Shown here: one piece after another, positions 1 through 64,000 of the stretch
Layout: each line of letters begins with the position of its first letter
Numbering within the stretch: the first letter of the stretch is position 1
Assembly: GCA_900315805.1 (NCBI GenBank)
Contig: ONAN01000003.1
Span: 62,001 to 126,000 of the forward strand
DNA: 64,000 nt
From: an uncultured Selenomonadales bacterium
GTDB lineage: Bacteria > Bacillota > Negativicutes > Acidaminococcales > Acidaminococcaceae
Reading direction: 5' to 3'
Program-made: the position numbers and the translations under genes
Notes under the pieces: generated by a model
Told to the model about the DNA's origin: nothing
Database searches by the model: none
The model's input: the letters and a program-made list of their open reading frames with translations, nothing else

Positions 1-197
1 ATATGTGCGCTGTCTGTGCAGCCTTCGAAGAAGCCCTTGAAGAAAACGGAAAACCAACCGTCATCCTGGCCCATACGATGAAGGGAGCAGGCTGTCCCTC
101 CATTGAAAACAGAGTGGAGTGGCATCACCGGGTTCCGTCACAACAGGAATATGAGCTGATGAAGGCTGAGTTGGAAGAAGGTGCGTCGCGGTTATGA
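1..197 (+). CDS. Transketolase N-terminal subunit (3' end only)
   Basis: Only the last roughly 65 residues of this gene are in the window; it begins upstream. The tail (TVILAHTMKGAG, then a VEWHHRVPS-type segment) is the usual end of the thiamine-diphosphate-binding half of a split transketolase. The next gene supplies the pyrimidine-binding half and overlaps this one by four bases (ATGA), so the two are almost certainly translated together as one enzyme. Transketolase moves two-carbon units between pentose, triose and hexose phosphates. The identity is firm from family knowledge; which sugar the operon serves cannot be told from this fragment. Confidence 0.9.
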   Translation, partial: MCAVCAAFEEALEENGKPTVILAHTMKGAGCPSIENRVEWHHRVPSQQEYELMKAELEEGASRL

Positions 198-1129
198 TTT
201 CGAACAAACAAGTGATTTGCGACGTGCTTCTTCAGGCGGCAGCCGCGGATAAGGATATTGTGGTGCTGTGCAGTGACTCCCGTGGCAGCGGTTCTATGAC
301 TGAATTTGCGGAACGCTTCCCCGCACAATTTGTGGAAGCGGGAATCGCCGAACAGGATTTGGTGGGAATCAGCGCCGGTCTGGCGAGCTGCGGCAAGAAG
401 GTTTTTGCGGTCTCGCCGGCAAGTTTCCTAACGTCCCGCAGTATGGAACAAATCAAGGTGGATGTCGCCTATTCCCATGTGAATGTCAAACTAATCGGGG
501 TTTCCGGCGGTATCAGCTACGGGGCTCTCGGCATGACGCACCATTCCGTCAACGATATTGCCGTCATTGGTTCACTTCCGGGCATGCGCGTTTTCCTGCC
601 CGCCGACCCGGGACAGACGCGGTGCCTGATGGAGGCGCTGTTGCAAGATAACGATCCAGCCTATATCCGGGTGGGGCGTAATCCCGTTCCGGCCCTTTAC
701 GGAGGAGGAAATGTCCCCTTCACACTCCATAAGGCGACTGTCCTGCAGGAGGGGAATGACCTTGCAATCATTGCCTGCGGGGAACTTGCGAACGCTGCCC
801 TTATAGCGGGACGGAGGTTGAAAGGGCAAGGTGTGTCTGCCCGTGTGCTGGATATGTATTGCGTGAAACCTATTGACGAAGAGGCGGTACGGAAGGCCGC
901 AAGGGAGTGCAGGGCCATCATCACCTTGGAAGAACATGTGGCTTGGGGAGGACTTGGTTCCTGCGTCGCGGCGATTGTGTGTGCCAGTCATCCTTGTCCT
1001 GTGTACAGCCTTTATCTGCCTGACAGTCCGGTTATTTCCGGTTCCCAGAGTCAGGTTCTCGACTATTACGGCCTGAATGTGGAAGGTGTCCTGCAGGCTG
1101 CCAGCACATTGTTAAAAAAGGTCCGGTGA
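194..1129 (+). CDS. Transketolase C-terminal subunit
   Basis: A 311-residue protein forming the second half of a split transketolase. The pyrimidine-binding domain fills about residues 1-165 and contains GIAEQ at 50-54, whose Glu53 should be the cofactor-activating glutamate. The C-terminal transketolase domain spans about 185-305. The start is fixed by the ATGA overlap with the N-terminal subunit, and its own stop overlaps the GTG start of the following aldolase-type gene, so the three form one tightly coupled operon. A split transketolase beside a pentulose-phosphate epimerase points to use of a pentose or related sugar. Base use is somewhat less G+C-rich than in the genes after position 1990. 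Confidence 0.93.
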   Translation: MISNKQVICDVLLQAAAADKDIVVLCSDSRGSGSMTEFAERFPAQFVEAGIAEQDLVGISAGLASCGKKVFAVSPASFLTSRSMEQIKVDVAYSHVNVKLIGVSGGISYGALGMTHHSVNDIAVIGSLPGMRVFLPADPGQTRCLMEALLQDNDPAYIRVGRNPVPALYGGGNVPFTLHKATVLQEGNDLAIIACGELANAALIAGRRLKGQGVSARVLDMYCVKPIDEEAVRKAARECRAIITLEEHVAWGGLGSCVAAIVCASHPCPVYSLYLPDSPVISGSQSQVLDYYGLNVEGVLQAASTLLKKVR

Positions 1130-1836
1130 TACCTTTGTTGGAAGAATTGAAACGAAAAACATACGAAGCCAATCTGGAGCTGGTGCGCAAAAACCTGGTC
1201 ATCTATACCTGGGGAAACGCCAGCGGCATAGATCGTGACAAAGGCCTCATGGTCATCAAACCGTCCGGCGTGGATTACGCTGCCATGACCTGGCAGGATA
1301 TGGTCGTCGTCGACGCGGATACCGGCCGGGTCGTGGAAGGATTCCTGCGTCCCTCGTCGGATACACCGACCCATCTGGAATTGTACAAAGCGTTTCCGGA
1401 AATAGGGGGTGTAGTGCATACCCATTCGGTCTACGCAACGGTTTTCGCCCAGGCGGGGAAGGATATTCCGGCTCTGGGCACTACTCATGCTGACTATTTC
1501 CACGGTGCCATCCCTTGCACCCGGAGCCTGACAAAGGCCGAAGTGGCAGAGGCATACGAACGGAATACGGGAATGGTCATTCGGGAGACTGTGTCTGCCT
1601 TAAACCAGCCGGTGCTGGCCGTTCCGGGTATCATCGTCAAAAATCATGGACCGTTCACGTGGGGGAAGGATCCGGAAGAAGCGGCGTACCATGCCACGGT
1701 TTTGGAGAAAGTGGCAGAAATGGCCTTCAAGACGCTGCTCCTAAATCCGGAGAGCTGCCTGCCGCCTTTCATTCTTGAAAAGCACTATCAGAGAAAACAT
1801 GGAAAACATGCTTATTACGGGCAGACAAAACAATAA
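1126..1836 (+). CDS. araD: L-ribulose-5-phosphate 4-epimerase / class II aldolase family protein
   Basis: A 236-residue class II aldolase-fold protein, close to the usual 231 of AraD. The zinc ligands expected in AraD are all visible: His98 and His100 in VVHTHS and His174 in KNHGPF, matching the 95/97/171 spacing of the Escherichia coli enzyme. It would interconvert L-ribulose 5-phosphate and D-xylulose 5-phosphate, a transketolase substrate, which fits the two genes before it. The start is GTG, overlapping the upstream stop. A sister function such as L-fuculose-phosphate aldolase or SgbE/UlaF-type epimerase cannot be excluded without the missing upstream sugar genes. A hairpin terminator follows. 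Confidence 0.83.
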   Translation: MIPLLEELKRKTYEANLELVRKNLVIYTWGNASGIDRDKGLMVIKPSGVDYAAMTWQDMVVVDADTGRVVEGFLRPSSDTPTHLELYKAFPEIGGVVHTHSVYATVFAQAGKDIPALGTTHADYFHGAIPCTRSLTKAEVAEAYERNTGMVIRETVSALNQPVLAVPGIIVKNHGPFTWGKDPEEAAYHATVLEKVAEMAFKTLLLNPESCLPPFILEKHYQRKHGKHAYYGQTKQ

Positions 1837-1866
1837 TCTGGCTGCATCCTTTACGATTCTCTACAT

Positions 1867-1892
1867 CCTCCTGAACCTCAGGGGGATTTTTT
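1867..1892 (+). terminator. Rho-independent terminator after araD
   Basis: Eight-base stem CCTCCTGA / TCAGGGGG (1867-1874 and 1878-1885, one G-T pair) with a three-base loop, followed by ATTTTTT. It lies 30 bases after the araD stop and closes the pentose-phosphate operon. Confidence 0.8.
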
Positions 1893-1897
1893 ACTTT

Positions 1898-1942
1898 AAC
1901 ATTTGTAGTATCTGTTCATATGTTTTCCCAACGTGTTATAAT
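1898..1942 (+). promoter_or_regulatory. arsR promoter with a possible ArsR operator
   Basis: A good -10 hexamer TATAAT lies at 1937-1942, 49 bases before the arsR start. There is no clear TTGACA at the right distance. Instead the -35 region is covered by an imperfect inverted repeat, AACATTTGTA (1898-1907) against TTCATATGTT (1915-1924), with eight of ten positions paired. ArsR-family repressors bind such dyads over the promoter of their own operon, so this is the likely operator. The promoter is well supported; the operator is an inference. Confidence 0.5.
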
Positions 1943-1991
1943 GTAAAGTGAATTTCGGGCAGGTTCCGCTGCCTTTGCAAGGGGATACACC

Positions 1992-2381
1992 ATGAACAAG
2001 ACGAAAAGCGGGACCGCCGGCAAGACGGCGGTCCTCAATTACAATGAAACCATCGTGCGCAACGTGCGCGCCCACATGCTCGACGAGGCCCGCCTGACCA
2101 AGCTGGCGGAATTCTTCAAGGTGCTCGGCGATCCGACGCGCGTGCGCATCATCAACGCCCTGGCTTACCAGGAACTGTGCGTCAGCGACCTGGCGGCGGC
2201 CCTCGGCATGACCCAGTCCGCCGTGTCCCACCAGCTCAAGCTGCTGCGCATGGCCAACCAGGTCAAGACGCGGCGCGACGGCAAAAGCATCTTCTATTCC
2301 CTGGACGACCAGCACGTGCTCGATATCCAGGAAGAAGCGCTGACGCATATCAGCCATAAAATGACGGATCATCCGGAATAA
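1992..2381 (+). CDS. ArsR/SmtB-family metal-sensing repressor, alpha-5 zinc/cobalt type
   Basis: A 129-residue winged-helix repressor. The core (about 35-105) has the typical FKVLGDPTRVRII helix and a recognition helix around TQSAVSHQLKLL (74-85). The arsenic-type Cys pair is absent: ELCVSDL has one Cys. The last helix carries Asp106, His108, His119 and His122, the exact D-x-H-x10-H-x2-H spacing of the alpha-5 zinc site in CzrA and, with a final Glu, in SmtB. Zinc or cobalt is therefore the probable inducer (family knowledge plus inference). It is first in a likely operon with a Cys-rich DUF1847 protein and a DNA glycosylase. No metal exporter is adjacent, which is unusual for this regulator type. 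Confidence 0.87.
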   Translation: MNKTKSGTAGKTAVLNYNETIVRNVRAHMLDEARLTKLAEFFKVLGDPTRVRIINALAYQELCVSDLAAALGMTQSAVSHQLKLLRMANQVKTRRDGKSIFYSLDDQHVLDIQEEALTHISHKMTDHPE

Positions 2382-2422
2382 ATCCGCGCCATGCGGAACC
2401 GGAAGGAGAAGGAGGAAACACC

Positions 2423-3028
2423 ATGAAAGCGAAATGTGCCACCTGTCCGACCCACGCCTGCTATACGAAGGCCGTGAACTGCACGGGTGTACCGGAAGAG
2501 GAAGTGCGGCAGGCCTACACGCCGGAAGAACGGAAGATCATGGACGCCGCCGCGTATGTGGAAGGCACGTTCTACAGCAACATCACGCGCCTGCAGGAAA
2601 TTGCGGAGTTCGCGAAGAAGATGGGGTATCACAAGCTCGGCATCGCCTTCTGCATCGGGCTGAACGAAGAAGCGCGCTATATCAGCCGCTTCTATGAAAA
2701 GCAGGGCTTCGAGGTCTACAGCGTCTGCTGCAAGACCTGCAGCTTCGCCAAGAAGGAGTTCGGCCTGAAGCAGGTCAAGCCGGAGCTGGACCACGAGGCC
2801 ATGTGCAACCCCAAGTTCCAGGCGCGGTTCCTGGAAGAGCAGGGGACGGAACTTTATATCGTGTGCGGCCTCTGCGTGGGACACGATTCCATCTTCATGG
2901 CCAACTGCCACGGCCCGGTCACGTATCTGGCCGTCAAGGACCGCCTGCTGGCCCATAACCCGCTGGGCGCGATCTACTCCCGGTACTGGAAACGCAAACT
3001 GGGCATCATGGACCCGGACGAAGTCTGA
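2423..3028 (+). CDS. DUF1847 family Cys-rich protein, probable metal-binding
   Basis: A 201-residue soluble protein recognised as the DUF1847 family, of unknown function. It opens with CATCPTHAC (CxxCxxxxC) and contains more Cys in SVCCKTCSF and VCGLCVGHD, enough to bind a metal ion or an Fe-S cluster. A strong Shine-Dalgarno run, GGAAGGAGAAGGAGG, precedes the ATG. It lies 41 bases after the metal-sensing repressor with no terminator between, so it is the most likely direct target of that regulator. Some family members are labelled metal-binding in databases, but no reaction is established, and I do not assign one. Confidence 0.8.
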   Translation: MKAKCATCPTHACYTKAVNCTGVPEEEVRQAYTPEERKIMDAAAYVEGTFYSNITRLQEIAEFAKKMGYHKLGIAFCIGLNEEARYISRFYEKQGFEVYSVCCKTCSFAKKEFGLKQVKPELDHEAMCNPKFQARFLEEQGTELYIVCGLCVGHDSIFMANCHGPVTYLAVKDRLLAHNPLGAIYSRYWKRKLGIMDPDEV

Positions 3029-3069
3029 GCCGCAGGCCCGGAAACTCTCTAAAGAAAGCTCGTGAAACC

Positions 3070-3723
3070 ATGGCAGCAAATGATAAAAAGGAACAGCTCG
3101 CCGTCCTGCAGGACCAGATGGAGCGGTGCACGTCGTGCCCGCTGCGCCAGGGGTGCAAGGCTCCCGTGGGCTGGTACGGCAATCCCGACAGCCCCATCCT
3201 GTTCATCGGCGAAGCCCCGGGCGGCGTCGAGGATGACTACGGCTGTCCCCTGATTGGGCCGTCGGGCCAGCTGCTCGACAAGGCCCTGTGGTCCGTGCAG
3301 ATGACCCGTGACCGCGTCCTGACTTCGAACATCGTCAAATGCCGTCCCAAAGGCAACCGCACGCCGGACCTGGCGGAGGCGGATTTCTGCGCCAAAATCT
3401 GGCTGACCCGCGAAATCGCCATCGTGCAGCCCAAGGTCATCGTGGCCCTGGGAAGCGTCGCCATGCATTACCTGGGCAATCCGTCCATGCGCATCACGCA
3501 CCAGCGCGGGCAGTGGTTCAAGACCCGCGGCGGCATCGACTGCATCGCCACGTTCCATCCGTCCTACCTGCTGCGCCAGTACGGCCACGCCCAGGTCCAG
3601 GCCAAGTGGGATGTATTCCACGATCTGCAGGCAGCGCGGGCGAAGGCACAGGAAGCCGTGCCGGACTACAATTTCTGTTCCGCCGCGCCGGTGGACCTGT
3701 TCCGCCTGTTTCCCAAACGGTAG
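3070..3723 (+). CDS. Uracil-DNA glycosylase, family 4 (Fe-S)
   Basis: A 217-residue base-excision-repair enzyme that removes uracil from DNA. The family 4 marks are clear: GEAPGG near residue 48, the glycine-rich VG/IGPSGQLLD segment near 62, and HPSYLLRQ near 163. Cys20, Cys23, Cys91 and Cys107 match the spacing of the four [4Fe-4S] ligands of the Thermus family 4 enzyme (3 residues, then 16 between the last pair). The ribosome-binding site is weak, suggesting coupling to the DUF1847 gene 41 bases upstream. The short C-terminal tail after about residue 195 is outside the core fold. Confidence 0.93.
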   Translation: MAANDKKEQLAVLQDQMERCTSCPLRQGCKAPVGWYGNPDSPILFIGEAPGGVEDDYGCPLIGPSGQLLDKALWSVQMTRDRVLTSNIVKCRPKGNRTPDLAEADFCAKIWLTREIAIVQPKVIVALGSVAMHYLGNPSMRITHQRGQWFKTRGGIDCIATFHPSYLLRQYGHAQVQAKWDVFHDLQAARAKAQEAVPDYNFCSAAPVDLFRLFPKR

Positions 3724-3738
3724 GAGGCAAGGAAAGTC

Positions 3739-4470
3739 ATGAAACGGTTTTGGACGGCCGCCCTCGCGGCGGCCTTCTTTGTTTGCAGCGCTGCTATGGT
3801 GCTGCACCCTGCCGCGGCGGCACCGGCGCGTTCCGGCAATGCTTTCCTTGCAGCAGGGGAGGAGACAACGGGACCGCGCATCATCGACCGCTTCGTAGCG
3901 CAGTCGCCGCAGCGGGAACGGCTCATCCGGGCCTACACGCGGAAGCATTACGGCCGGGAGATTCAGACCATCGCACCCCGGGCCGTCGTCGTCCACTGGA
4001 CGGCTTCGGATACGGCGGACGGCGTGTACCGCTACTTTTATCCCGAAGCCCGGACATCGGCTGACGGTGAGGAGCTGAATGTCTGCTCCCAGTTCCTCGT
4101 GGACAAGGACGGCACCATCTACCGCCTCTGCCCCGAGACCCAGCTGGCCCGCCATGCCATCGGGTACAACTGGTGCGCCATCGGCATTGAGAACGTGGGC
4201 GGCAAGGACGGCCGGGACGACCTGACGGACGCCCAGGCGGCGGCCGATACGGCCCTCATCCTGTATCTGAAGGGCAAGTATCCGGACCTGCGTTACGTGT
4301 GGGGCCACTACCAGCAGATCGAGGCGCGGAAGACCGGCCTGTACAGGGAGCTGGTGCCCGGCTATTTTTCGCGGAAGGTCGACCCGGGACTTCGCTTCAT
4401 GAAGCGCCTGCAGGACAATCTGGAAGGGGCGGGGCTGTGCTTCCCCGCCATGGGTTCCGGGAAAGATTAA
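3739..4470 (+). CDS. Secreted N-acetylmuramoyl-L-alanine amidase (amidase_2 / PGRP fold)
   Basis: A 243-residue exported protein. Residues 1-28 form a signal peptide (MKRF, hydrophobic Ala/Phe core, AAAAPA cleavage region). The amidase_2 domain covers about 80-235 and shows the expected zinc ligands: His in VVVHWTAS, His in VWGHYQQ and Asp in KVDPG. The enzyme cuts the bond between MurNAc and the peptide stem, for cell-wall turnover or recycling. It starts 15 bases after the glycosylase gene with GGAGG and AAGGA runs upstream. The function is unrelated to its neighbours, so the co-transcription may be incidental. Confidence 0.88.
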   Translation: MKRFWTAALAAAFFVCSAAMVLHPAAAAPARSGNAFLAAGEETTGPRIIDRFVAQSPQRERLIRAYTRKHYGREIQTIAPRAVVVHWTASDTADGVYRYFYPEARTSADGEELNVCSQFLVDKDGTIYRLCPETQLARHAIGYNWCAIGIENVGGKDGRDDLTDAQAAADTALILYLKGKYPDLRYVWGHYQQIEARKTGLYRELVPGYFSRKVDPGLRFMKRLQDNLEGAGLCFPAMGSGKD

Positions 4471-4499
4471 CCGGCTGATTAAATGCATATTTCGGTTTA

Positions 4500-4528
4500 T
4501 TGACACTATTTCCCAGTGTTGATAAAAT
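4500..4528 (+). promoter_or_regulatory. Sigma-70-type promoter of the pur operon
   Basis: TTGACA (4500-4505), exactly 17 bases, then TAAAAT (4523-4528). This near-consensus promoter is 126 bases before purE. It probably drives all six pur genes, since no other strong promoter or terminator is visible until after purD. Confidence 0.85.
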
Positions 4529-4532
4529 TATC

Positions 4533-4653
4533 TTGAGGTTTTATTTCCTCAATTCGCTTTAAAGTTGTATAGTTTGTTACACGAAAGTCCTCCGGAACAG
4601 GGAGGGCAGGTTTCCTATTTTTATTTCCACAACAGGGACAAAGGAGCGCAAAC
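4533..4653 (+). promoter_or_regulatory. purE 5' leader with two hairpins
   Basis: The roughly 118-base untranslated leader holds a perfect hairpin TTGAGG/CCTCAA (4533-4538, 4547-4552) at the expected transcription start and a second, CCTCC/GGAGG, around 4589-4605. I see no match to the purine, ZTP or tetrahydrofolate riboswitch cores. The second hairpin includes an SD-like GGGAGGG, but the SD actually used is AAAGGAG just before the ATG. Regulation here is possible but unproved. Confidence 0.35.
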
Positions 4654-5148
4654 ATGAAAGTAGCAATCATCATGGGCAGTAATTCCGACTGGCCGAAACT
4701 GGAGCCGGCCGAAGCGGTACTGAAGGAGTTCGGCATCGAGGTCGAGGTCTGCGTGGCTTCGGCACACCGTACGCCGGACAAGGTGCATGAATTTGCGGCA
4801 GGTGCCCGCGGCCGCGGCGTGGAAGCCATCTTATCCGCTGCGGGCCTGGCGGCTCATCTGGGCGGCGTCATCGCCTCCTACACGACGCTGCCGGTCATCG
4901 GCATCCCCATCGGCGGCGGCCCGCTGAACGGCATCGATGCCCTCCTGAGCACGGTCCAGATGCCTTCCGGTGTCCCCGTTGCCACCATGGCCATTGACGG
5001 CGCGAAGAACGCGGCCATCTTTGCCGTGGAAATCATGGCAGGCAAGCACCCCGAACTGGTTGCGAAACTGGATGCCTATCGCGCCAAGATGCGCGACGAA
5101 GTGGCTGCCAAGGCGGCGAAGCTCGACGCCATGCGCAGCGGCAGATAA
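4654..5148 (+). CDS. purE: N5-carboxyaminoimidazole ribonucleotide mutase (class I PurE)
   Basis: A 164-residue enzyme, the normal length for class I PurE. It has GSNSDWP near the N-terminus (residues 9-15), AHRTPDK near 43 and the glycine-rich [10 protein letters not shown] region near 89. It converts N5-CAIR to 4-carboxyaminoimidazole ribonucleotide in de novo purine synthesis. It is first in the pur operon. No purK is adjacent, so the ATP-dependent partner must be elsewhere; purC, which often sits between purE and purF, is also missing here. Confidence 0.96.
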
Positions 5149-5231
5149 ACGGCACGAGAGACGTTTCAAAAATGAGGGAACAGTCCGCGTCCCGCGCTGG
5201 CAGCGGGAGAGGACTGGGTAAGGAGAAAAAG

Positions 5232-6680
5232 GTGTCCAACTCTAACGATCTGTTTGAACTGGATAAGCTGCATGAAGAGTGCGGCGTATTCGGCATTTAC
5301 TCCCACAAGGAAGACGTACCCCTGAACATCTACTGGGGCCTGTACGCACTGCAGCACCGCGGCCAGGAAAGCTGCGGCATCGCCGTGAGCGACGGGTCCG
5401 AAATGCAGATCAAGCTCGGCATGGGCCTGGTGCAGGACGTCTTCAAGGACGGCACGGGCGACATGATGGGCTTCATGGGAATCGGCCATACGCGCTATTC
5501 CACGACGGGGTCCAGCATGGCCTACAACATCCAGCCGCTGAAGGTCTACTATGACGGCGGCAACCTCGCCATGTCCCACAACGGCAACATCGCCAACGCG
5601 GCGGAACTGCGGGCGCGCCTCATGAACATGGGGTCTTTCTTCAAGACGACCGTCGACAGCGAAGTCGTCCTGAGCCTCATCGCCCGTTCCACGCAGACCA
5701 CCCTGGAAGACCGCGTGGCCGACGCCGCCAATCAGCTGAAGGGCGCGTTCTCCTTCCTGTTCATGGACGACCACAAGATGCTCGCCCTGCGCGATCCTTA
5801 CGGCTTCCGGCCCCTGTGCCTCGGCAAAATGGAGCACGGCTGGGTCGTGGCATCCGAAAGCTGCGCCCTGGACCTGGTGGGAGCGCAGTTCGTGCGCGAT
5901 GTGAAACCCGGCGAAATGCTGGTCATCGACGATGACGACAAAGAGCCGGTGAGCATCATGTACGCCAAGGATAAACCGAAACATTATGCCCACTGCATTT
6001 TCGAATATGTCTATTTCGCCCGCACGGACAGCGTCATCGACGGGCAGAACGTTTACGAGGCCCGCGTGAACATGGGCCGCGAACTGGCGAAGGAAACGAA
6101 GGACATCCACGCGGACATCGTCATTTCCGTACCGGACTCCGGCACGGCGGCTTCCATCGGCTACAGCCTGGAATCGGGCATCCCCTTCATGGAAGGCCTG
6201 ACGAAGAACCGCTATATCGGCCGCACCTTCATCCAGCCGACGCAGAAGCAGCGCGTCAACGCCGTACGGCTCAAGCTGAACCCGGTCAAATCCGTCGTGG
6301 AAGGCAAGTCCGTCGTCATGGTGGACGACTCCATCGTCCGCGGCACGACGAGCGGCAAGATCGTCAAGATGCTGCGCGACGCCGGCGCGAAGGAAGTGCA
6401 CGTGTGCATTTCGTCCCCGGCCGTCACGGATCCCTGCTACTACGGCATCGATACGTCGGTCCGCAAGGAACTGATCGCCTCGACCCATTCGGAGGCGGAA
6501 ATCTGCGAATACATTGGCGCCGACAGCCTGCACTACATCTCCATGGAAGGCATGAAACGCGCCGTGTCGCACGTGGCCGGGGAGAACCTGTGCTGCGCCT
6601 GCTTCAACGCGGAATATCCCGATAACGCGGAACAAATCATCCGCCAGGGCTCCAAATACATTTTCGAACATAAAAAATAA
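5232..6680 (+). CDS. purF: Amidophosphoribosyltransferase
   Basis: The committing enzyme of purine synthesis, forming phosphoribosylamine from PRPP and glutamine. I place the start at GTG 5232, because AAGGAG (5220-5225) is six bases upstream; an in-frame ATG at 5172 would add a 20-residue tail that homologues lack. From the GTG start, the glutaminase nucleophile is Cys17 in EECGVFG, behind a short propeptide as in Bacillus PurF. The PRPP-binding motif VDDSIVRGTT is near residue 360. The C-terminal CCAC pattern resembles the cysteines that bind a [4Fe-4S] cluster in Bacillus-type PurF. Length 482 residues is normal. Confidence 0.95.
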   Translation: MSNSNDLFELDKLHEECGVFGIYSHKEDVPLNIYWGLYALQHRGQESCGIAVSDGSEMQIKLGMGLVQDVFKDGTGDMMGFMGIGHTRYSTTGSSMAYNIQPLKVYYDGGNLAMSHNGNIANAAELRARLMNMGSFFKTTVDSEVVLSLIARSTQTTLEDRVADAANQLKGAFSFLFMDDHKMLALRDPYGFRPLCLGKMEHGWVVASESCALDLVGAQFVRDVKPGEMLVIDDDDKEPVSIMYAKDKPKHYAHCIFEYVYFARTDSVIDGQNVYEARVNMGRELAKETKDIHADIVISVPDSGTAASIGYSLESGIPFMEGLTKNRYIGRTFIQPTQKQRVNAVRLKLNPVKSVVEGKSVVMVDDSIVRGTTSGKIVKMLRDAGAKEVHVCISSPAVTDPCYYGIDTSVRKELIASTHSEAEICEYIGADSLHYISMEGMKRAVSHVAGENLCCACFNAEYPDNAEQIIRQGSKYIFEHKK

Positions 6681-6692
6681 CAGGAGGACGTC

Positions 6693-7754
6693 ATGGACGA
6701 ACACAAGAAGGGCTTGACCTACGCCGATGCAGGCGTGGATATCGATGCGGGCAACAAGGCCGTGGAACTGATGAAGGACAGCGTGCGCGCCAGCTACAGG
6801 CCCGAAGTCATCGGCGATCTGGGCGGTTTCGGAGGCCTCTTCGCCCTCAACACGAAGAAATACAAGGAACCGGTGCTGGTTTCCGGCACGGACGGCGTGG
6901 GCACGAAACTGAAACTGGCCTTCCTCATGAACCGCCACGACACGATCGGCCAGGATGCCGTCGCCATGTGCGTCAACGATATCCTGGTACAGGGTGCCGA
7001 ACCGCTGTTCTTCCTCGACTACATCGCCGTGGACAAGGTCGACTCCCAGAAAGTGGCCGACATCGTCAAAGGCGTGGCGCGGGCCTGCAAGGAATCGGGC
7101 TGTGCCCTCATCGGCGGCGAAACGGCGGAAATGCACGGTTTCTATGCCAAGGACGAATACGACATCGCCGGCTTCTGCGTCGGTGCCGTCGATAAAAGCA
7201 AAATGATCACCGGCGACAAGGTGAAGGACGGCGACGAGCTGCTGGGCCTGCCGTCCAGCGGCGTGCATTCCAACGGGTTCACCCTGGTGCGCAAGATCTG
7301 CTTCGAGCTCATGCATTACACCGTCGACACCTATATCGACGATTTCGGCATGACCCTGGGCGAGAAGCTGCTCACGCCGACACGCCTCTACCCGAAGACC
7401 TGCCTGCCCCTGATCGAGAAGTTCGACCTGCACGGCATGGTGCACATCACGGGCGGCGGTTTCTATGACAACATCCCCCGTATCCTGCCGGCCGACTGCG
7501 ATGCCGAAGTGCACGCCGACGCCTGGGAGGTACCGGTGGTCTTCAAAAAGCTCCAGGAATGGGGCAATGTGCCGGACAAGGAAATGTACCGCACGTTCAA
7601 CATGGGCGTCGGCATGGTCCTCGTCGTCGACCCGTCCGAAGCGGACGCCGTGCGCGCCCACCTGAAGGCGGCCGGCGAAACGTTCTACGAACTGGGCCGG
7701 GTTGTGCCGGGCCATAAGGTGACAGTGATGAAAGGCGGCGTTTTCGGTGACTAA
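6693..7754 (+). CDS. purM: Phosphoribosylformylglycinamidine cyclo-ligase
   Basis: A 353-residue AIR synthetase that closes the imidazole ring using ATP. YADAGVDIDAGN at the N-terminus, the GTDGVGTKL nucleotide-binding segment near 66 and IGGETAEM near 140 are family signatures. AGGAGG lies eight bases before the ATG. The gene follows purF by 12 bases, and its last eight bases overlap the purN start, so translation is coupled. Confidence 0.96.
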   Translation: MDEHKKGLTYADAGVDIDAGNKAVELMKDSVRASYRPEVIGDLGGFGGLFALNTKKYKEPVLVSGTDGVGTKLKLAFLMNRHDTIGQDAVAMCVNDILVQGAEPLFFLDYIAVDKVDSQKVADIVKGVARACKESGCALIGGETAEMHGFYAKDEYDIAGFCVGAVDKSKMITGDKVKDGDELLGLPSSGVHSNGFTLVRKICFELMHYTVDTYIDDFGMTLGEKLLTPTRLYPKTCLPLIEKFDLHGMVHITGGGFYDNIPRILPADCDAEVHADAWEVPVVFKKLQEWGNVPDKEMYRTFNMGVGMVLVVDPSEADAVRAHLKAAGETFYELGRVVPGHKVTVMKGGVFGD

Positions 7755-8355
7755 GAAGATCGGCGTAGTCGTCAGCGGACGCGGTTCCAACCTGCAGTCC
7801 ATCCTCGACCATATCGATGCCGGGGAACTGCCCGTCGAAGTGACCGTCGTCGTCAGCGACCATAAAGATGCCTTTGCCCTGCAGCGGGCGGCCAAACACG
7901 GCATTCCGACCGTCGTGGTGGAACGCAAGGCCTGCAAGGACAAGTCGGAATTCGAAGACCGGATCGCGGACGCCCTGATCAGCCACGGGGCGGAACTCGT
8001 CGTCCTGGCCGGCTTCATGCGCATTCTGTCGGGCAATTTCATCAGCAAATTCCCGCACCGCATCATGAACATCCATCCGGCCCTGCTGCCCAGCTTCACG
8101 GGCCTTCACGCCCAGGGGCAGGCCGTGGCGTACGGCGTCAAGGTGGCGGGCTGCACGGTCCACTTCATTGACGAAGGCACGGACACGGGTCCCATCATCC
8201 TGCAGAAAGTCGTCCCCGTGATGGACGACGACACGGAAGACACGCTGGCGGACCGCATCCTTGTGGAAGAGCACAAGGCCCTGCCCGAAGCCATCAAGTT
8301 GTGGGCCGAGGGACGCCTTACGGTGGAAGGCCGCAAGGTCCGCATCGCCCGCTGA
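7747..8355 (+). CDS. purN: Phosphoribosylglycinamide formyltransferase
   Basis: A 202-residue GAR transformylase that uses 10-formyltetrahydrofolate. VVSGRGSNLQ at the N-terminus binds phosphate, and the catalytic region NIHPALLPSF with His and Asn, then the VHFIDEGTDTGP segment with the catalytic Asp, are all present. The start is GTG, inside the purM 3' end (eight-base overlap). It is the folate-dependent PurN type rather than formate-dependent PurT. An 87-base gap with a GC-rich hairpin but no T-run separates it from purH. Confidence 0.95.
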   Translation: MTKKIGVVVSGRGSNLQSILDHIDAGELPVEVTVVVSDHKDAFALQRAAKHGIPTVVVERKACKDKSEFEDRIADALISHGAELVVLAGFMRILSGNFISKFPHRIMNIHPALLPSFTGLHAQGQAVAYGVKVAGCTVHFIDEGTDTGPIILQKVVPVMDDDTEDTLADRILVEEHKALPEAIKLWAEGRLTVEGRKVRIAR

Positions 8356-8442
8356 GAAGTAACGTGAACGGACGGCCGCAAATCCTGTTGGCGGCCGGAG
8401 AAGGCAGTACATCTGCCATAGAGCATCCGAGGGGGTAAAAAC

Positions 8443-9039
8443 ATGAAGATTCAAAGAGCATTGCTGAGCGTATCCAATAAGACGGGTATCACCAAACTAG
8501 CGGCGTTCCTCCATGAAATCGGCGTGGAAATCATTTCCACGGGCGGCACCATGAAGGTCATCAAGGAAGCCGGCATCCCGGTTACGTACGTGAGCGACGT
8601 GACGGGCTTTCCGGAAATCATGGACGGCCGCGTCAAGACGCTGAATCCGTTCATCCACGGCGGCATCCTGGCGGTCCGCAGCAATCCGGACCACATGGCC
8701 CAGCTGAAGGAACACGGCATCAAGCCGATCGACCTGGTCGTCGTCAACCTGTATCCGTTCAAGGAAACCATCGCCAAGCCGAACGTGACGGAGGCGGAAG
8801 CCATCGAGAACATCGATATCGGCGGCCCGGCCATGGTCCGCGCGGCAGCGAAGAACTTTCGCGACGTGGTCATCATCACGAACCCGGCCCGTTACTCCAG
8901 CCTCATCGCCATGCTGCAGCAGCACGGCGACATTGACCTGACGACGCGCAAGACCCTGGCCAAGGAAGCATTCCGCCATACGTCGGAATACGATGCCATG
9001 ATTGCCGATTATCTGGAAAAACAGCTGAAGAACAGCTGA
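8443..9039 (+). CDS. purH: Stand-alone IMP cyclohydrolase (N-terminal domain of PurH only)
   Basis: A 198-residue protein that matches only the MGS-like cyclohydrolase domain of Pur[16 protein letters not shown] near 33, GRVKTLNP near 62, and NIDIGGPAM near 123. A full bifunctional PurH is about 510 residues; the AICAR transformylase half is missing. The reading frame ends cleanly at TGA and purD begins 17 bases later, so no broken transformylase remnant is present. A separate AICAR transformylase must exist elsewhere if de novo synthesis works. The protein closes FAICAR to IMP, the last step. Confidence 0.9.
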
Positions 9040-9056
9040 TGAAAGGACGGAACGTC

Positions 9057-10334
9057 ATGAAACTGCTATTGATCGGCAGCGGCGGGCGCGAACATGCCCT
9101 GGCATGGAAACTGGCCCAAAGCAGCCATGTGGAGGAAATCCTCGTCGTACCGGGCAACCCCGGTATCGCCCGGGTTCCCAAGTGCAAATGCGTCGACCTT
9201 GCGCTGGACGACCTGAACAAGGTGGCGGATTACGCAGAGGAAAACAGCATCGACCTGACGGTCGTCGGACCGGAAGCGACGCTGGTCGCGGGCATCGCGG
9301 ACATTTTCCGCTCCCGCGGGCTGCCCATCTTCGGGCCCAATAAGGCGGCGGCGGAAATCGAGGGCTCCAAGGCCTTTTCGAAACGCCTCATGAAGAAATA
9401 CAACATCCCGACGGCGGACTTCACGGTCTGCACGGATCTGGAGACGGCCAAGAGCTTCATTGCGGAGCACGGCGCACCCATCGTCGTCAAGGCGGACGGC
9501 CTGGCGGCCGGCAAGGGCGTCGTGGTCGCCATGACGGTGAAAGAAGCCCTGGACGCCGTGACGGAAATGATGGCGGACCATAAGTTCGGCGAAGCGGGCG
9601 CCAGCGTCGTCCTGGAAGAATTCATGGACGGCGAGGAAGCCTCGCTGCTGGCCTTTACGGATGGCAAAATCGTCATCCCCATGGTCGCGTCCCAGGACCA
9701 CAAACGCGTCAACGACGGGGACGAAGGCCCTAACACGGGCGGCATGGGTGCCTATGCGCCGGCTCCCGTCATGACCGAGGCACTGCGCGTCAAAGCCGTG
9801 GAGACCATCCTGAAACCAGTCATCGCGGCCCTCAACAAGGAAGGCCGCAGCTACAGCGGCTGCCTCTATGCGGGCCTTATGATCAAAGGCGACGAAGTGA
9901 AGGTCGTCGAATTCAACTGCCGCTTCGGCGATCCCGAAACGCAGGTCGTGCTGCCCCTGCTCGACAGCGACCTGGCGGACATCATGCTCGCCTGCGCGAC
10001 GGGCACCCTCGATGTCTCCATGGTACGGTGGAAACAGCAGGCGGCGGTCTGCGTCATCATGGCCAGCGGCGGCTATCCCGTTTCCTATCCGAAGGGCCTG
10101 CCCATCACGGGCCTGGACGAAGCGGATAAAATGGACGATGTCATCGTCTTCCACGCCGGCACCAGGATGCAGGACGGCCAGATCGTCACGAACGGCGGCC
10201 GCGTGCTCGGCGTGACGGCCCTGGGTGACAGCATCCGCGCTGCCAAGGACAAAGCCTACGCCGCCGTGGACAAGATCCACTTCGACGGGGAACACCACCG
10301 CAGCGATATCGCCTGGAGAGCCCTGAAGCACTGA
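9057..10334 (+). CDS. purD: Phosphoribosylamine-glycine ligase
   Basis: A 425-residue ATP-grasp enzyme making glycinamide ribonucleotide. The start is taken as ATG 9057 (KLLLIGSGGREHALAWK follows), with GAAAGGA upstream; an in-frame ATG at 9039 would add six residues. The ATP-grasp core includes VVKADGLAAGKGV near 142 and the metal-binding EFNCRFGDPE near 285. It is the last gene of the operon. No strong terminator follows; the guaB promoter begins about 57 bases on. Confidence 0.95.
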   Translation: MKLLLIGSGGREHALAWKLAQSSHVEEILVVPGNPGIARVPKCKCVDLALDDLNKVADYAEENSIDLTVVGPEATLVAGIADIFRSRGLPIFGPNKAAAEIEGSKAFSKRLMKKYNIPTADFTVCTDLETAKSFIAEHGAPIVVKADGLAAGKGVVVAMTVKEALDAVTEMMADHKFGEAGASVVLEEFMDGEEASLLAFTDGKIVIPMVASQDHKRVNDGDEGPNTGGMGAYAPAPVMTEALRVKAVETILKPVIAALNKEGRSYSGCLYAGLMIKGDEVKVVEFNCRFGDPETQVVLPLLDSDLADIMLACATGTLDVSMVRWKQQAAVCVIMASGGYPVSYPKGLPITGLDEADKMDDVIVFHAGTRMQDGQIVTNGGRVLGVTALGDSIRAAKDKAYAAVDKIHFDGEHHRSDIAWRALKH

Positions 10335-10390
10335 ATTGTTTTTCTCGGCTGATGCCTGTCTGCACCGCTGAAAAAAATAAAGTAAAGTAC

Positions 10391-10419
10391 TTGACGAATC
10401 CAAGGAAAGCTTGTATTAT
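10391..10419 (+). promoter_or_regulatory. guaB promoter
   Basis: TTGACG (10391-10396), 17 bases, TATTAT (10414-10419). It gives guaB its own start despite following the pur operon. The leader of about 110 bases is A+T-rich, and I see no guanine riboswitch in it. Confidence 0.75.
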
Positions 10420-10535
10420 ATATGGAATATCAAAAACGCCTGAAAGTGTTACAAAGTTAACAAAAAAGACGTTGTTATGGCATTGCGTACACAAAGAATC
10501 AAGCAACACAATCAGTCAAAAAAGGATGGTGCAAG

Positions 10536-12047
10536 ATGGCATTTTACTACGACGAACCCTCTCATACTTTTAGTGAATACCTGCTGGTGCCCGGCTATTC
10601 CTCTTCCGAGTGCATCCCCGACAACGTCTCTTTGAAGACGCCGCTGGTGCGTTTCAAGAAGGGCGAAACCCCGGCACTGTCCCTGAATATCCCGATGGTA
10701 TCGGCCATCATGCAGTCCGTATCCAATGATACGATGGCTGTCGCACTGTCCCGCGAAGGCGGCTGCTCCTTCATCTACGGCTCCCAGACCATCGAAGACG
10801 AAGCCCAGATGGTCCGCAACGTAAAAGGCTACCGCGCCGGCTTCGTGACGAGCGATTCCAACATCACCCCGGACAGCACCCTGAAAGACATCCTGGCCCT
10901 GAAAGCCAAGACGGGCCATTCCACGGTCGCCGTGACCAGCGATGGCACGGTGAACGGCAAACTGGAAGGCATCGTGACGAGCCGCGACTACCGCGTGAGC
11001 CGCATGGATCCCGACACGAAGGTGAAGGAATTCATGACCCCCATCGCCAACATGATCGTCGGCACCAAGGACACGACGCTGCAGCAGGCCAACGACATCA
11101 TCTGGGACAACAAGCTGAACACGCTGCCCATCATCGATGACGAAGGCCGCCTGCTCTACATGGTCTTCCGCAAAGACTACATTTCCCATAAGGAATACCC
11201 GCTGGAACTGCTGGATTCCAAGAAACGCCACGTGGTCGGCGCCGGCATCAACACCCGCGACTACGAGGAACGCGTTCCGGCCCTGGTGGATGCCGGTGTG
11301 GACGTCCTCTGCATCGACTCTTCCGAAGGCTTCTCCGAATGGCAGAAACGCACCCTGGAATGGATCCACAAGCGTTACGGCGACAAAGTGAAGGTTGGCG
11401 CCGGCAACGTGGTGGACGCGGACGGGTTCCGCTTCCTGGCCGACTGCGGCGCCGACTTCGTCAAAGTCGGTATCGGCGGCGGCTCCATCTGCATCACCCG
11501 TGAAACCAAGGGCATCGGCCGCGGCCAGGCTACGGCCCTGATCGATGTCTGCAAGGCCCGCGACGAATACTACAAGGAAACGGGCGTCTACGTGCCGGTC
11601 TGCAGCGACGGCGGCATCGTCTACGATTACCACATGGTGCTGGCCCTGGCCATGGGCGCGGACTTCCTGATGCTGGGCCGTTATTTCGCCCGCTTCGACG
11701 AAAGCCCGACGAACCGCGTCAATGTCAACGGCAGCTACATGAAGGAATACTGGGGCGAAGGTTCCAACCGTGCCCGCAACTGGCAGCGCTACGACCTGGG
11801 CGGCTCCGCGAAACTGTCCTTCGAAGAAGGCGTCGATTCCTACGTTCCCTACGCAGGCAGCCTGAAGGAAAACGTGAACCTGACCCTGGCCAAGATCCGT
11901 TCCACCATGTGCAACTGCGGCGCCCTGAACCTGCAGGAGCTGCGTGACAAGGCGAAACTGACCCTGGTGTCCGCTACGTCCATCGTCGAAGGCGGCGCCC
12001 ACGACGTCGTCCTCAAGGACAATTCGGCACCTACGTACGCCAAGTAA
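10536..12047 (+). CDS. guaB: IMP dehydrogenase
   Basis: A 503-residue enzyme that oxidises IMP to XMP, the committing step to GMP. Two CBS domains occupy about residues 100-225 inside the TIM barrel. The catalytic loop is [12 protein letters not shown] with Cys319, and the flap Arg-Tyr is in QRYDLGG. Several core motifs differ from the common bacterial form: GIGGGSICI rather than [18 protein letters not shown] rather than a GVGVPQ type, and SDGGI rather than ADGGI. This marks a distinct IMPDH subfamily. It is transcribed alone and ends at a strong terminator. Confidence 0.94.
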
Positions 12048-12086
12048 GTCCCGGAAAGCAGAACATTTGAAACAGAAACCATCCGA

Positions 12087-12119
12087 ACGGCGGGGAGTAC
12101 GGCTCCCCGCCGTTTTTTT
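12087..12119 (+). terminator. Rho-independent terminator of guaB
   Basis: A perfect 11-base stem ACGGCGGGGAG / CTCCCCGCCGT (12087-12097 and 12103-12113) with a five-base loop, ending in a run of seven T. Confidence 0.95.
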
Positions 12120-12140
12120 GTAGGCGTACGGCGGTCCGGG

Positions 12141-12149
12141 TGGTATAAT
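12141..12149 (+). promoter_or_regulatory. Extended -10 promoter for the DUF4127 gene
   Basis: TGGTATAAT (TGn plus TATAAT, hexamer at 12144-12149), 46 bases before the proposed ATG. No consensus -35 lies at the right distance, which is normal for extended -10 promoters. Confidence 0.6.
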
Positions 12150-12194
12150 GAAACACAGAAGGAATTACACAAGACCCGAGGGGTGAAGAGAGCT

Positions 12195-13805
12195 ATGAAG
12201 AAAATCTGGAAAGCCTTATTCTGCGGCACACTGGCGGCGCTGACTGCCCCGGTGCTGCCCGTACTGGCGGCAGACAAGGCCGCCGCGGACACGGCCGCTC
12301 CCGCGCTGGGGCGGGGGACCATCGCCTACGTGCCCCTGGATACCCGTCCCGTTTCGTACGACTACGCCGTCCGCACCATGCGGGACGCCGGCTGGGATGT
12401 GCAGGTTCCTCCCAAGGAACTGCTGTCGTCGGCCAGCCAGACCGGCAATTCGGACCAGATCTTCGAATGGCTCGAAGACCAGGCTTCCCGCGCCGTGGCC
12501 GTCGTCGCCAGCGCCGACACCATGCTCTACGGCGGCCTGGTGGACTCCCGCACGCATCATTATGACGAAGCCGTGCTGGCCTCCCGCGCCGAACGCCTCC
12601 TGGATCTGAAGAAACGTACCGGCAGCCCGAACACCTACGTGTTCGTGACCATCATGCGCTCCCCGAAGATGAGCAGCGCCCCGGCGGAACCGGTCTACTA
12701 CAAGGAATGGGGCGGCAAGCTGTTCCGCCAGGGCGTGCTCCGCGACAAGCAGGAGCTGCAGGGCCTGGGACACAGGGAAAAGAAGGAACTGGAAACCTTG
12801 GACCGGGAAATCCCCAAGGACCTGGCTGAAGACTATTACGGCCGCCGCGCCCTGAACCTCAAAGCGACGACATTCCTCATGCACGGCGTGGAGAACGAGA
12901 GCTTCGACTACATGCTCATCGGCCGGGACGATACGGCGCCCCTGTCGCAGGCCCATAACGAGGCCCGCGATATTGCGACCATCGTCGGCAACATGCCCCG
13001 CGGGCAGATCCGCTTCTTCTCCGGGGCGGACCAGATGGGCCTCCTGCTCATGACCCAGGCAGCCAACCGCCTGACGTACAATTATCCGTTCATCTACACG
13101 CATTACGCACCCGGCGTGGGTCCGGACACGGTGCCTTCCTACGAGGACGACACGGCCCGGTCTTCCGTGTGGGACCATATCTTTTCCGCCGGCGCCTTCC
13201 CGACGCGCCACCCGGCCAAGGCGGATTTCCTGCTGGCCGAGAACACGCCGTACAACGGCGTCACGCCGGAAGCCAACTGGCCCGTCAACAACGGCGTCAT
13301 CGACAGGCACAAGGACGCATTCCTGGATTATATCGAGCAGAACGTGAAAGCAGGCAGACAGGTCATCGTGGCGGACACGGCCTACGGCAACGGCGCCGAC
13401 AAGGCGCTCGTGAAAGGCCTCTTCCAGCGCGGCCTGGCCTACAAGGTGGCGGCCTACGACGGCTGGAACACGCCGGGCAATTCCCTGGGATACGCCATCT
13501 GCCAGGGAATCCTGTCGCCATACATGTCCCCGGAAGCCCATAAACGCATGCTGGAGACGCGTTACCTCGACGACTGGGCCTATCAGGCCCACGCCCGGCA
13601 GGATGTCGCCCAGAGCGTCATCTGGCCGCAGGGACTGCCTGCCAAAGGACTGGCCGGCGAAGACCTGCAGAAGGTCGAACAGGCCGTGACGGAAAGTATC
13701 GTGAAGACCGCTGAACCCGTCATGGGCAGCGTAGTCCATGATTACACCTTCGTCCTGCCCTGGCAGCGCCTGTTCGAAGTGGAACCGGTCCTGAAAACGA
13801 AATAG
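12195..13805 (+). CDS. Exported DUF4127 family protein
   Basis: A 536-residue protein of the DUF4127 family, function unknown. I choose ATG 12195 because GAGGGGTG (12178-12185) lies nine bases upstream; a GTG at 12183 would add four residues. Residues 1-25 form a signal peptide (KKIW, hydrophobic core, VLA cleavage site), so the protein is outside the cytoplasm. The family hallmark YVPLDTRPVSYD is near residue 40, and conserved acidic and glycine patches such as SADTMLYGGL and SGADQMGLLL follow. It is transcribed alone. A polysaccharide- or wall-related role is often guessed for such families, but nothing here proves one. Confidence 0.8.
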   Translation: MKKIWKALFCGTLAALTAPVLPVLAADKAAADTAAPALGRGTIAYVPLDTRPVSYDYAVRTMRDAGWDVQVPPKELLSSASQTGNSDQIFEWLEDQASRAVAVVASADTMLYGGLVDSRTHHYDEAVLASRAERLLDLKKRTGSPNTYVFVTIMRSPKMSSAPAEPVYYKEWGGKLFRQGVLRDKQELQGLGHREKKELETLDREIPKDLAEDYYGRRALNLKATTFLMHGVENESFDYMLIGRDDTAPLSQAHNEARDIATIVGNMPRGQIRFFSGADQMGLLLMTQAANRLTYNYPFIYTHYAPGVGPDTVPSYEDDTARSSVWDHIFSAGAFPTRHPAKADFLLAENTPYNGVTPEANWPVNNGVIDRHKDAFLDYIEQNVKAGRQVIVADTAYGNGADKALVKGLFQRGLAYKVAAYDGWNTPGNSLGYAICQGILSPYMSPEAHKRMLETRYLDDWAYQAHARQDVAQSVIWPQGLPAKGLAGEDLQKVEQAVTESIVKTAEPVMGSVVHDYTFVLPWQRLFEVEPVLKTK

Positions 13806-13833
13806 GACGGATACGTCCTGAAAGCATAAAAAG

Positions 13834-13871
13834 GGAAGATTGCCCTTAACCGGACAATCTTCCTTTTGCTT
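13834..13871. terminator. Bidirectional terminator between the DUF4127 gene and ppx
   Basis: Stem GGAAGATTG / CAATCTTCC (13834-13842, 13855-13863) followed by TTTTGCTTTT on the plus strand and preceded by an A-rich run that serves the minus strand. It separates two convergent genes. Confidence 0.85.
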
Positions 13872-13884
13872 TTCGTATAACGTT

Positions 13885-15405
13885 TCAAACGACCTTGATA
13901 TCCAGGTCCATATCGAAGGTCTTGCGGAACCAGGGCTTTTTCTCTTCCAGCTGGTGGAGCTCGATGAAGACCGGCCCGTCCGTGGCGGTGATTTCCAGAA
14001 CGGCCTTCTTGCCGTCAAAGTAGGGGTCCACACCGGCGATTTTGGCGCTTTCCGTATAGTCCAGGCATTCCGCCAGGCCCAGCAGGACGGCCATGCGCCC
14101 GACCTGCTCCCATTCCTTTTCCGTCAGCAGGCTGCGGTAGACGTGGTTGCGGAAATAGCTCTTCGACTGGCCGTTGTGCCAGGCGGCCACGACGGCGCAC
14201 ATCATCTGCTCCGCGTGGGTGAGGCCGAAGAGTTTCGCATTGAGGATCATATAGGCCGAATGGCGGGCGTGGCTGTAATAGTTGATGGTGATGCCGATAT
14301 CGTGCAGCAGCGACGTGACCCGCATCAGGCGGCGGTAGCGCCGGTTGATGCCCAACGGACCGCACCAGTTGTCGAACATGGTCATGGCCAGGTCCGCCAC
14401 GTGGACGCAGTGCTCGATGTTGTTGGAATAGAGGCGGAGCACATTCCACGTGCTCGTCTCCAGGATATCGTCGGCAATGAGCGGGACGAAGCGCTGCCGG
14501 GCGTAGTAATCGTAGAACAGGCCCTCGCGCAGGCCGCAGCCCGACGTGATGACCTTCTTGCTGCCTGTCAGGTCGAGCAGAAAGCTGATGATGGACATAC
14601 CGCCGAGGATGATGTCCGCCCGTTCCGCCGACAGGCCGGGTATCTTTTTCCGGTCCTCCAGGCTGAGGCCGCGCAGCCGCTTGAACAGGGAGCGCACGGT
14701 CGGGGCCGTGACGACGAAGTTATGGATTTTGCTGGTAGGGTAGTGGTGCTCCTTCTGGACGATGCGGGCGACCGTACGGGCCGTGCCGCCGACGCCGATG
14801 AGGGGCAGCTTCGTGTCCTTCAGCCAGCCGTAGCGGTTGATTTTGGAGGACAGCAGGTAATTGACATCGCTCCAGACACTGTTGGACATGGTGCCGCGGA
14901 GGTTGAACATGGCCGTCGTGTTGACGGCGCCCATGGGGATCGACACGGAATCAATCAGCTGGCGGTCCCGGAACAGGACGAGTTCCGTCGAGCCGCCGCC
15001 CAGGTCGAACAAAATGCCTTCCTTCACGTTCAGGGTGTTGATGGTGCCCAAAAAGCTCAGGTAGGCTTCGGCCGTGCCGGGCAGGATATGCAGGTTGATG
15101 CCCGTCTTTTCCGCGACCTGCTTGACCAGCTCCGGGCCGTTCGGCGCATTGCGGATGGCCGCCGTGGCGACGGCGATGATCTTGTCGGCCTTGTTCTGCC
15201 GGCACATGAAGGCGAAGGCCTGCATGGTCGACAGGGTCAGTGCGAAGGCCGTGTCGTCCAGCCAGCCTTCCTTTGTCAGGCGCTGCGAAAGGCGCAGCGT
15301 CTCCTTCTGGTTGAAGACCATGTTATACGCGCCGTTGCTGTAGATCTGGCTGATGACCAGGCGCGCCGAGTTCGAGCCTATGTCGATGATGGCGATTCGC
15401 TGCAT
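13885..15405 (-). CDS. ppx: Exopolyphosphatase / pppGpp phosphohydrolase with HD domain (Ppx/GppA family)
   Basis: A 506-residue protein with an N-terminal Ppx/GppA ASKHA-fold domain (about 1-300) and a C-terminal HD-type helical domain (about 310-500). DIGSNSARLVI, RNAPNG, the phosphate-binding FDLGGGSTEL and GVGGTARTV are intact, so catalysis is expected. It would release phosphate from the ends of polyphosphate chains or from pppGpp. SD GGAGGAGAAAG precedes the ATG on the minus strand. It is divergent from a second family member and ppk, giving a local synthesis and breakdown module for polyphosphate. Confidence 0.88.
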   Translation of the reverse strand: MQRIAIIDIGSNSARLVISQIYSNGAYNMVFNQKETLRLSQRLTKEGWLDDTAFALTLSTMQAFAFMCRQNKADKIIAVATAAIRNAPNGPELVKQVAEKTGINLHILPGTAEAYLSFLGTINTLNVKEGILFDLGGGSTELVLFRDRQLIDSVSIPMGAVNTTAMFNLRGTMSNSVWSDVNYLLSSKINRYGWLKDTKLPLIGVGGTARTVARIVQKEHHYPTSKIHNFVVTAPTVRSLFKRLRGLSLEDRKKIPGLSAERADIILGGMSIISFLLDLTGSKKVITSGCGLREGLFYDYYARQRFVPLIADDILETSTWNVLRLYSNNIEHCVHVADLAMTMFDNWCGPLGINRRYRRLMRVTSLLHDIGITINYYSHARHSAYMILNAKLFGLTHAEQMMCAVVAAWHNGQSKSYFRNHVYRSLLTEKEWEQVGRMAVLLGLAECLDYTESAKIAGVDPYFDGKKAVLEITATDGPVFIELHQLEEKKPWFRKTFDMDLDIKVV

Positions 15406-15677
15406 AACTTTCTCCTCCGGGCCTGCCGCGCCGCTTCCGGCGCAGTGCCCAACTCCGTCCCAGTTTCTCTATAATTCCATTATATACTATTTTACGGAAT
15501 CAATGGGGAATTTACGCCAATTTTACAAAAATTGCGGTATGATTAAAGGAATAAAATGTCCCTTTCCGTCCTGCCGCAAATATTTTCGGCTTTTTGGCAC
15601 CGTCCTGCAAGGAATTGCAGGAATGTCCGTCGAATATTCTGAATAAGGCAGGATATAACTCGAAGAGGTGTGCAACA
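15406..15677. promoter_or_regulatory. Divergent intergenic region between the two ppx-like genes
   Basis: About 270 A+T-rich bases. On the minus strand a TATAAT hexamer (complement of 15479-15484) is about 75 bases before ppx. On the plus strand there is a perfect seven-base hairpin with a GGAA loop, CCTGCAA/TTGCAGG (15604-15621), in the leader of the second ppx-like gene. I could not find a convincing plus-strand -35/-10 pair. Confidence 0.4.
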
Positions 15678-17243
15678 ATGCCAAAACGAAAGACATACAC
15701 GACCCTGGCGGTCATCCATCTGGGCTCCGAAATGATCCGCATGCAGATTGTGGAGTTCCGCAGCCTGCGCCGCTTCAAGGTCATTGAACAGTGCGATTAC
15801 CCCATCCGCCTGGGTGAGGAATCCTTTAAACACAAAATCATCCCCTTCCCCATGGTGGAGGAAATCTGCCAGGTGCTGCAGGGCTTCCGCGAGCTGATGC
15901 AGGACTACGGGGTCGAGGTATACCGGGCACAGGCCACGACGGCCGTGCGCGAAGCGCGGAACCAGGTCTATCTGCTGGACCAGGTCAAGCTCCGCACGGG
16001 CCTCACGGTCGAAGTCACGGAAATGCCCATGGAAATTTACACGAAGTTCATCGCCATCCGCCATACCCTGGCGGAACAGCATATCCCGACGGACGAAGGC
16101 ATGATGCTCATCGATATCTCGTCGGGCGGCCTCGGCATCACGGGCATCGAGAGCGACAAGATCACCTTCCAGGAGAACTTCCACATCGGCATCATCCGCA
16201 TCAAGGAAAGTTTCAACTACTACCAGCGCAGCAGCCAGCACTTCAACCGGGCGCTGATGCAGTTCCTGGCCAGCACGACGGGTCCTGTCAAGGCAGCCCT
16301 GCGCGGCCGCAGCATGCGCTATCTGGTCATTTCCGGGACGGAAACGGAACTGCTGCTCAAGATCCTGGGCAAGAAAAGCGCCGGCCCGGGCGGGCTGACC
16401 CATCTGGCACGGGACGAATTCATGGCGGTCTTCGATGAAATCCGCAACCTCAACCTGCCCCAGATGATCCAGCTCTTCCATGTGACGGAGGACGAGGCGG
16501 AAATCATGCTGCCTATGATCCTGTTGTATGAACAGCTGCTTTCCCTGGTCCCGACGGCGCAGGAAATCATCGTCTCCGACGAAACATTCATTGACGGCAT
16601 GCGGCTGCGCTACATCGTGCAGCAAAAAGAGCCGGAGTACGCGGCAGGCCTGGAAGACGAATTGCTGAGCCTGGTGCACCACGTCGGCGAAAACTACCAT
16701 TACGACTACAGCCATGTCAGCCAGGTGGAAAAGATTTCCCTGGCCATTTTCGATAAAATCGGCCGGCGGTACGGCCTGAACGACCATCACCGCCTGCTGC
16801 TGCGGGCGGCGTGCATCCTGCACGACATCGGCAAGTACGTGTCCATGCGCAGCCATTCGCTCTATTCCTATCAGCTGATCATGGGGACGGACATCATCGG
16901 GTTTACGGAAGAGGACAAGCAGATCATCGCCCTGGCTTCGTATTACCACGCCCATAATGTGCTGGAAGGCGATTTCGGGGACAATTCCATCGTCAAGCCG
17001 CCGGCCCAGGAGAAGATCCCCCTGGTCGCCAAGCTGTCCGCCATCGTGCGGCTGGCCGACGCCCTGGACCGCAGCTATCTGCAGAAGATCGACAAGGTGA
17101 AGGTGCAGATCCAGAACCGCGAGCTGGTCATCAAGGTGCACAGCCGCATGGACCTGGACCTGGAAGAGTGGGTGTTTGCCTCGAAAGCGACCATGCTGGA
17201 AGAGGTATACGGTATCGAAGTACGTCTGGAACGGGAGTTGTAA
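15678..17243 (+). CDS. Ppx/GppA-HD family protein, divergent paralogue
   Basis: A 521-residue paralogue of the protein encoded on the other strand. The start is ATG 15678 with GAAGAGGTG upstream; earlier in-frame ATGs lie inside the leader hairpin. The N-terminal domain keeps the fold, but the key motifs are altered: IHLGSEMIRMQIV replaces DIGSNS, DISSGGLGI replaces the DLGGGST loop and ISGTETELL replaces GVGGTART. The HD domain is intact, with LHDIGKYVS near 400. It may hydrolyse poorly, act on another substrate, or sense polyphosphate or (p)ppGpp. It ends four bases before ppk, so the two are co-expressed. Confidence 0.82.
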   Translation: MPKRKTYTTLAVIHLGSEMIRMQIVEFRSLRRFKVIEQCDYPIRLGEESFKHKIIPFPMVEEICQVLQGFRELMQDYGVEVYRAQATTAVREARNQVYLLDQVKLRTGLTVEVTEMPMEIYTKFIAIRHTLAEQHIPTDEGMMLIDISSGGLGITGIESDKITFQENFHIGIIRIKESFNYYQRSSQHFNRALMQFLASTTGPVKAALRGRSMRYLVISGTETELLLKILGKKSAGPGGLTHLARDEFMAVFDEIRNLNLPQMIQLFHVTEDEAEIMLPMILLYEQLLSLVPTAQEIIVSDETFIDGMRLRYIVQQKEPEYAAGLEDELLSLVHHVGENYHYDYSHVSQVEKISLAIFDKIGRRYGLNDHHRLLLRAACILHDIGKYVSMRSHSLYSYQLIMGTDIIGFTEEDKQIIALASYYHAHNVLEGDFGDNSIVKPPAQEKIPLVAKLSAIVRLADALDRSYLQKIDKVKVQIQNRELVIKVHSRMDLDLEEWVFASKATMLEEVYGIEVRLEREL

Positions 17244-17246
17244 GGA

Positions 17247-19487
17247 ATGACTGAGACAAAGGAATCCATCGAATCCATCGTCAAGAGGACGAGCAGGTCG
17301 GGCCGTGCCCTGCGCAAGAAGGCGGCGGACAAACCGGCGCCGGAACCCGTGCAGGCGGAACCGGTCCGGGACCTGAACCGTCCGGAATATTTCTTCAACC
17401 GCGAACTGAGCTGGCTGAAGTTCAATCTGCGCGTTTTGCGCGAAGCCGAAGTGAAGACGACGCCCCTTTTGGAGCGTCTGAAGTTCATCGCCATTTCGGC
17501 GTCCAACCTGGACGAGTTCTTCATGGTCCGCGTGGCCGGGCTGTGGGACCAGCTGGAAAGCGGCGTCAAGCGCCGTGACCCGTCGGGCCTGACCGTGCGG
17601 GAACAGCTGACGGAAATCTCCGTGGCGGCCCACGACATGATGCGCCTCCAGTCCCGTATGCTCGAAGGCCTTTTGAAGGAACTGAAGAAGGCCGGCGGGC
17701 CGGAAATCCGCAAATACAGTGCCTGCTCCGAAGCGGGCCGGGAATGGCTGGAAAACTATTACCGGGAAGTGGTGTACCCCGTCCTGACGCCGATGGCCGT
17801 CGACGCTTCGCGGCCCTTCCCCTTCCTGGGCAACAAGACGCTGAACCTGGCCGTGCAGCTGGTCACGGCCAAGGGCGAAGAGAGCATGAGCGTCGTCCAG
17901 GTGCCTTCCGTGCTGCCGCGCCTCATCGAGGTGGTGCCGGAAGAGAAACGGACCTTCATCTACCTGGAAGACCTGATTACGGAACACTGCGACAGCCTTT
18001 TCTCGGGCTGCAAGATCCTCGACGTGGTGCCCTTCCGCATCACCCGCGACAGCGACCTCGACGTCGACGAGGACGATATCGACGACCTGCTGCAGGAAAT
18101 CGAAAAATCGCTGCGCCAGCGCAAGCGCGGCGTCACCCGCCGCATGGAAATCGCCCGGACCATGAACAAGAAGATTGTGACGTTCCTGGAGGAGAACCTG
18201 GACCTGACGAAGGAAGAGGTATACGAAATCAACGGCCCCCTGGATGCCACGTGTTTCTTTGGTTTCATTTCCCTGGACCGCATGTGGCCCTGGCTCTACG
18301 AGCCCTTCGTGCCGCAGAAACCGGCGGAACTGCCCGAATACAGCAACATCTTCGACAAGATCCGCGAAAAGGACATTTTGTTCCATCATCCCTACGAGAG
18401 CTTCGATCCCATCGTCAGCTTCGTCAACCAGGCGGCCGACGATCCCCAGGTCCTGGCCATCAAGCAGACCCTGTACCGCGTCAGCGGCAATTCGCCCATC
18501 GTGGCCGCCCTGGCCCGCGCCGCCGAAAACGGCAAGCAGGTCACGGTCCTGGTCGAGTTGAAGGCCCGCTTCGATGAAGAAAACAACATCATCTGGGCAC
18601 GGCGCCTGGAAAAGGCCGGCGCCCACGTGCTGTACGGCCTGGTGGGTCTCAAGACCCATTCCAAGATCATCCTCGTCGTGCGCCAGGAACCGGACGGCAT
18701 CAAGCGCTACGTACACCTGGGCACGGGCAACTACAACGACAAGACGGCGAAACTGTATGTCGACATGGGCATCATGACGGCCAACGACCAGTTCGGCATG
18801 GACGCGTCGGCATTCTTCAACCTGCTGTCCGGCTATTCCCAGGCCCCGATCTGGAACAAGCTGACCATGGCGCCCCTGGGCCTGCGGGAAAAGATCTACG
18901 AACTCATCGACAACGAGATCCGCATCGCCAAAGCCGGCGGGGAAGGCCATATCGTGGCGAAAATGAACTCCCTGCTGGACAAGCCGGTCATCCAGAAGCT
19001 TTACGAGGCTTCCATTGCCGGCGTCAAGATCGAACTCATCGTCCGCGGCATCTGCACGCTGCGCCCGGGCCTGAAGGGCATCAGCGAGAACATTTCCGTC
19101 CGCAGCATCGTTGGGCGCCAGCTGGAACACAGCCGCATTTTCTGGTTCCACAACGGCGGCGACGACAAGGTCTTCCTGAGCAGTGCCGACTGGATGCCCC
19201 GCAACCTGAACGACCGCGTCGAACTGTTCTTCCCCATTGAGACGGAGGAGCATATCAAGCGGCTTCAGGATATCCTCCAATTGTATTTGGCGGACAATGT
19301 GGGCAGCCACATCATGCAGTCCAACGGCAATTACCGCCGCTCCACGCCGGGCCGCGGCAAACCCGTCAGCTCCCAGAGCATCCTGTATGAGCAGGCGCAG
19401 CTGGCCGCTATGGCGTACAACCGGCAGCAGCGGGAGAAGGACCGCCTGGAAAAAGGGGTCCAGCTGAAAAAAGAAGCAAACGTATAG
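17247..19487 (+). CDS. ppk: Polyphosphate kinase 1
   Basis: A 746-residue PPK1 that builds polyphosphate from ATP. After a 50-residue Lys/Arg-rich extension, YFFNRELSWLKFN marks the N-terminal domain. The autophosphorylated histidine is most likely His471 in LVGLKTHSK, followed by GTGNYNDKTA; the second active-site His is near 635 in FWFHNGGDDK, before SSADWMPRNL. The length is a little above the usual 690-720 because of both ends. It is translated in tandem with the Ppx/GppA-HD paralogue four bases upstream. Confidence 0.95.
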   Translation: MTETKESIESIVKRTSRSGRALRKKAADKPAPEPVQAEPVRDLNRPEYFFNRELSWLKFNLRVLREAEVKTTPLLERLKFIAISASNLDEFFMVRVAGLWDQLESGVKRRDPSGLTVREQLTEISVAAHDMMRLQSRMLEGLLKELKKAGGPEIRKYSACSEAGREWLENYYREVVYPVLTPMAVDASRPFPFLGNKTLNLAVQLVTAKGEESMSVVQVPSVLPRLIEVVPEEKRTFIYLEDLITEHCDSLFSGCKILDVVPFRITRDSDLDVDEDDIDDLLQEIEKSLRQRKRGVTRRMEIARTMNKKIVTFLEENLDLTKEEVYEINGPLDATCFFGFISLDRMWPWLYEPFVPQKPAELPEYSNIFDKIREKDILFHHPYESFDPIVSFVNQAADDPQVLAIKQTLYRVSGNSPIVAALARAAENGKQVTVLVELKARFDEENNIIWARRLEKAGAHVLYGLVGLKTHSKIILVVRQEPDGIKRYVHLGTGNYNDKTAKLYVDMGIMTANDQFGMDASAFFNLLSGYSQAPIWNKLTMAPLGLREKIYELIDNEIRIAKAGGEGHIVAKMNSLLDKPVIQKLYEASIAGVKIELIVRGICTLRPGLKGISENISVRSIVGRQLEHSRIFWFHNGGDDKVFLSSADWMPRNLNDRVELFFPIETEEHIKRLQDILQLYLADNVGSHIMQSNGNYRRSTPGRGKPVSSQSILYEQAQLAAMAYNRQQREKDRLEKGVQLKKEANV

Positions 19488-19490
19488 CTA

Positions 19491-19519
19491 TTGAGAATTT
19501 GCCTGATTCCTGTTATAAT
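19491..19519 (+). promoter_or_regulatory. Promoter of the 19549 small-protein gene
   Basis: TTGAGA (19491-19496), 17 bases, TATAAT (19514-19519), starting right after the ppk stop. GAGGAGGGG follows as the ribosome-binding site. Confidence 0.8.
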
Positions 19520-19548
19520 GAATGCAATTGTTGAGGAGGGGCAAAATT

Positions 19549-19872
19549 ATGAGCAAGTACGCCGTGACGATCAATTTTCACGCGCATTACGGATATATCG
19601 AATACGACCCGGACACGAAGAGCGCCAACGTGGTGCTCGATGACGAAGCGGCTGCCGCGAAGGCCGCCGTGGAAAAGTACCTGTCCGAACCGCACACCTT
19701 CCGCATCGCCTGCGGGGAGACGATCCGGGATTTCAAGGAAGTCACCCTGAATCCCCTGGACAGCCTGGAAGCGTTCCAGCAGTGCCTGACCCGCATGTGG
19801 GTGGCAACGGACGTCCGCGTCGAGTGGAGCATGCCTCCCGGAATGGCGGAAACGTGCCAGGAAGGCCTGTGA
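19549..19872 (+). CDS. Small conserved-looking protein of unknown function
   Basis: A 107-residue soluble protein that I do not recognise. It begins with a beta-rich stretch (MSKYAVTINFHAHYGYIEYD), then an Ala-rich helix, and ends with VEWSMPPGMAET. There are no membrane segments and only two or three Cys without a motif. It has its own near-consensus promoter, a strong SD (GAGGAGGGG) and its own terminator, and its codon use matches its neighbours, so it is very likely a real, well-expressed gene. Nothing adjacent suggests its role. Confidence 0.75.
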   Translation: MSKYAVTINFHAHYGYIEYDPDTKSANVVLDDEAAAAKAAVEKYLSEPHTFRIACGETIRDFKEVTLNPLDSLEAFQQCLTRMWVATDVRVEWSMPPGMAETCQEGL

Positions 19873-19896
19873 CAATCCAGTATCGCGCAAAACCGG

Positions 19897-19927
19897 AGAG
19901 TGCCGTTTGAAGCGGCACTCTTTTTTT
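19897..19927 (+). terminator. Rho-independent terminator after the 19549 gene
   Basis: Perfect nine-base stem AGAGTGCCG / CGGCACTCT (19897-19905, 19913-19921) with a seven-base loop and seven T. A TATAAT hexamer at 19930-19935 follows at once and may start the antiporter transcript. Confidence 0.93.
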
Positions 19928-19996
19928 GTTATAATGCATACTATGAATACCAGCGCGGTATGTCATGAAGGAACCGCGCTCCGGGGAGGTCTTCCG

Positions 19997-21358
19997 TTGA
20001 ATACTAAAGCTGCGAGGAAGGGGTCGGCCCTGGCCCTGCTTCCGTTCGTCATCTTCATCGTCATCTATCTGGGGGCCGGCATCTATTTCCAGATGCACGG
20101 CGTCAAGATGGCCTTTTACCAGTTCCCGTCCGTGACGGCCATGTTCATCGCCGTCCTGTCCGCGTTCTGCATGGGCAGGGAGACGATCCGCAAAAAGTTC
20201 CGCATCTTCACGCGCGGGGCGGCCAATGAGAACGTCATGACCATGCTCATGATCTACATCATGGCCGGCGCCTTTTCCGCCGTGACCGCGGCCATGGGCG
20301 GCCGCGACGCGACGGTCAACCTGGGCATCAGCCTCATTTCGCCCCAGTACCTGACCGTGGGCATCTTCCTGATTTCCGCCTTCATGGGCACGGCGACGGG
20401 GACGTCTGTCGGCACCGTGGCGGCCATTGTGCCCATCGCCGCCGGCATCAGCGCCAAAAGCGGCATTTCCGGCGCCCTCATCGTGGCAGCCTGTGTGTCC
20501 GGCGCCATGTTCGGCGACAACCTGTCCATGATTTCCGATACGACCATCGCCGCAACCCGTACCCAGGGCTGCGGCCTCAAGGACAAGTTCAAGGTCAATT
20601 TCCTCATCGCCATTCCGGCCGCCGTCCTGACGGCAGGCATCTACCTCTATTTCGGGACATCGGGCCTCGATGTCGCGGCTATTGCGGAGGACTACAACTT
20701 CATCAAGGTCGTGCCCTATCTGGCCGTCCTGTTCCTGGCCCTCATCGGCCTCAACGTCTTCCTGGTGCTCACCATCGGCATCTTCCTGAGCGGCATCATC
20801 GGCCTGTCGAGCGGCGATCTGACGCTCATCGCCTTCGCCCAGGATATCTGGAAAGGGTTCAACAGCATGAACGAGGCCTTCTTCCTGGCCCTGTTCTGCG
20901 GCGGCATTTCCGCCCTCATCAGCCATTACGGCGGCATCCGCTGGCTGATCTGGAAACTGCAGGGCATGGTTTCGGGCAACCGCAGTGCCCAGATCAGTAT
21001 CGCTGCCCTCGTGTCCCTCATCGACTGCGCCACGGCGAACAACACGGTGGCCATCATCATCGTGGGCGATGTAGCGCGCCAGATCAGTACCAAATACCGC
21101 GTCGACCCGCGGCGGACGGCGTCCCTGCTCGACATCTTCTCCTGCGTCTTCCAGGGCATCCTGCCTTATGCGGCGCAGCTTCTGACCGCCGCGGCCCTGG
21201 CCACGCAGAACGGCGTCCTGCTCAATACGCTGGATATCGTGCCGCATATGTGGTACTGCTTCATGCTCGCCATTTTCGGCATCCTCTCCATCTTCATCCC
21301 CTTTGCCGACGGCATCTGCCGGCGTCATCCCTGGGTCTGGAAGAAGGAGACCTTGTGA
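19997..21358 (+). CDS. Na+/H+ antiporter, NhaC family
   Basis: A 453-residue inner-membrane transporter with about a dozen hydrophobic segments. The family signature SGAMFGDNLSMISDTT, followed by TRTQGCGLKDKF, is near residues 165-195. I place the start at TTG 19997 because GGGGAGGT (19983-19990) lies six bases before it; longer versions of this frame begin inside the preceding terminator. It probably exchanges sodium for protons to hold internal pH. A role with another substrate, as in some NhaC relatives that swap organic acids or amines, cannot be ruled out. Confidence 0.85.
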   Translation: MNTKAARKGSALALLPFVIFIVIYLGAGIYFQMHGVKMAFYQFPSVTAMFIAVLSAFCMGRETIRKKFRIFTRGAANENVMTMLMIYIMAGAFSAVTAAMGGRDATVNLGISLISPQYLTVGIFLISAFMGTATGTSVGTVAAIVPIAAGISAKSGISGALIVAACVSGAMFGDNLSMISDTTIAATRTQGCGLKDKFKVNFLIAIPAAVLTAGIYLYFGTSGLDVAAIAEDYNFIKVVPYLAVLFLALIGLNVFLVLTIGIFLSGIIGLSSGDLTLIAFAQDIWKGFNSMNEAFFLALFCGGISALISHYGGIRWLIWKLQGMVSGNRSAQISIAALVSLIDCATANNTVAIIIVGDVARQISTKYRVDPRRTASLLDIFSCVFQGILPYAAQLLTAAALATQNGVLLNTLDIVPHMWYCFMLAIFGILSIFIPFADGICRRHPWVWKKETL

Positions 21359-21391
21359 CCGCCCGGAAAATTCGGACAAACAGGATTTTTG

Positions 21392-21400
21392 TGGTATAAT
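21392..21400 (+). promoter_or_regulatory. Promoter of tRNA-Arg
   Basis: Extended -10 TGGTATAAT (hexamer 21395-21400), 12 bases before the mature tRNA end. The -35 position has only a weak TTCGGA. Confidence 0.65.
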
Positions 21401-21411
21401 AGCTTTGTTAC

Positions 21412-21488
21412 GGCCCCGTTGCACAGCTGGATAGTGCGTTCGCCTCCTAAGCGAAAGGTCGCGCGTTCGAATCGCGCCGGGGTCGCCA
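21412..21488 (+). tRNA. tRNA-Arg (anticodon CCU)
   Basis: A full cloverleaf of 77 bases with an encoded CCA end. The acceptor stem pairs GGCCCCG with CGGGGTC (one G-T), the D stem is GCAC/GTGC, the anticodon stem TTCGC/GCGAA encloses CT-CCT-AA, and the T arm is GCGCG-TTCGAAT-CGCGC. Anticodon CCU reads the rare Arg codon AGG. Confidence 0.96.
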
Positions 21489-21489
21489 G

Positions 21490-21529
21490 AAAAAAACGAC
21501 GCCGCAGTCTTTCCGACTGCGGCGTTTTT
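21490..21529. terminator. Bidirectional terminator between tRNA-Arg and the minus-strand gene
   Basis: A perfect ten-base stem CGCCGCAGTC / GACTGCGGCG (21500-21509, 21515-21524) with TTTTT on the plus side and an A run (21490-21496) that gives T on the minus side. Confidence 0.93.
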
Positions 21530-21538
21530 GCGTCTGCC

Positions 21539-21979
21539 TTACTTTATGTACGTGTTCACAAGATAGATGCCGCCCTTCCAGAGCAGGAAGAGCACAATCA
21601 CGAGGACGACGATGTAGACGGCCATGTAGGCGGTCTTCTTCTTTTTGCTGCCCGTGATTTCCTGTTTCGACGGCTGTTTCAGGATTTCTTCGCGCAGGGC
21701 TTCCTTGTCCTTCTTCGGGGCTTTGGCGGGTTTTTCCGCAGCCGGGCGCGCGGGGGCGGCGGCCGGTGCTTCCGCCTTCGGGGCCGCTGCGGCTGCCGGG
21801 GCGGCGGGGGCCGTCATTTCCGGCGTGCGTTTCTTGTGCGTGTGGCGCGGGCGCTTCTTTTTCGGCGCTTCGTCCGCCTTTTCCGCCTGCTGCTTCACAG
21901 CGGCCGGCGTCATGGCCTTGCGCAGTTTGTCCTGTTTGGTCGTGTTGTTCTTTTTTGGTCTGTTTTTGCCGTTTTTCAT
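21539..21979 (-). CDS. Ala/Pro/Lys-rich protein with one C-terminal membrane helix
   Basis: A 146-residue protein of no family I recognise. The first 110 residues are very basic and low-complexity: Lys/Arg-rich up to residue 50, then Ala/Pro repeats, then Lys-rich again. Residues about 118-138 form a single hydrophobic helix (AVYIVVLVIVLFLLW), leaving a very short tail. Topology would be a tail-anchored protein with a cytoplasmic charged arm. The ATG at 21979 follows GAAGG on the minus strand; the open frame continues far upstream only because it runs antisense through the next gene. It lies about 100 bases after the TSUP gene and may share its transcript. Confidence 0.7.
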   Translation of the reverse strand: MKNGKNRPKKNNTTKQDKLRKAMTPAAVKQQAEKADEAPKKKRPRHTHKKRTPEMTAPAAPAAAAAPKAEAPAAAPARPAAEKPAKAPKKDKEALREEILKQPSKQEITGSKKKKTAYMAVYIVVLVIVLFLLWKGGIYLVNTYIK

Positions 21980-22077
21980 GACATTGCCTTCTTTCACGCT
22001 GATGGTACCGTGTCGTGCCTCTTCTTCCAGTCTAACCGTTTCCGCGGAGGAATGCAAGGCGGGAAGCAGGGGAGGCC

Positions 22078-22839
22078 TCAGCCCTGCCAGAGGATCTTGA
22101 CGAAGAGCAGGACGAGGACGATGATGATGATCGGCTTGACGATGCGGCTGGCGTCCTTGAGGACCATGCCGGATCCCACGTAGTTGCCGCAGATGTTGGC
22201 AATGGCGCCGGCGATGGCCAGGGGAAAGTACACGTTGCCCGCCAGGAGGAAGGTCGCCAGGGCCGCCACGTTCGACGACAGGTTGGAAGCCTTGGTCAGG
22301 CCCGCGGCGGTGCGGATGCCCAGTTTGGCCCAGCCGGTCAGGACGAGGAGCAGGAAGGTGCCCGTGCCGGGGCCGTAGAAGCCGTCGTAACAGCCGATGA
22401 CGAGGCTCGTGACGGCGCACTTGAAGGGAACCGTGCTGTCCGGTTCCGGTTCGCCTTCGGTCGCCTTCTGGCTCAGCTTCTTGTTGCGCATGACATAGAA
22501 GGCCACGACGGGCAGGACGACGAGCATCATTTTGGAGATGATGTCCCCGTTCGTGAGCAGGGCCAGGCGCGACCCGATGCTGGACCCGGCGATGGCGCCC
22601 ACGATGCAGATGAGGGCCAGGCGCGGGCGGATGAAGCCGTTCATGGCGAAGCGGATGGTGGAAATGGTCGTGCCGCAGGTGGAGCTGAACTTGTTCGTGC
22701 CCAGGGCCAGATGAGGCGGCAGGCCGGCCAGGAAATAGGCCGGCAGGGAGATCAGGCCGCCGCCGCCGGCGATGGAGTCGACGAAGCCTGCCAAAAAGAG
22801 CAGGGGGACGACGATGATGTAGGGAAGTAAGGCATCCAT
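22078..22839 (-). CDS. TSUP (TauE/SafE) family membrane protein, probable sulfite/organosulfonate exporter
   Basis: A 253-residue membrane protein with about eight hydrophobic segments. The repeated TSUP pattern is visible, with FVDSIAGGGGLISLPAY near residue 20 and the internal counterpart GCYDGFYGPGTGTFLLL near 150. The family moves sulfite, sulfonates or other small sulfur or carboxylate anions across the inner membrane; the substrate here is unknown. AGAGGGGA precedes the ATG on the minus strand. The downstream minus-strand gene encodes a basic membrane-anchored protein. Confidence 0.88.
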   Translation of the reverse strand: MDALLPYIIVVPLLFLAGFVDSIAGGGGLISLPAYFLAGLPPHLALGTNKFSSTCGTTISTIRFAMNGFIRPRLALICIVGAIAGSSIGSRLALLTNGDIISKMMLVVLPVVAFYVMRNKKLSQKATEGEPEPDSTVPFKCAVTSLVIGCYDGFYGPGTGTFLLLVLTGWAKLGIRTAAGLTKASNLSSNVAALATFLLAGNVYFPLAIAGAIANICGNYVGSGMVLKDASRIVKPIIIIVLVLLFVKILWQG

Positions 22840-22942
22840 TAAAAAATCCCCTCTTTAGTTGAAATTAAGGACATTATACCAAAAAGCGGCAGGCCTTGCA
22901 CGGATTTTACAAGGTTCCGTCCCGGCGGGGGAGACAGTATGT

Positions 22943-22948
22943 TATAAT
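22943..22948 (+). promoter_or_regulatory. -10 element upstream of ade
   Basis: TATAAT 34 bases before the ade ATG. No good -35 is present at 16-18 bases, so recognition may need an activator or a weak -35. Confidence 0.4.
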
Positions 22949-22981
22949 GGGTACAAACAAGTCCTGAATGAGGTGACGCGT

Positions 22982-24721
22982 ATGGAAGACAACGTAAAGG
23001 CCCGTATCGCGGCGGATATCGCCACGGCGGAAGGCATGCGGAAAGCCGACCTGGTCCTGAAAGGGGGACAGGTCTTCAATGTATTTACACAGTCCTGGGA
23101 GACGGCCGATGTCGCCATCCGGGGCAGCCGCATCGTCGGCATCGGGGAGTATGACGGGGAACGGGAAATCGATGTGCGCGGCAAGTATGTGACGCCGGGC
23201 TTCATGGATGCCCACGTGCACCTGGAAAGCTCCATGCTGGCACCGCGGGAATTCGCCAAGATCCTGCTTTTGAACGGGGTCACGACGGTGTTCGCCGATC
23301 CTCATGAAATCGCCAATGTCCTCGGCGTGTCGGGCATCGAATTCTTCCTCGAGGAAACGGAAGACATGCCCCTTTCCGTGTACATCAACGTGCCGAGCTG
23401 CGTGCCCGCGACCAATCTGGACACGTCGGGCGCGGCCCTGACGGCTTCCGATATGGAGGCCGTGCGGGAGCTGAACCCGCGCGTGCTGGGACTGGCGGAA
23501 ATGATGAACTACGTGGGCGTCGTCAAGGGCCAGCCCGATGTCCTGGACAAGCTGGCGGCGTTCCAGGACGCCGTCATCGACGGCCATGCACCGGGACTCA
23601 CGGGACATGACCTGAACGCCTATATCGCCGCCGGCGTCACCAATGACCACGAATGTATCACCGTGGAAGAAGCGAAGGAAAAGGTCTCCCGCGGCATGTA
23701 CGTGTTCCTGCGGGAAGGCAGCGCCGCCCACAACCTGGTCGACCTGCTGCCCGTCCTTCAGGAAGTGGACAACCGCCGCTGCTGCCTGTGCACCGACGAC
23801 CGCCATGTGGACGACCTCATCGGCCAGGGCAGCATCAACTACCTGCTGGAAATCGGCGTCACCCAGGGCTATCCGGCGGAGCAGCTCCTGCCCCTGGCGA
23901 CGCTCAACACGGCGGAATGCTTCGGCCTGCGCGGCCTAGGCGCCGTGGCACCGGGGTACACGGCCGACCTCAACGTGTTCGACGACCTGGAAAGCTTCCA
24001 GCCCGTCCACGTCGTCAAGGACGGCTATCCCGTCGTCTACAACGGCCGCCTGAACTGGGCCAGCCGCCCCGTGCGGAGCCAGGCCGTGTTCACCATGAAC
24101 ATGCCGCCCCTGGACCCGCTCTCCTTCCAGATTCCCGTAGAGGAAGGAAAATACCTGCGCGTCATCGACCTGTCCCAGAACCAGCTCGTGACGAAGGAAC
24201 TGCACAAGGCGCCCTATATCCTCAACGGCGAGGCCGTCAGCGACACCTCGCGGGATATCCTGAAGATGGCCGTCTGCGAACGGCACCACGGGACCGGCAG
24301 CATCGGCCTCGGATTCGTCCGCGGCGTGCAGCTCAAACGGGGTGCCATCGGGACGACGGTGGGCCACGACTCCCATAACCTGACCCTGGTCGGGACCAAC
24401 GACGCAGACATGGCCCTGGCGGGCAACAAGCTCCGCGAAATCGGCGGCGGCCTCGTCATCGCGGCCGACGGCGAAGTGAAGGCCACGCTGCCCCTGCCCA
24501 TTGCGGGCCTCATGTCCGACCGGGAGGCGAACGTCGTGAACGCCCAGATGAAACAGCTGCTTTTCTGGACGCACGAGTTGGGCGTGCCGGATGATTTCAG
24601 CCCCTTCATGGTCCTGTCCTTCCTGTCCCTGCCGGTCATTCCGGAACTGCGCCTGACGGACCAGGGACTCGTCGACGTGACCCGTTTCACCCACGTGCCG
24701 CTGTGGGTCGACGAAGATTAA
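22982..24721 (+). CDS. ade: Adenine deaminase
   Basis: A 579-residue amidohydrolase that converts adenine to hypoxanthine for purine salvage. The start is ATG 22982, with GAGGTGA seven bases before; the frame upstream is noncoding. The metal-binding DAHVHLESSM is near residue 78, and ADPHEIANV, the GHAPGL segment and the TDDRHVDDL segment supply further metal ligands. The length fits bacterial Ade (about 570-600). It complements hpt at 46.2 kb and guaB at 10.5 kb in the purine theme of the window. Confidence 0.95.
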   Translation: MEDNVKARIAADIATAEGMRKADLVLKGGQVFNVFTQSWETADVAIRGSRIVGIGEYDGEREIDVRGKYVTPGFMDAHVHLESSMLAPREFAKILLLNGVTTVFADPHEIANVLGVSGIEFFLEETEDMPLSVYINVPSCVPATNLDTSGAALTASDMEAVRELNPRVLGLAEMMNYVGVVKGQPDVLDKLAAFQDAVIDGHAPGLTGHDLNAYIAAGVTNDHECITVEEAKEKVSRGMYVFLREGSAAHNLVDLLPVLQEVDNRRCCLCTDDRHVDDLIGQGSINYLLEIGVTQGYPAEQLLPLATLNTAECFGLRGLGAVAPGYTADLNVFDDLESFQPVHVVKDGYPVVYNGRLNWASRPVRSQAVFTMNMPPLDPLSFQIPVEEGKYLRVIDLSQNQLVTKELHKAPYILNGEAVSDTSRDILKMAVCERHHGTGSIGLGFVRGVQLKRGAIGTTVGHDSHNLTLVGTNDADMALAGNKLREIGGGLVIAADGEVKATLPLPIAGLMSDREANVVNAQMKQLLFWTHELGVPDDFSPFMVLSFLSLPVIPELRLTDQGLVDVTRFTHVPLWVDED

Positions 24722-24739
24722 CCACGCAAATGTAAAAAG

Positions 24740-24787
24740 CCCTTGCCGCGGACCGTTGCAACGGTCGTACGGCAAGGGTTTCGTTTT
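24740..24787. terminator. Bidirectional terminator between ade and the MscS gene
   Basis: Outer stem CCCTTGCCG / CGGCAAGGG (24740-24748, 24770-24778) around an inner hairpin GACCGTTG/CAACGGTC. TTTCGTTTTT follows on the plus strand and AAAAAG precedes it for the minus strand. Confidence 0.88.
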
Positions 24788-24798
24788 TCCGGAGTATC

Positions 24799-26031
24799 TT
24801 ACAGCGGGTCCTTGTCCACGTCGCGGTTTTCGCCGGCGCTCGTGTTCTGGGCCACCGTGTTGTTCTGGACTTTCGGCGAATCGTCGGGAGCCGGCGTGAC
24901 GCGCACGCCCTTGGCCCGGCGCAGGTCCACCGTGCCTTCCATGGTTTCCCGCGCGTGGAGCGGCGTCTCGAAATAGAGGCTCTGGCTCGGGAAGGCGCAG
25001 CTGACGCCTTTGTCCTCGAGGATCTTCAGCAGGGCCAGGTTGAACTGCTGGCGGTAGGCCAGATACTGGTTGTAATGGTCGGCTGCGATATAGCAGACGA
25101 TGCGGATGTTGAGGGAGCTGTCGCCGAATTCGTAGAAGTAGGCCGAAATGTCGCGGCTGTCGATGTGCGGGTTCTGTTCGCAGTAGTTGCGGATTTCGGC
25201 GCACAGGGCCTCCATCTGGTCCCGCGTCGTGCCGTAGGTCACGCCCAGACTGTACTGGATGCGGAAACGCTTGCGGCGCGTGCAGTTCGTAATCGGCGTG
25301 TTGGACAGCAGGTTGTTCGGCACGTAGACCAGTTCCTGGTAGAACGTGCGGATGCGCGTGCTGCGGAACGTGACATCTTCCACCAGGCCCTCGATGTTGT
25401 TGACCTGGATCCAGTCGCCGATCTGGAAGGGCCGTTCCATGACGATGACGATGCTGCCGAACACGTTGGCCAGCGTGTCCTTGGCGGCAAAGGCAAAAGC
25501 CATGGCGCCGATGCCCAGGGAAGCGATGAAGGCGGAAATGTCGTAGTTCCACTCCTTCGCCACCATGACGAAGGCCAGGGCCACGCACAAGATGTGGGCC
25601 AGCGTGGAGAGCAGGCCGGCCAGGGCCTGGTGCACTTCGACGTTGGCGCGGCGCATCAGGTGGAGGATGAACCCTTCCCCGGCGTCGCAAAGGGTATAGA
25701 GGCCCGCGAAGGTGCAGATGACGAGGCAGCTGCGCAGGATCTTGTCGATGGACGGATGCTGCGACAGGACTGCGATAGGACTGAAGATGCAGAAGGAATA
25801 CAGCGCGAAGATGAGGAAGAAGGCCTCAATCGGCTTGTCGAACGCCTTCAGCAGGTCATCCAGGAAATCGTACTCCAGCTTGTCCCGCAGGCTCTGCAGC
25901 AGGCGCAGGATACCGAACTTGAACACCAGCAGCACGACGAGGACCGTGCCGGCGGCAAGGACGGAACCGCGCCACATTTCCCAGAGCAGGGCCGGGTCGC
26001 TGAATGGAAAATACAGCATCAATTGGCTCAT
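24799..26031 (-). CDS. Mechanosensitive ion channel, MscS family
   Basis: A 410-residue membrane protein. Four or five hydrophobic helices occupy residues 1-180. The pore-lining helix and the start of the beta domain follow (GIGAMAFAFAAKDTLANVFGSI near 173-194, then RPFQIGDWIQV near 201). A soluble vestibule domain reaches about 350, and the last 50 residues are a charged, Asp/Asn-rich tail. The channel opens under osmotic downshock to release solutes. AGGAG precedes the ATG on the minus strand. It is single and convergent with ade. Confidence 0.9.
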   Translation of the reverse strand: MSQLMLYFPFSDPALLWEMWRGSVLAAGTVLVVLLVFKFGILRLLQSLRDKLEYDFLDDLLKAFDKPIEAFFLIFALYSFCIFSPIAVLSQHPSIDKILRSCLVICTFAGLYTLCDAGEGFILHLMRRANVEVHQALAGLLSTLAHILCVALAFVMVAKEWNYDISAFIASLGIGAMAFAFAAKDTLANVFGSIVIVMERPFQIGDWIQVNNIEGLVEDVTFRSTRIRTFYQELVYVPNNLLSNTPITNCTRRKRFRIQYSLGVTYGTTRDQMEALCAEIRNYCEQNPHIDSRDISAYFYEFGDSSLNIRIVCYIAADHYNQYLAYRQQFNLALLKILEDKGVSCAFPSQSLYFETPLHARETMEGTVDLRRAKGVRVTPAPDDSPKVQNNTVAQNTSAGENRDVDKDPL

Positions 26032-26143
26032 AAAAGTCTCCTATCCGAATAAGCAGAATCAGGGCATGCTGACGGCAGCATGCCGGTTTGGCTTCATTTT
26101 ACCGCAATTTCACAATGTTTTCAAATCCTCGGGCCGCCCCCTG

Positions 26144-26152
26144 TGCTATAAT
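26144..26152 (+). promoter_or_regulatory. Extended -10 promoter for the DUF456 gene
   Basis: TGCTATAAT (hexamer 26147-26152), 31 bases before the ATG, with AAAGGAGGAAGG as SD between them. Confidence 0.6.
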
Positions 26153-26182
26153 GAGGCCGCAGAAACGGAAAGGAGGAAGGAT

Positions 26183-26734
26183 ATGGAACAGTTGATGATG
26201 TCGACCGCCGGGCTGCTGTCCGACGGATACATGCTGGAAGCCCTGCTGGCGGCCGTCTGCATTGTGGCCGGGCTGCTGCTGGCCTTTTTCGGACTGGGAG
26301 GCAACACCCTGCTGGTGCTCACCGGCCTGGGATTCGCCTTTTTCGACAGCGGGCGGTTTTTTGACGCGCGCCTCGTGGCGGCCATCATCCTGGTCTACGC
26401 CCTGGGCGAGCTGTGGGAATTCACGGTCTCGTTCTTCGGCATCAAGACCGAGCGCGTGCCCTGGTGGGGCGTGTTCCTCATCGGCTGCGGTACCCTGACG
26501 GGCAGCCTGCTGGGCACGATGGCCCTGCCGGTCTTCGGCAGCCTGCTCGGCGGCGCGGCCGGATCCTTCCTCATGGCTTATGCGTACGAATACCACCGCA
26601 CGCGGGACTGCAAGAATTGCGGCACCCTCGCCTGGGAAGCGGCCAAAATGCAGTTCATGGCCATGCTGGGCAAATGGGTGGCGGCCATCGCGCTGGCCAT
26701 CCTGGTGGCAAAACTGATCTTTTTCTACGCCTGA
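26183..26734 (+). CDS. DUF456 family membrane protein
   Basis: A 183-residue integral membrane protein with four or five helices and glycine-rich repeats (ALGELWEF, GSLLGTMALPVFGSLLGGAAG), typical of the DUF456 family. No function is established. A CKNC pair sits in the last loop (DCKNCGT). The start ATG 26183 is set by an excellent SD; the long open frame before it is the antisense of the channel gene. It has its own promoter and terminator. Confidence 0.8.
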   Translation: MEQLMMSTAGLLSDGYMLEALLAAVCIVAGLLLAFFGLGGNTLLVLTGLGFAFFDSGRFFDARLVAAIILVYALGELWEFTVSFFGIKTERVPWWGVFLIGCGTLTGSLLGTMALPVFGSLLGGAAGSFLMAYAYEYHRTRDCKNCGTLAWEAAKMQFMAMLGKWVAAIALAILVAKLIFFYA

Positions 26735-26755
26735 TCCCTGCCGGACAGGCCTCTC

Positions 26756-26786
26756 ACACCGCCATCCGCTTTGGCGGTGTTTTTTC
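26756..26786 (+). terminator. Rho-independent terminator after the DUF456 gene
   Basis: Nine-base stem ACACCGCCA / TGGCGGTGT (26756-26764, 26772-26780) followed by TTTTT. Confidence 0.93.
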
Positions 26787-26819
26787 ATACTACATCTTTC
26801 GGACAATTCCGACATAGTA

Positions 26820-26825
26820 TATAAT
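26820..26825 (+). promoter_or_regulatory. -10 element for the VOC-family gene
   Basis: TATAAT 30 bases before the ATG in a TATATAAT context. The -35 region has no clear consensus. Confidence 0.45.
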
Positions 26826-26854
26826 TAGAAACACAAAACCGTAAGGAGGAAACT

Positions 26855-27220
26855 ATGGAATTCACGTTCGCACACAACAATTTCAATGTCCTGGACCTGC
26901 AGAAGAGCCTCGCCTTCTATAAGGAGGCCCTGGGCCTGGAGGAAACGCGCCGCATCGAACGGCCGGACTTCACCATCGTCTACCTGGGGGACGGCAAGAC
27001 GCCGCACCTGCTCGAGCTGACCTGGCTCAAAGACCGTACGAAACCCTATGACCTGGGGGAAGATGAATTCCACCTGGCCTTCCGGACGGACGATTTCGAA
27101 GCCGCCCACGCCAAGCACAAGGCCATGGGCTGCATCTGCTTCGAAAACCCGGCCATGGGCATTTATTTCATCACGGACCCGGACAACTACTGGCTGGAGA
27201 TTCTTCCGCCGGCAAAATGA
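26855..27220 (+). CDS. VOC-superfamily protein, lactoylglutathione-lyase-like
   Basis: A 121-residue protein with two beta-alpha-beta-beta-beta modules of the vicinal oxygen chelate fold. The four metal-ligand positions of glyoxalase I appear present: His7 in FAHNNF, Glu in LLELTW (about 54), His in FHLAF (about 73) and Glu in WLEILP (about 115). It could therefore be a true glyoxalase I that detoxifies methylglyoxal with a thiol cofactor, but related isomerases and resistance proteins share the fold. AAGGAGG precedes the ATG. It is followed after 39 bases by a 2-hydroxyacid dehydrogenase, probably in the same transcript. Confidence 0.85.
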   Translation: MEFTFAHNNFNVLDLQKSLAFYKEALGLEETRRIERPDFTIVYLGDGKTPHLLELTWLKDRTKPYDLGEDEFHLAFRTDDFEAAHAKHKAMGCICFENPAMGIYFITDPDNYWLEILPPAK

Positions 27221-27259
27221 TGTAACGTTCCGCACATTGCGCAAAGGAGGATACAGAGC

Positions 27260-28222
27260 ATGGATCTGACGAAAATGAAAGTCATCTGCAGCGGCAGCAT
27301 CCGCAAAGCGGCCCTGCCGTACCTGGAAGGCAAAGTGGATTTGAAGCTGTGGCAGCAGCACGGCCGCGTTCCGGCCGAAACCTGGAAGGAATGGCTGCAG
27401 GATGCCGACGCCATCTATTCGACGGGCAACATCCGCATCAATGAGGAGCTGCTCTCCCAGGCGCCGCACCTGAAGGTCATCGCCCAGGCTTCCGTCGGAT
27501 ACGACAACTTCGACCTGGCGGCCTGCCGGGCACACAACGTGCTCGTCGGCAACACGCCGGGCGTCCTTGTCAACGCCGTGGCGGACCTGGCCTACGGCCT
27601 TTTGATTGATACGGCCCGGGGCATCGTCCGCGGTTATCAGCACGTGACCAGCGGCCTCTGGGGCGCCCGCAAGGCCCTCGGCCTGGGCGTCGACCTGTAC
27701 GGCAAGACCCTGGGCATCGTCGGCATGGGCGACATCGGCCAGGCCATCGCGCGCCGCGCCGAAGTGAGCGGCATGCAGGTCATCTACCACAACCGGCACC
27801 GCAAACTCAACGACACGGCCCTCCATGCCCGCTACGTAAGCTTCGACGAACTGCTGGCGACGGCGGACTTCATCGTCGTGTCCGTCACCCTGAATCCTTC
27901 GACGAAGGGCATGTTCAACCGCGATGCCTTCGCCAAGATGAAGGACGGCGTCCGCTTCGTGAACATCTCCCGCGGCAAGGTCGTCGACACGGATGCCCTG
28001 TACGAGGCCCTGAAGAGCGGCAAGGTGGCCGCCGCCGGCCTCGATGTGACGGATCCGGAACCGCTGCCGGGAGACCACCCGGTCCTGGGCCTGCCGAACC
28101 TCACCGTCACGCCCCATATCGCTTCCGCGACGGCGGAAACGCGCGACGCCATGGCCATCGTGACGGCGCAGAACATTTTGGCCGCTTTGGCCGGAGAGGA
28201 CATGCCGAGCCGCGTCAGATAA
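27260..28222 (+). CDS. NAD(P)-dependent D-2-hydroxyacid dehydrogenase (glyoxylate/hydroxypyruvate reductase type)
   Basis: A 320-residue dehydrogenase with the standard two-domain layout. The dinucleotide loop is GIVGMGDIGQAIARR near residue 152. The catalytic Arg is in NISRGKVVD (about 236), the Glu in DPEPLP (about 270) and the His at 286 in TPHIAS. It should reduce a 2-oxoacid such as glyoxylate, hydroxypyruvate or a 2-oxocarboxylate. In glutamate-fermenting relatives such enzymes make 2-hydroxyglutarate, but the substrate cannot be read from sequence alone. AAAGGAGG is the ribosome-binding site. Confidence 0.9.
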   Translation: MDLTKMKVICSGSIRKAALPYLEGKVDLKLWQQHGRVPAETWKEWLQDADAIYSTGNIRINEELLSQAPHLKVIAQASVGYDNFDLAACRAHNVLVGNTPGVLVNAVADLAYGLLIDTARGIVRGYQHVTSGLWGARKALGLGVDLYGKTLGIVGMGDIGQAIARRAEVSGMQVIYHNRHRKLNDTALHARYVSFDELLATADFIVVSVTLNPSTKGMFNRDAFAKMKDGVRFVNISRGKVVDTDALYEALKSGKVAAAGLDVTDPEPLPGDHPVLGLPNLTVTPHIASATAETRDAMAIVTAQNILAALAGEDMPSRVR

Positions 28223-28241
28223 TCCGGCCCGGTAAGGGACT

Positions 28242-29531
28242 ATGCGAAAGCTTTGTTTGCATGCCGTCCGCCTGGCGCACCCGGATCAGTTCACCGCGCA
28301 GATTGCGGCACTGACGGGGACCCGGGCGGTGCAAGGGCGCATGCAGGAAAAAACCTGCGGTGACGGACTCAGTGCCCGGTACCACCGCTACAAGTTGATA
28401 TGGCCCGCCGGCGGGGAAGCGGAACACCGTTACACCGTCCAGACCCTGGAAGGCGTCATGCTGATCCGCAACGAAATGATCACGCTGTACGATGTCGTGT
28501 TCCAGTACGGCCCCGGCGGGGAAGAGGCCGTCCGGGACCTGGTGCAACGCCTGCTGGCCGGGGCGGATGAGTATGTCCTCGCCGAGCCGGACCTGAAACG
28601 GCGCCTGGCCGCCATGGCGGGACGTCCCTATCCGCGCCTGCCCCGCGGCAGCAGCCGGGACGAGGCCGTGCGCCATTACCTGCCCTGGCAGCTCTACGGC
28701 ATCAGCTGGTTCTGGTACCTGGTCCTTAACGACCGGCTCCACCGGCAGCTCGTGCGCCAGCTGCGGGTCAAGCTGCGCCGCCTGCGTTCCTGCTTCGTGT
28801 TCTTCAAGGAAGGCCTGCCGACAGACAAGGTGCAGGAGTGGCAGCGCTACTTCCGGAGCGAGGCGGAGACCCTGTCCGCCATGCGGGAACTGGATGTCGT
28901 GCTGCAGCAGTGCCAGATGATCCAGGACCAGACCGGCCGGGACATGGGCCGCCTGACCGGCGTCTTCACCAAACTGCGGGAAGAGGCCGCCGGTGACTTT
29001 TACAGGGACAACCGGCTCAACGACCACACGCTGCGCCTGGCCGGCTTCTACCTGTGGACCGATACGGCCCTGGACTGGAACCGCAGCCGGGAAAAGGCCT
29101 CCGTGTACGCCTGGCGCCGCCTGGGCACCTGGGTGGAAAAGCTGGCGGAACTGCGGAAAAAGTATCCCGACTTCCGCAACATGGAAGACCTGCACAAGAT
29201 GCGGATCAAGGTGAAACGCATCCGTTACGTGCTGCAGACCGTCGATGTCCTGCGCCTGCCGCCGTCCCTCGTGCGGCAGCTGAAACAGGTCCAGGACACG
29301 CTCGGCTTCCTGCATGACGACTACGTCAACGACAACTGGATGGACGCCGCGCGGCGCCTCCATCCGGACGATGCCGCCCTGGAACGGCAGATTCAGGCAT
29401 TCTGCGAGGCGCAGGAAGGGCGCGTGGAACGTTCCCTGGAACAGGTTCCCGTCCTCTGGGAGGACTTTCTCGCTTCCCTGCGGGATGTCCTGGCCCGACA
29501 CGACGGCAGCGGTTCGCGGCGCCGCTCGTGA
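28242..29531 (+). CDS. CHAD-domain protein
   Basis: A 429-residue protein. The C-terminal half (about 145-425) is a CHAD domain, a helical bundle with many basic residues: QLRVKLRRLRS near 182 and HKMRIKVKRIRYVLQ near 318 are its two symmetric basic motifs. The N-terminal 140 residues look like a degenerate CYTH-type beta domain (LSARYHRYKL, HRYTVQTLEG), with most of the usual ExExK signature missing. CHAD domains are known to bind inorganic polyphosphate, which fits the ppk and ppx genes 10 kb upstream. It starts 19 bases after the dehydrogenase gene and may be in its transcript. Confidence 0.82.
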   Translation: MRKLCLHAVRLAHPDQFTAQIAALTGTRAVQGRMQEKTCGDGLSARYHRYKLIWPAGGEAEHRYTVQTLEGVMLIRNEMITLYDVVFQYGPGGEEAVRDLVQRLLAGADEYVLAEPDLKRRLAAMAGRPYPRLPRGSSRDEAVRHYLPWQLYGISWFWYLVLNDRLHRQLVRQLRVKLRRLRSCFVFFKEGLPTDKVQEWQRYFRSEAETLSAMRELDVVLQQCQMIQDQTGRDMGRLTGVFTKLREEAAGDFYRDNRLNDHTLRLAGFYLWTDTALDWNRSREKASVYAWRRLGTWVEKLAELRKKYPDFRNMEDLHKMRIKVKRIRYVLQTVDVLRLPPSLVRQLKQVQDTLGFLHDDYVNDNWMDAARRLHPDDAALERQIQAFCEAQEGRVERSLEQVPVLWEDFLASLRDVLARHDGSGSRRRS

Positions 29532-29547
29532 ATTTTTCGATTCTTGT

Positions 29548-29576
29548 TTGAAATCCTGCCCCCGTTAGGGTACAAT
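29548..29576 (+). promoter_or_regulatory. Promoter of the 29624 gene
   Basis: TTGAAA (29548-29553), 17 bases, TACAAT (29571-29576), 47 bases before the ATG. Confidence 0.7.
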
Positions 29577-29623
29577 AAAATAAATGCAGTCAAACAACCA
29601 TTATGCTGATAGGAGGAATTTCT

Positions 29624-30061
29624 ATGGCAGTCCTGAAAAAAGGTGAATTATCCAGTATCGTCCACAACAAGGAAGTTTCGGACGAAATCGTAAAATGGGG
29701 GAACGCCAACGGCTATCCCCTGGAAAAGGCAAAACTGTTCAAGGCATTCGGAACGTACTGCGGCTTCAGCCCCAAATACTTCATCCGTGCCGACCGTCGT
29801 CCGCCTGTCCCCGGCGGCTGGGATATCACGGTGGAAGACTTCGAACCCGAAACCCGCATCATCCCGCTGAACGTCGATAAGGACGGCAACGTCAACCGCT
29901 TCGTCCTGAAGATGGTGGAAGAATTCCGCAAGGAAGGCCTCGACATGAAGCTGGCCGACAAATGGTACGATTCCTACGGCTATCTGCTGCGGGACCTGTC
30001 CGTTACGGGCCATCCGAAGCTGATCAACGATTTCGAAGACATCATTGAAAACATGCGCTGA
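29624..30061 (+). CDS. Protein of unknown function, 145 residues
   Basis: A soluble alpha/beta-looking protein that I do not recognise. It has a helical N-terminus (EIVKWGNANGYPLEKAKLFKAF), a central segment rich in Pro, Trp and Asp (RRPPVPGGWDITVEDF), and a C-terminal helical part (FEDIIENMR). There is no signal peptide, membrane helix or Cys motif. TAGGAGG sits eight bases before ATG 29624, which therefore wins over an ATG at 29603. It has its own promoter and a strong terminator, arguing for a real and well-expressed gene. Confidence 0.72.
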   Translation: MAVLKKGELSSIVHNKEVSDEIVKWGNANGYPLEKAKLFKAFGTYCGFSPKYFIRADRRPPVPGGWDITVEDFEPETRIIPLNVDKDGNVNRFVLKMVEEFRKEGLDMKLADKWYDSYGYLLRDLSVTGHPKLINDFEDIIENMR

Positions 30062-30100
30062 AAAAGCAGGAACAGGAAAACCATACACGGAAGAAACGAA

Positions 30101-30135
30101 ACAAGGGGCCGTCGCGTTATGCGACGGCCCCTTGT
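30101..30135. terminator. Convergent terminator between the 29624 gene and putP
   Basis: A perfect 15-base stem ACAAGGGGCCGTCGC (30101-30115) with its complement (30121-30135) and a five-base loop. T-rich sequence follows on the minus strand (TTTCGTTTC), so it mainly ends putP transcripts; the plus-side tail is weaker. Confidence 0.85.
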
Positions 30136-30156
30136 CCTATTTGTGCAGTATTTCGT

Positions 30157-31620
30157 TTAATCGTCGTAATCGAGGGTGCTGTCATAGAGTTTCTTGACTT
30201 CCTTGGACGGTTCCTTCGTCAACAGGGTCACGACGACGGCGGCAACGAGGCTGCAGAAGAAGCCCGGTGCCAATTCGTAGATGCCCGTGCTGCTCAGGAA
30301 GGTGAACCAGGCGATGTCGACGACGGCGCCGACGACGATGCCCGTTACGGCGCCATGGAAGTTGAAGCGGCGCCAGAAGAGGCTCAGCAGGATGGTCGGT
30401 CCGAAGGCGGCACCGAAGATGCCCCAGGCGTTCGTGACGAGGGCCATGATGGAACCGGAATTCGGGGCCGAGGCAATCAGGACGGAGACGATGGCGATGG
30501 CCAGTACGACGATACGGCCGGCCCACATCATTTCCTTGTCACTGGCCTTGTTTTTGCGGAAGACCGGCTTATAGACATCGCTGGCGAAAGCGGAAGCGGC
30601 CGAGAGCAGCTGGCTGTCGGCGGTGCTCATGGAAGCTGCCAGGACGGCGGAAAGCAGGATACCGGATATGACGCTCGGGAAGATGATGCGCACCATGTTG
30701 ACGAAGACCAGGGAGTCTTTCGTGACGGTTTCGTCCAGGCCCAGGAACAAACGGCCGACGACGCCGACGATGGTGGCGAAGACCAGGATCAGGAAGGTCC
30801 AGGTGATGCCGATGGCCGCGGATTTGCGCATGTCATGCTGCGACTTGATGGACATGAAGCGGATGATGATATGGGGCATGCCGAAATAACCCAGGCCCCA
30901 GGCCAGGCCGGAAACGATTTCACGCCAGTCCCGCATGGGGTTCCAGTAGTTGACGGGAATCGAGGCGGCGGCCGATGTATCGATCATGGAGGCCGCGAAA
31001 ATCGGCGCAATCAGAAGAGCGCCGAGAATCATCATGCCCTGGAAAAAGTCCGTCCAGCAGACGGCGGAAAAGCCGCCGAGGAAGGTGTAGCTGACGATGA
31101 TGAAGGCACCCAGGTACATGGCCAGGGTGGCGTCCATGCCGATGACCGTGTGGAACAGGGTCCCGCAGGCCTTCATGCTGGAGGCCGAATAGATGGTGTA
31201 GGCGATGAGGAAGACGATGGCGCAGATAACCTGCAGCACCTTGGAACTTTCCTTGAAACGGTTCGTCAGGTACTGGGGAATGGTGATGGAATCATTGGCC
31301 ACGATGGAAAAACGGCGCAGGCGCGGCGCTTCCAGGATCCAGCTGATGGAGTAGCCCAGGGCCAGGCCGACGGAAATCCACATTTGGCCGAGACCCAGCG
31401 CGTAAATGGAAGTAGGCAGGCCCATGAGGACCCAGGCGCTCATGTCGGACGCGCCGGCGGACAGGGCCGCAACCCACGGGCCCATCTGGCGGCCGCCGAG
31501 GAAGTAGGTCTTTTCCCCGCCGCCCTTGCTCTTGAGGAAAAAGTACACGCCGATGCCCAGCATGAACAGCAGGTATATGACGAAGACGATGACTTCGGAA
31601 AAATTCATGTTTGTATTCAT
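30157..31620 (-). CDS. putP: Sodium/proline symporter
   Basis: A 487-residue sodium:solute symporter with about 13 membrane helices. The family pattern is clear: LGGRQMGPWVAALSAGASDMSAW near residues 41-63, VSYTFLGGFSAVCWTDFFQG near 180 and STADSQLLSAASAF near 330, which carries sodium-site Ser/Thr. It imports proline with sodium; the exact amino acid is by family similarity. GAGGGGC precedes ATG 31620 on the minus strand. It is transcribed alone, with a short inverted repeat in its upstream region. Confidence 0.92.
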   Translation of the reverse strand: MNTNMNFSEVIVFVIYLLFMLGIGVYFFLKSKGGGEKTYFLGGRQMGPWVAALSAGASDMSAWVLMGLPTSIYALGLGQMWISVGLALGYSISWILEAPRLRRFSIVANDSITIPQYLTNRFKESSKVLQVICAIVFLIAYTIYSASSMKACGTLFHTVIGMDATLAMYLGAFIIVSYTFLGGFSAVCWTDFFQGMMILGALLIAPIFAASMIDTSAAASIPVNYWNPMRDWREIVSGLAWGLGYFGMPHIIIRFMSIKSQHDMRKSAAIGITWTFLILVFATIVGVVGRLFLGLDETVTKDSLVFVNMVRIIFPSVISGILLSAVLAASMSTADSQLLSAASAFASDVYKPVFRKNKASDKEMMWAGRIVVLAIAIVSVLIASAPNSGSIMALVTNAWGIFGAAFGPTILLSLFWRRFNFHGAVTGIVVGAVVDIAWFTFLSSTGIYELAPGFFCSLVAAVVVTLLTKEPSKEVKKLYDSTLDYDD

Positions 31621-31642
31621 AACGATTGCCCCTCATATCATA

Positions 31643-31661
31643 ATTGTTGAAAGATAACAAT
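31643..31661. promoter_or_regulatory. Perfect inverted repeat upstream of putP
   Basis: ATTGTT (31643-31648), seven bases, AACAAT (31656-31661), 23 bases before the putP start in a very A+T-rich spot. It could be a repressor site or a small leader hairpin. Its position near the presumed putP promoter suggests control of putP, but no regulator is encoded nearby. Confidence 0.35.
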
Positions 31662-31703
31662 ATAATATAATAAAACCGGGAAATTGGCAATATGGTGTAA
31701 CGG

Positions 31704-31733
31704 TTGACGGAGGCGGAACCGGTAGAGTATAAT
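31704..31733 (+). promoter_or_regulatory. Promoter of the DUF1934 gene
   Basis: TTGACG (31704-31709), 18 bases, TATAAT (31728-31733). The start of transcription near 31740 leaves a leader of roughly 95 bases. Confidence 0.7.
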
Positions 31734-31758
31734 ATATCAAGTTATTTTTTGGAATAGC

Positions 31759-31806
31759 AGAGCTGATTCCCTGTCGGACGAAGGATGGATCAGCTCTCCT
31801 TTGTTT
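31759..31806 (+). promoter_or_regulatory. Leader hairpin before the DUF1934 gene
   Basis: Nine-base perfect stem AGAGCTGAT / ATCAGCTCT (31759-31767, 31789-31797) followed by CCTTTGTTT, lying between promoter and start codon. It resembles a weak attenuator. There is no T-box core, and the leader is too short for one. Confidence 0.4.
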
Positions 31807-31835
31807 ATGGGATATTCAGGAAGGTTCGGTCCATC

Positions 31836-32288
31836 ATGGAGGCACGCATCCGCGTTTACAGCGAAGTGAAGAACGAGACGTCCGTCAACCGCTCCCGGGT
31901 CGATACGACGGGGCTGTTCACGGAACGGAACGGTTCCTTCTATGCCCGCTACGACGAACCGGAAGGGTCGGATCTGGCCGGCAGCGCGACGACCATCAAG
32001 TGGGGCGCCGGCACCGTCACAATCCTGCGCACGCGGCCCTATGAGCTGCGGGAAGAGTTCGAGCAGGGACGGACCTTCGAGACGACGTATCATACGCCGT
32101 ACATGGATATTCCACTGCGCATCCGCACGCGGCGCCTGGCCGTGTTCCGCAAGGGGCGGGGCTGGGAAATCCGCCTCCGCTACGATTCCGAACTGGGCGG
32201 CGAAGCGAGCCGCATCGCCGTCACGGTGGACGTGGAACCCCTGCAGCGGCAGGTTCCGGTTGAAGAAGAACCGCGGAAATTGGTATAA
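31836..32288 (+). CDS. DUF1934 family beta-barrel protein (YwiB-like)
   Basis: A 150-residue protein of the DUF1934/YwiB family, a small lipocalin-like beta barrel of unknown role. Alternating beta strands (EARIRVYSEVKNE, GSFYARYDE, TTIKWGAGTVTILRT) fill the length. ATG 31836 is preferred, with AGGAAGG upstream; an ATG at 31785 lies in the leader hairpin. In Bacillus the same gene sits next to argS, as here, which supports both calls. Its last codons contain the argS promoter. Confidence 0.8.
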   Translation: MEARIRVYSEVKNETSVNRSRVDTTGLFTERNGSFYARYDEPEGSDLAGSATTIKWGAGTVTILRTRPYELREEFEQGRTFETTYHTPYMDIPLRIRTRRLAVFRKGRGWEIRLRYDSELGGEASRIAVTVDVEPLQRQVPVEEEPRKLV

Positions 32289-32289
32289 T
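32260..32289 (+). promoter_or_regulatory. Promoter of argS, inside the end of the DUF1934 gene
   Basis: TTGAAG (32260-32265), 18 bases, TATAAT (32284-32289) with TGG just before it. The -10 overlaps the DUF1934 stop codon. It allows argS to be expressed apart from the upstream gene. Confidence 0.65.
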
Positions 32290-32356
32290 GAAATGTATTG
32301 ATTCAATCAGTTCAAGAAGGAAGGCCGCCGGCCTTCCGGAATTTCAGGAGGAAACC

Positions 32357-34015
32357 GTGGATATCAAGTTGATTCTGGCCGACGCCATCCGGGCGGCGGC
32401 GCAAAAAGCCATTGCGGAAGGGGTCGTGAAGGACGGCGCCCTGCCCGAAGTACAGCTCGAAGTACCGCCGAAGAAGGAGTTCGGCGATTTCGCCAGCAAC
32501 TTCGCCATGCAGTCCGCCCGTACGCTTCACTGCAATCCCCGCATCGTGGCAACCTACGTTTCGGAGCACCTGGACTGCCCCTATGTGGATAAAGTGGAAA
32601 TTGCCGGACCGGGTTTCCTGAACTTCTTCCTGAAACCGGACTGGATGTACGACATGTTCGCCCATATCGTGGAAGCGGGCGAGCAATACGGCAGCCTGCC
32701 GAAGGCGTCCGACGAGAAGATCCAGCTGGAATTCGTCAGCGCCAACCCGACGGGACCGCTGCACGTAGGCCACGGCCGCGGCGCCGCGGTGGGCAGCGCC
32801 CTGGCGAACCTGCTGAAGGCCGCCGGCTACGACGTGGAACGGGAATACTACATCAACGACGCCGGCAACCAGATGAACAACCTGGCCCGTTCGGTCAACG
32901 CGCGTTACCTGGAACTGCTGGGCAAGCCCTGCAAATTCCCCGACGACGGCTACCATGGCCACGACATCGTGGAAACGGCGGAACGCATCATTAAAAAGTA
33001 CGGCGACAAGTACCTGCAGATGGACGAGGCCGACCGCCTGGAAGAATTCAAGACCCTGGCCTACAAGGAAAAGCTGGAGGCCCTGAAGGAAGACCTGGAA
33101 CGCTTCAACGTCCATTTCGACGTCTGGTTCAGCGAAAAGACGCTCCACGAAGCAGGCAAGATCAAGGAAGCCTGCGATTTCCTGAAAGCCAAAGGCTACG
33201 CCTACGAAAAGGGCGGCGCCCTGTGGCTGAAATCGACGGAATTCGGCGATGACAAGGACCGCGTCGTCATCCGCGACAACGGCGTGCCGACCTATTTCGC
33301 GGCCGACATCGCCTACCATACGAACAAATTCCAGCGCGGCTTCGACCGCGTCATCAACCTGTGGGGCGCCGATCACCACGGCTATATCGCCCGCATGAAG
33401 GCCGCCATGCAGTGCATGGGCTTCAAGCCGGAACAGCTGGAGATCCTGATCCTGCAGATGGTCCGCCTGATCCGCGACGGCGAAGAAGTCAAGATGTCCA
33501 AGCGCACGGGCCAGACCGTGACGCTGAACGAACTGATCGACGAAGTCGGCACCGATGCGGCGCGCTTCTTCTTCGTCATGCGTTCCATCGACAGCCAGCT
33601 CGATTTCGACCTGGACCTGGCCAAAAAGAAATCCAACGACAACCCCGTGTTCTACGTGCAGTACGCCCACGCCCGCATCTGCAGCATCCTGCGGCAGGTG
33701 GCCGAAGCCGGCATCCCCGTCGAAGGCAAAGGCAACTACACGCTGCTCACGCACCCGGCCGAAGTCGACCTGATCAAGAAGCTCGGCGAATATCCGGAAC
33801 TGATCGCCACGGCAGCCCGCGAACGGGCCGTGCAGATGGTGGCCCACTACGTATACGAACTGGCCGGCCTGTTCCATACGGCCTACAACCAGTGCCGTAT
33901 CCTGGGCGTCGAGCCGGACCTGCAGCAGGCCCGCCTGGCCCTGGTCCTGGCCGTCGGCCACGTGGTGCGCCATGCCCTGGGCATCCTGGGCGTTTCCGCA
34001 CCGGAAAAGATGTAA
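32357..34015 (+). CDS. argS: Arginyl-tRNA synthetase
   Basis: A 552-residue class I synthetase. GTG 32357 is chosen, with CAGGAGG seven bases upstream; an ATG at 32288 falls in the promoter. The signature HVGH is at residues 136-139, and KMSKR, unusual in being well kept for an ArgRS, is at 379-383. An N-terminal Add-1-type domain (about 1-110) and an anticodon-binding helical C-terminus with a final APEKM complete it. It charges tRNA-Arg, including the tRNA-Arg(CCU) encoded at 21.4 kb. Confidence 0.96.
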   Translation: MDIKLILADAIRAAAQKAIAEGVVKDGALPEVQLEVPPKKEFGDFASNFAMQSARTLHCNPRIVATYVSEHLDCPYVDKVEIAGPGFLNFFLKPDWMYDMFAHIVEAGEQYGSLPKASDEKIQLEFVSANPTGPLHVGHGRGAAVGSALANLLKAAGYDVEREYYINDAGNQMNNLARSVNARYLELLGKPCKFPDDGYHGHDIVETAERIIKKYGDKYLQMDEADRLEEFKTLAYKEKLEALKEDLERFNVHFDVWFSEKTLHEAGKIKEACDFLKAKGYAYEKGGALWLKSTEFGDDKDRVVIRDNGVPTYFAADIAYHTNKFQRGFDRVINLWGADHHGYIARMKAAMQCMGFKPEQLEILILQMVRLIRDGEEVKMSKRTGQTVTLNELIDEVGTDAARFFFVMRSIDSQLDFDLDLAKKKSNDNPVFYVQYAHARICSILRQVAEAGIPVEGKGNYTLLTHPAEVDLIKKLGEYPELIATAARERAVQMVAHYVYELAGLFHTAYNQCRILGVEPDLQQARLALVLAVGHVVRHALGILGVSAPEKM

Positions 34016-34062
34016 CCGGAATTCCTTCCGCAAAGGCAGGGAAACGGGGGGCGAAATTGCCC

Positions 34063-34090
34063 TTGTGTTTCCCCGGAATTCCTTTATAAT
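34063..34090 (+). promoter_or_regulatory. Promoter of pyrG
   Basis: TTGTGT (34063-34068), 16 bases, TATAAT (34085-34090), 81 bases before the pyrG ATG. Confidence 0.6.
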
Positions 34091-34140
34091 TAAGATGAAT
34101 TATTTTGTTTTCGAGACGTTTCATGACATGCGAGCGGTAA

Positions 34141-35793
<1,653 letters not shown>

Positions 35794-35834
35794 TGCGCTG
35801 CCAGGCGGAAAAGAAAATCGAAACGTGGAAACAG

Positions 35835-35870
35835 GAGCAGAAACCTGAAAAGGTTTCTGCTCTTTCTTTT
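35835..35870 (+). terminator. Rho-independent terminator of pyrG
   Basis: Perfect 12-base stem GAGCAGAAACCT / AGGTTTCTGCTC (35835-35846, 35851-35862) with a GAAA loop, then TTTCTTTT. Confidence 0.95.
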
Positions 35871-35871
35871 A

Positions 35872-35900
35872 TTGCGGAAAATACGCAAAAGTGCGATAAT
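35872..35900 (+). promoter_or_regulatory. Promoter of glpX
   Basis: TTGCGG (35872-35877), 17 bases, GATAAT (35895-35900) in a TGCGATAAT extended -10 context, directly after the pyrG terminator. Confidence 0.6.
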
Positions 35901-35980
35901 TAAGGAGAATAAAAGGACGCCGGTCCTTCCTTCGGTTTTATGTAAAAATGGAAATACAAAACGAGAAAGGTGGTAAGCGA

Positions 35981-36943
35981 ATGAAAAGGGAACTTTCCAT
36001 GGAATTTGTCCGTGTAACGGAAGAAGCAGCCATCGCCGCGGCCCGCAGCGTCGGCCGCGGTGACAAGAACGGTACGGACGCGCTGGCCGTCGACGCTATG
36101 CGCGGCATGTTCGACACGGTGCACATTTCCGGTACGGTCGTCATCGGTGAGGGCGAACTGGACGAAGCACCCATGCTGTATATCGGTGAAAAAGTCGGTG
36201 CCGGCGGGGACGAAGTGGATATCGCCGTCGACCCCGTGGAAGGCACGAACCTGGTGGCCAAAGGCCAGAACGGCGCCATCGCCGTCATCGCCATTGCCCC
36301 GAAGGGCTGCCTGCTCCACGCGCCGGACATGTATATGGAAAAGATCGCCGTCGGGCCCCGTGCCAAGGGATGCATCGACATCAACGCCCCGGTGGAGGAA
36401 AACCTGGACCGCGTTGCCAAAGCGCTGAAACGGAACATCAGCGATGTCACGGTCGTCGTGTTGGACCGGCCGCGCCATGCCGAACTGATTGAACGCATCC
36501 GCAAGGCCGGCGCGCGCATCCAGCTCATTACGGACGGCGATGTGAGCCCCATCGTCAATGCCGCGATCGAAGGCACGGGCGTGCATATGTACATCGGCAA
36601 GGGCGGCGCCCCCGAAGGCGTCCTGGGCGCGGCAGCCCTGAAATGCCTGGGTGGCGACATGCAGGCCCGGCTGTGCCCTGAAAGCGAAGACCAGCTGGCC
36701 CGCTGCTATAAGATGGGCATCAAGGACGTGCACCAGGTCCTGACCATTGCCGACATGGTCAAGGGCGACGACTGCATGTTCACGGCCACGGCCATCACGG
36801 ACAGCCAGCTGCTGCAGGGCGTGCGCTTCTTCGGCGGCGGCGTGCGCACCCATACGGTGTCCATGCGCTACAAGACCGGCACGGTCCGGTTCATCGACGC
36901 CGTGCACCGTCTCGATGTGGACAACTTCTCCGTCAAACTGTAA
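35981..36943 (+). CDS. glpX: Class II fructose-1,6-bisphosphatase
   Basis: A 320-residue GlpX-type phosphatase for gluconeogenesis, the typical length. Start ATG 35981 follows AAAGGTGGT; an ATG at 35948 would add eleven residues not found in the family. Metal and substrate motifs are present: the ARSVGRGDKNGTD loop near 22, GEGELDEAP near 57 and AVDPVEGTNL near 84. It removes the 1-phosphate of fructose 1,6-bisphosphate. It stands alone between pyrG and the mfd block. Confidence 0.93.
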   Translation: MKRELSMEFVRVTEEAAIAAARSVGRGDKNGTDALAVDAMRGMFDTVHISGTVVIGEGELDEAPMLYIGEKVGAGGDEVDIAVDPVEGTNLVAKGQNGAIAVIAIAPKGCLLHAPDMYMEKIAVGPRAKGCIDINAPVEENLDRVAKALKRNISDVTVVVLDRPRHAELIERIRKAGARIQLITDGDVSPIVNAAIEGTGVHMYIGKGGAPEGVLGAAALKCLGGDMQARLCPESEDQLARCYKMGIKDVHQVLTIADMVKGDDCMFTATAITDSQLLQGVRFFGGGVRTHTVSMRYKTGTVRFIDAVHRLDVDNFSVKL

Positions 36944-37024
36944 TGACAGGAACGTTTTAAAGGAAATAGCGTAAACCTTCCGTAAAACTTTTGGGGAACG
37001 CTATGCTGCAACAGAAATTTTTGT

Positions 37025-37080
37025 TATAATGTAATATGCCGCAACCAGAAGAGGTCATGGACTATCCCTGACCTCTTTTT
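37025..37080 (+). promoter_or_regulatory. TATAAT followed at once by a terminator-like hairpin, upstream of mfd
   Basis: TATAAT at 37025-37030, then AGAGGTCA / TGACCTCT with TTTTTG at 37050-37080. A transcript started here would end after about 45 bases unless it read through into mfd. The hairpin may simply end the glpX transcript, with the -10 a chance match or an mfd promoter subject to attenuation. No good -35 was found. Confidence 0.45.
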
Positions 37081-37112
37081 GTGGTTTACATTTGACTGAT
37101 TTGAGGAATTTC

Positions 37113-40100
37113 ATGAGAGACCGTATCCTTGCTCTGGTGGCCGCCGTCCGGGAAGCCCGGGAGGCTGCCGCCTTATGCCGCAATCACAAAGGGGTGGCGC
37201 TGTCCGGCCTGGACGGCACCGCGAAACCCGTTTTCCTGGCGGCCCTCCGTTCCCTGGTGGAGACGGCGGGCACGCTGGTTTTCGTCGTCCCCGGACGGGA
37301 TGCCGTGCGCGAATACCGGCAGGCCTTGTCCTGGCTCTATCCCGACCTGCCCATGCAGGAACTGTATCCCGTGAACCTGCCGCGCGTGCAGGCGGAGACG
37401 CGGAACCTCGAAGTACAGGCCGGCCGGGCCGCGGCCCTGCGCCTCGTCCACAACGAGGAGACAGGCATCGTCTTCGTGACGGCCGAAGCCTGGATGCAGC
37501 GCCTGCCCAAGCCGGAAGGGTTCGTCAAAGGGACCCTGGAGATCATAAAAGGCAAGGACCTGGACCAGAGCGGATTGATTGAAAAACTGACGGAGATAGG
37601 CTACGAACGGACCGATGAAGTGGACACCATCGGTCAATTTTGCGTGCGTGGCGAAATCATGGACATCTTTCCCCTGAACAGCGACCGTCCGGTGCGCCTC
37701 GAATGGTTCGACGAAACCGTGGACGACGTGCGTCCCTATGACCTGGACACGAAACGCTCCGTCGGGTCCGTCGAGTCCGTGCGCGTGCTTCCGCTGCGCA
37801 AAGTGGGGGACGACGGCGTGTACGATTCCAACCTGTTCGAATACGGCACGAAGGACACGTTCTTCGTCCTCGACGAACCAGGCCTTTTGCTGGAGGCGGC
37901 GGACCACCTGTACAAGGAGGCCGACGATTTCCGGGACGATGTATGGAAGCCGGAGGAGCTGGAAAAGCAGGCGGAAGCGGCGCAGATCGTTGCTGTTTCG
38001 GCCCTGGAGGGGAACAAGTTCCCGTCCTACAGCCATCTCCAGGTGCCCGTGCGCCGGGCGTCCTCGTACAACCGCAGCATCAACCTGCTCGTCGAGGACC
38101 TGGGCAGCCTGACGGCGGACGGCGTGACGCCCTACATCATGATGACGACGGTCCTGAAGGCGCGCAGCGTCGCGGAAAACCTGCGGGAAAACGGCGTGCC
38201 GGCCGTGTGTCTTAACGACGCACCGGAAGAGCCGGGCAGCGTGAACTGCGGTGCCGGCGAACTCTTCAACGGGTTCCGCTTCTGGAACGAGAACTGGGTC
38301 CTGCTCACGGAAAACGACATTTACGGACTGCAGCGGCGCCACCGCTTCAAATCGAAGCACAAAGGGGCGCAGCTCCAGTATTTTACGGATATCAAGGGCG
38401 GCGACTATGTGGTGCACGACGTGCACGGCATCGGGCGCTATATCGGCGTGGAGAACGTGGAGGTCGACGGACTGCACCGCGACTACCTGCTCATTCAGTA
38501 CGCCGGGACGGACCGCCTCTATGTGCCGGTGGACCAGGTCGGCCTGCTGCACAAGTACGTGGGCGCCGAAGGCGTGACGCCGAAGCTGTCCAAGATGGGC
38601 GGCGCCGATTGGCGGCGCATGAAGAGCCGGGCCTCCACGGCGATTACGGCCCTGGCGGAAGAATTGCTGCGCCTGTACGCCCAGCGCAAGATCACGAAAG
38701 GCCATGCCTTTTCGCCCGATACGGAATTCCAGAAGGAATTCGAAGAAAAGTTCCCCTATGAGGAAACGCCGGACCAGCTGAAGGCCATTGCGGAAATCAA
38801 GGCCGACATGGAAAAACCGGTCCCCATGGACCGCCTGCTGTGCGGCGACGTGGGGTACGGCAAGACCGAAGTGGCGCTGCGGGCGGCTTTCAAGGCCGTC
38901 ATGGACGGCAAACAGGTCGCCGTGCTGGTGCCGACGACCGTCCTGGCCCAGCAGCACCTGCTCACCTTCCACGAACGCCTCGACCCCTTCGGCCTGCGCG
39001 TGGCTATGATCAGCCGCTTCGTGGCGGGCAAGGACACGGACGATGTCCTGCACCGGCTCGCCGAAGGGAAGGTGGACATCATCATCGGCACGCACCGCCT
39101 GCTCCAGTCCGACGTGGTGTTCCACGACCTGGGACTGCTCATTATCGACGAGGAGCAGCGCTTCGGCGTGGCCCAGAAGGAAAAGATAAAACAGTGGAAA
39201 CAGGGCATCGATGTACTGGCCCTTTCGGCTACGCCGATTCCGCGGACGCTGCACATGGCCCTCGTGAACACGCGGGACATGAGCGTCATCGAATCGCCGC
39301 CGGAGGACCGCCTGCCCGTGGAAACCTACGTGGCCGAATACAGCGACGGCATGATCAAGGAAGCCCTGGAACGCGAACTGCGCCGGGGCGGCCGCATCTA
39401 CTACGTGCACAACCGCATTTCGGGCCTGGCTTCCATCGCGGCGCGCCTGCGCAAGCTGGTGCCGGGCATCAAGATCCGCGTCGGCCACGGCCGCATGAGC
39501 GAAGATGCCCTGGAAGACGCCATGATGGACTTTTACGAGGGCCGCTGCGATGTGCTCCTGAGCACGACCATCATTGAAAACGGCCTCGACGTGCCCATGG
39601 CGAACACGATCATCGTCGAAGGGGCGGAAAACTTCGGCCTGTCGCAGCTGTATCAGATGCGCGGCCGCGTGGGGCGCTCGTCCCGCCTGGCCTACGCCTA
39701 TTTCACCTATAAAAAGAACAAGGTCCTGAGCGAAGTGGCGACCAAACGGCTTCAGGCCATCCGCGACTTTACGGAACTGGGCGCGGGCTTCAAGATCGCC
39801 ATGCGCGACCTGGAAATCCGCGGCGCCGGCAACCTGCTGGGACCGCAGCAGCACGGCTACATCGCCGGTATCGGCTTCGCGGCCTACTGTGATATGCTGG
39901 AACAGACCATCCACCGCCTGCGCAACCATGGCGCGCTGGAAGCCGCGGAGCCCGATCCGATTCTGGAAATCCCGCTCAACGCCTATATTCCCGACGCCTA
40001 TATCAGCAATCCCCGGTACAAGCTGGAACTGTACCGCCGTTTCGTGGAACTGCGCTGGGGCGACGCGGACAACCTCATGGACGAAATCATCGACCGCTTC

Positions 40101-40391
40101 GGCACGCCGCCGGAAGAGGTCGAGGAACTGTGGCACCTGGCCCAGGTCCGCGCCCTGTGCCGCCGCATCGGGATCCTCCGCATCAGCGTGCGCAGCGGCA
40201 TGATCCGCATCATCTTCCTGCCCAAGGCGCGGGCGAACGGCGCCTATCTCATGAAGCTGGTGCAGCTTCACTCCGGGCGCATGCAGCTGCATCCCGACCC
40301 GAAGGGGAACTGGCTGACCTACCGGACGGCGGGCCTGGAACTGGAACCGCTGTCGTGGCTGGAAAAGGAGCTGCCGAAGTGGATCCTGTGA
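37113..40391 (+). CDS. mfd: Transcription-repair coupling factor
   Basis: A 1092-residue DNA translocase that removes stalled RNA polymerase and recruits UvrA. ATG 37113 with TGAGGA upstream is preferred over a TTG at 37092. Layout: UvrB-like domains (about 1-330), CarD/RNA-polymerase-interacting domain (GGDYVVHDVHGIGRY, about 430), helicase with Walker A GDVGYGKTE at 578-586 and DEEQRFG near 680, and the TRCF C-terminal domain. It opens the conserved mfd-to-lysS block. In Bacillus spoVT follows it; here the flippase gene follows directly. Confidence 0.96.
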   Translation: MRDRILALVAAVREAREAAALCRNHKGVALSGLDGTAKPVFLAALRSLVETAGTLVFVVPGRDAVREYRQALSWLYPDLPMQELYPVNLPRVQAETRNLEVQAGRAAALRLVHNEETGIVFVTAEAWMQRLPKPEGFVKGTLEIIKGKDLDQSGLIEKLTEIGYERTDEVDTIGQFCVRGEIMDIFPLNSDRPVRLEWFDETVDDVRPYDLDTKRSVGSVESVRVLPLRKVGDDGVYDSNLFEYGTKDTFFVLDEPGLLLEAADHLYKEADDFRDDVWKPEELEKQAEAAQIVAVSALEGNKFPSYSHLQVPVRRASSYNRSINLLVEDLGSLTADGVTPYIMMTTVLKARSVAENLRENGVPAVCLNDAPEEPGSVNCGAGELFNGFRFWNENWVLLTENDIYGLQRRHRFKSKHKGAQLQYFTDIKGGDYVVHDVHGIGRYIGVENVEVDGLHRDYLLIQYAGTDRLYVPVDQVGLLHKYVGAEGVTPKLSKMGGADWRRMKSRASTAITALAEELLRLYAQRKITKGHAFSPDTEFQKEFEEKFPYEETPDQLKAIAEIKADMEKPVPMDRLLCGDVGYGKTEVALRAAFKAVMDGKQVAVLVPTTVLAQQHLLTFHERLDPFGLRVAMISRFVAGKDTDDVLHRLAEGKVDIIIGTHRLLQSDVVFHDLGLLIIDEEQRFGVAQKEKIKQWKQGIDVLALSATPIPRTLHMALVNTRDMSVIESPPEDRLPVETYVAEYSDGMIKEALERELRRGGRIYYVHNRISGLASIAARLRKLVPGIKIRVGHGRMSEDALEDAMMDFYEGRCDVLLSTTIIENGLDVPMANTIIVEGAENFGLSQLYQMRGRVGRSSRLAYAYFTYKKNKVLSEVATKRLQAIRDFTELGAGFKIAMRDLEIRGAGNLLGPQQHGYIAGIGFAAYCDMLEQTIHRLRNHGALEAAEPDPILEIPLNAYIPDAYISNPRYKLELYRRFVELRWGDADNLMDEIIDRFGTPPEEVEELWHLAQVRALCRRIGILRISVRSGMIRIIFLPKARANGAYLMKLVQLHSGRMQLHPDPKGNWLTYRTAGLELEPLSWLEKELPKWIL

Positions 40392-40454
40392 CGTGAGACT
40401 CCGCATCGGGGTACCGTATGTATTTTTCATTTCTGTTTTTAAGGAGAGATTCCG

Positions 40455-42017
40455 TTGGGTAAAGACAAGTTTCTGAAAGGGGCCCTGGTCCTGACCATCG
40501 CCGGACTGCTGGTCAAGGTCCTGGGTTCCGTCAACCGGATCCTTCTTTCGCGCATGCTGGGCGGCGAGGGCATCGGCCTCTACCAGATGGCCTATCCCGT
40601 CTACCTGCTCATGCTGTCCATCTGTTCCGCCGGCGTACCGGTGGCCGTGTCCATCATCGTGGCGGAAAAGGTGGCGAAAGAGGACTATGCCGGGGCGCAC
40701 CGCATTTTCAAAGTGACCATGCGGCTCATGTGCGCCTTCGGGCTGCTCTTTGCCCTGACGCTGTACGGCCTGGCGGGCGTCCTCGTCCAGTCGGGCATCA
40801 TCCGCGACCCGCGCGCCTATCCGGCCCTGCTGGTGCTGACGCCGGCCGTGTTCTTCTCGAGCATCCTGGCCAGCTTCCGCGGGTATTTCCAGGGTTACCA
40901 GATGATGGTACCCCCGGCGGTTTCGCAGATTCTGGAGCAGTTCGTCCGGGTCATGACCATGATCCTCCTGGCCTGGTGGCTGCTGCCGTACGGCCTGACC
41001 TGGGCGGCGGCCGGTGCCGCCTTCGGCGCCGTGCCTGGCGGGTTGACGGGCCTGATCGTCCTGACCTTCTTCTACCGGAAGGCGGCCCGCCAATGGCAGG
41101 AAAAAATCAAAACGCAGGTGCGGCAGACGGCGGAAAGCACGCGGCAGATCGCCAAGCGGCTGATTCTGCTGGCCATTCCTTCGTCCTGCGCGAACCTGCT
41201 CATTCCCGTGACGAGCGCCATCGACATGGTCCTCGTGCCGAACGCCCTGGGTGCGGCGGGCTTCGCCGTGGCAGCGGCGACGACCCTTTTCGGCTACCTG
41301 TCCGGCATGGCCCAGCCCCTCATGATGCTGGCGTCCATTCCGACGACATCCCTCACGCTGAGCCTGGTGCCGGCGGTTTCGGAAGCCTTTACGCTGAACC
41401 GCCCCGACGAGGTGCGGCGGCAGATCGCCTTCGCCCTCAAGATCTGCCTTCTGATTGTCCTGCCGGCGGCCGTCGGCATGGCGGTGCTGGCGGAACCTAT
41501 TTCGGGCAGCCTCTACGGAACGCTGAAGGCGGCTCCCGTCATTGCCCACCTGGCGCCGTCCATCATCTTCCTGGGCATTTACCAGGTGACGACGGGCGCC
41601 CTGCAGGGCATCGGCAAAACAGCCGTGCCCATGTGGAACATGTTCGCCGGTTCCATTGTCAAGGCCGTCGCCGTCTGGTATCTGACTTCCCAGGCCTGGC
41701 TGAACATTCTCGGCGCTGCCTGGGCGTCGAACATCAACTTTTTCGTCGTGGCCTGCCTCAACCTGTTCTTTTTGCGGAAGAGCCGGATCGACTTCCCGTG
41801 GAAGGAAGGCGTCCGCATCCTGGCGGCGTCGCTCCTCATGGGCGCCGGCGCCGTGGGCGTCCTGCATCTGCTGGCCGGGTCCGGTCTTGTCCTGCGCCTT
41901 TGCGCAGGCATGGTGGTTTCGATTATAATATATGTAGCGGCTGTGGCCCTCATGGGAATTGTGACGAAGGAAGAATGCCGTCGCATTCCCTTTATCGGCC
42001 GGCTGCTGCGTAAGTGA
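40455..42017 (+). CDS. Polysaccharide/lipid flippase of the SpoVB-MurJ (MATE-like) superfamily
   Basis: A 520-residue protein with about 14 membrane helices. LKGALVLTIAGLLVKVLGSV at the N-terminus, then MLGGEGIGLYQMAYPVY and the FRGYFQGYQ segment, are typical of SpoVB/YabM relatives. TTG is the start, six bases after AAGGAGAGA. In Bacillus the same slot between mfd and yabN holds yabM. It may flip lipid-linked wall or surface-polymer precursors across the membrane; whether it is a lipid II flippase cannot be decided here. Confidence 0.87.
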   Translation: MGKDKFLKGALVLTIAGLLVKVLGSVNRILLSRMLGGEGIGLYQMAYPVYLLMLSICSAGVPVAVSIIVAEKVAKEDYAGAHRIFKVTMRLMCAFGLLFALTLYGLAGVLVQSGIIRDPRAYPALLVLTPAVFFSSILASFRGYFQGYQMMVPPAVSQILEQFVRVMTMILLAWWLLPYGLTWAAAGAAFGAVPGGLTGLIVLTFFYRKAARQWQEKIKTQVRQTAESTRQIAKRLILLAIPSSCANLLIPVTSAIDMVLVPNALGAAGFAVAAATTLFGYLSGMAQPLMMLASIPTTSLTLSLVPAVSEAFTLNRPDEVRRQIAFALKICLLIVLPAAVGMAVLAEPISGSLYGTLKAAPVIAHLAPSIIFLGIYQVTTGALQGIGKTAVPMWNMFAGSIVKAVAVWYLTSQAWLNILGAAWASNINFFVVACLNLFFLRKSRIDFPWKEGVRILAASLLMGAGAVGVLHLLAGSGLVLRLCAGMVVSIIIYVAAVALMGIVTKEECRRIPFIGRLLRK

Positions 42018-42033
42018 TTTTTCGAGGTGCGAT

Positions 42034-43641
42034 ATGAGTAAAGGTTCCATTACGATCATCGGTCTGGGCCCCGGCCCGGCAGGCCTTCTTTCCCTCGAGG
42101 CGATGAACCTGCTGAAACAGGGCCGCGTCATTTTGCGGACCCGGGTGCATCCCTGCGTTGCCGACCTGGAGCAGGCCGGCGTGCGCTATACATCGTGCGA
42201 CGACCTGTACGAAAAGGGCAGCAGTTTCGAAGAAGTCTACGCGGGCATTACGGAACGCGTGCTGCAGGCCGCGGCCGCGGACGATGTCGTGTACGCCGTG
42301 CCCGGCAGCCCCCTCGTGGCGGAGAAGACGGTGCTGCTCCTGCGCAAAGGCGCGGCGGAGCGGGGCATTCCCCTGACCATCAAGCCGGCCCTGAGTTTCC
42401 TGGACCTGGCCTATGTATCCCTCGGCATCGACCCCATCAACGGCCTGCGCATCATCGACGCCCAGGACTACGAAGCCCTGGCCGACGCGGGACGGTACCC
42501 CCTCATGGTCACCCAGGTCTACAGCACCATGGTGGCTTCAGACATGAAGCTGGCCGTCATGGACGTGCTGCCCGACGACACGGAAGTCTTCTTCCTGCGC
42601 AACCTGGGCCTGCCCGACGAGGAGTGCCGCGCCATGCCGCTGTTCGAAGTGGACCGGCAGCTTCACATCGACCATCTGACGAGCGTCTTCATCCCGGCCT
42701 GCCCGGACCGGCGTCTCGATGACGAAAATCCGGAAGAAGAAGGGCCGCTGCTCACGGACGACGATCCCTATACGGACGAAGAGGCGCGGGAAGACCTGGA
42801 GAACGGCATCGGCGCCGAGTGGGCTTCCTATCCGCGCCTGCGCCGGAAGACGGCGTACGATATCCGGCCCCTGGCCGACATGATGCAGACCCTGCGCGAG
42901 CCGGGCGGCTGCCCCTGGGACCGGGAACAGGATTTCAAGTCCATCCGCCAGAACATGATTGAGGAATGCTATGAATTCATCGAGGCCCTCGACCAGGACG
43001 ACCACGACGGCATGCGGGAAGAGCTGGGCGACGTGCTCATGCAGGTCGTGTTCCACGCCCGCATGGCCGAGGAAAAAGGCTGGTTCAACCTGCAGGATGT
43101 CATCCACGAAGTGACGGCAAAGTTACTGGAACGGCATCCGCACGTGTTCGGCACGGTCCATGTGGACGGCAGTTCCGACGTGCTGGTCAACTGGGACAAG
43201 ATCAAGCAGAAGGAGAAACCGGAACGCAAACGCGTCCTGGACGGTATTTACGAAGGCCTGCCCTCGCTGCTGCGGGCGCACAAGATCCAGCGCAAGGTCG
43301 CGAAAGTCGGTTTCGACTGGGATGACCTGGCGCCGGTGGAAGAGAAGGTCCACGAGGAATGGCGCGAATTCACGGAGGCCATGGCTCATAAGGATCCGGC
43401 CGCCATGGAGAGCGAACTGGGCGACCTGTTCTTCGCCCTCGTCAACTACGGCCGCCACGCCGGCATCGAGAGCGAAACGGCCCTGAACGGGACGAACAAC
43501 CGCTTCACGCGGCGCTTCAACTACGTGGAGGACTGTGTGAACCGGAGCGGCAAAGACTGGAAGGACTTCACCCTGGAAGAACTGGATGCCTTCTGGGCCG
43601 AGGCGAAGAAGGCCGAGGCGGAAGGCGGAACGGATCAATGA
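42034..43641 (+). CDS. mazG: MazG nucleotide pyrophosphohydrolase fused to a tetrapyrrole-methylase-like domain (YabN type)
   Basis: A 535-residue two-part protein. Residues 1-230 form an SAM-dependent tetrapyrrole-methylase-like domain (ITIIGLGPGPAGLL at 6-19, AVPGSPLVAEKTV near 88). Residues about 280-530 are two MazG helical repeats with EECYEFIEALD and EELGDVLMQVVFH carrying the acidic metal ligands. It hydrolyses nucleoside triphosphates, cleaning the pool. The fusion is the normal Bacillus YabN arrangement. In Bacillus yabO, yabP and yabQ come next; all are absent here and divIC follows after 31 bases. Confidence 0.94.
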   Translation: MSKGSITIIGLGPGPAGLLSLEAMNLLKQGRVILRTRVHPCVADLEQAGVRYTSCDDLYEKGSSFEEVYAGITERVLQAAAADDVVYAVPGSPLVAEKTVLLLRKGAAERGIPLTIKPALSFLDLAYVSLGIDPINGLRIIDAQDYEALADAGRYPLMVTQVYSTMVASDMKLAVMDVLPDDTEVFFLRNLGLPDEECRAMPLFEVDRQLHIDHLTSVFIPACPDRRLDDENPEEEGPLLTDDDPYTDEEAREDLENGIGAEWASYPRLRRKTAYDIRPLADMMQTLREPGGCPWDREQDFKSIRQNMIEECYEFIEALDQDDHDGMREELGDVLMQVVFHARMAEEKGWFNLQDVIHEVTAKLLERHPHVFGTVHVDGSSDVLVNWDKIKQKEKPERKRVLDGIYEGLPSLLRAHKIQRKVAKVGFDWDDLAPVEEKVHEEWREFTEAMAHKDPAAMESELGDLFFALVNYGRHAGIESETALNGTNNRFTRRFNYVEDCVNRSGKDWKDFTLEELDAFWAEAKKAEAEGGTDQ

Positions 43642-43672
43642 CAGATGCATGAGCGTAAGGAGGGGACCTGCA

Positions 43673-44077
43673 ATGGCTGTGCCGGACAAGAACAAAGACC
43701 GGGGCGGGAAACTTTTCCGCTGGATCCTGATCATCATCATCGCCATTTCGGCTGTCTATATGGGCCGTCTGGAATACAAGATCTACCAGCTGAAGAAGGA
43801 GACCGAAGCCACCCGCGCGCGCGTCGAGGAACTGCAGAAGGTGCAGGCCGACCTGGAAGCCGAGCGGCAGCGTCTCTACGACCCCAAGTACATTGAAAAG
43901 CTGGCTCGCGAAGACCACAACATGGTGGGCAAGAACGAAGTGCCGCTGTTCATCGTGAAGGACAAGAAACAGGCCGGCGGTAAGGAAGATCCGCAGGCGA
44001 AAGGGCAAAAAGCGGCCGGGGAACAGGGTTCTTCCCAGGAGGGAAAGAAAGACGGTTCCGCCGCTTCTAAAAATTGA
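43673..44077 (+). CDS. FtsB/DivIC-like septum protein
   Basis: A 134-residue single-pass membrane protein. A short basic cytoplasmic N-terminus, one helix (about 16-32, LFRWILIIIIAISAVYM) and a coiled coil (about 40-65, YQLKKETEATRARVEELQKV) followed by PKYIEKLAREDHNMVGKNE define the FtsB/DivIC family. The last 40 residues are a Lys/Gln/Gly-rich disordered tail. ATG 43673 is fixed by TAAGGAGGGG. It would help the divisome link FtsL to septal wall synthesis. Its stop codon lies inside the -35 of the next promoter. Confidence 0.88.
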   Translation: MAVPDKNKDRGGKLFRWILIIIIAISAVYMGRLEYKIYQLKKETEATRARVEELQKVQADLEAERQRLYDPKYIEKLAREDHNMVGKNEVPLFIVKDKKQAGGKEDPQAKGQKAAGEQGSSQEGKKDGSAASKN

Positions 44078-44102
44078 CACTTTCCCCTTTTAAGGGTAAA
44101 AT
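44074..44102 (+). promoter_or_regulatory. Consensus promoter of the S1-domain gene
   Basis: TTGACA (44074-44079), 17 bases, TAAAAT (44097-44102). The -35 hexamer contains the TGA stop codon of the divIC-like gene. The roughly 60-base leader has small CCCCTGCAGGGG and CCGGA/TCCGG dyads before TTAAGGAGG. Confidence 0.88.
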
Positions 44103-44170
44103 AAGGGCATGACTTTACCCCTGCAGGGGCCGGAACTTTATCCGGAGTTTTAAGGAGGATTTTTATTTTT

Positions 44171-44656
44171 ATGGCAATCGAAGTTGGATCTATCGTCGAA
44201 GGAGAAGTGACGGGTATCACGAATTTCGGCGCGTTTCTTCAACTTCCCGAAGGGAAGGTCGGACTCGTTCACATTTCTGAAGTGTCCAATGTCTATGTCA
44301 AGGATGTCCACGATTTTCTGAAGGAGCATCAGAAGGTCAAGGTCAAAGTTCTTTCCGTAGATCCGAACGGTAAAATCGGATTATCCATAAAACGCCTGGA
44401 ACCGGCTCCGGCGCAGGCAAGACGTCCGGAACAGGGCGGCTCCTCCAATGAGCGGCGCGGTGCGGGTGACCGTCATTTCGGCGGCGACCGCCGCTTCAAC
44501 AATGAACGCCGTGCTGCCAAACAGCAGCCTGCAGGCCCGCTCTCGTTCGAAGACAAGCTGTCCCGCTTCATGAAGGAAAGCGATGACAGACTGCTGGACC
44601 TCCGCCGCAACACGGAGTCCAAACGCGGCGGCCGCGGCGCCAGTCGTGCAAGATAA
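44171..44656 (+). CDS. S1 RNA-binding domain protein (YabR-like)
   Basis: A 161-residue protein. Residues 1-72 are one S1 OB-fold domain (GSIVEGEVTGITNFGAFL, GLVHISEVSNVYVKD, KVKVLSVDPNGKIGLSIK). The remainder is a flexible Arg/Gly/Gln-rich region ending in RGGRGASRAR, likely to bind RNA as well. In Bacillus the same family (YabR) lies after divIC, as here. It probably acts in translation or RNA metabolism; the precise role is unknown. A strong promoter and SD suggest high expression. A hairpin terminator follows. Confidence 0.87.
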   Translation: MAIEVGSIVEGEVTGITNFGAFLQLPEGKVGLVHISEVSNVYVKDVHDFLKEHQKVKVKVLSVDPNGKIGLSIKRLEPAPAQARRPEQGGSSNERRGAGDRHFGGDRRFNNERRAAKQQPAGPLSFEDKLSRFMKESDDRLLDLRRNTESKRGGRGASRAR

Positions 44657-44664
44657 GGGAACGG

Positions 44665-44697
44665 AAGGCACTTCGGAAGGGGTGCCTTTTTCTTTTT
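44665..44697 (+). terminator. Rho-independent terminator after the S1-domain gene
   Basis: Stem AAGGCAC / GTGCCTT (44665-44671, 44682-44688) with a ten-base loop, followed by TTTCTTTTTT. Reading into tilS must pass it or begin anew. Confidence 0.8.
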
Positions 44698-44723
44698 TGT
44701 GAGGAACGGATGAGGTGGTTGGC

Positions 44724-46214
44724 ATGAAGACGATCCGCGAAACCCTGCCGCGCCGCCTGCGGCAGCTGCTGGACCCGTCGAAGACCTATGTGGCGGCCGT
44801 CAGCGGCGGCGCCGACTCCCTGGCCCTGGCCGAGGGACTGTACCGGGCAGGCTTCCGGTTCACCGTCTGCCACGTGGAACACGGCATCCGCGGCAGCGCG
44901 TCCCTGGAGGACGCCCGCTTCGTGGAAACGTACTGCCGGGAACGGGACATCCCCTTCCGGTGCGTGCATGTGCAGGCGCCGGCGAAAGCCCGGGCCGAAG
45001 GCCTCTCCCCGGAAGACGCGGCCCGGCGGCTCCGCTACGAAGCCCTGCGCCGCTGCGCCCGGGAAACCGGGGCGGACTACATCGTCACGGCCCATCAGAA
45101 GGAGGACCAGGCGGAAACCTTCCTCCTGCGCCTGCTGCGCGGGTCCGGTACGCTGGGCCTGGCGGGCATGCGCTTTGAGCGGGACGGCATCCTGCGCCCC
45201 CTGCTCTCCTTCCGCAGCGCGGAACTGCGGGAGTTCTGCCGGGCCTGCGGCCTGACCTGGCGCGAAGACGCCACCAACGAAGACCGGCGCTATGTGCGCA
45301 ACCGCATCCGCAAGGACCTGCTGCCCTATCTGGCGGACCATTTCGGCGGCGACATGGTGGAAGTCCTGAGCCGCACGGCGGAAAATCTGCAGCAGGACGC
45401 CGATTACCTGGAAACCCTGGCCCGGCAGGCCCTGCCCGGCGTGACGGGCACCCTGCCGCTGGCGGAAGCGGCGCGGTACGCGCCGGGCCTGGACCGGGAA
45501 CCGCTTCCGGCCTGCTGCCGCGGCGGCCGGATGCCGTACCTGGCGGCTGAAGCGTGGCGCCGGCTGGATCCGGCCCTGCGCTTCCGGGTGCTGCGCCTGT
45601 TTATCCGCCAGGCGGGAGAACAGGAGGAACTGACGGCCGTCAATCTGCGCAACGTGGCCGCTGTGCTGCTGCGCGGGCAGACGGGCAAAAAAATCCCCCT
45701 GCCGGGGAGTTGGCAATGTACGTATACTTATGGTAAACTATTCTTATTACCGAAATCGATTAACGATGTCCCAGTGTCACCGCCGCAGTGGGAAACCTCC
45801 CTGTCCTGGGAGGACCTGGCGGCCGCACCGCGGCAGGTAACCCTGCCGGACGGCCGGACCCTGCGGTTCGAAGTGCGCAGGGGACCCGCGGAGGGACTGC
45901 CGTTCCGGTACCGGGACGAAGCGGTGTATCCGCTGGCCCTGGCCCGGCAGCTGGCACCGGTCCTGACGGTGCGTTTCCGGCGGGGCGGGGAGGACATCGT
46001 ACCCCTGAAGGGAATCGGCCGGAAGAGTCTCAAACGCTATTTCATCGATTGCCGGATGCCCATGGCGGAACGGGCCCTGCAGCCTGTCGTGGCGGCGGGG
46101 AACACCGTGCTGTGGCTGCCGGGATTCGCCAACGCGGCCTGGGACGGGCGCGCCCTGGCGGACGCCGGACGGCAGGAGGAAGAAATCCTGTGGCTCACAG
46201 GAAAGTTGCAATAA
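44724..46214 (+). CDS. tilS: tRNA(Ile)-lysidine synthase
   Basis: A 496-residue N-type ATP pyrophosphatase that adds lysine to C34 of tRNA-Ile(CAU). The PP-loop AVSGGADSLAL lies at about residues 25-35, and HVEHGIRG and AHQKEDQAETFLLRLLRG follow. The central TilS substrate-binding domain and a C-terminal domain with the LKGIGRKSLKRYF segment finish it. ATG 44724 has GAGGTGG upstream. Around 45710-45775 the coding sequence becomes strikingly A+T-rich between domains and holds a promoter-like pair. The order tilS-hpt-ftsH is the Bacillus one. Confidence 0.94.
   Translation: MKTIRETLPRRLRQLLDPSKTYVAAVSGGADSLALAEGLYRAGFRFTVCHVEHGIRGSASLEDARFVETYCRERDIPFRCVHVQAPAKARAEGLSPEDAARRLRYEALRRCARETGADYIVTAHQKEDQAETFLLRLLRGSGTLGLAGMRFERDGILRPLLSFRSAELREFCRACGLTWREDATNEDRRYVRNRIRKDLLPYLADHFGGDMVEVLSRTAENLQQDADYLETLARQALPGVTGTLPLAEAARYAPGLDREPLPACCRGGRMPYLAAEAWRRLDPALRFRVLRLFIRQAGEQEELTAVNLRNVAAVLLRGQTGKKIPLPGSWQCTYTYGKLFLLPKSINDVPVSPPQWETSLSWEDLAAAPRQVTLPDGRTLRFEVRRGPAEGLPFRYRDEAVYPLALARQLAPVLTVRFRRGGEDIVPLKGIGRKSLKRYFIDCRMPMAERALQPVVAAGNTVLWLPGFANAAWDGRALADAGRQEEEILWLTGKLQ
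45710..45739 (+). promoter_or_regulatory. Possible internal promoter within tilS, toward hpt-ftsH
   Basis: TTGGCA (45710-45715), 18 bases, TAAACT (45734-45739) with TGG before it, in an A+T-rich island inside an otherwise very G+C-rich gene. hpt starts about 490 bases downstream and has no promoter of its own that I can see. Confidence 0.4.
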
Positions 46215-46227
46215 GGAAGGGAATACA

Positions 46228-46776
46228 ATGGAAATCAACGAAGACATCAACAAAGTGCTGCTGACGGAAGAACAGATTCACCAGCGCGTCAAGGAACTGG
46301 GCGCCCAGATCACGAAGGAATACAAGGGCAGAAAGGTCGTCATGATCTGCCTGCTCAAGGGCGCTGCCTACTTTGCCTGCGACCTGAGCCGCGCCATCGA
46401 CATGCCGATCCGCATGGAGTTCATGGTGGCTTCTTCGTATGGCAACGGCACGCACACGTCGGGCAGCGTGGCCGTCCATCTGGATATCAAGGACGATATC
46501 GCCGGCAAGGATGTGCTGCTGGTGGACGACATCATCGACAGCGGCCTGACCTTCGCCCGCGTGAAGGCCCTGCTGGAAACGAAGAATCCTTCTTCCATCA
46601 AGACCGTGGCCATGTGCGACAAGAAGGCGCGCCGCCAGAACGGCCTGGAAGCGGACTATGTGGGTTTTGAGATTCCCGATGAATTCGTCGTGGGCTACGG
46701 CCTGGATTACGCGGGGGATTACCGCAACCTGCCTTACGTGGGCATCCTCAAATCCTCCGTCTACGGCCGTGCCTGA
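46228..46776 (+). CDS. hpt: Hypoxanthine phosphoribosyltransferase
   Basis: A 182-residue type I phosphoribosyltransferase making IMP (and usually GMP) from the free base and PRPP. The PRPP motif is VLLVDDIIDSGLTF (residues about 92-105), the pyrophosphate loop is LLKGAAYFA near 45 and YGLDYAGDYRNLPYVG closes the active site. It uses hypoxanthine that adenine deaminase (23 kb) would provide. AAGGAAGG precedes the ATG. It is 13 bases after tilS and 35 before ftsH, as in Bacillus. Confidence 0.95.
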   Translation: MEINEDINKVLLTEEQIHQRVKELGAQITKEYKGRKVVMICLLKGAAYFACDLSRAIDMPIRMEFMVASSYGNGTHTSGSVAVHLDIKDDIAGKDVLLVDDIIDSGLTFARVKALLETKNPSSIKTVAMCDKKARRQNGLEADYVGFEIPDEFVVGYGLDYAGDYRNLPYVGILKSSVYGRA

Positions 46777-46811
46777 TTATACAGTCAATACAGCGGAAGG
46801 AGGCACCGCTA

Positions 46812-48632
46812 TTGGGTAAGTTTCTGAAGAATGTGATCTTATGCCTAATCGTCGTGCTGGCCCTGGTCGGCATCATGGATTATTCCGCCACGAAGACCAA
46901 GACCAACGACATCACCTACACGGCGTTCATGAAGCACGTGCAGCAGGATGAGGTCCAGAGTGTATCTATCCAGGATACGGCTATCAAGGGAAAATTGAAG
47001 GACGGGCGTACCTTCACGACCGTCGCCCCCAACGATACGTCGCTCATTCCGACACTGCGGGCGCGCGACGTGGAGATCAAGGCGGAACTGCCGCCGGAGC
47101 AGCCGTGGTGGCCCACCGTGTTGTCGACGGTGCTGCCCATGATCCTGATCCTGGGACTCTGGTTCATGATGATGAACCAGAACAGCGGCGGCAGCCGCAT
47201 GATGAATTTCGGCAAAAGCAACGCGCGGCGTTACGATGATACGAAGAACCCCGTGAAGTTCAAGGATGTGGCGGGGGCCGAAGAGGCCAAGCAGGAGCTG
47301 GAAGAAGTCGTGGACTTCCTGAAGCATCCGGACCGCTACAACACGCTGGGTGCGAAGATCCCCAAGGGCGTCCTGCTGTACGGGCCTCCGGGCACCGGCA
47401 AGACCCTGCTGGCGCGGGCTGTCGCCGGCGAAGCGGGCGTGCCGTTCTTCAGCATTTCCGGTTCCGACTTCGTGGAAATGTTCGTCGGCGTCGGCGCGTC
47501 CCGTGTACGCGACCTGTTCGACCAGGCCAAGAAGAACGCGCCCTGCATCGTCTTCATCGATGAAATCGATGCGGTCGGCCGCCAGCGCGGCGCCGGCCTG
47601 GGCGGCGGGCACGACGAACGCGAACAGACCCTGAACCAGCTGCTTGTGGAAATGGACGGCTTCGGCGTCAACGAAGGCATCATCATGATTGCCGCCACGA
47701 ACCGGCCGGATATCCTGGACCACGCCTTGCTGCGTCCGGGCCGTTTTGACCGGCAGATCGTCGTGGACCGGCCGGATATGCACGGCCGCGAGGCCATCCT
47801 CCAGGTCCATGCGAAGGGCAAACCCATCGATCCCTCCGTGGATATGGGCGTCATCGCCAAGGAAACGACAGGCTTCACGGGTGCCGACCTGGCCAACCTG
47901 GTCAACGAGGCGGCCCTGCTGGCGGCCCGCCGCAACGCCCCCATGATCAGCATGCGGGACATGAATGAAGCGGCGGAACGCGTCGTCATGGGTCCGGAAC
48001 GCCGGAGCCATGTCATGAGCGAACAGGAAAAACGCCTGACGGCTTATCACGAGACAGGCCACACGCTGGTGGGCCTGCTCCACAACGACATCAACGTGGT
48101 CCACAAGGTCACGATCATCCCGCGCGGCCGGGCCGGCGGCTACACCATGAGCCTGCCGAAAGAGGACCGCAGTTACGCGACGAAGTCCGAAATGCTGGAT
48201 GAACTGCAGATGCTCCTGGGCGGCCGTGTCGCCGAGGCCATCGTGCTGAAGGACATTTCCAGCGGCGCCAGCAGCGACCTGCAGCGCGCCACGGCCCTGG
48301 CCCGTAAAATGGTGACGCAGTACGGCATGAGCGACCGCCTGGGTTCCATGACCTTCGGCCATCCCGAAGAGGAAGTCTTCCTGGGCCGCGATATCGCCCG
48401 CGAGCGCTACTCCAACGAAGTGGCCGCCGTCATCGACGAGGAAGTGCGCCGCCTTATGGACGAAGCCTACAAGGGAGCGGAGAAGCTCCTGCTGGAACAT
48501 CGCGACAAACTGACACTGATTGCGGAAACGCTGCTGCAGAAAGAGACCCTCGACGGCAAACAGCTCCAGGAACTCATGAACCAGGGCTTTTTGACCGAAG
48601 ACCAGCCCCTGCAGCCGCAGGTTGAAGCGTAA
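46812..48632 (+). CDS. ftsH: ATP-dependent zinc metalloprotease FtsH
   Basis: A 606-residue membrane protease. Two helices (about 4-22 and 98-118) flank a small external domain. The AAA domain has Walker A GPPGTGKT at about 191-198, Walker [12 protein letters not shown], and the second region of homology [20 protein letters not shown]. The zinc site is HETGH at 413-417, a minor variant of HEAGH. It degrades misfolded membrane and regulatory proteins. The start is TTG, eight bases after AAGGAGG. Confidence 0.96.
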
Positions 48633-48702
48633 ATAAGCACGAACGCGGACCGGAAACCGCCTGGACGGTCTTCCGGTCCCCTTATCACAGGAGGCGTTTT
48701 GC

Positions 48703-49701
48703 ATGCGAGCGGAAATCTTGGAATTGTTACGGTCCCGTACGCCGGAACCGGTTTCGGGGGAGGAAATCTCCGCCAAACTCGGCGTATCCCGGACGGCGGT
48801 CTGGAAACACATCCAGACGCTGAAGAACCTGGGTTATGAAATCGAATCGGTACCGAAAAAGGGCTATATCCTGCGGAGCGCCCCGGACCTTCTGAGCCCG
48901 GAGGAAATCGTGACGCATCTCCATACGGACTGGGTCGGCCATCATATCCACTATATGAAGACGACCAATTCCACAAACGAAGTGGGCAAGAAGCTCGCTT
49001 CCGAAGGCTGTGCCGACGGCATGACCGTCGTGGCGGAAGAACAGACGAGCGGCAAGGGCCGCCTGGCCCGCGGCTGGTTCTCGCCGTACGGCCGCGGCGT
49101 CTGGGTCAGCGTCGTCCTGCGCCCGCCCTTCCTGCCGGAAGAGGCACCGAAATGCACCCTCATGGCGGCCGTCGCCGTCGTGAAGGCCATCAACAAATAC
49201 AAAGGCGTCAACGCCCATATCAAGTGGCCGAACGACGTGCTGCTGAACGGCAAGAAGATGGTCGGCATCCTGACGGAAATGAGCGCCGAGTTCGGCAAAA
49301 TCAACTACATCGTCATCGGCACGGGCATCAACACGAACGTGCCGCGCAGCATGGTTCCCGACGAACTGAAGCCCCTGGCCATTTCCGTGGCCGACGTGGC
49401 GAAGGAACCCATCCAGCGCGTGCAGATCCTGGCGGATTACCTGAAGAACCTGGAAGAACTCTACACACTGGCCTGCAAGGAAGGCTTCGGCCCCGTCTTC
49501 GACGAATGGCGCAAGTATTCCAACACCATCGGCCAGGCCGTCAAAGTCATCGCGCCGGACAAGACCTACTTCGGCACGGCCGTGGACATCGATGAAAACG
49601 GCCTGCTCATCGTGAAACGGGACGACGGCATCACGGAAAAAGTCATCGCCGGCGACGTGTCCATCCGTCCTGCCACTGCCAAGGGAAAGATGTACTCGTA
49701 A
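48703..49701 (+). CDS. birA: Biotin-[acetyl-CoA-carboxylase] ligase and biotin repressor
   Basis: A 332-residue group II BirA. The N-terminal winged helix (about 1-62, SAKLGVSRTAVWKHIQTLK) means it can bind DNA as well as ligate biotin. The catalytic domain carries TTNSTNEVGK near 87, the biotinyl-AMP loop GKGRLARGWFSP near 117 and KWPNDVLLNGKK near 174. The small C-terminal SH3-like domain begins near 278. It attaches biotin to carboxyl carrier proteins. CACAGGAGG is its SD. The neighbour coaX makes it part of the usual birA-coaX-dusB run. Confidence 0.95.
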   Translation: MRAEILELLRSRTPEPVSGEEISAKLGVSRTAVWKHIQTLKNLGYEIESVPKKGYILRSAPDLLSPEEIVTHLHTDWVGHHIHYMKTTNSTNEVGKKLASEGCADGMTVVAEEQTSGKGRLARGWFSPYGRGVWVSVVLRPPFLPEEAPKCTLMAAVAVVKAINKYKGVNAHIKWPNDVLLNGKKMVGILTEMSAEFGKINYIVIGTGINTNVPRSMVPDELKPLAISVADVAKEPIQRVQILADYLKNLEELYTLACKEGFGPVFDEWRKYSNTIGQAVKVIAPDKTYFGTAVDIDENGLLIVKRDDGITEKVIAGDVSIRPATAKGKMYS

Positions 49702-49721
49702 GACAAGCTGCGAATTTCCAG

Positions 49722-49749
49722 TTGCACAATTTGTAAAGTCTGCTATACT
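49722..49749 (+). promoter_or_regulatory. Promoter of coaX
   Basis: TTGCAC (49722-49727), 16 bases, TATACT (49744-49749) with TGC before it, 40 bases before the coaX ATG. Confidence 0.65.
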
Positions 49750-49788
49750 ATGAGTGTTTGTTTTTCATAGTTAACAGGGAGGCAACTC

Positions 49789-50571
49789 ATGTTACTGGTC
49801 ATTGATGTAGGCAATACCAATACGGTAGCCGGTATTTTCGACGGTAAAAAACTCATAGACAACTGGCGCTTTTCGTCGGACCGCTCCAAGACGGCCGACG
49901 AATTCGGCATGTTCATGACGAGCATGCTGCGCTTCGCGGGACTGGAACGCTCCGATGTCACGGACATCATCATTTCGAGCGTCGTTCCGCCTGTCCTGGT
50001 ACCGCTGTGCCATATGTGCGAACGGTATTTCAACAACAAGCCCCTGGTCGTCGGCCAGGGCCTCAAGATCGGGCTGAAGCTCCGCTACGAGAACCCGAAG
50101 GAGATTGGCGCGGACCGCATCGTCAACGCTGTTGCGGCCTATGAAAAGTACGCGTCCCGCAAGAAACCGATGATCATCATCGATTTCGGCACGGCGACGA
50201 CGTTCTGCGCCCTGCTGCCCACGGGCGAGTACCTGGGCGGCGCCATCTGCCCGGGCATCGGCATTTCGTCCGAAGCCCTGTTTCAGCGCACGGCCAAACT
50301 GCCGCGCATTGAACTGCTGAAACCGAAAAAGGCCATCTGCGGCAATACGATCGACGCCATGCGCGCCGGCATCATGTTCGGCTATTACGGCCTGATCAAG
50401 GAAATCGTGGCCCAGATGAAGAAGGAACTGGAGTGCCCCGACGCGCTGGTCATCGCGACCGGCGGGTTCGCCAACACCATGACGAGCGGCACGAACGCCA
50501 TCGACATCGTCGATCCCATGCTGACGCTCGAAGGCCTGCGCCTGATTTTTGAAAAGAACAAGAAGAAATAA
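49789..50571 (+). CDS. coaX: Type III pantothenate kinase
   Basis: A 260-residue ASKHA-fold kinase, first step of coenzyme A synthesis. The phosphate loop DVGNTNTVAGIF is at 5-16, GADRIVNAVAA near 105 and IIDFGTATTFCAL near 126 with its catalytic Asp. It needs a monovalent cation and is not feedback-inhibited (family knowledge). GGGAGG precedes the ATG. A terminator follows. Confidence 0.96.
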   Translation: MLLVIDVGNTNTVAGIFDGKKLIDNWRFSSDRSKTADEFGMFMTSMLRFAGLERSDVTDIIISSVVPPVLVPLCHMCERYFNNKPLVVGQGLKIGLKLRYENPKEIGADRIVNAVAAYEKYASRKKPMIIIDFGTATTFCALLPTGEYLGGAICPGIGISSEALFQRTAKLPRIELLKPKKAICGNTIDAMRAGIMFGYYGLIKEIVAQMKKELECPDALVIATGGFANTMTSGTNAIDIVDPMLTLEGLRLIFEKNKKK

Positions 50572-50593
50572 GTTTCAGCTTATGATTTCTCGC

Positions 50594-50620
50594 GGCCCGC
50601 TTTGCAGCGGGCCTTTTTTT
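50594..50620 (+). terminator. Rho-independent terminator of coaX
   Basis: Seven-base stem GGCCCGC / GCGGGCC (50594-50600, 50607-50613) with a six-base loop and seven T. Confidence 0.92.
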
Positions 50621-50660
50621 AGACTGTACGGTTCGTTCGGAACCGGTGGGACGATTACCT

Positions 50661-51638
50661 ATGAAGATTGGGAACATTGCCTTGGACACGCCCCTGGCCC
50701 TGGCCCCCATGGCGGGGATCTCGGACCTGCCGTACCGCGTCCTGTGCCGCCGCTGCGGCGCCGGCCTGACGGTTTCGGAAATGGTCAGTGCCAAAGGCCT
50801 GCTCTACAAAAATGAAAAAACCTTCGCCATGCTCGCCATCGACCCGGCGGAACGCCCGACGGCCATCCAGCTCTTCGGCTCCGTGCCGGAGGAAATGGCC
50901 GAGGCGGCCCGCATCGTGGAAGCGCGGGGGGCCGACATCATCGACGTGAACATGGGATGTCCTGTGCCCAAGGTCGTCAACAACGGCGAAGGGTCCGCCC
51001 TCATGAAGACGCCGGAACGGGCCGGGCAGATTCTGTCCGCCATGACGCGGGCCGTGCGCATCCCCGTGACGGTGAAGTTCCGCTCCGGCTGGGACGACGA
51101 GCACCGCAACGCCGTGGAATTCGCCAAGGTGGCGGAAGCGGCCGGCGCGGCGGCCATCGCCGTGCACGGACGGACGCGGCAGCAGTTCTACACGGGCAAG
51201 GCCGACTGGGACATCATCCGGCAGGTGCGGGAGGCCGTTTCCATTCCCGTCTGGGGAAACGGGGACATCTTCACCTGGCAGGACGGCCTGCGCATGCAGC
51301 AGGAAACAGGCTGCGACGGCCTTATGGTCGCCCGCGGCGCCAACGGCAACCCCTGGATCTTCGCCCAGCTGAAGGCGGCCCTGGCCGGCGGGCCGGTGCC
51401 GCAGGTTTCGGACGCGGAGCGCCTGGCCTGCATCAAGGAACACGCGGAGGCCCTGGTACGCTTCAAGGGCGAGGTCATCGCCATCAAGGAAATGCGTAGC
51501 CACGCGTCGGCCTATCTGAAAGGCATGCCCCAGGCTGCGACGTGGCGGGAAAAGTTCCACCAGGCGGACACGCTGGAAGAGTTGGAAGGACTCGTGGATG
51601 GCTACGGGGACTTCCTGAAGGAATACAGAAAGAAATAA
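50661..51638 (+). CDS. dusB: tRNA-dihydrouridine synthase (DusB type)
   Basis: A 325-residue FMN enzyme that reduces uridines in the tRNA D loop. The TIM barrel shows LALAPMAGISDLPYR near 13, NMGCPVPKVVNNGEGSALM near 95 with the catalytic Cys, and HGRTRQQFYTGKADW near 164. ATG 50661 is preferred; a GTG at 50646 has no better ribosome-binding site. The order coaX-dusB-greA-lysS is common in clostridia, but here two extra genes lie between dusB and greA. Its TAA stop shares its last A with the next ATG. Confidence 0.94.
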   Translation: MKIGNIALDTPLALAPMAGISDLPYRVLCRRCGAGLTVSEMVSAKGLLYKNEKTFAMLAIDPAERPTAIQLFGSVPEEMAEAARIVEARGADIIDVNMGCPVPKVVNNGEGSALMKTPERAGQILSAMTRAVRIPVTVKFRSGWDDEHRNAVEFAKVAEAAGAAAIAVHGRTRQQFYTGKADWDIIRQVREAVSIPVWGNGDIFTWQDGLRMQQETGCDGLMVARGANGNPWIFAQLKAALAGGPVPQVSDAERLACIKEHAEALVRFKGEVIAIKEMRSHASAYLKGMPQAATWREKFHQADTLEELEGLVDGYGDFLKEYRKK

Positions 51639-52594
51639 TGGACTTGGAGAACAGGAAAGACAACGGCAACAGAACAAGAAAACGGGTCATCAGCATCAGC
51701 CTCGGGTCGTCGGAACGCGACGCCGCGGGGACGCTGGAGCTGGGGGACACGGTCATCCGCCTGGAACGGCGCGGCACGGACGGCGACATGGATAAGGCGG
51801 CCGCCCTGCTGCGGGCGTACAACGGCAAGGTCGACGCCATCGGCCTGGGCGGGACGGACCTGTACCTGGTGGCCGGCCGGCACCGCTATGTGTTCCGCGA
51901 ATCGGCCCGGCTCCTGGAGAACGTGAAACAGACGCCGGTCCTGGACGGCAGCGGCCTGAAGAACACGCTGGAGCGCTCCATTGTGCGGCGCCTGGCGGCG
52001 GACGGCACGGTGGACTTCCGGGGGAAAAAGGTGCTCCTGACCTGCGCCGTGGACCGCTTCGGCATGGCCGAGGCTTTGTGCGAAGCCGGTGCCGACGTCA
52101 CGTTCGGCGACATCCTCTACGGACTGGGCTTCCCTGTCCCGCTGCACAGCCTGTCCCTGCTGGACAAGCTGGCCGCCCTCGTCGTGCCGGTCATCACGAA
52201 GATGCCCATCCGCTGGTTTTACCCGACGGGGAAGGAACAGACCCGCAGGGTGGTCCGCTATCCGGAATACTTTTTGCGGAACGACATCATCGCCGGGGAT
52301 TTCCTGTTCATCAAGCGCTTCATGCCGAACCGCCTGGACGGTAAGACCATCCTCACGAACACGGTCACGGCCAAAGACCGCGTCATGCTCCGCGAGGCCG
52401 GCGTCCGGACGCTCATCACGACGACGCCCCGCGTCAACGGGCGCAGCTTCGGCACGAACGTCATGGAGGCCGCCCTGGTCGCCTCGGTCGGGGCCCGGCA
52501 CAGCCTGGAACCGGCGGCGTATGACGAACTGATTCGGAAATATCACCTGCACGCGTCCGTGGAAACGCTGAACGGACCGCGGCAGGAAGCATAG
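51638..52594 (+). CDS. Unknown-function protein of the family often labelled quinate 5-dehydrogenase
   Basis: A 318-residue soluble protein. After a charged 15-residue leader comes VISISLGSSERDA, then RRGTDGDMDKAAALL, IGLGGTDLYL, DGSGLKNTLERSIVRR (about 105), a VDRFGMAEAL segment (about 137) and ITNTVTAKDR (about 238), with ITTTPRVNGRSFGTNVMEA near the end. I recall the same pattern in Firmicute proteins named quinate 5-dehydrogenase in databases, but I see no classic GxGxxG Rossmann loop, and that name is doubtful. Its TAATG overlap with dusB and the 17-base gap to the acyl-ACP-reductase-like gene argue for co-expression with the latter. Confidence 0.7.
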   Translation: MDLENRKDNGNRTRKRVISISLGSSERDAAGTLELGDTVIRLERRGTDGDMDKAAALLRAYNGKVDAIGLGGTDLYLVAGRHRYVFRESARLLENVKQTPVLDGSGLKNTLERSIVRRLAADGTVDFRGKKVLLTCAVDRFGMAEALCEAGADVTFGDILYGLGFPVPLHSLSLLDKLAALVVPVITKMPIRWFYPTGKEQTRRVVRYPEYFLRNDIIAGDFLFIKRFMPNRLDGKTILTNTVTAKDRVMLREAGVRTLITTTPRVNGRSFGTNVMEAALVASVGARHSLEPAAYDELIRKYHLHASVETLNGPRQEA

Positions 52595-52611
52595 GGAAGG
52601 AAGGAACGCGA

Positions 52612-53706
52612 ATGGAGAAGTTTGCCTTTATGCTGCATCCGCTTTCGCTGGCGGACATGCAGCATGTGTCCCCCCTGATCCGCCTGGTGCCGGACGGGGT
52701 GCTCGAATTCGCCCTGCGGCACAAGAAACCGTTCACGGTGTCGCACATCACGGGTGTGCGCAGCCCCTATGCCGAGGCGGAAGGCTGGTTCGTGGGCTGC
52801 CCCCTGACGGCGAAGCAGATGCTGACCCTGCCGGAAGAGTTCGTCATGGACCGCATCATCGAGACCGGGAAGATCGCCCAGGAGCTGGGCGCAAAAATCC
52901 TGGGCCTCGGCGCCTTCACGAGCATCGTCGGCGACGCGGGCCTCACGGTGGCGAAGAATCTGGATATTGCCGTTACCTCGGGGAACAGCTATACGGTGGC
53001 GACGGCCCTGGAAGGGACGCGCAAGGCGGCCCGCCTCATGGGCAAAGACCTGCGCACGGCCCAGATCGCCGTCATCGGCGCCACCGGTTCCATCGGTGCC
53101 GTCTGCGCCCGTATCCTGGCGCGGGAAGCGGGCCATATCACGCTGGCGGCCCGCCATTTGGGGCCCCTGGAAGATCTGGCGCAGGAACTGGTCCGCACGT
53201 CGGACGCGGAAATCCGCGTGACGCAGGATACGGCTGCCTGCATACGCCAGGCCGACGTCGTCCTGACCGTGACGAGCGCCGTCGATTTCCAAATTGACCC
53301 GGCGGACTTCAAGCGCGGCGCCGTGGTCTGCGACGTGGCCCGGCCCCGCAATGTGTCCCGTGCCGTGACGGCGGCCCGTCCCGATGTCCTCGTCATCGAA
53401 GGCGGCGTCATCGACGTGCCGGGCGACGTGGACTTCCATTTCCACTTCGGCTTCCCGCCGAAGACGGCCTTCGCCTGCATGGCGGAGACCATGATCCTGG
53501 CACTGGAAGGCCGGTACGAGAACTTCACCCTGGGACGCAATTTGCGGCCCGAACAGATCGATACCATCGCGGCGCTGGCGGAAAAACACCAGTTCCGCCT
53601 GTCGGGTTTCCGGAATTTCGAGCATGCCGTGACGGAAGAGACCATCGCGGCCGTGCGGGAAAACGCCGGAACGATGGTGGAAGGGGAGGCCGTTCCGGAA
53701 ATTTGA
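52612..53706 (+). CDS. Homologue of cyanobacterial acyl-ACP reductase (aldehyde-forming)
   Basis: A 364-residue NAD(P)-binding protein. GLGAFTSIVG at 98-107, TSGNSYTVATA at 122-132, the nucleotide loop VIGATGSIGAVCAR at 154-167 and FACMAETMILALEG at 287-300, followed by FTLGRN, align by eye with the long-chain acyl-ACP reductase (AAR) of cyanobacteria. Cys289 in FACMAE matches the AAR thioester-forming cysteine in FACFAE. Databases may label such proteins shikimate dehydrogenase. It could reduce an acyl thioester to an aldehyde, but the substrate is unknown and no aldehyde-deformylating oxygenase is present. It follows the preceding unknown gene by 17 bases; SD is GGAAGGAA. Confidence 0.72.
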   Translation: MEKFAFMLHPLSLADMQHVSPLIRLVPDGVLEFALRHKKPFTVSHITGVRSPYAEAEGWFVGCPLTAKQMLTLPEEFVMDRIIETGKIAQELGAKILGLGAFTSIVGDAGLTVAKNLDIAVTSGNSYTVATALEGTRKAARLMGKDLRTAQIAVIGATGSIGAVCARILAREAGHITLAARHLGPLEDLAQELVRTSDAEIRVTQDTAACIRQADVVLTVTSAVDFQIDPADFKRGAVVCDVARPRNVSRAVTAARPDVLVIEGGVIDVPGDVDFHFHFGFPPKTAFACMAETMILALEGRYENFTLGRNLRPEQIDTIAALAEKHQFRLSGFRNFEHAVTEETIAAVRENAGTMVEGEAVPEI

Positions 53707-53731
53707 CAAGGTCCGGCCAAAAAATTATAAT
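53703..53731 (+). promoter_or_regulatory. Consensus promoter of greA (and probably lysS)
   Basis: TTGACA (53703-53708), exactly 17 bases, TATAAT (53726-53731). A perfect sigma-70 promoter whose -35 contains the TGA stop codon of the upstream gene. Confidence 0.93.
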
Positions 53732-53783
53732 GTTAAATAGTATTTCTCGTTATAAACCCGTAGTTTGCAGGGAGGAATTTTAG

Positions 53784-54269
53784 ATGGATGAGAAAAAGAC
53801 ACTGTTGACCGCCGAAGGCCTGGAAAAACTGAAAGCGGAACTGGAAGAACTGCGTACCGTCAAGCGTCAGGAAAACGTGGAACACCTGGCGGAAGCAAGA
53901 TCCCACGGCGACCTGAGCGAAAACTCCGAGTACGACGCCGCCAAGGACGAACAGGCACGCATCGAAGGCCGTATCCAGGAAATCGAGCAGATGCTGAAGA
54001 CGGCGGAAGTCATCGATAACAGCAAGAAGCGCAAGACGAAGGTCGAACTGGGCACCACCGTGACCATTGAAGACCTGGATCCGGAATTCGAAGAAGACAA
54101 GGTGCAGCAGTACACCGTCGTCGGCACGACCGAAGCCGATCCGTTCGAAGGGAAGATTTCGAACGAATCCCCCATCGGCGCCGCCATCCTGGGCAAAAAG
54201 GTCGGTGCGGTCGTCACGGTCCGTACCCCCGCAGGAGACCATCAGTTCAAGATCACGAAGATTAAGTAA
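53784..54269 (+). CDS. greA: Transcription elongation factor GreA
   Basis: A 161-residue factor that restarts backtracked RNA polymerase by stimulating transcript cleavage. The N-terminal antiparallel coiled coil (about 1-80) has the tip acidic pair in HGDLSENSEYDAAKDEQ near 40, and the C-terminal FKBP-like domain includes ISNESPIGAAILGKK. Length is typical. GGGAGG precedes the ATG. It precedes lysS by 18 bases, forming a two-gene transcript. Confidence 0.96.
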   Translation: MDEKKTLLTAEGLEKLKAELEELRTVKRQENVEHLAEARSHGDLSENSEYDAAKDEQARIEGRIQEIEQMLKTAEVIDNSKKRKTKVELGTTVTIEDLDPEFEEDKVQQYTVVGTTEADPFEGKISNESPIGAAILGKKVGAVVTVRTPAGDHQFKITKIK

Positions 54270-54287
54270 TTAGGAGAGTCAATCAAT

Positions 54288-55853
54288 ATGGCAGAAGCAA
54301 CCCAGGTCGCCAACGACCAGCTCATTGAGAACGAACAGGTACAGAACCGCATCGAGAAGATGCACAAGCTCGAGGAACGCGGCATCCTGCCGTTCGGGCA
54401 CCGGTTCGACTGGACGCACCACAACAAAGATGTACATGAACATGCAAAGGAAATGGAAGAAGCGGGCACGGAGGTCAAAGTGGCCGGCCGCGTCATGGCC
54501 ATCCGCGGCCACGGCAAGACCTGCTTCATGGACCTGCACGACAAGACGGGCCGCATCCAGCTGTACCTGCGCAAGGACGTACTCGGGGAAGACGCCTATT
54601 CCATCACCAAGCTGATGGATATCGGCGACATCATCGGCGTCACGGGCACGGTCTTCCTGACCCATACGGGCGAACCGTCCATCCGCGTGACGGACCTGCA
54701 GTTCCTGTCCAAGGCGCTGAAGCCGCTGCCGGAAAAATTCCACGGCCTGAAGGACATGGACCTGCGCTACCGCCAGCGCTACGTCGACCTCATCATGAAC
54801 CCCGAGGTCAAGGACGTTTTCGTAAAGCGCACGCAGATCATCAAGAGCATCCGCCGTATCCTGGACGAAGACGGTTTCCTGGAAGTGGAAACGCCGGTCC
54901 TGAACACCATTTCCGGCGGTGCGACGGCACGTCCCTTCATCACGTATCATAATGCCCTGAACATCCAGCTCTATCTGCGCATTGCCACGGAGCTGAACCT
55001 GAAGCGCCTCATCGTCGGCGGCATGGAACGGGTCTACGAACTGGGCCGCGTTTTCCGCAACGAAGGTATGGACATCAAGCATAATCCGGAATTCACGACG
55101 CTGGAGCTGTACCAGGCTTACGGCGACATGGATACCATGATGGATATCACGGAAAAACTGGTCAGCCAGACGGCACAGAACGTGCTGGGCACCATGAAGA
55201 TCACCTACGAAGGCCAGGAAATCGACCTGACGCCTCCGTGGCCCCGCATGACCATGATCGATTCCATCAAGAAATTCAGCGGCTACGACTTCAACGGCGT
55301 CAAGGACCTGGAACAGGCCCGTGCCATGGCGAAGGAAGCCAAAGTCGAATTCGAGGAATCGTGGGGCGTGGGCAAGATCATCAACGCCTTCTTCGACGCG
55401 TTCGTGGAAGAAAAACTGATCCAGCCCGTGTTCATCTGCAAATATCCGAAAGAGATTTCCCCGCTGGCCAAGAGCAGCGTCGACGATCCGGAAATCACGG
55501 ACCGCTTCGAAGGCTTCATTTACGGCCGCGAACTGTGCAACGGCTTTACGGAACTGAATGATCCCCTGGATCAGCGCGAACGCTTCGTCAAACAGATGGA
55601 AGAGCGCGCCAACGGCGACCTGGAAGCCGGCATGATGGACGAAGACTTCATCAACGCCCTGATGCACGGCCTGCCCCCGACGGGCGGCCTGGGTATCGGC
55701 ATCGACCGCCTCGTCATGTTCCTGACGGGCGCCACGTCCATCCGCGACGTGCTGCTGTTCCCGACCATGAAACCGCTGCCGCAGGACAAGGCGGAACTGG
55801 ACGCTGAAGAAGACGCCGCCGCGAAATCCGCGGACGAAAAGGCGGACAAGTAA
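54288..55853 (+). CDS. lysS: Lysyl-tRNA synthetase (class II)
   Basis: A 521-residue class II synthetase. The OB-fold anticodon-binding domain (about 60-165) is followed by motif 1 ([14 protein letters not shown], about 162), motif 2 ([16 protein letters not shown], about 246) and motif 3 ([15 protein letters not shown], about 466). A Glu/Asp/Ala/Lys tail of about 25 residues follows the core. It charges tRNA-Lys. TAGGAGAG is the SD. It is the last gene of the conserved block, which ends at a terminator. Confidence 0.97.
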
Positions 55854-55887
55854 TCTGTCCAGAATCTGAAATTAAAAATCGATACAT

Positions 55888-55925
55888 AAAAGGCATTTTC
55901 CGGAATACCCGGGAAATGCCTTTTT
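55888..55925 (+). terminator. Rho-independent terminator of lysS
   Basis: Long stem AAAGGCATTTTCCGG pairing with CCGGGAAATGCCTTT (55888-55902 region and 55909-55923 region, one T-G pair), with a short loop and TTTTT. Confidence 0.9.
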
Positions 55926-55980
55926 GCGTTGCGGTTTTTTCTCCTTCGGAACACTTTTCTGACTTTTGGGTAAAATCGTC

Positions 55981-56010
55981 TTGAGGGACCCCTCGGAATT
56001 TCGTTATAAT
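55981..56010 (+). promoter_or_regulatory. Promoter of the fumarase genes
   Basis: TTGAGG (55981-55986), 18 bases, TATAAT (56005-56010), 64 bases before the alpha-subunit ATG. Confidence 0.65.
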
Positions 56011-56073
56011 GTAGGCAGAAGCAAACCGTATTTCAGAAAAAAGGGACGTGCAGATCCCTGAAACAGGAGGGTC

Positions 56074-56976
56074 ATGATGACGAACGACGCGAAAGTGAAA
56101 CTGATGACGGACCGGCTGGCGAAGTTCATCGCCTACACGGCCAAAAAACTGCCCGACGACGTAATCGCCAAACTGAAGGAACTGCAGGCACAGGAAACGG
56201 ATCCGATGCCCAAGGTCATTTACGAGACCATGTTCCGCAACCAGGAACTGGCGGTGCAGCTGAACCGGCCTTCGTGCCAGGACACGGGCGCCCTGCAGTT
56301 CTGGGTGCGGGCCGGGGCCCATTTCCCGCTGCTGGACGAGCTGGCGGACCTGCTCCGCGAGGCTGTCGTCAAAGCAACGCAGGAAGCGCCCCTGCGCCAC
56401 AACGCCGTGGAAACCTTTGACGAATACAACACGGGCAAAAACGTGGGCAAAGGGGTACCGACCATCTTCTGGGATATCGTGCCCCATTCGGACCAGTGTG
56501 AAATCTACACCTACATGTCCGGCGGCGGATGTTCCCTGCCGGGGCACGCAAAGGTCCTGATGCCCGGCGAAGGCTACGAAGGCGTCGTGCGCTTCGTCAT
56601 GGACCAGATGACGACCTACGGCCTGAATGCCTGCCCGCCGCTCCTCGTGGGCGTCGGCATCGGAACGTCCGTGGAAACGGCGGCCCTCAATTCCAAGAAG
56701 GCCCTGATGCGCCCCATCGGGTCGCACAATGACAACGCCAACGCGGCCAAGCTGGAACGGCTCCTGGAGGACGGCATCAACAACATCGGCCTCGGACCCC
56801 AGGGCATGGGCGGCAAGCACTGTGTCCTGGGCGTCCACATCGAGAACACGGCGCGCCATCCGTCGGTCATCGGCGTCGCGGTCAACGTAGGCTGCTGGAG
56901 CCACCGGCGCGGGCACATCATTTTCGACAAGGATATCAACTATACGGTGACGACGCATGCGGGGGTGACTTTATAA
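56074..56976 (+). CDS. Fumarate hydratase, class I, alpha subunit
   Basis: A 300-residue subunit of the oxygen-sensitive Fe-S fumarase/tartrate dehydratase family. RPSCQDTGALQFWV (about 65), SGGGCSLPGHAKVL (about 149) and VGCWSHRRGHIIF (about 269) carry the three cluster cysteines. With the beta subunit it interconverts fumarate and malate; L-tartrate dehydratase is the alternative within this family. AGGAGGG sits just before tandem ATGs at 56074/56077. Its TAA shares one base with the beta-subunit ATG. It fits an anaerobe running a reductive C4 branch. Confidence 0.92.
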   Translation: MMTNDAKVKLMTDRLAKFIAYTAKKLPDDVIAKLKELQAQETDPMPKVIYETMFRNQELAVQLNRPSCQDTGALQFWVRAGAHFPLLDELADLLREAVVKATQEAPLRHNAVETFDEYNTGKNVGKGVPTIFWDIVPHSDQCEIYTYMSGGGCSLPGHAKVLMPGEGYEGVVRFVMDQMTTYGLNACPPLLVGVGIGTSVETAALNSKKALMRPIGSHNDNANAAKLERLLEDGINNIGLGPQGMGGKHCVLGVHIENTARHPSVIGVAVNVGCWSHRRGHIIFDKDINYTVTTHAGVTL

Positions 56977-57602
56977 TGGTGAAGGTGGAAAACGGAAGAA
57001 AGATCCTCGTCACGCCGATTGGGGCGGACGATTTGCGGGACATCCATATCGGGGACATCATCTATCTGGACGGCGACCTGACCACGTGCCGCGATGTGGC
57101 ACACCGCCGCGTGGTGGAAGAGGGAAGGGAGATCCCCGTGGACGTGCGGGACAAGGCCATCCTCCATGCCGGCCCCATCATCCGCACGAAGGACGACGGT
57201 TCCTACGAGATGGTCTCCGTCGGCCCGACGACGAGCATGCGCATGGAGAAGTTCGAATACGAATTCGTCAAAAAGACCGGCGTCCGCCTCATTGCCGGCA
57301 AGGGCGGCATGAAGGAAAACACGGAACGGGCCTGCAAGGAGTGCGGCTGCATTTTCTGCGTCTTTCCCGCCGGCAACGCCGTTGTGGCGGCAACGAGCGT
57401 GGAACGGATCGTCGAGGCCCGGTGGAAGGACCTCGGCATGCCCGAAACGCTGTGGCACTGCAAGGTGAAGGAGTTCGGACCCCTCATCGTCGCCATCGAT
57501 GCGTATGGGCGCAACTACTTCGAGGAAAAGAAAGTGGAATACAACCGGCGCAAGGAGGCGGAAATCGCCCGCATCCTGCCGCAGGTCGGATTTATAAAAT
57601 AA
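56976..57602 (+). CDS. Fumarate hydratase, class I, beta subunit
   Basis: A 208-residue C-terminal-type subunit of the class I Fe-S hydratase. It begins TPIGADDLRDIHIGDIIYLDG, contains HAGPIIRTKD (about 56) and GKGGMKENT near 108, and ends ILPQVGFIK. It overlaps the alpha-subunit stop (TAATG), so the two are made in equal amounts. No terminator with a T-run follows, only a small GGCCCG hairpin around 57615, before the ech promoter. Confidence 0.92.
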   Translation: MVKVENGRKILVTPIGADDLRDIHIGDIIYLDGDLTTCRDVAHRRVVEEGREIPVDVRDKAILHAGPIIRTKDDGSYEMVSVGPTTSMRMEKFEYEFVKKTGVRLIAGKGGMKENTERACKECGCIFCVFPAGNAVVAATSVERIVEARWKDLGMPETLWHCKVKEFGPLIVAIDAYGRNYFEEKKVEYNRRKEAEIARILPQVGFIK

Positions 57603-57665
57603 GTGACAGTTCCGGCCCGTTTCGGGCGGATTTCCGAAAGTATACAAGATACTCCCCGTTTTCCC

Positions 57666-57694
57666 TTGACCTTTGGCAGGCAAGGGTCTATAGT
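57666..57694 (+). promoter_or_regulatory. Promoter of the ech operon
   Basis: TTGACC (57666-57671), 17 bases, TATAGT (57689-57694). A second TATAAT at 57721-57726 lacks a matching -35. The leader to echA is about 125 bases. Confidence 0.7.
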
Positions 57695-57825
57695 TAAGGC
57701 ATTAGCATACTATAAAAAGATATAATGTACTCTATATGCCCGCAAATGCATTTACAGGGTACCATGTTGGAAAGGCCCCCGTTCCGCCGGCCGGGGCGGG
57801 CCCGCCTTTCGAGGGGGTGCGTGTT

Positions 57826-59727
57826 ATGATTTTCCCACTGCTGCTGTTCCTGGTTCCGCTGGTGACGGCCGTCCTGTTGATTTTGAACCGCGGCCGGTCC
57901 TTCCGGAACCTGGTCGTCAAGATTGCGGCCGTCCTGACGGGCTGCCTGTCCCTGGCCACGGCGGTGACCTTCTTTGACCATTCGGCCAAAGCGTCGCCGG
58001 GTGCCGGCTGGCTGCCCATGGTCATGACGGCGGTCGATGTGGCGGCCCTGGCGACGGTGCTGTATTTCGCCTGGAAATACCGCTACGTGCTGGTGGCGCT
58101 GCTGGCCGTCGTCCAGTTCGCCGTCATCTCGTACTACGAGGCCTTCACGGGTCCTTCCATCCGCTCCGTGTGGGACTTCAACATCGACAACTTCGCCCTC
58201 GTCATGGTGCTCATCGTGGGCATCATCGGCAGCCTCATCGCCGTCTTTTCCCTCGGCTATATGGCGGTCTATCACGAACACCATCCCGATGTACCGGAGC
58301 GGCAGCCGTTCTTCTTCTTCGTCGTGTTCCTGTTCCTGGCGGCCATGTTCGGGCTCATCCTGTCCAACAACCTGCTGTACATGTACACGTTCTGGGAAGT
58401 GACGAGCCTCTGTTCCTTCCTGCTCATCGGGTACGCCCGCACGGAAGAGGCCGTGCGCAACGCCTTCAAGGCCCTGTGGATGAACCTGCTGGGCGGCCTG
58501 GCCTTCGCCCTGGCCATCCTGATCATGGGCCAGCGGTTCTACACGGTGGAACTGGCCACGCTGGTGGAACTGGGCCGCAACAACTTCCCCGTGGAGCTCG
58601 TCGTGGCGCTGCTGGTCTTCTGCGGGTTCACGAAGTCCGCCATGATGCCTTTCTCCGGCTGGCTGCTGGGCGCCATGGTGGCGCCGACGCCGGTGTCGGC
58701 CCTGCTGCATTCTTCGACCATGGTCAAGGCCGGCGTCTTCCTGATCATCAAGCTGACGCCCCTGTTGGGCGGCAACCACCCCGGCGTCATGGCCATGTTC
58801 GTCGGCGGCGCGACCTTCTTCTTCGCGTCCTGTGCCGCCATTTCCCAGTCCGACGGCAAAAAGGTGCTGGCCTATTCGACCATCTCGAACCTCGGCCTGA
58901 TCGTCTGCTGTGCCGGTACGGGCTCCTATGAGGCAGCCTGGACGGCCATCATGATCGTCATTTTCCACGCCGTGGCCAAGAGCCTCCTGTTCCTTACGGT
59001 CGGTACGGCGGAACAGCAGCTGGGCAGCCGCAACCTGGAACGGTTTGACGGCATCTTCAATTCCATGCCGCGCCTGTCCCTGTGCATGGTGATCGGTATC
59101 TGCGGCATGTTCCTGGCACCGTTCGGCATGCTCATTTCCAAATGGGCCGCCATGAAGGCCTTCGTCGACGCGGCGCAGCCCCTGCTGCTGCTCGTGCTGG
59201 TCTTCGGTTCGGCCACGACCCTGTTCTACTGGACCAAGTGGCTGGGCAAGGTCACGACCTTCATCCCGACCGATGAAAACCGGGAAAAGGGCATCCTCCC
59301 CGTGGAATGGGTGGCCCTGAAAGGCCTGTCCGGCCTGACCCTCGTGGTCTGCGTCCTCTTCCCGCTGATTTCGAAATACGTGGTCATTCCGTACCTGCGG
59401 CTGACTTACCAGTTCGCCGGCGAAGTCATTTCCCAGAGCAACCTGTGGACCATGTCCCTCATGGTCTGCCTGCTCGTCATCCTGCCCCTGCGCTTCGGCA
59501 AGAGCCGGCCCAAGAGGCAGGTCGTCGCGAACCTGTCCGGCGAAAACATCGGCAGCAACCTGGCCTACCGCGGTGCCGCCGGCCGGATTGTGCCGGTCAC
59601 GCTCCGCAACTGGTACATGGAGCGCTGGTTCGGGGAACGCAAGATGAAGTTCATCGGCTATACCCTCTGCCTGGCCTGCGCTATCATGGAATTGTCCCTG
59701 TCGTTAGGAGGTGTGCTCTATGTCTGA
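57826..59727 (+). CDS. echA: Ech hydrogenase subunit A (NuoL/MrpA-like ion pump)
   Basis: A 633-residue integral membrane protein with about 15 helices, the normal EchA size. The proton-pumping antiporter core shows WEVTSLCSFLLIGYARTE near 203 and the LLHSSTMVKAGVFLIIKLTP segment near 295, as in NuoL. ATG 57826 with GAGGGGGTG upstream is chosen; an in-frame ATG at 57736 would add a Pro/Gly-rich stretch with no membrane character. The subunit couples electron flow from ferredoxin to H2 with ion translocation. Its end overlaps echB by eight bases. Confidence 0.92.
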   Translation: MIFPLLLFLVPLVTAVLLILNRGRSFRNLVVKIAAVLTGCLSLATAVTFFDHSAKASPGAGWLPMVMTAVDVAALATVLYFAWKYRYVLVALLAVVQFAVISYYEAFTGPSIRSVWDFNIDNFALVMVLIVGIIGSLIAVFSLGYMAVYHEHHPDVPERQPFFFFVVFLFLAAMFGLILSNNLLYMYTFWEVTSLCSFLLIGYARTEEAVRNAFKALWMNLLGGLAFALAILIMGQRFYTVELATLVELGRNNFPVELVVALLVFCGFTKSAMMPFSGWLLGAMVAPTPVSALLHSSTMVKAGVFLIIKLTPLLGGNHPGVMAMFVGGATFFFASCAAISQSDGKKVLAYSTISNLGLIVCCAGTGSYEAAWTAIMIVIFHAVAKSLLFLTVGTAEQQLGSRNLERFDGIFNSMPRLSLCMVIGICGMFLAPFGMLISKWAAMKAFVDAAQPLLLLVLVFGSATTLFYWTKWLGKVTTFIPTDENREKGILPVEWVALKGLSGLTLVVCVLFPLISKYVVIPYLRLTYQFAGEVISQSNLWTMSLMVCLLVILPLRFGKSRPKRQVVANLSGENIGSNLAYRGAAGRIVPVTLRNWYMERWFGERKMKFIGYTLCLACAIMELSLSLGGVLYV

Positions 59728-60595
59728 TCTGACGTTCCGACTCACAGCCACCGTCCTCTACCTGGTCCTGGCGCCGTTCCTGGGCGGCCTCCTCGCCGGC
59801 CTGGACCGCATCCTTTCGGCGCGCATGCAGCGCCGCGTGGGGCCGCCGCTCCTGCAGCCGTTCTACGACGTGCTCAAATTGTGGGACAAGCAGCCCATCG
59901 CCGTCAACAAGGCCGTCAGCTTCTACGTCGGCGGCTTCCTGCTCTTCGTACTCCTGACGGGCGTCTTCTTCTTCACGGGCGGCGACATCCTGCTGGCCGT
60001 CTTCACCCTGACCATGGCGAGCGTCTGCCTCATCATCGCCGGGTACGCCACGGCGTCGCCCTACAGCCAGGAAGGGGCCCAGCGCGAACTGGTGCAGTCC
60101 ATGGCCTATGAACCCATGCTGCTCATCGTGGCCCTCGGCTTCTACCTGTCGGCAGGCAGTTTCTTCATCCGCGACATCATGCAGATGCCGTACATGAACT
60201 TCCTGCGCATGCCCGGCATCTTTCTGGGCTTCTGCTACATTCTGCTGATCAAGTTCCGCAAATCGCCCTTCGACATCTCCATGTCGCCCGAAGTGCACCA
60301 GGAGCTGATCGGCGGCGTCAAGACCGAACTGTCGGGCCGCACGCTGGCCGTCATGGAAATCGCCCACTGGTACGAGAACGTGTTCCTTTTGGGCATGGTC
60401 TTCCTGTTTTTCATGAGCAGCGCCGCCTGGAGCCTCGCGGTGGGATTTGCGGCCTGTGTGGCCGTGTACTTCTTCAGTATCCTGATCGACAATTCGTGTT
60501 CCCGCATGAAATGGGAAAGCATGCTGGCCTCCACCTGGATCGTCACGCTGCTGGCCGGTTTCCTGAATGTGGCGTATCTGATCTATTTCAAGTAA
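59720..60595 (+). CDS. echB: Ech hydrogenase subunit B (NuoH-like)
   Basis: A 291-residue membrane protein with about eight helices, homologous to NuoH. ARMQRRVGPPLLQPFYDVLKLW near residue 33 and the KFRKSPFDISMSPEVHQEL loop near 182 are the conserved quinone-module-facing loops. It anchors the hydrophilic arm to the membrane. AGGAGGTG is six bases before ATG 59720, inside the echA end. Confidence 0.94.
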   Translation: MSDLTFRLTATVLYLVLAPFLGGLLAGLDRILSARMQRRVGPPLLQPFYDVLKLWDKQPIAVNKAVSFYVGGFLLFVLLTGVFFFTGGDILLAVFTLTMASVCLIIAGYATASPYSQEGAQRELVQSMAYEPMLLIVALGFYLSAGSFFIRDIMQMPYMNFLRMPGIFLGFCYILLIKFRKSPFDISMSPEVHQELIGGVKTELSGRTLAVMEIAHWYENVFLLGMVFLFFMSSAAWSLAVGFAACVAVYFFSILIDNSCSRMKWESMLASTWIVTLLAGFLNVAYLIYFK

Positions 60596-60637
60596 GATGT
60601 ACGGGTCTTACAGGGTTCAAATGTAAAGGAGCAAGCG

Positions 60638-61123
60638 ATGGCTTTTGAAACAAAATCCCCCTGGCTGATCCATTACGACGGATCCTCCTGCAACGGCTGC
60701 GATATCGAGGTGCTGGCCTGCCTGACGCCCCTGTTCGACGTGGAACGGTTCGGCATCGTCAACACGGGCAACCCGAAACAGGCGGATATCTTCCTCGTGA
60801 CGGGCGGGGTCAATGCACAGAATCTGCCGGTCGTGCGGCAGATCTACGATGAAATGGCGGAACCGAAGGTCGTCGTGGCCGTGGGCACCTGCGCCTGCAG
60901 CGGCGGCGTGTTCCGCGAATGTTACAACATGATGGGCGGCATGGACAAGGCCATCCCGGTCGATGTGTTCGTGCCGGGCTGCGCGGCCCGGCCGGAAGCC
61001 ATCATCGACGGCGTGGTGAAGGGCCTCGCCCTGCTGGACGAGAAGCACCGGAAGCTGAAGGCCAGCAAGACCTACGGCGTCGCCGAAGACGACCCCCGCA
61101 CCATCGGCGGGGAGCGGGAGTGA
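60638..61123 (+). CDS. echC: Ech hydrogenase small subunit (EchC, NuoB-like)
   Basis: A 161-residue subunit with one proximal [4Fe-4S] cluster, ligated by Cys18 and Cys21 (SSCNGCDIE), Cys85 (GTCACSGG) and Cys115 (VPGCAARPE). It passes electrons from the ferredoxin-type subunit to the NiFe site. Length and ligand pattern match EchC/CooL/NuoB. AAAGGAG precedes the ATG; 42 bases separate it from echB. Confidence 0.95.
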   Translation: MAFETKSPWLIHYDGSSCNGCDIEVLACLTPLFDVERFGIVNTGNPKQADIFLVTGGVNAQNLPVVRQIYDEMAEPKVVVAVGTCACSGGVFRECYNMMGGMDKAIPVDVFVPGCAARPEAIIDGVVKGLALLDEKHRKLKASKTYGVAEDDPRTIGGERE

Positions 61124-61137
61124 ACAGGAGGGACACC

Positions 61138-61599
61138 ATGCAGCAGCAGTTTATCGAAATCCAGCCGCTGGACCTGCCCGGGCGGGTCGCGCGGTTCAAA
61201 AAGGAAGGGTGCCGCCTCGTACAGATCCTCTGCACCCGCGTGGAAGGCGGGTACGAGCTGACGTACAGCTTCGACCGCAACTACTTTTTATACCATCTGC
61301 GGCTGACGGTGCCGGAAGGCGCGTCGGTCATGAGCGTGACCAGCATGTTCTGGTATGCCTTCGTCTGGGAAAACGAGATCCACGACCTGTTCGGCCTGGA
61401 CATCCGCTTCATTTCCGAAGACGTGGACTACCGGGGTCATTTCTTCCATCTGGCGGAAAAGACGCCCTGGCACGAACTGCAGAACGCGGCCCACGCCAAG
61501 CAGGCCTTCAAGGTGAACCTGCGCGGCGGCCTGGGCATTGACGCGTCGGCCGTCCGCAAGGATGCGCCGGCCGGGACGGATAACGGGAAGGGGGACTGA
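61138..61599 (+). CDS. echD: Ech hydrogenase subunit D (NuoC-like)
   Basis: A 153-residue homologue of NuoC/EchD. The conserved SMFWYAFVWENEIHDLFGLD segment is near residue 70, followed by a FHLAEKTPWHE tail. The start is ATG 61138 with CAGGAGG six bases upstream; a GTG at 61120 is the alternative. It has no cofactor and helps hold the large and small subunits. The C-terminal 20 residues (KDAPAGTDNGKGD) look disordered. Confidence 0.9.
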   Translation: MQQQFIEIQPLDLPGRVARFKKEGCRLVQILCTRVEGGYELTYSFDRNYFLYHLRLTVPEGASVMSVTSMFWYAFVWENEIHDLFGLDIRFISEDVDYRGHFFHLAEKTPWHELQNAAHAKQAFKVNLRGGLGIDASAVRKDAPAGTDNGKGD

Positions 61600-61601
61600 C
61601 C

Positions 61602-62687
61602 ATGGCGGAAATCACAACGGTTCCGTTTGGTCCGCAGCATCCGGTCCTGCCGGAACCGGTCCATCTGGACCTGGAATTGAAAGATGAAAAGGTCGTCCGT
61701 GCCATCCCTTCCATCGGGTACGTGCACCGCGGCCTGGAAAAACTCGTGGAAAAGCGGGATTTCAAGCAGTTCACCTTCGTGGCGGAACGGGTCTGCGGCA
61801 TCTGTTCTTTCGGCCACGGGTGGGGCTATGTGAAGGCCGTCGAGGGCCTCATGGGCATCGAGGTGCCGCGCCGGGCTTCGTACCTGCGCACCCTGTGGCA
61901 CGAACTGTCCCGCGTCCACAGCCACCTGCTCTGGCTGGGCCTGGCAGCGGACGCCATGGGCTTTGAAAGTTTGTTCATGACGGCCTGGCGCCTGCGCGAG
62001 ACCGTGCTCGACCTGTTCGAGGAGACCACGGGCGGACGGGTCATCTTTTCCGTCTGCAAAGTCGGCGGCGTGCGCCGGGACCTGACCGGCGCCATGATGA
62101 AGGAAATAGAGGACAAGCTGAAGGGCATGCGCAAGGAATTCCGTGCCATGAGCGACATCTTCCTGCACGACGGCACCATCCAGAGCCGCCTGGCCGGAAT
62201 CGGCGTCCTGTCCCTGCAGGATGCCCGCGATTTCGGCTGCCTGGGCCCCATGGCACGCGCCAGCGGCCTGCCGCTGGATTACCGCTGCGCCGATGACGAG
62301 GGCGCCTACAAGGACCTGCATTTCCGGCCGGTCACGGAACAGGCGGGGGACTGCCTGGCCCGCGTCAAAGTGCGCCTGGAAGAAATCGAACAGTCCATCG
62401 ACCTGATCCTGGGCTGTTTGGAAAACATGCCGGAAGGGCCCGTCGAGGTGCCCGTGAAAGGGTTCCCGCCGGCGGGCGAGTACTTCACCCGCGTGGAACA
62501 GCCCCGCGGCGAAGCCGTCTACTATGTCAAAGGGAACGGGACCAAGAACTTGGAACGGTTCCGCCTCCGCACGCCCACGAACGGCAACCTGCCGGGCCTG
62601 GTGAAGATCCTGCAGGGCTGCGACCTGGCGGACGTGCCGAACATCATCCTGACCATCGACCCGTGCATCAGCTGCTGTGAACGTTAA
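61602..62687 (+). CDS. echE: Ech hydrogenase large subunit (EchE, NiFe catalytic)
   Basis: A 361-residue group 4 [NiFe]-hydrogenase large subunit. The nickel ligands are present as the N-terminal pair Cys65/Cys68 (ERVCGICSFGH) and the C-terminal pair Cys355/Cys358 (DPCISC). The protein ends three residues later (CER), so there is no C-terminal extension for a maturation endopeptidase. Earlier motifs GPQHPVLPEP and the SRVHSHLLWLG segment match the NuoD family. It evolves H2 from reduced ferredoxin or runs in reverse. It starts two bases after the echD stop. Confidence 0.95.
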   Translation: MAEITTVPFGPQHPVLPEPVHLDLELKDEKVVRAIPSIGYVHRGLEKLVEKRDFKQFTFVAERVCGICSFGHGWGYVKAVEGLMGIEVPRRASYLRTLWHELSRVHSHLLWLGLAADAMGFESLFMTAWRLRETVLDLFEETTGGRVIFSVCKVGGVRRDLTGAMMKEIEDKLKGMRKEFRAMSDIFLHDGTIQSRLAGIGVLSLQDARDFGCLGPMARASGLPLDYRCADDEGAYKDLHFRPVTEQAGDCLARVKVRLEEIEQSIDLILGCLENMPEGPVEVPVKGFPPAGEYFTRVEQPRGEAVYYVKGNGTKNLERFRLRTPTNGNLPGLVKILQGCDLADVPNIILTIDPCISCCER

Positions 62688-62701
62688 GGAGGCGGTCTGT
62701 C

Positions 62702-63406
62702 ATGAGCTATCTGTCCTTTATGAAACAGGCCCTGGGCAACCTGTTCAAAAAACCGGCGACCTCCCCGTATCCGCTGCAGCCGAAAACCTTTGAGGAGGGC
62801 GTGCGAGGGCACGTGGAAAACGACAGCTCCCGGTGCATCCTCTGCGGCATGTGCATGCGCACCTGTCCGGCCGGCGCCATCACGGTGGACCGGAAGACGG
62901 GCCTGTGGCGCCTGGATCCTTTTTCCTGCGTCCAGTGCGCCGCCTGCGTGGAAAACTGCCCCAAAAAGTGCCTTTCCATGAAACCGGAATACACGGCCCC
63001 GGCCCTGAAGAAGGAAGCCGTGGAGCTCCAGGTCGTCCTGCCGGCGGCCCCGGCGAAACCGGCCCTGGCCGGAAAAGGCCCGGCCAAGGCAGCCCCGGCG
63101 GCTCCTGCCGCGGCAGCTACTGCCGGCGCGACGGGCAGCCAGGTCGTCAACGATGTCAGCCGCTGCATCTGCTGCGGCATGTGCCAGCGCAACTGCCCGG
63201 CCGGCGCCATTACGGTGAACCTGCGCGAGCGGACCTGGCGCATCGACCTCGCGTCCTGCGTGAACTGCGACACGTGCATCACCAACTGCCCGCGCAAATG
63301 CCTCAGCCTCGGCAGCTATGCGGGCAGCCCGGCGGAAGTCACGCTCCACGTGCCGCGGCCGAAGGTGAACAAGGCCCCGGCGCAGAAGGGGAACCCCGAT
63401 GCATGA
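62702..63406 (+). CDS. echF: Ech hydrogenase ferredoxin subunit (EchF) with two 2[4Fe-4S] domains
   Basis: A 234-residue protein, about twice the usual EchF length. Domain 1 has Cys45/48/51/55 and Cys76/79/82/86; domain 2 has Cys155/158/161/165 and Cys186/189/192/196. An Ala/Pro/Lys linker (about 100-148) joins them. Each domain is a full 2[4Fe-4S] ferredoxin with the CGMC...CPAGAITV pattern, so four clusters are predicted where two are normal. The two copies look like a tandem duplication. The subunit should carry electrons from soluble ferredoxin to EchC. Its end overlaps hypA by eight bases. Confidence 0.9.
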   Translation: MSYLSFMKQALGNLFKKPATSPYPLQPKTFEEGVRGHVENDSSRCILCGMCMRTCPAGAITVDRKTGLWRLDPFSCVQCAACVENCPKKCLSMKPEYTAPALKKEAVELQVVLPAAPAKPALAGKGPAKAAPAAPAAAATAGATGSQVVNDVSRCICCGMCQRNCPAGAITVNLRERTWRIDLASCVNCDTCITNCPRKCLSLGSYAGSPAEVTLHVPRPKVNKAPAQKGNPDA

Positions 63407-63743
63407 GTATCCGGTCACTCTGGAAATCGTGCGCATCGCCTCGGAAACGGCCCGGGAGAAACACGGCCGGGTCCGGGCCATCCATCTCGTCGTCGGCGAG
63501 GACTCCGGCTTTATCGGCGCGTCCATCCAAATGTATTTCGACATCATCGCCGAAGGGACGCCGTGCGCCGGCGCGACCCTCACCATCCGCGACGTGAAGC
63601 CGAAGATGCGCTGCGACAAGTGCGGGCGCCTGTTTGAACGGAAACGTTTTTCCTTTACCTGTCCCTGGTGCGGCGGCGCCGGGTCGCCGACGGAGATCGG
63701 CAAGGAATTCTACATCGACACGGTGGATTTGGAGGTACCATAA
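63399..63743 (+). CDS. hypA: Hydrogenase nickel incorporation protein HypA
   Basis: A 114-residue nickel chaperone for [NiFe]-hydrogenase maturation. MHEYPVT begins with the nickel-binding Met-His, and the zinc site is MRCDKCGR...TCPWCGG, two CxxC pairs near residues 67 and 88. The gene overlaps echF and shares a base with hypB (TAATG). Its place directly after the structural genes indicates it serves this hydrogenase. Confidence 0.95.
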   Translation: MHEYPVTLEIVRIASETAREKHGRVRAIHLVVGEDSGFIGASIQMYFDIIAEGTPCAGATLTIRDVKPKMRCDKCGRLFERKRFSFTCPWCGGAGSPTEIGKEFYIDTVDLEVP

Positions 63744-64000
63744 TGCATATGATCAAAGCCGATGTCAAAATGGACATCTATTCCCATAACGACCACATCG
63801 CGGGCCATGTAAGGGAATATCTCGAACAACACGGCATTTACGCGGTGAACGTCATGGGAGCGCCGGGCACGGGCAAGACCACGTCCCTGGAACAGCTTAT
63901 GAAACACCTGCCCGGCAAGGTCTACGTCATCGAAGGCGACATCGAGTCGGACCTCGACACGGAACGGCTCCGCCGCCAGAACGTGCCGGCGGCGCAGATC
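63743..64000 (+). CDS. hypB: Hydrogenase nickel incorporation GTPase HypB (5' part)
   Basis: The first 86 codons of a SIMIBI-class GTPase; the gene runs off the window. ATG 63743 follows GGAGGTACC and overlaps the hypA stop. The P-loop VMGAPGTGKTTSLEQ is near residue 38, and VYVIEGDIESDLDTERL follows, matching HypB. There is no His-rich or Cys-rich nickel-storage extension before the GTPase domain. It inserts nickel with HypA. Further hyp genes probably lie downstream. Confidence 0.93.
   Translation, partial: MHMIKADVKMDIYSHNDHIAGHVREYLEQHGIYAVNVMGAPGTGKTTSLEQLMKHLPGKVYVIEGDIESDLDTERLRRQNVPAAQI

Follow-up and report, generated by a model that had tools for sequence, protein, structure and literature searches.

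Conserved gene pair of Bacillota encodes a probable acyl-thioester reductase with the AAR fold and an orphan partner protein

Reductases of the AAR type have been described in two settings, cyanobacterial alkane synthesis and secondary-metabolite gene clusters. In AAR itself (SeAAR; structures 6JZQ, 6JZU and 6JZY; family model TIGR04058), Cys294 forms the acyl-enzyme, R189, R193 and R314 make up the pocket for the 2'-phosphate of NADPH, and Tyr247 lines the acyl tunnel, with the Y247A variant unable to bind stearoyl-CoA (PMC7089970). Reductase activity has been reported in the literature for PigE (prodigiosin), in which an N-terminal thioester reductase domain is fused to an aminotransferase, and likewise for TamH, which is reported to be NADH-specific (PMC9594044). 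TamH, KecF and a set of Bacillota proteins, referred to below as TA-TR (aminotransferase-reductase) fusions, carry the same reductase domain family. The carmabin TAD (9e4s, 9e4u, 9e50 and 9e56) is part of a large amino-acid-adenylating protein; its structures are NAD(H)-bound, and its cysteine is disulfide-linked to a CoA-derived ligand.

The locus described here belongs to a 64,000-nucleotide stretch of DNA (the window) from an uncultured Selenomonadales bacterium, and consists of two genes, A and B, between dusB and greA. Its features are as follows.

50646..51638, + strand: dusB, the 5' neighbour of gene A
51638..52594, + strand: gene A, 318 aa, usually labelled quinate 5-dehydrogenase; AAR-like fold predicted by a structural model, without a family match
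52052..52057, + strand: A Asp139-Arg140, invariant in 156/156 copies; opposite the dinucleotide glycines of B in an A-B alignment that is not significant
52457..52459, + strand: A Asn274, invariant; opposite B Cys289 if A Glu277 is paired with B Glu292
52612..53706, + strand: gene B, 364 aa, AAR-fold acyl-thioester reductase homologue by profiles and an AlphaFold model
53077..53097, + strand: dinucleotide loop of B, GATGSIG, residues 156-162; aligned with AAR 162-GATGDIG-168
53476..53478, + strand: B Cys289, aligned with the catalytic Cys294 of AAR
53703..53731, + strand: sigma-70 promoter sequence TTGACA-17-TATAAT, 12/12 consensus, spanning the end of B

The stop codon of dusB and the ATG of A overlap, as a first-pass annotation of this DNA had recorded; they share one base (TAATG, 51636-51640), and 17 bases separate A from B. 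A terminator-like hairpin follows coaX at 50594-50613; with the promoter across the end of B, it makes dusB-A-B look, on sequence grounds, like a single transcription unit. The promoter scan found this one site, compared with a mean of 0.7 in shuffled sequences at a looser threshold of 9/12. The perfect sigma-70 consensus overlaps the stop codon of B ahead of greA, which it presumably drives, and so would mark the end of the dusB-A-B unit.

Protein B carries the motifs TSGNSYT (residues 122-128), GATGSIG and Cys289 within FACMAE, in a reading frame of the length first described. Its best NCBIfam match, covering residues 3-350, is the PigE reductase domain NF053554 (5.3e-62), at 210 bits against a curated cut-off of 850; the second is cyanobacterial AAR, TIGR04058 (1.2e-31, residues 78-329), at 110.3 bits and thus below the equivalog cut-off of 449.7. 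A phmmer comparison of B with PDB sequences likewise retrieved PigE (3.5e-32) and AAR (8e-25), far above chance. In Pfam, B matches PF01488 alone (2.3e-11), and it is this match that could favour the automatic labels, by which B would be an ordinary shikimate/quinate or amino-acid dehydrogenase. The match is nevertheless limited to the Rossmann part of the middle domain (residues 141-254), the AroE N-terminal domain finds no Pfam match in B, and the AroE models reach only 16-18 bits against cut-offs of 252-295. The profile search of 52612-53706 that the first-pass annotation had proposed therefore places B on the AAR/PigE side, and the dehydrogenase reading deserves hardly any credence. B has the same cysteine and most of the same motifs as PigE. 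Unlike PigE, it has no fused aminotransferase (Aminotran_3 was not found in B by Pfam) and does not lie in a biosynthetic gene cluster.

The structural comparison agrees with this placement. An AlphaFold model of B built from 54 sequences (pLDDT 90.2) superposes on AAR 6jzy with a Z-score of 36.0, at 2.8 A over 326 residues and 26% identity, and on the carmabin TAD with a Z-score of 35, at 19-20% identity. The next unrelated family scores 14.7, and the quinate/shikimate dehydrogenase YdiB 13.6-13.9. The alignment puts Cys289 at the place of the AAR catalytic cysteine, as had been proposed, and the full-length fold match together with the residue alignment suggests that it faces the cofactor. 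This cysteine is present in the window, in 20/20 Negativicutes copies and in 93 other Bacillota copies of B; its equivalent is also found in 10/10 TA-TR fusions, in PigE and in AAR, and it is replaced in 10 full-length B copies from several lineages.

B further retains GxxGxxG, His9, Arg181 (AAR R189) and Arg309 (AAR R314), and thus shares with AAR two of the three arginines of the pocket for the 2'-phosphate of NADPH. The third, R193, corresponds to Pro185 in Negativicutes B and to lysine or arginine in most other copies. The retention of the full catalytic residue set in most copies of B implies selection for activity. The acyl-tunnel residue Tyr247 of AAR is replaced by Arg244 in B, which speaks against assuming a plain long-chain fatty acyl substrate; the TA-TR fusions, however, have this arginine too. 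In the fusions, residue 181 is Asn and Arg309 is missing, in keeping with the NADH specificity reported for TamH (PMC9594044).

In a FastTree phylogeny, the Negativicutes copies of B are nested within those of other Bacillota, AAR and PigE lie on very long branches, and the TA-TR fusions form a clade separate from stand-alone B. On this topology, acquisition of B from cyanobacteria was rejected. The evidence supports the assignment of B as an AAR-fold thioester reductase homologue that is not a cyanobacterial-type AAR and is nearer by sequence to the PigE reductase domain. Of the earlier description of B as a cyanobacterial-type AAR homologue, the homology therefore stands and the qualifier does not.

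The unexpected element of the locus is its partner, a conserved protein of an orphan family whose model has an AAR-like fold. A has no family relatives in Pfam or NCBIfam and no convincing sequence relatives in the PDB, even when a 79-sequence profile is used. Its confident model (pLDDT 89.7) has AAR as its best VIA-align match, with a Z-score of 14.2, at 4.4 A over 249 residues and 13% identity. AAR and TAD structures fill ranks 1-9 (Z-scores 14.2-12.4, 4.4-5.5 A, identity 7-14%), followed by glutamate dehydrogenase at 10.7; Foldseek E-values by themselves do not single out AAR. A profile alignment of A with B (hhalign) is collinear and not significant (Prob 0.3%, E 0.4), leaving fold as the sole argument for a common origin of the two. 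From the model, we infer that A is a diverged AAR-fold protein, one that has a near-invariant polar site of its own.

A lacks both the Rossmann glycines and the catalytic cysteine. Opposite the dinucleotide loop of B, it reads CAVDRFGMA in the window, which bears out the earlier remark that a classic Rossmann loop is absent, and a later segment reads GTNVMEA. About 30 residues of A are invariant or nearly so among 156 copies, including Arg27, Arg44, Asp103, Lys108, Glu112, Asp139, Arg140, Asp158, Asp221, Thr240, Asn241, Arg269, Ser270, Asn274 and Glu277, a pattern that looks like a working site rather than a dead scaffold. Long A frames that might have been fusions of A with the HTH protein described below or with B (L104, L078 and L167) contain neither an HTH nor a B domain and look like GC-rich frame extensions.

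The occurrence of the two genes is asymmetric. Among 61 relatives, A and full-length B occur together in 46, neither gene in 13, A without full-length B in two (G030 and G046) and B only in none. Among 299 Bacillota genomes, 150 (about half) have both genes and 37 have A alone, with B lacking A in a single one of the 151 B-containing genomes (G079, 78% complete); as the genomes are not independent by phylogeny, such counts overstate the number of events. A is accompanied by weaker B matches in 36 of the 299, and those examined are mostly TA-TR fusions or partial copies. B thus depends phyletically on A, which is its near-obligate partner. Of the co-occurrence that the first-pass annotation had asked about, one direction is borne out, in that B is nearly always found with A; A is not always found with B.

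The order of genes is equally widespread. Among 80 named loci, an HTH protein lies 5' of A in 69 and B lies 3' of A in 60, usually followed by greA and lysS. For Bacillota, [HTH]-A-B flanked by dusB and greA-lysS looks like the ancestral arrangement, and the best explanation of the data is an old, mostly vertically inherited locus. The earlier notion that the pair had been inserted between dusB and greA does not hold, since the same order is found across the class and the phylum.

Taken together, B is probably an aldehyde-producing, NADPH-dependent acyl-thioester reductase partnered by A in an old Bacillota locus; we hold this reading with fair, though not high, confidence. As a member of the AAR/PigE-TR/TamH-TR superfamily, and by analogy with its characterised relatives, B would accept the acyl group of acyl-ACP or acyl-CoA on Cys289, after which hydride from NADPH bound at GATGSIG would release the aldehyde. 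A may be a subunit of a complex, a handler of the product of B or a regulator, and physical contact between the two proteins is presumed. A more specific and rather doubtful version holds that the two proteins are subunits of one acyl-thioester reductase system, in which the aldehyde produced by B is received or transformed by the diverged AAR-fold subunit A. On the comparison with AAR, B differs in its anaerobic hosts and in having gene A alongside. Here an AAR-type member sits among housekeeping genes in a neighbourhood that is old and conserved, and it is linked to a protein family that has enzyme-like invariant residues but neither a Pfam entry nor a sequence relative of solved structure. 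If B makes aldehydes from acyl carriers, it would provide a general acyl-reduction step in these anaerobes, of which no description was found in the literature, and many genomes would be mislabelled where they list a 'shikimate dehydrogenase' or a 'quinate 5-dehydrogenase'. A literature search on the A-B gene pair and on clostridial 'quinate 5-dehydrogenase' returned nothing relevant. If the two-subunit version is true, the pair would constitute an unnoticed core aldehyde pathway of anaerobic Bacillota, and A a new family of enzymes or sensors.

In some lineages, A has been retained although B is Cys-less, degenerate or absent, and A is therefore not solely a helper of the reductase. A stronger form of this idea makes A the actual enzyme or sensor of the unit and B a dispensable, sometimes dead accessory whose ancestral reductase activity has become irrelevant in many hosts. 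In its favour, the near-invariance of A extends to genomes in which B is missing, decayed or without its Cys, and the divergence of A tracks that of lysS closely (distance correlation r 0.81, against 0.44 for B). The B of the window and every examined copy from Negativicutes nevertheless have the complete set of catalytic residues, as do most of the remaining copies, and we regard this alternative as unlikely.

Evidence on the product of B comes from the loci in which it is replaced. These Bacillota often encode TA-TR fusions of about 840-980 aa built like TamH (L055, L061, L065, L070-L075, L123 and L178). At two loci (L178/L194 and L123), such a fusion occupies the place of B after A, which makes an aldehyde product plausible; at a third (L065), one lies just 5' of A in company with a Cys-less B. 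These replacements could also indicate that the aldehyde feeds amine formation through a stand-alone aminotransferase, as in TamH and PigE, and the window genome does encode four class III aminotransferases. All four are nevertheless of ordinary single-domain size and on contigs other than that of A-B, and the fusions form their own clade with Asn181 of the NADH type, whereas B is a stand-alone protein with Arg181. We consider an amine-forming role quite unlikely.

As regards the fate of the aldehyde, ADO (PF11266), which distinguishes the setting of AAR from that of B, was not found in the window genome (G000, 98% complete) by a search in which the Synechococcus elongatus control was positive. 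AOR was not found in the window genome either, so its role as an obligate aldehyde consumer was rejected. That B might supply fatty aldehyde for ether lipids was raised in the first-pass annotation. This role, or one in plasmalogen synthesis, would find support in a 1428-aa DUF2229 protein of PlsA size encoded in the window genome outside the window (match at G000:C17:188999-189661); we take DUF2229 together with this length as the mark of PlsA. Incorporation of long-chain aldehydes into bacterial plasmalogens has also been reported (PMC9702350). PlsA/PlsR, however, act on intact diacyl lipids, whose acyl ester they reduce, and this route requires no aldehyde (PMC9702350). PlsA-size DUF2229 genes are moreover anticorrelated with B (22/151 genomes with B against 55/148 without it) and also rarer with A, and sampled genomes of family f15, of the same class, have PlsA-size genes and neither A nor B. 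A dedicated plasmalogen role for A-B is therefore disfavoured, and we judge it very unlikely that B serves this pathway.

The HTH protein found 5' of A in other lineages is 175-205 aa long with an unassigned C-terminal domain (e.g. L079 4390-4926 and L080 4249-4779). Its gene is missing from this place in the window lineage, and a search of the window genome, run without a positive control, gave no match to the regulator. In several lineages, the gene next after A encodes a protein of 245-376 aa without a family match, here called protein X (L079, L080, L107, L126, L127, L150, L152, L163, L181-L183, L185 and L186). Some of these proteins begin like B (e.g. LDFAFF) and lack the Cys motif, the likeness being judged by eye, and these may be decayed copies of B.
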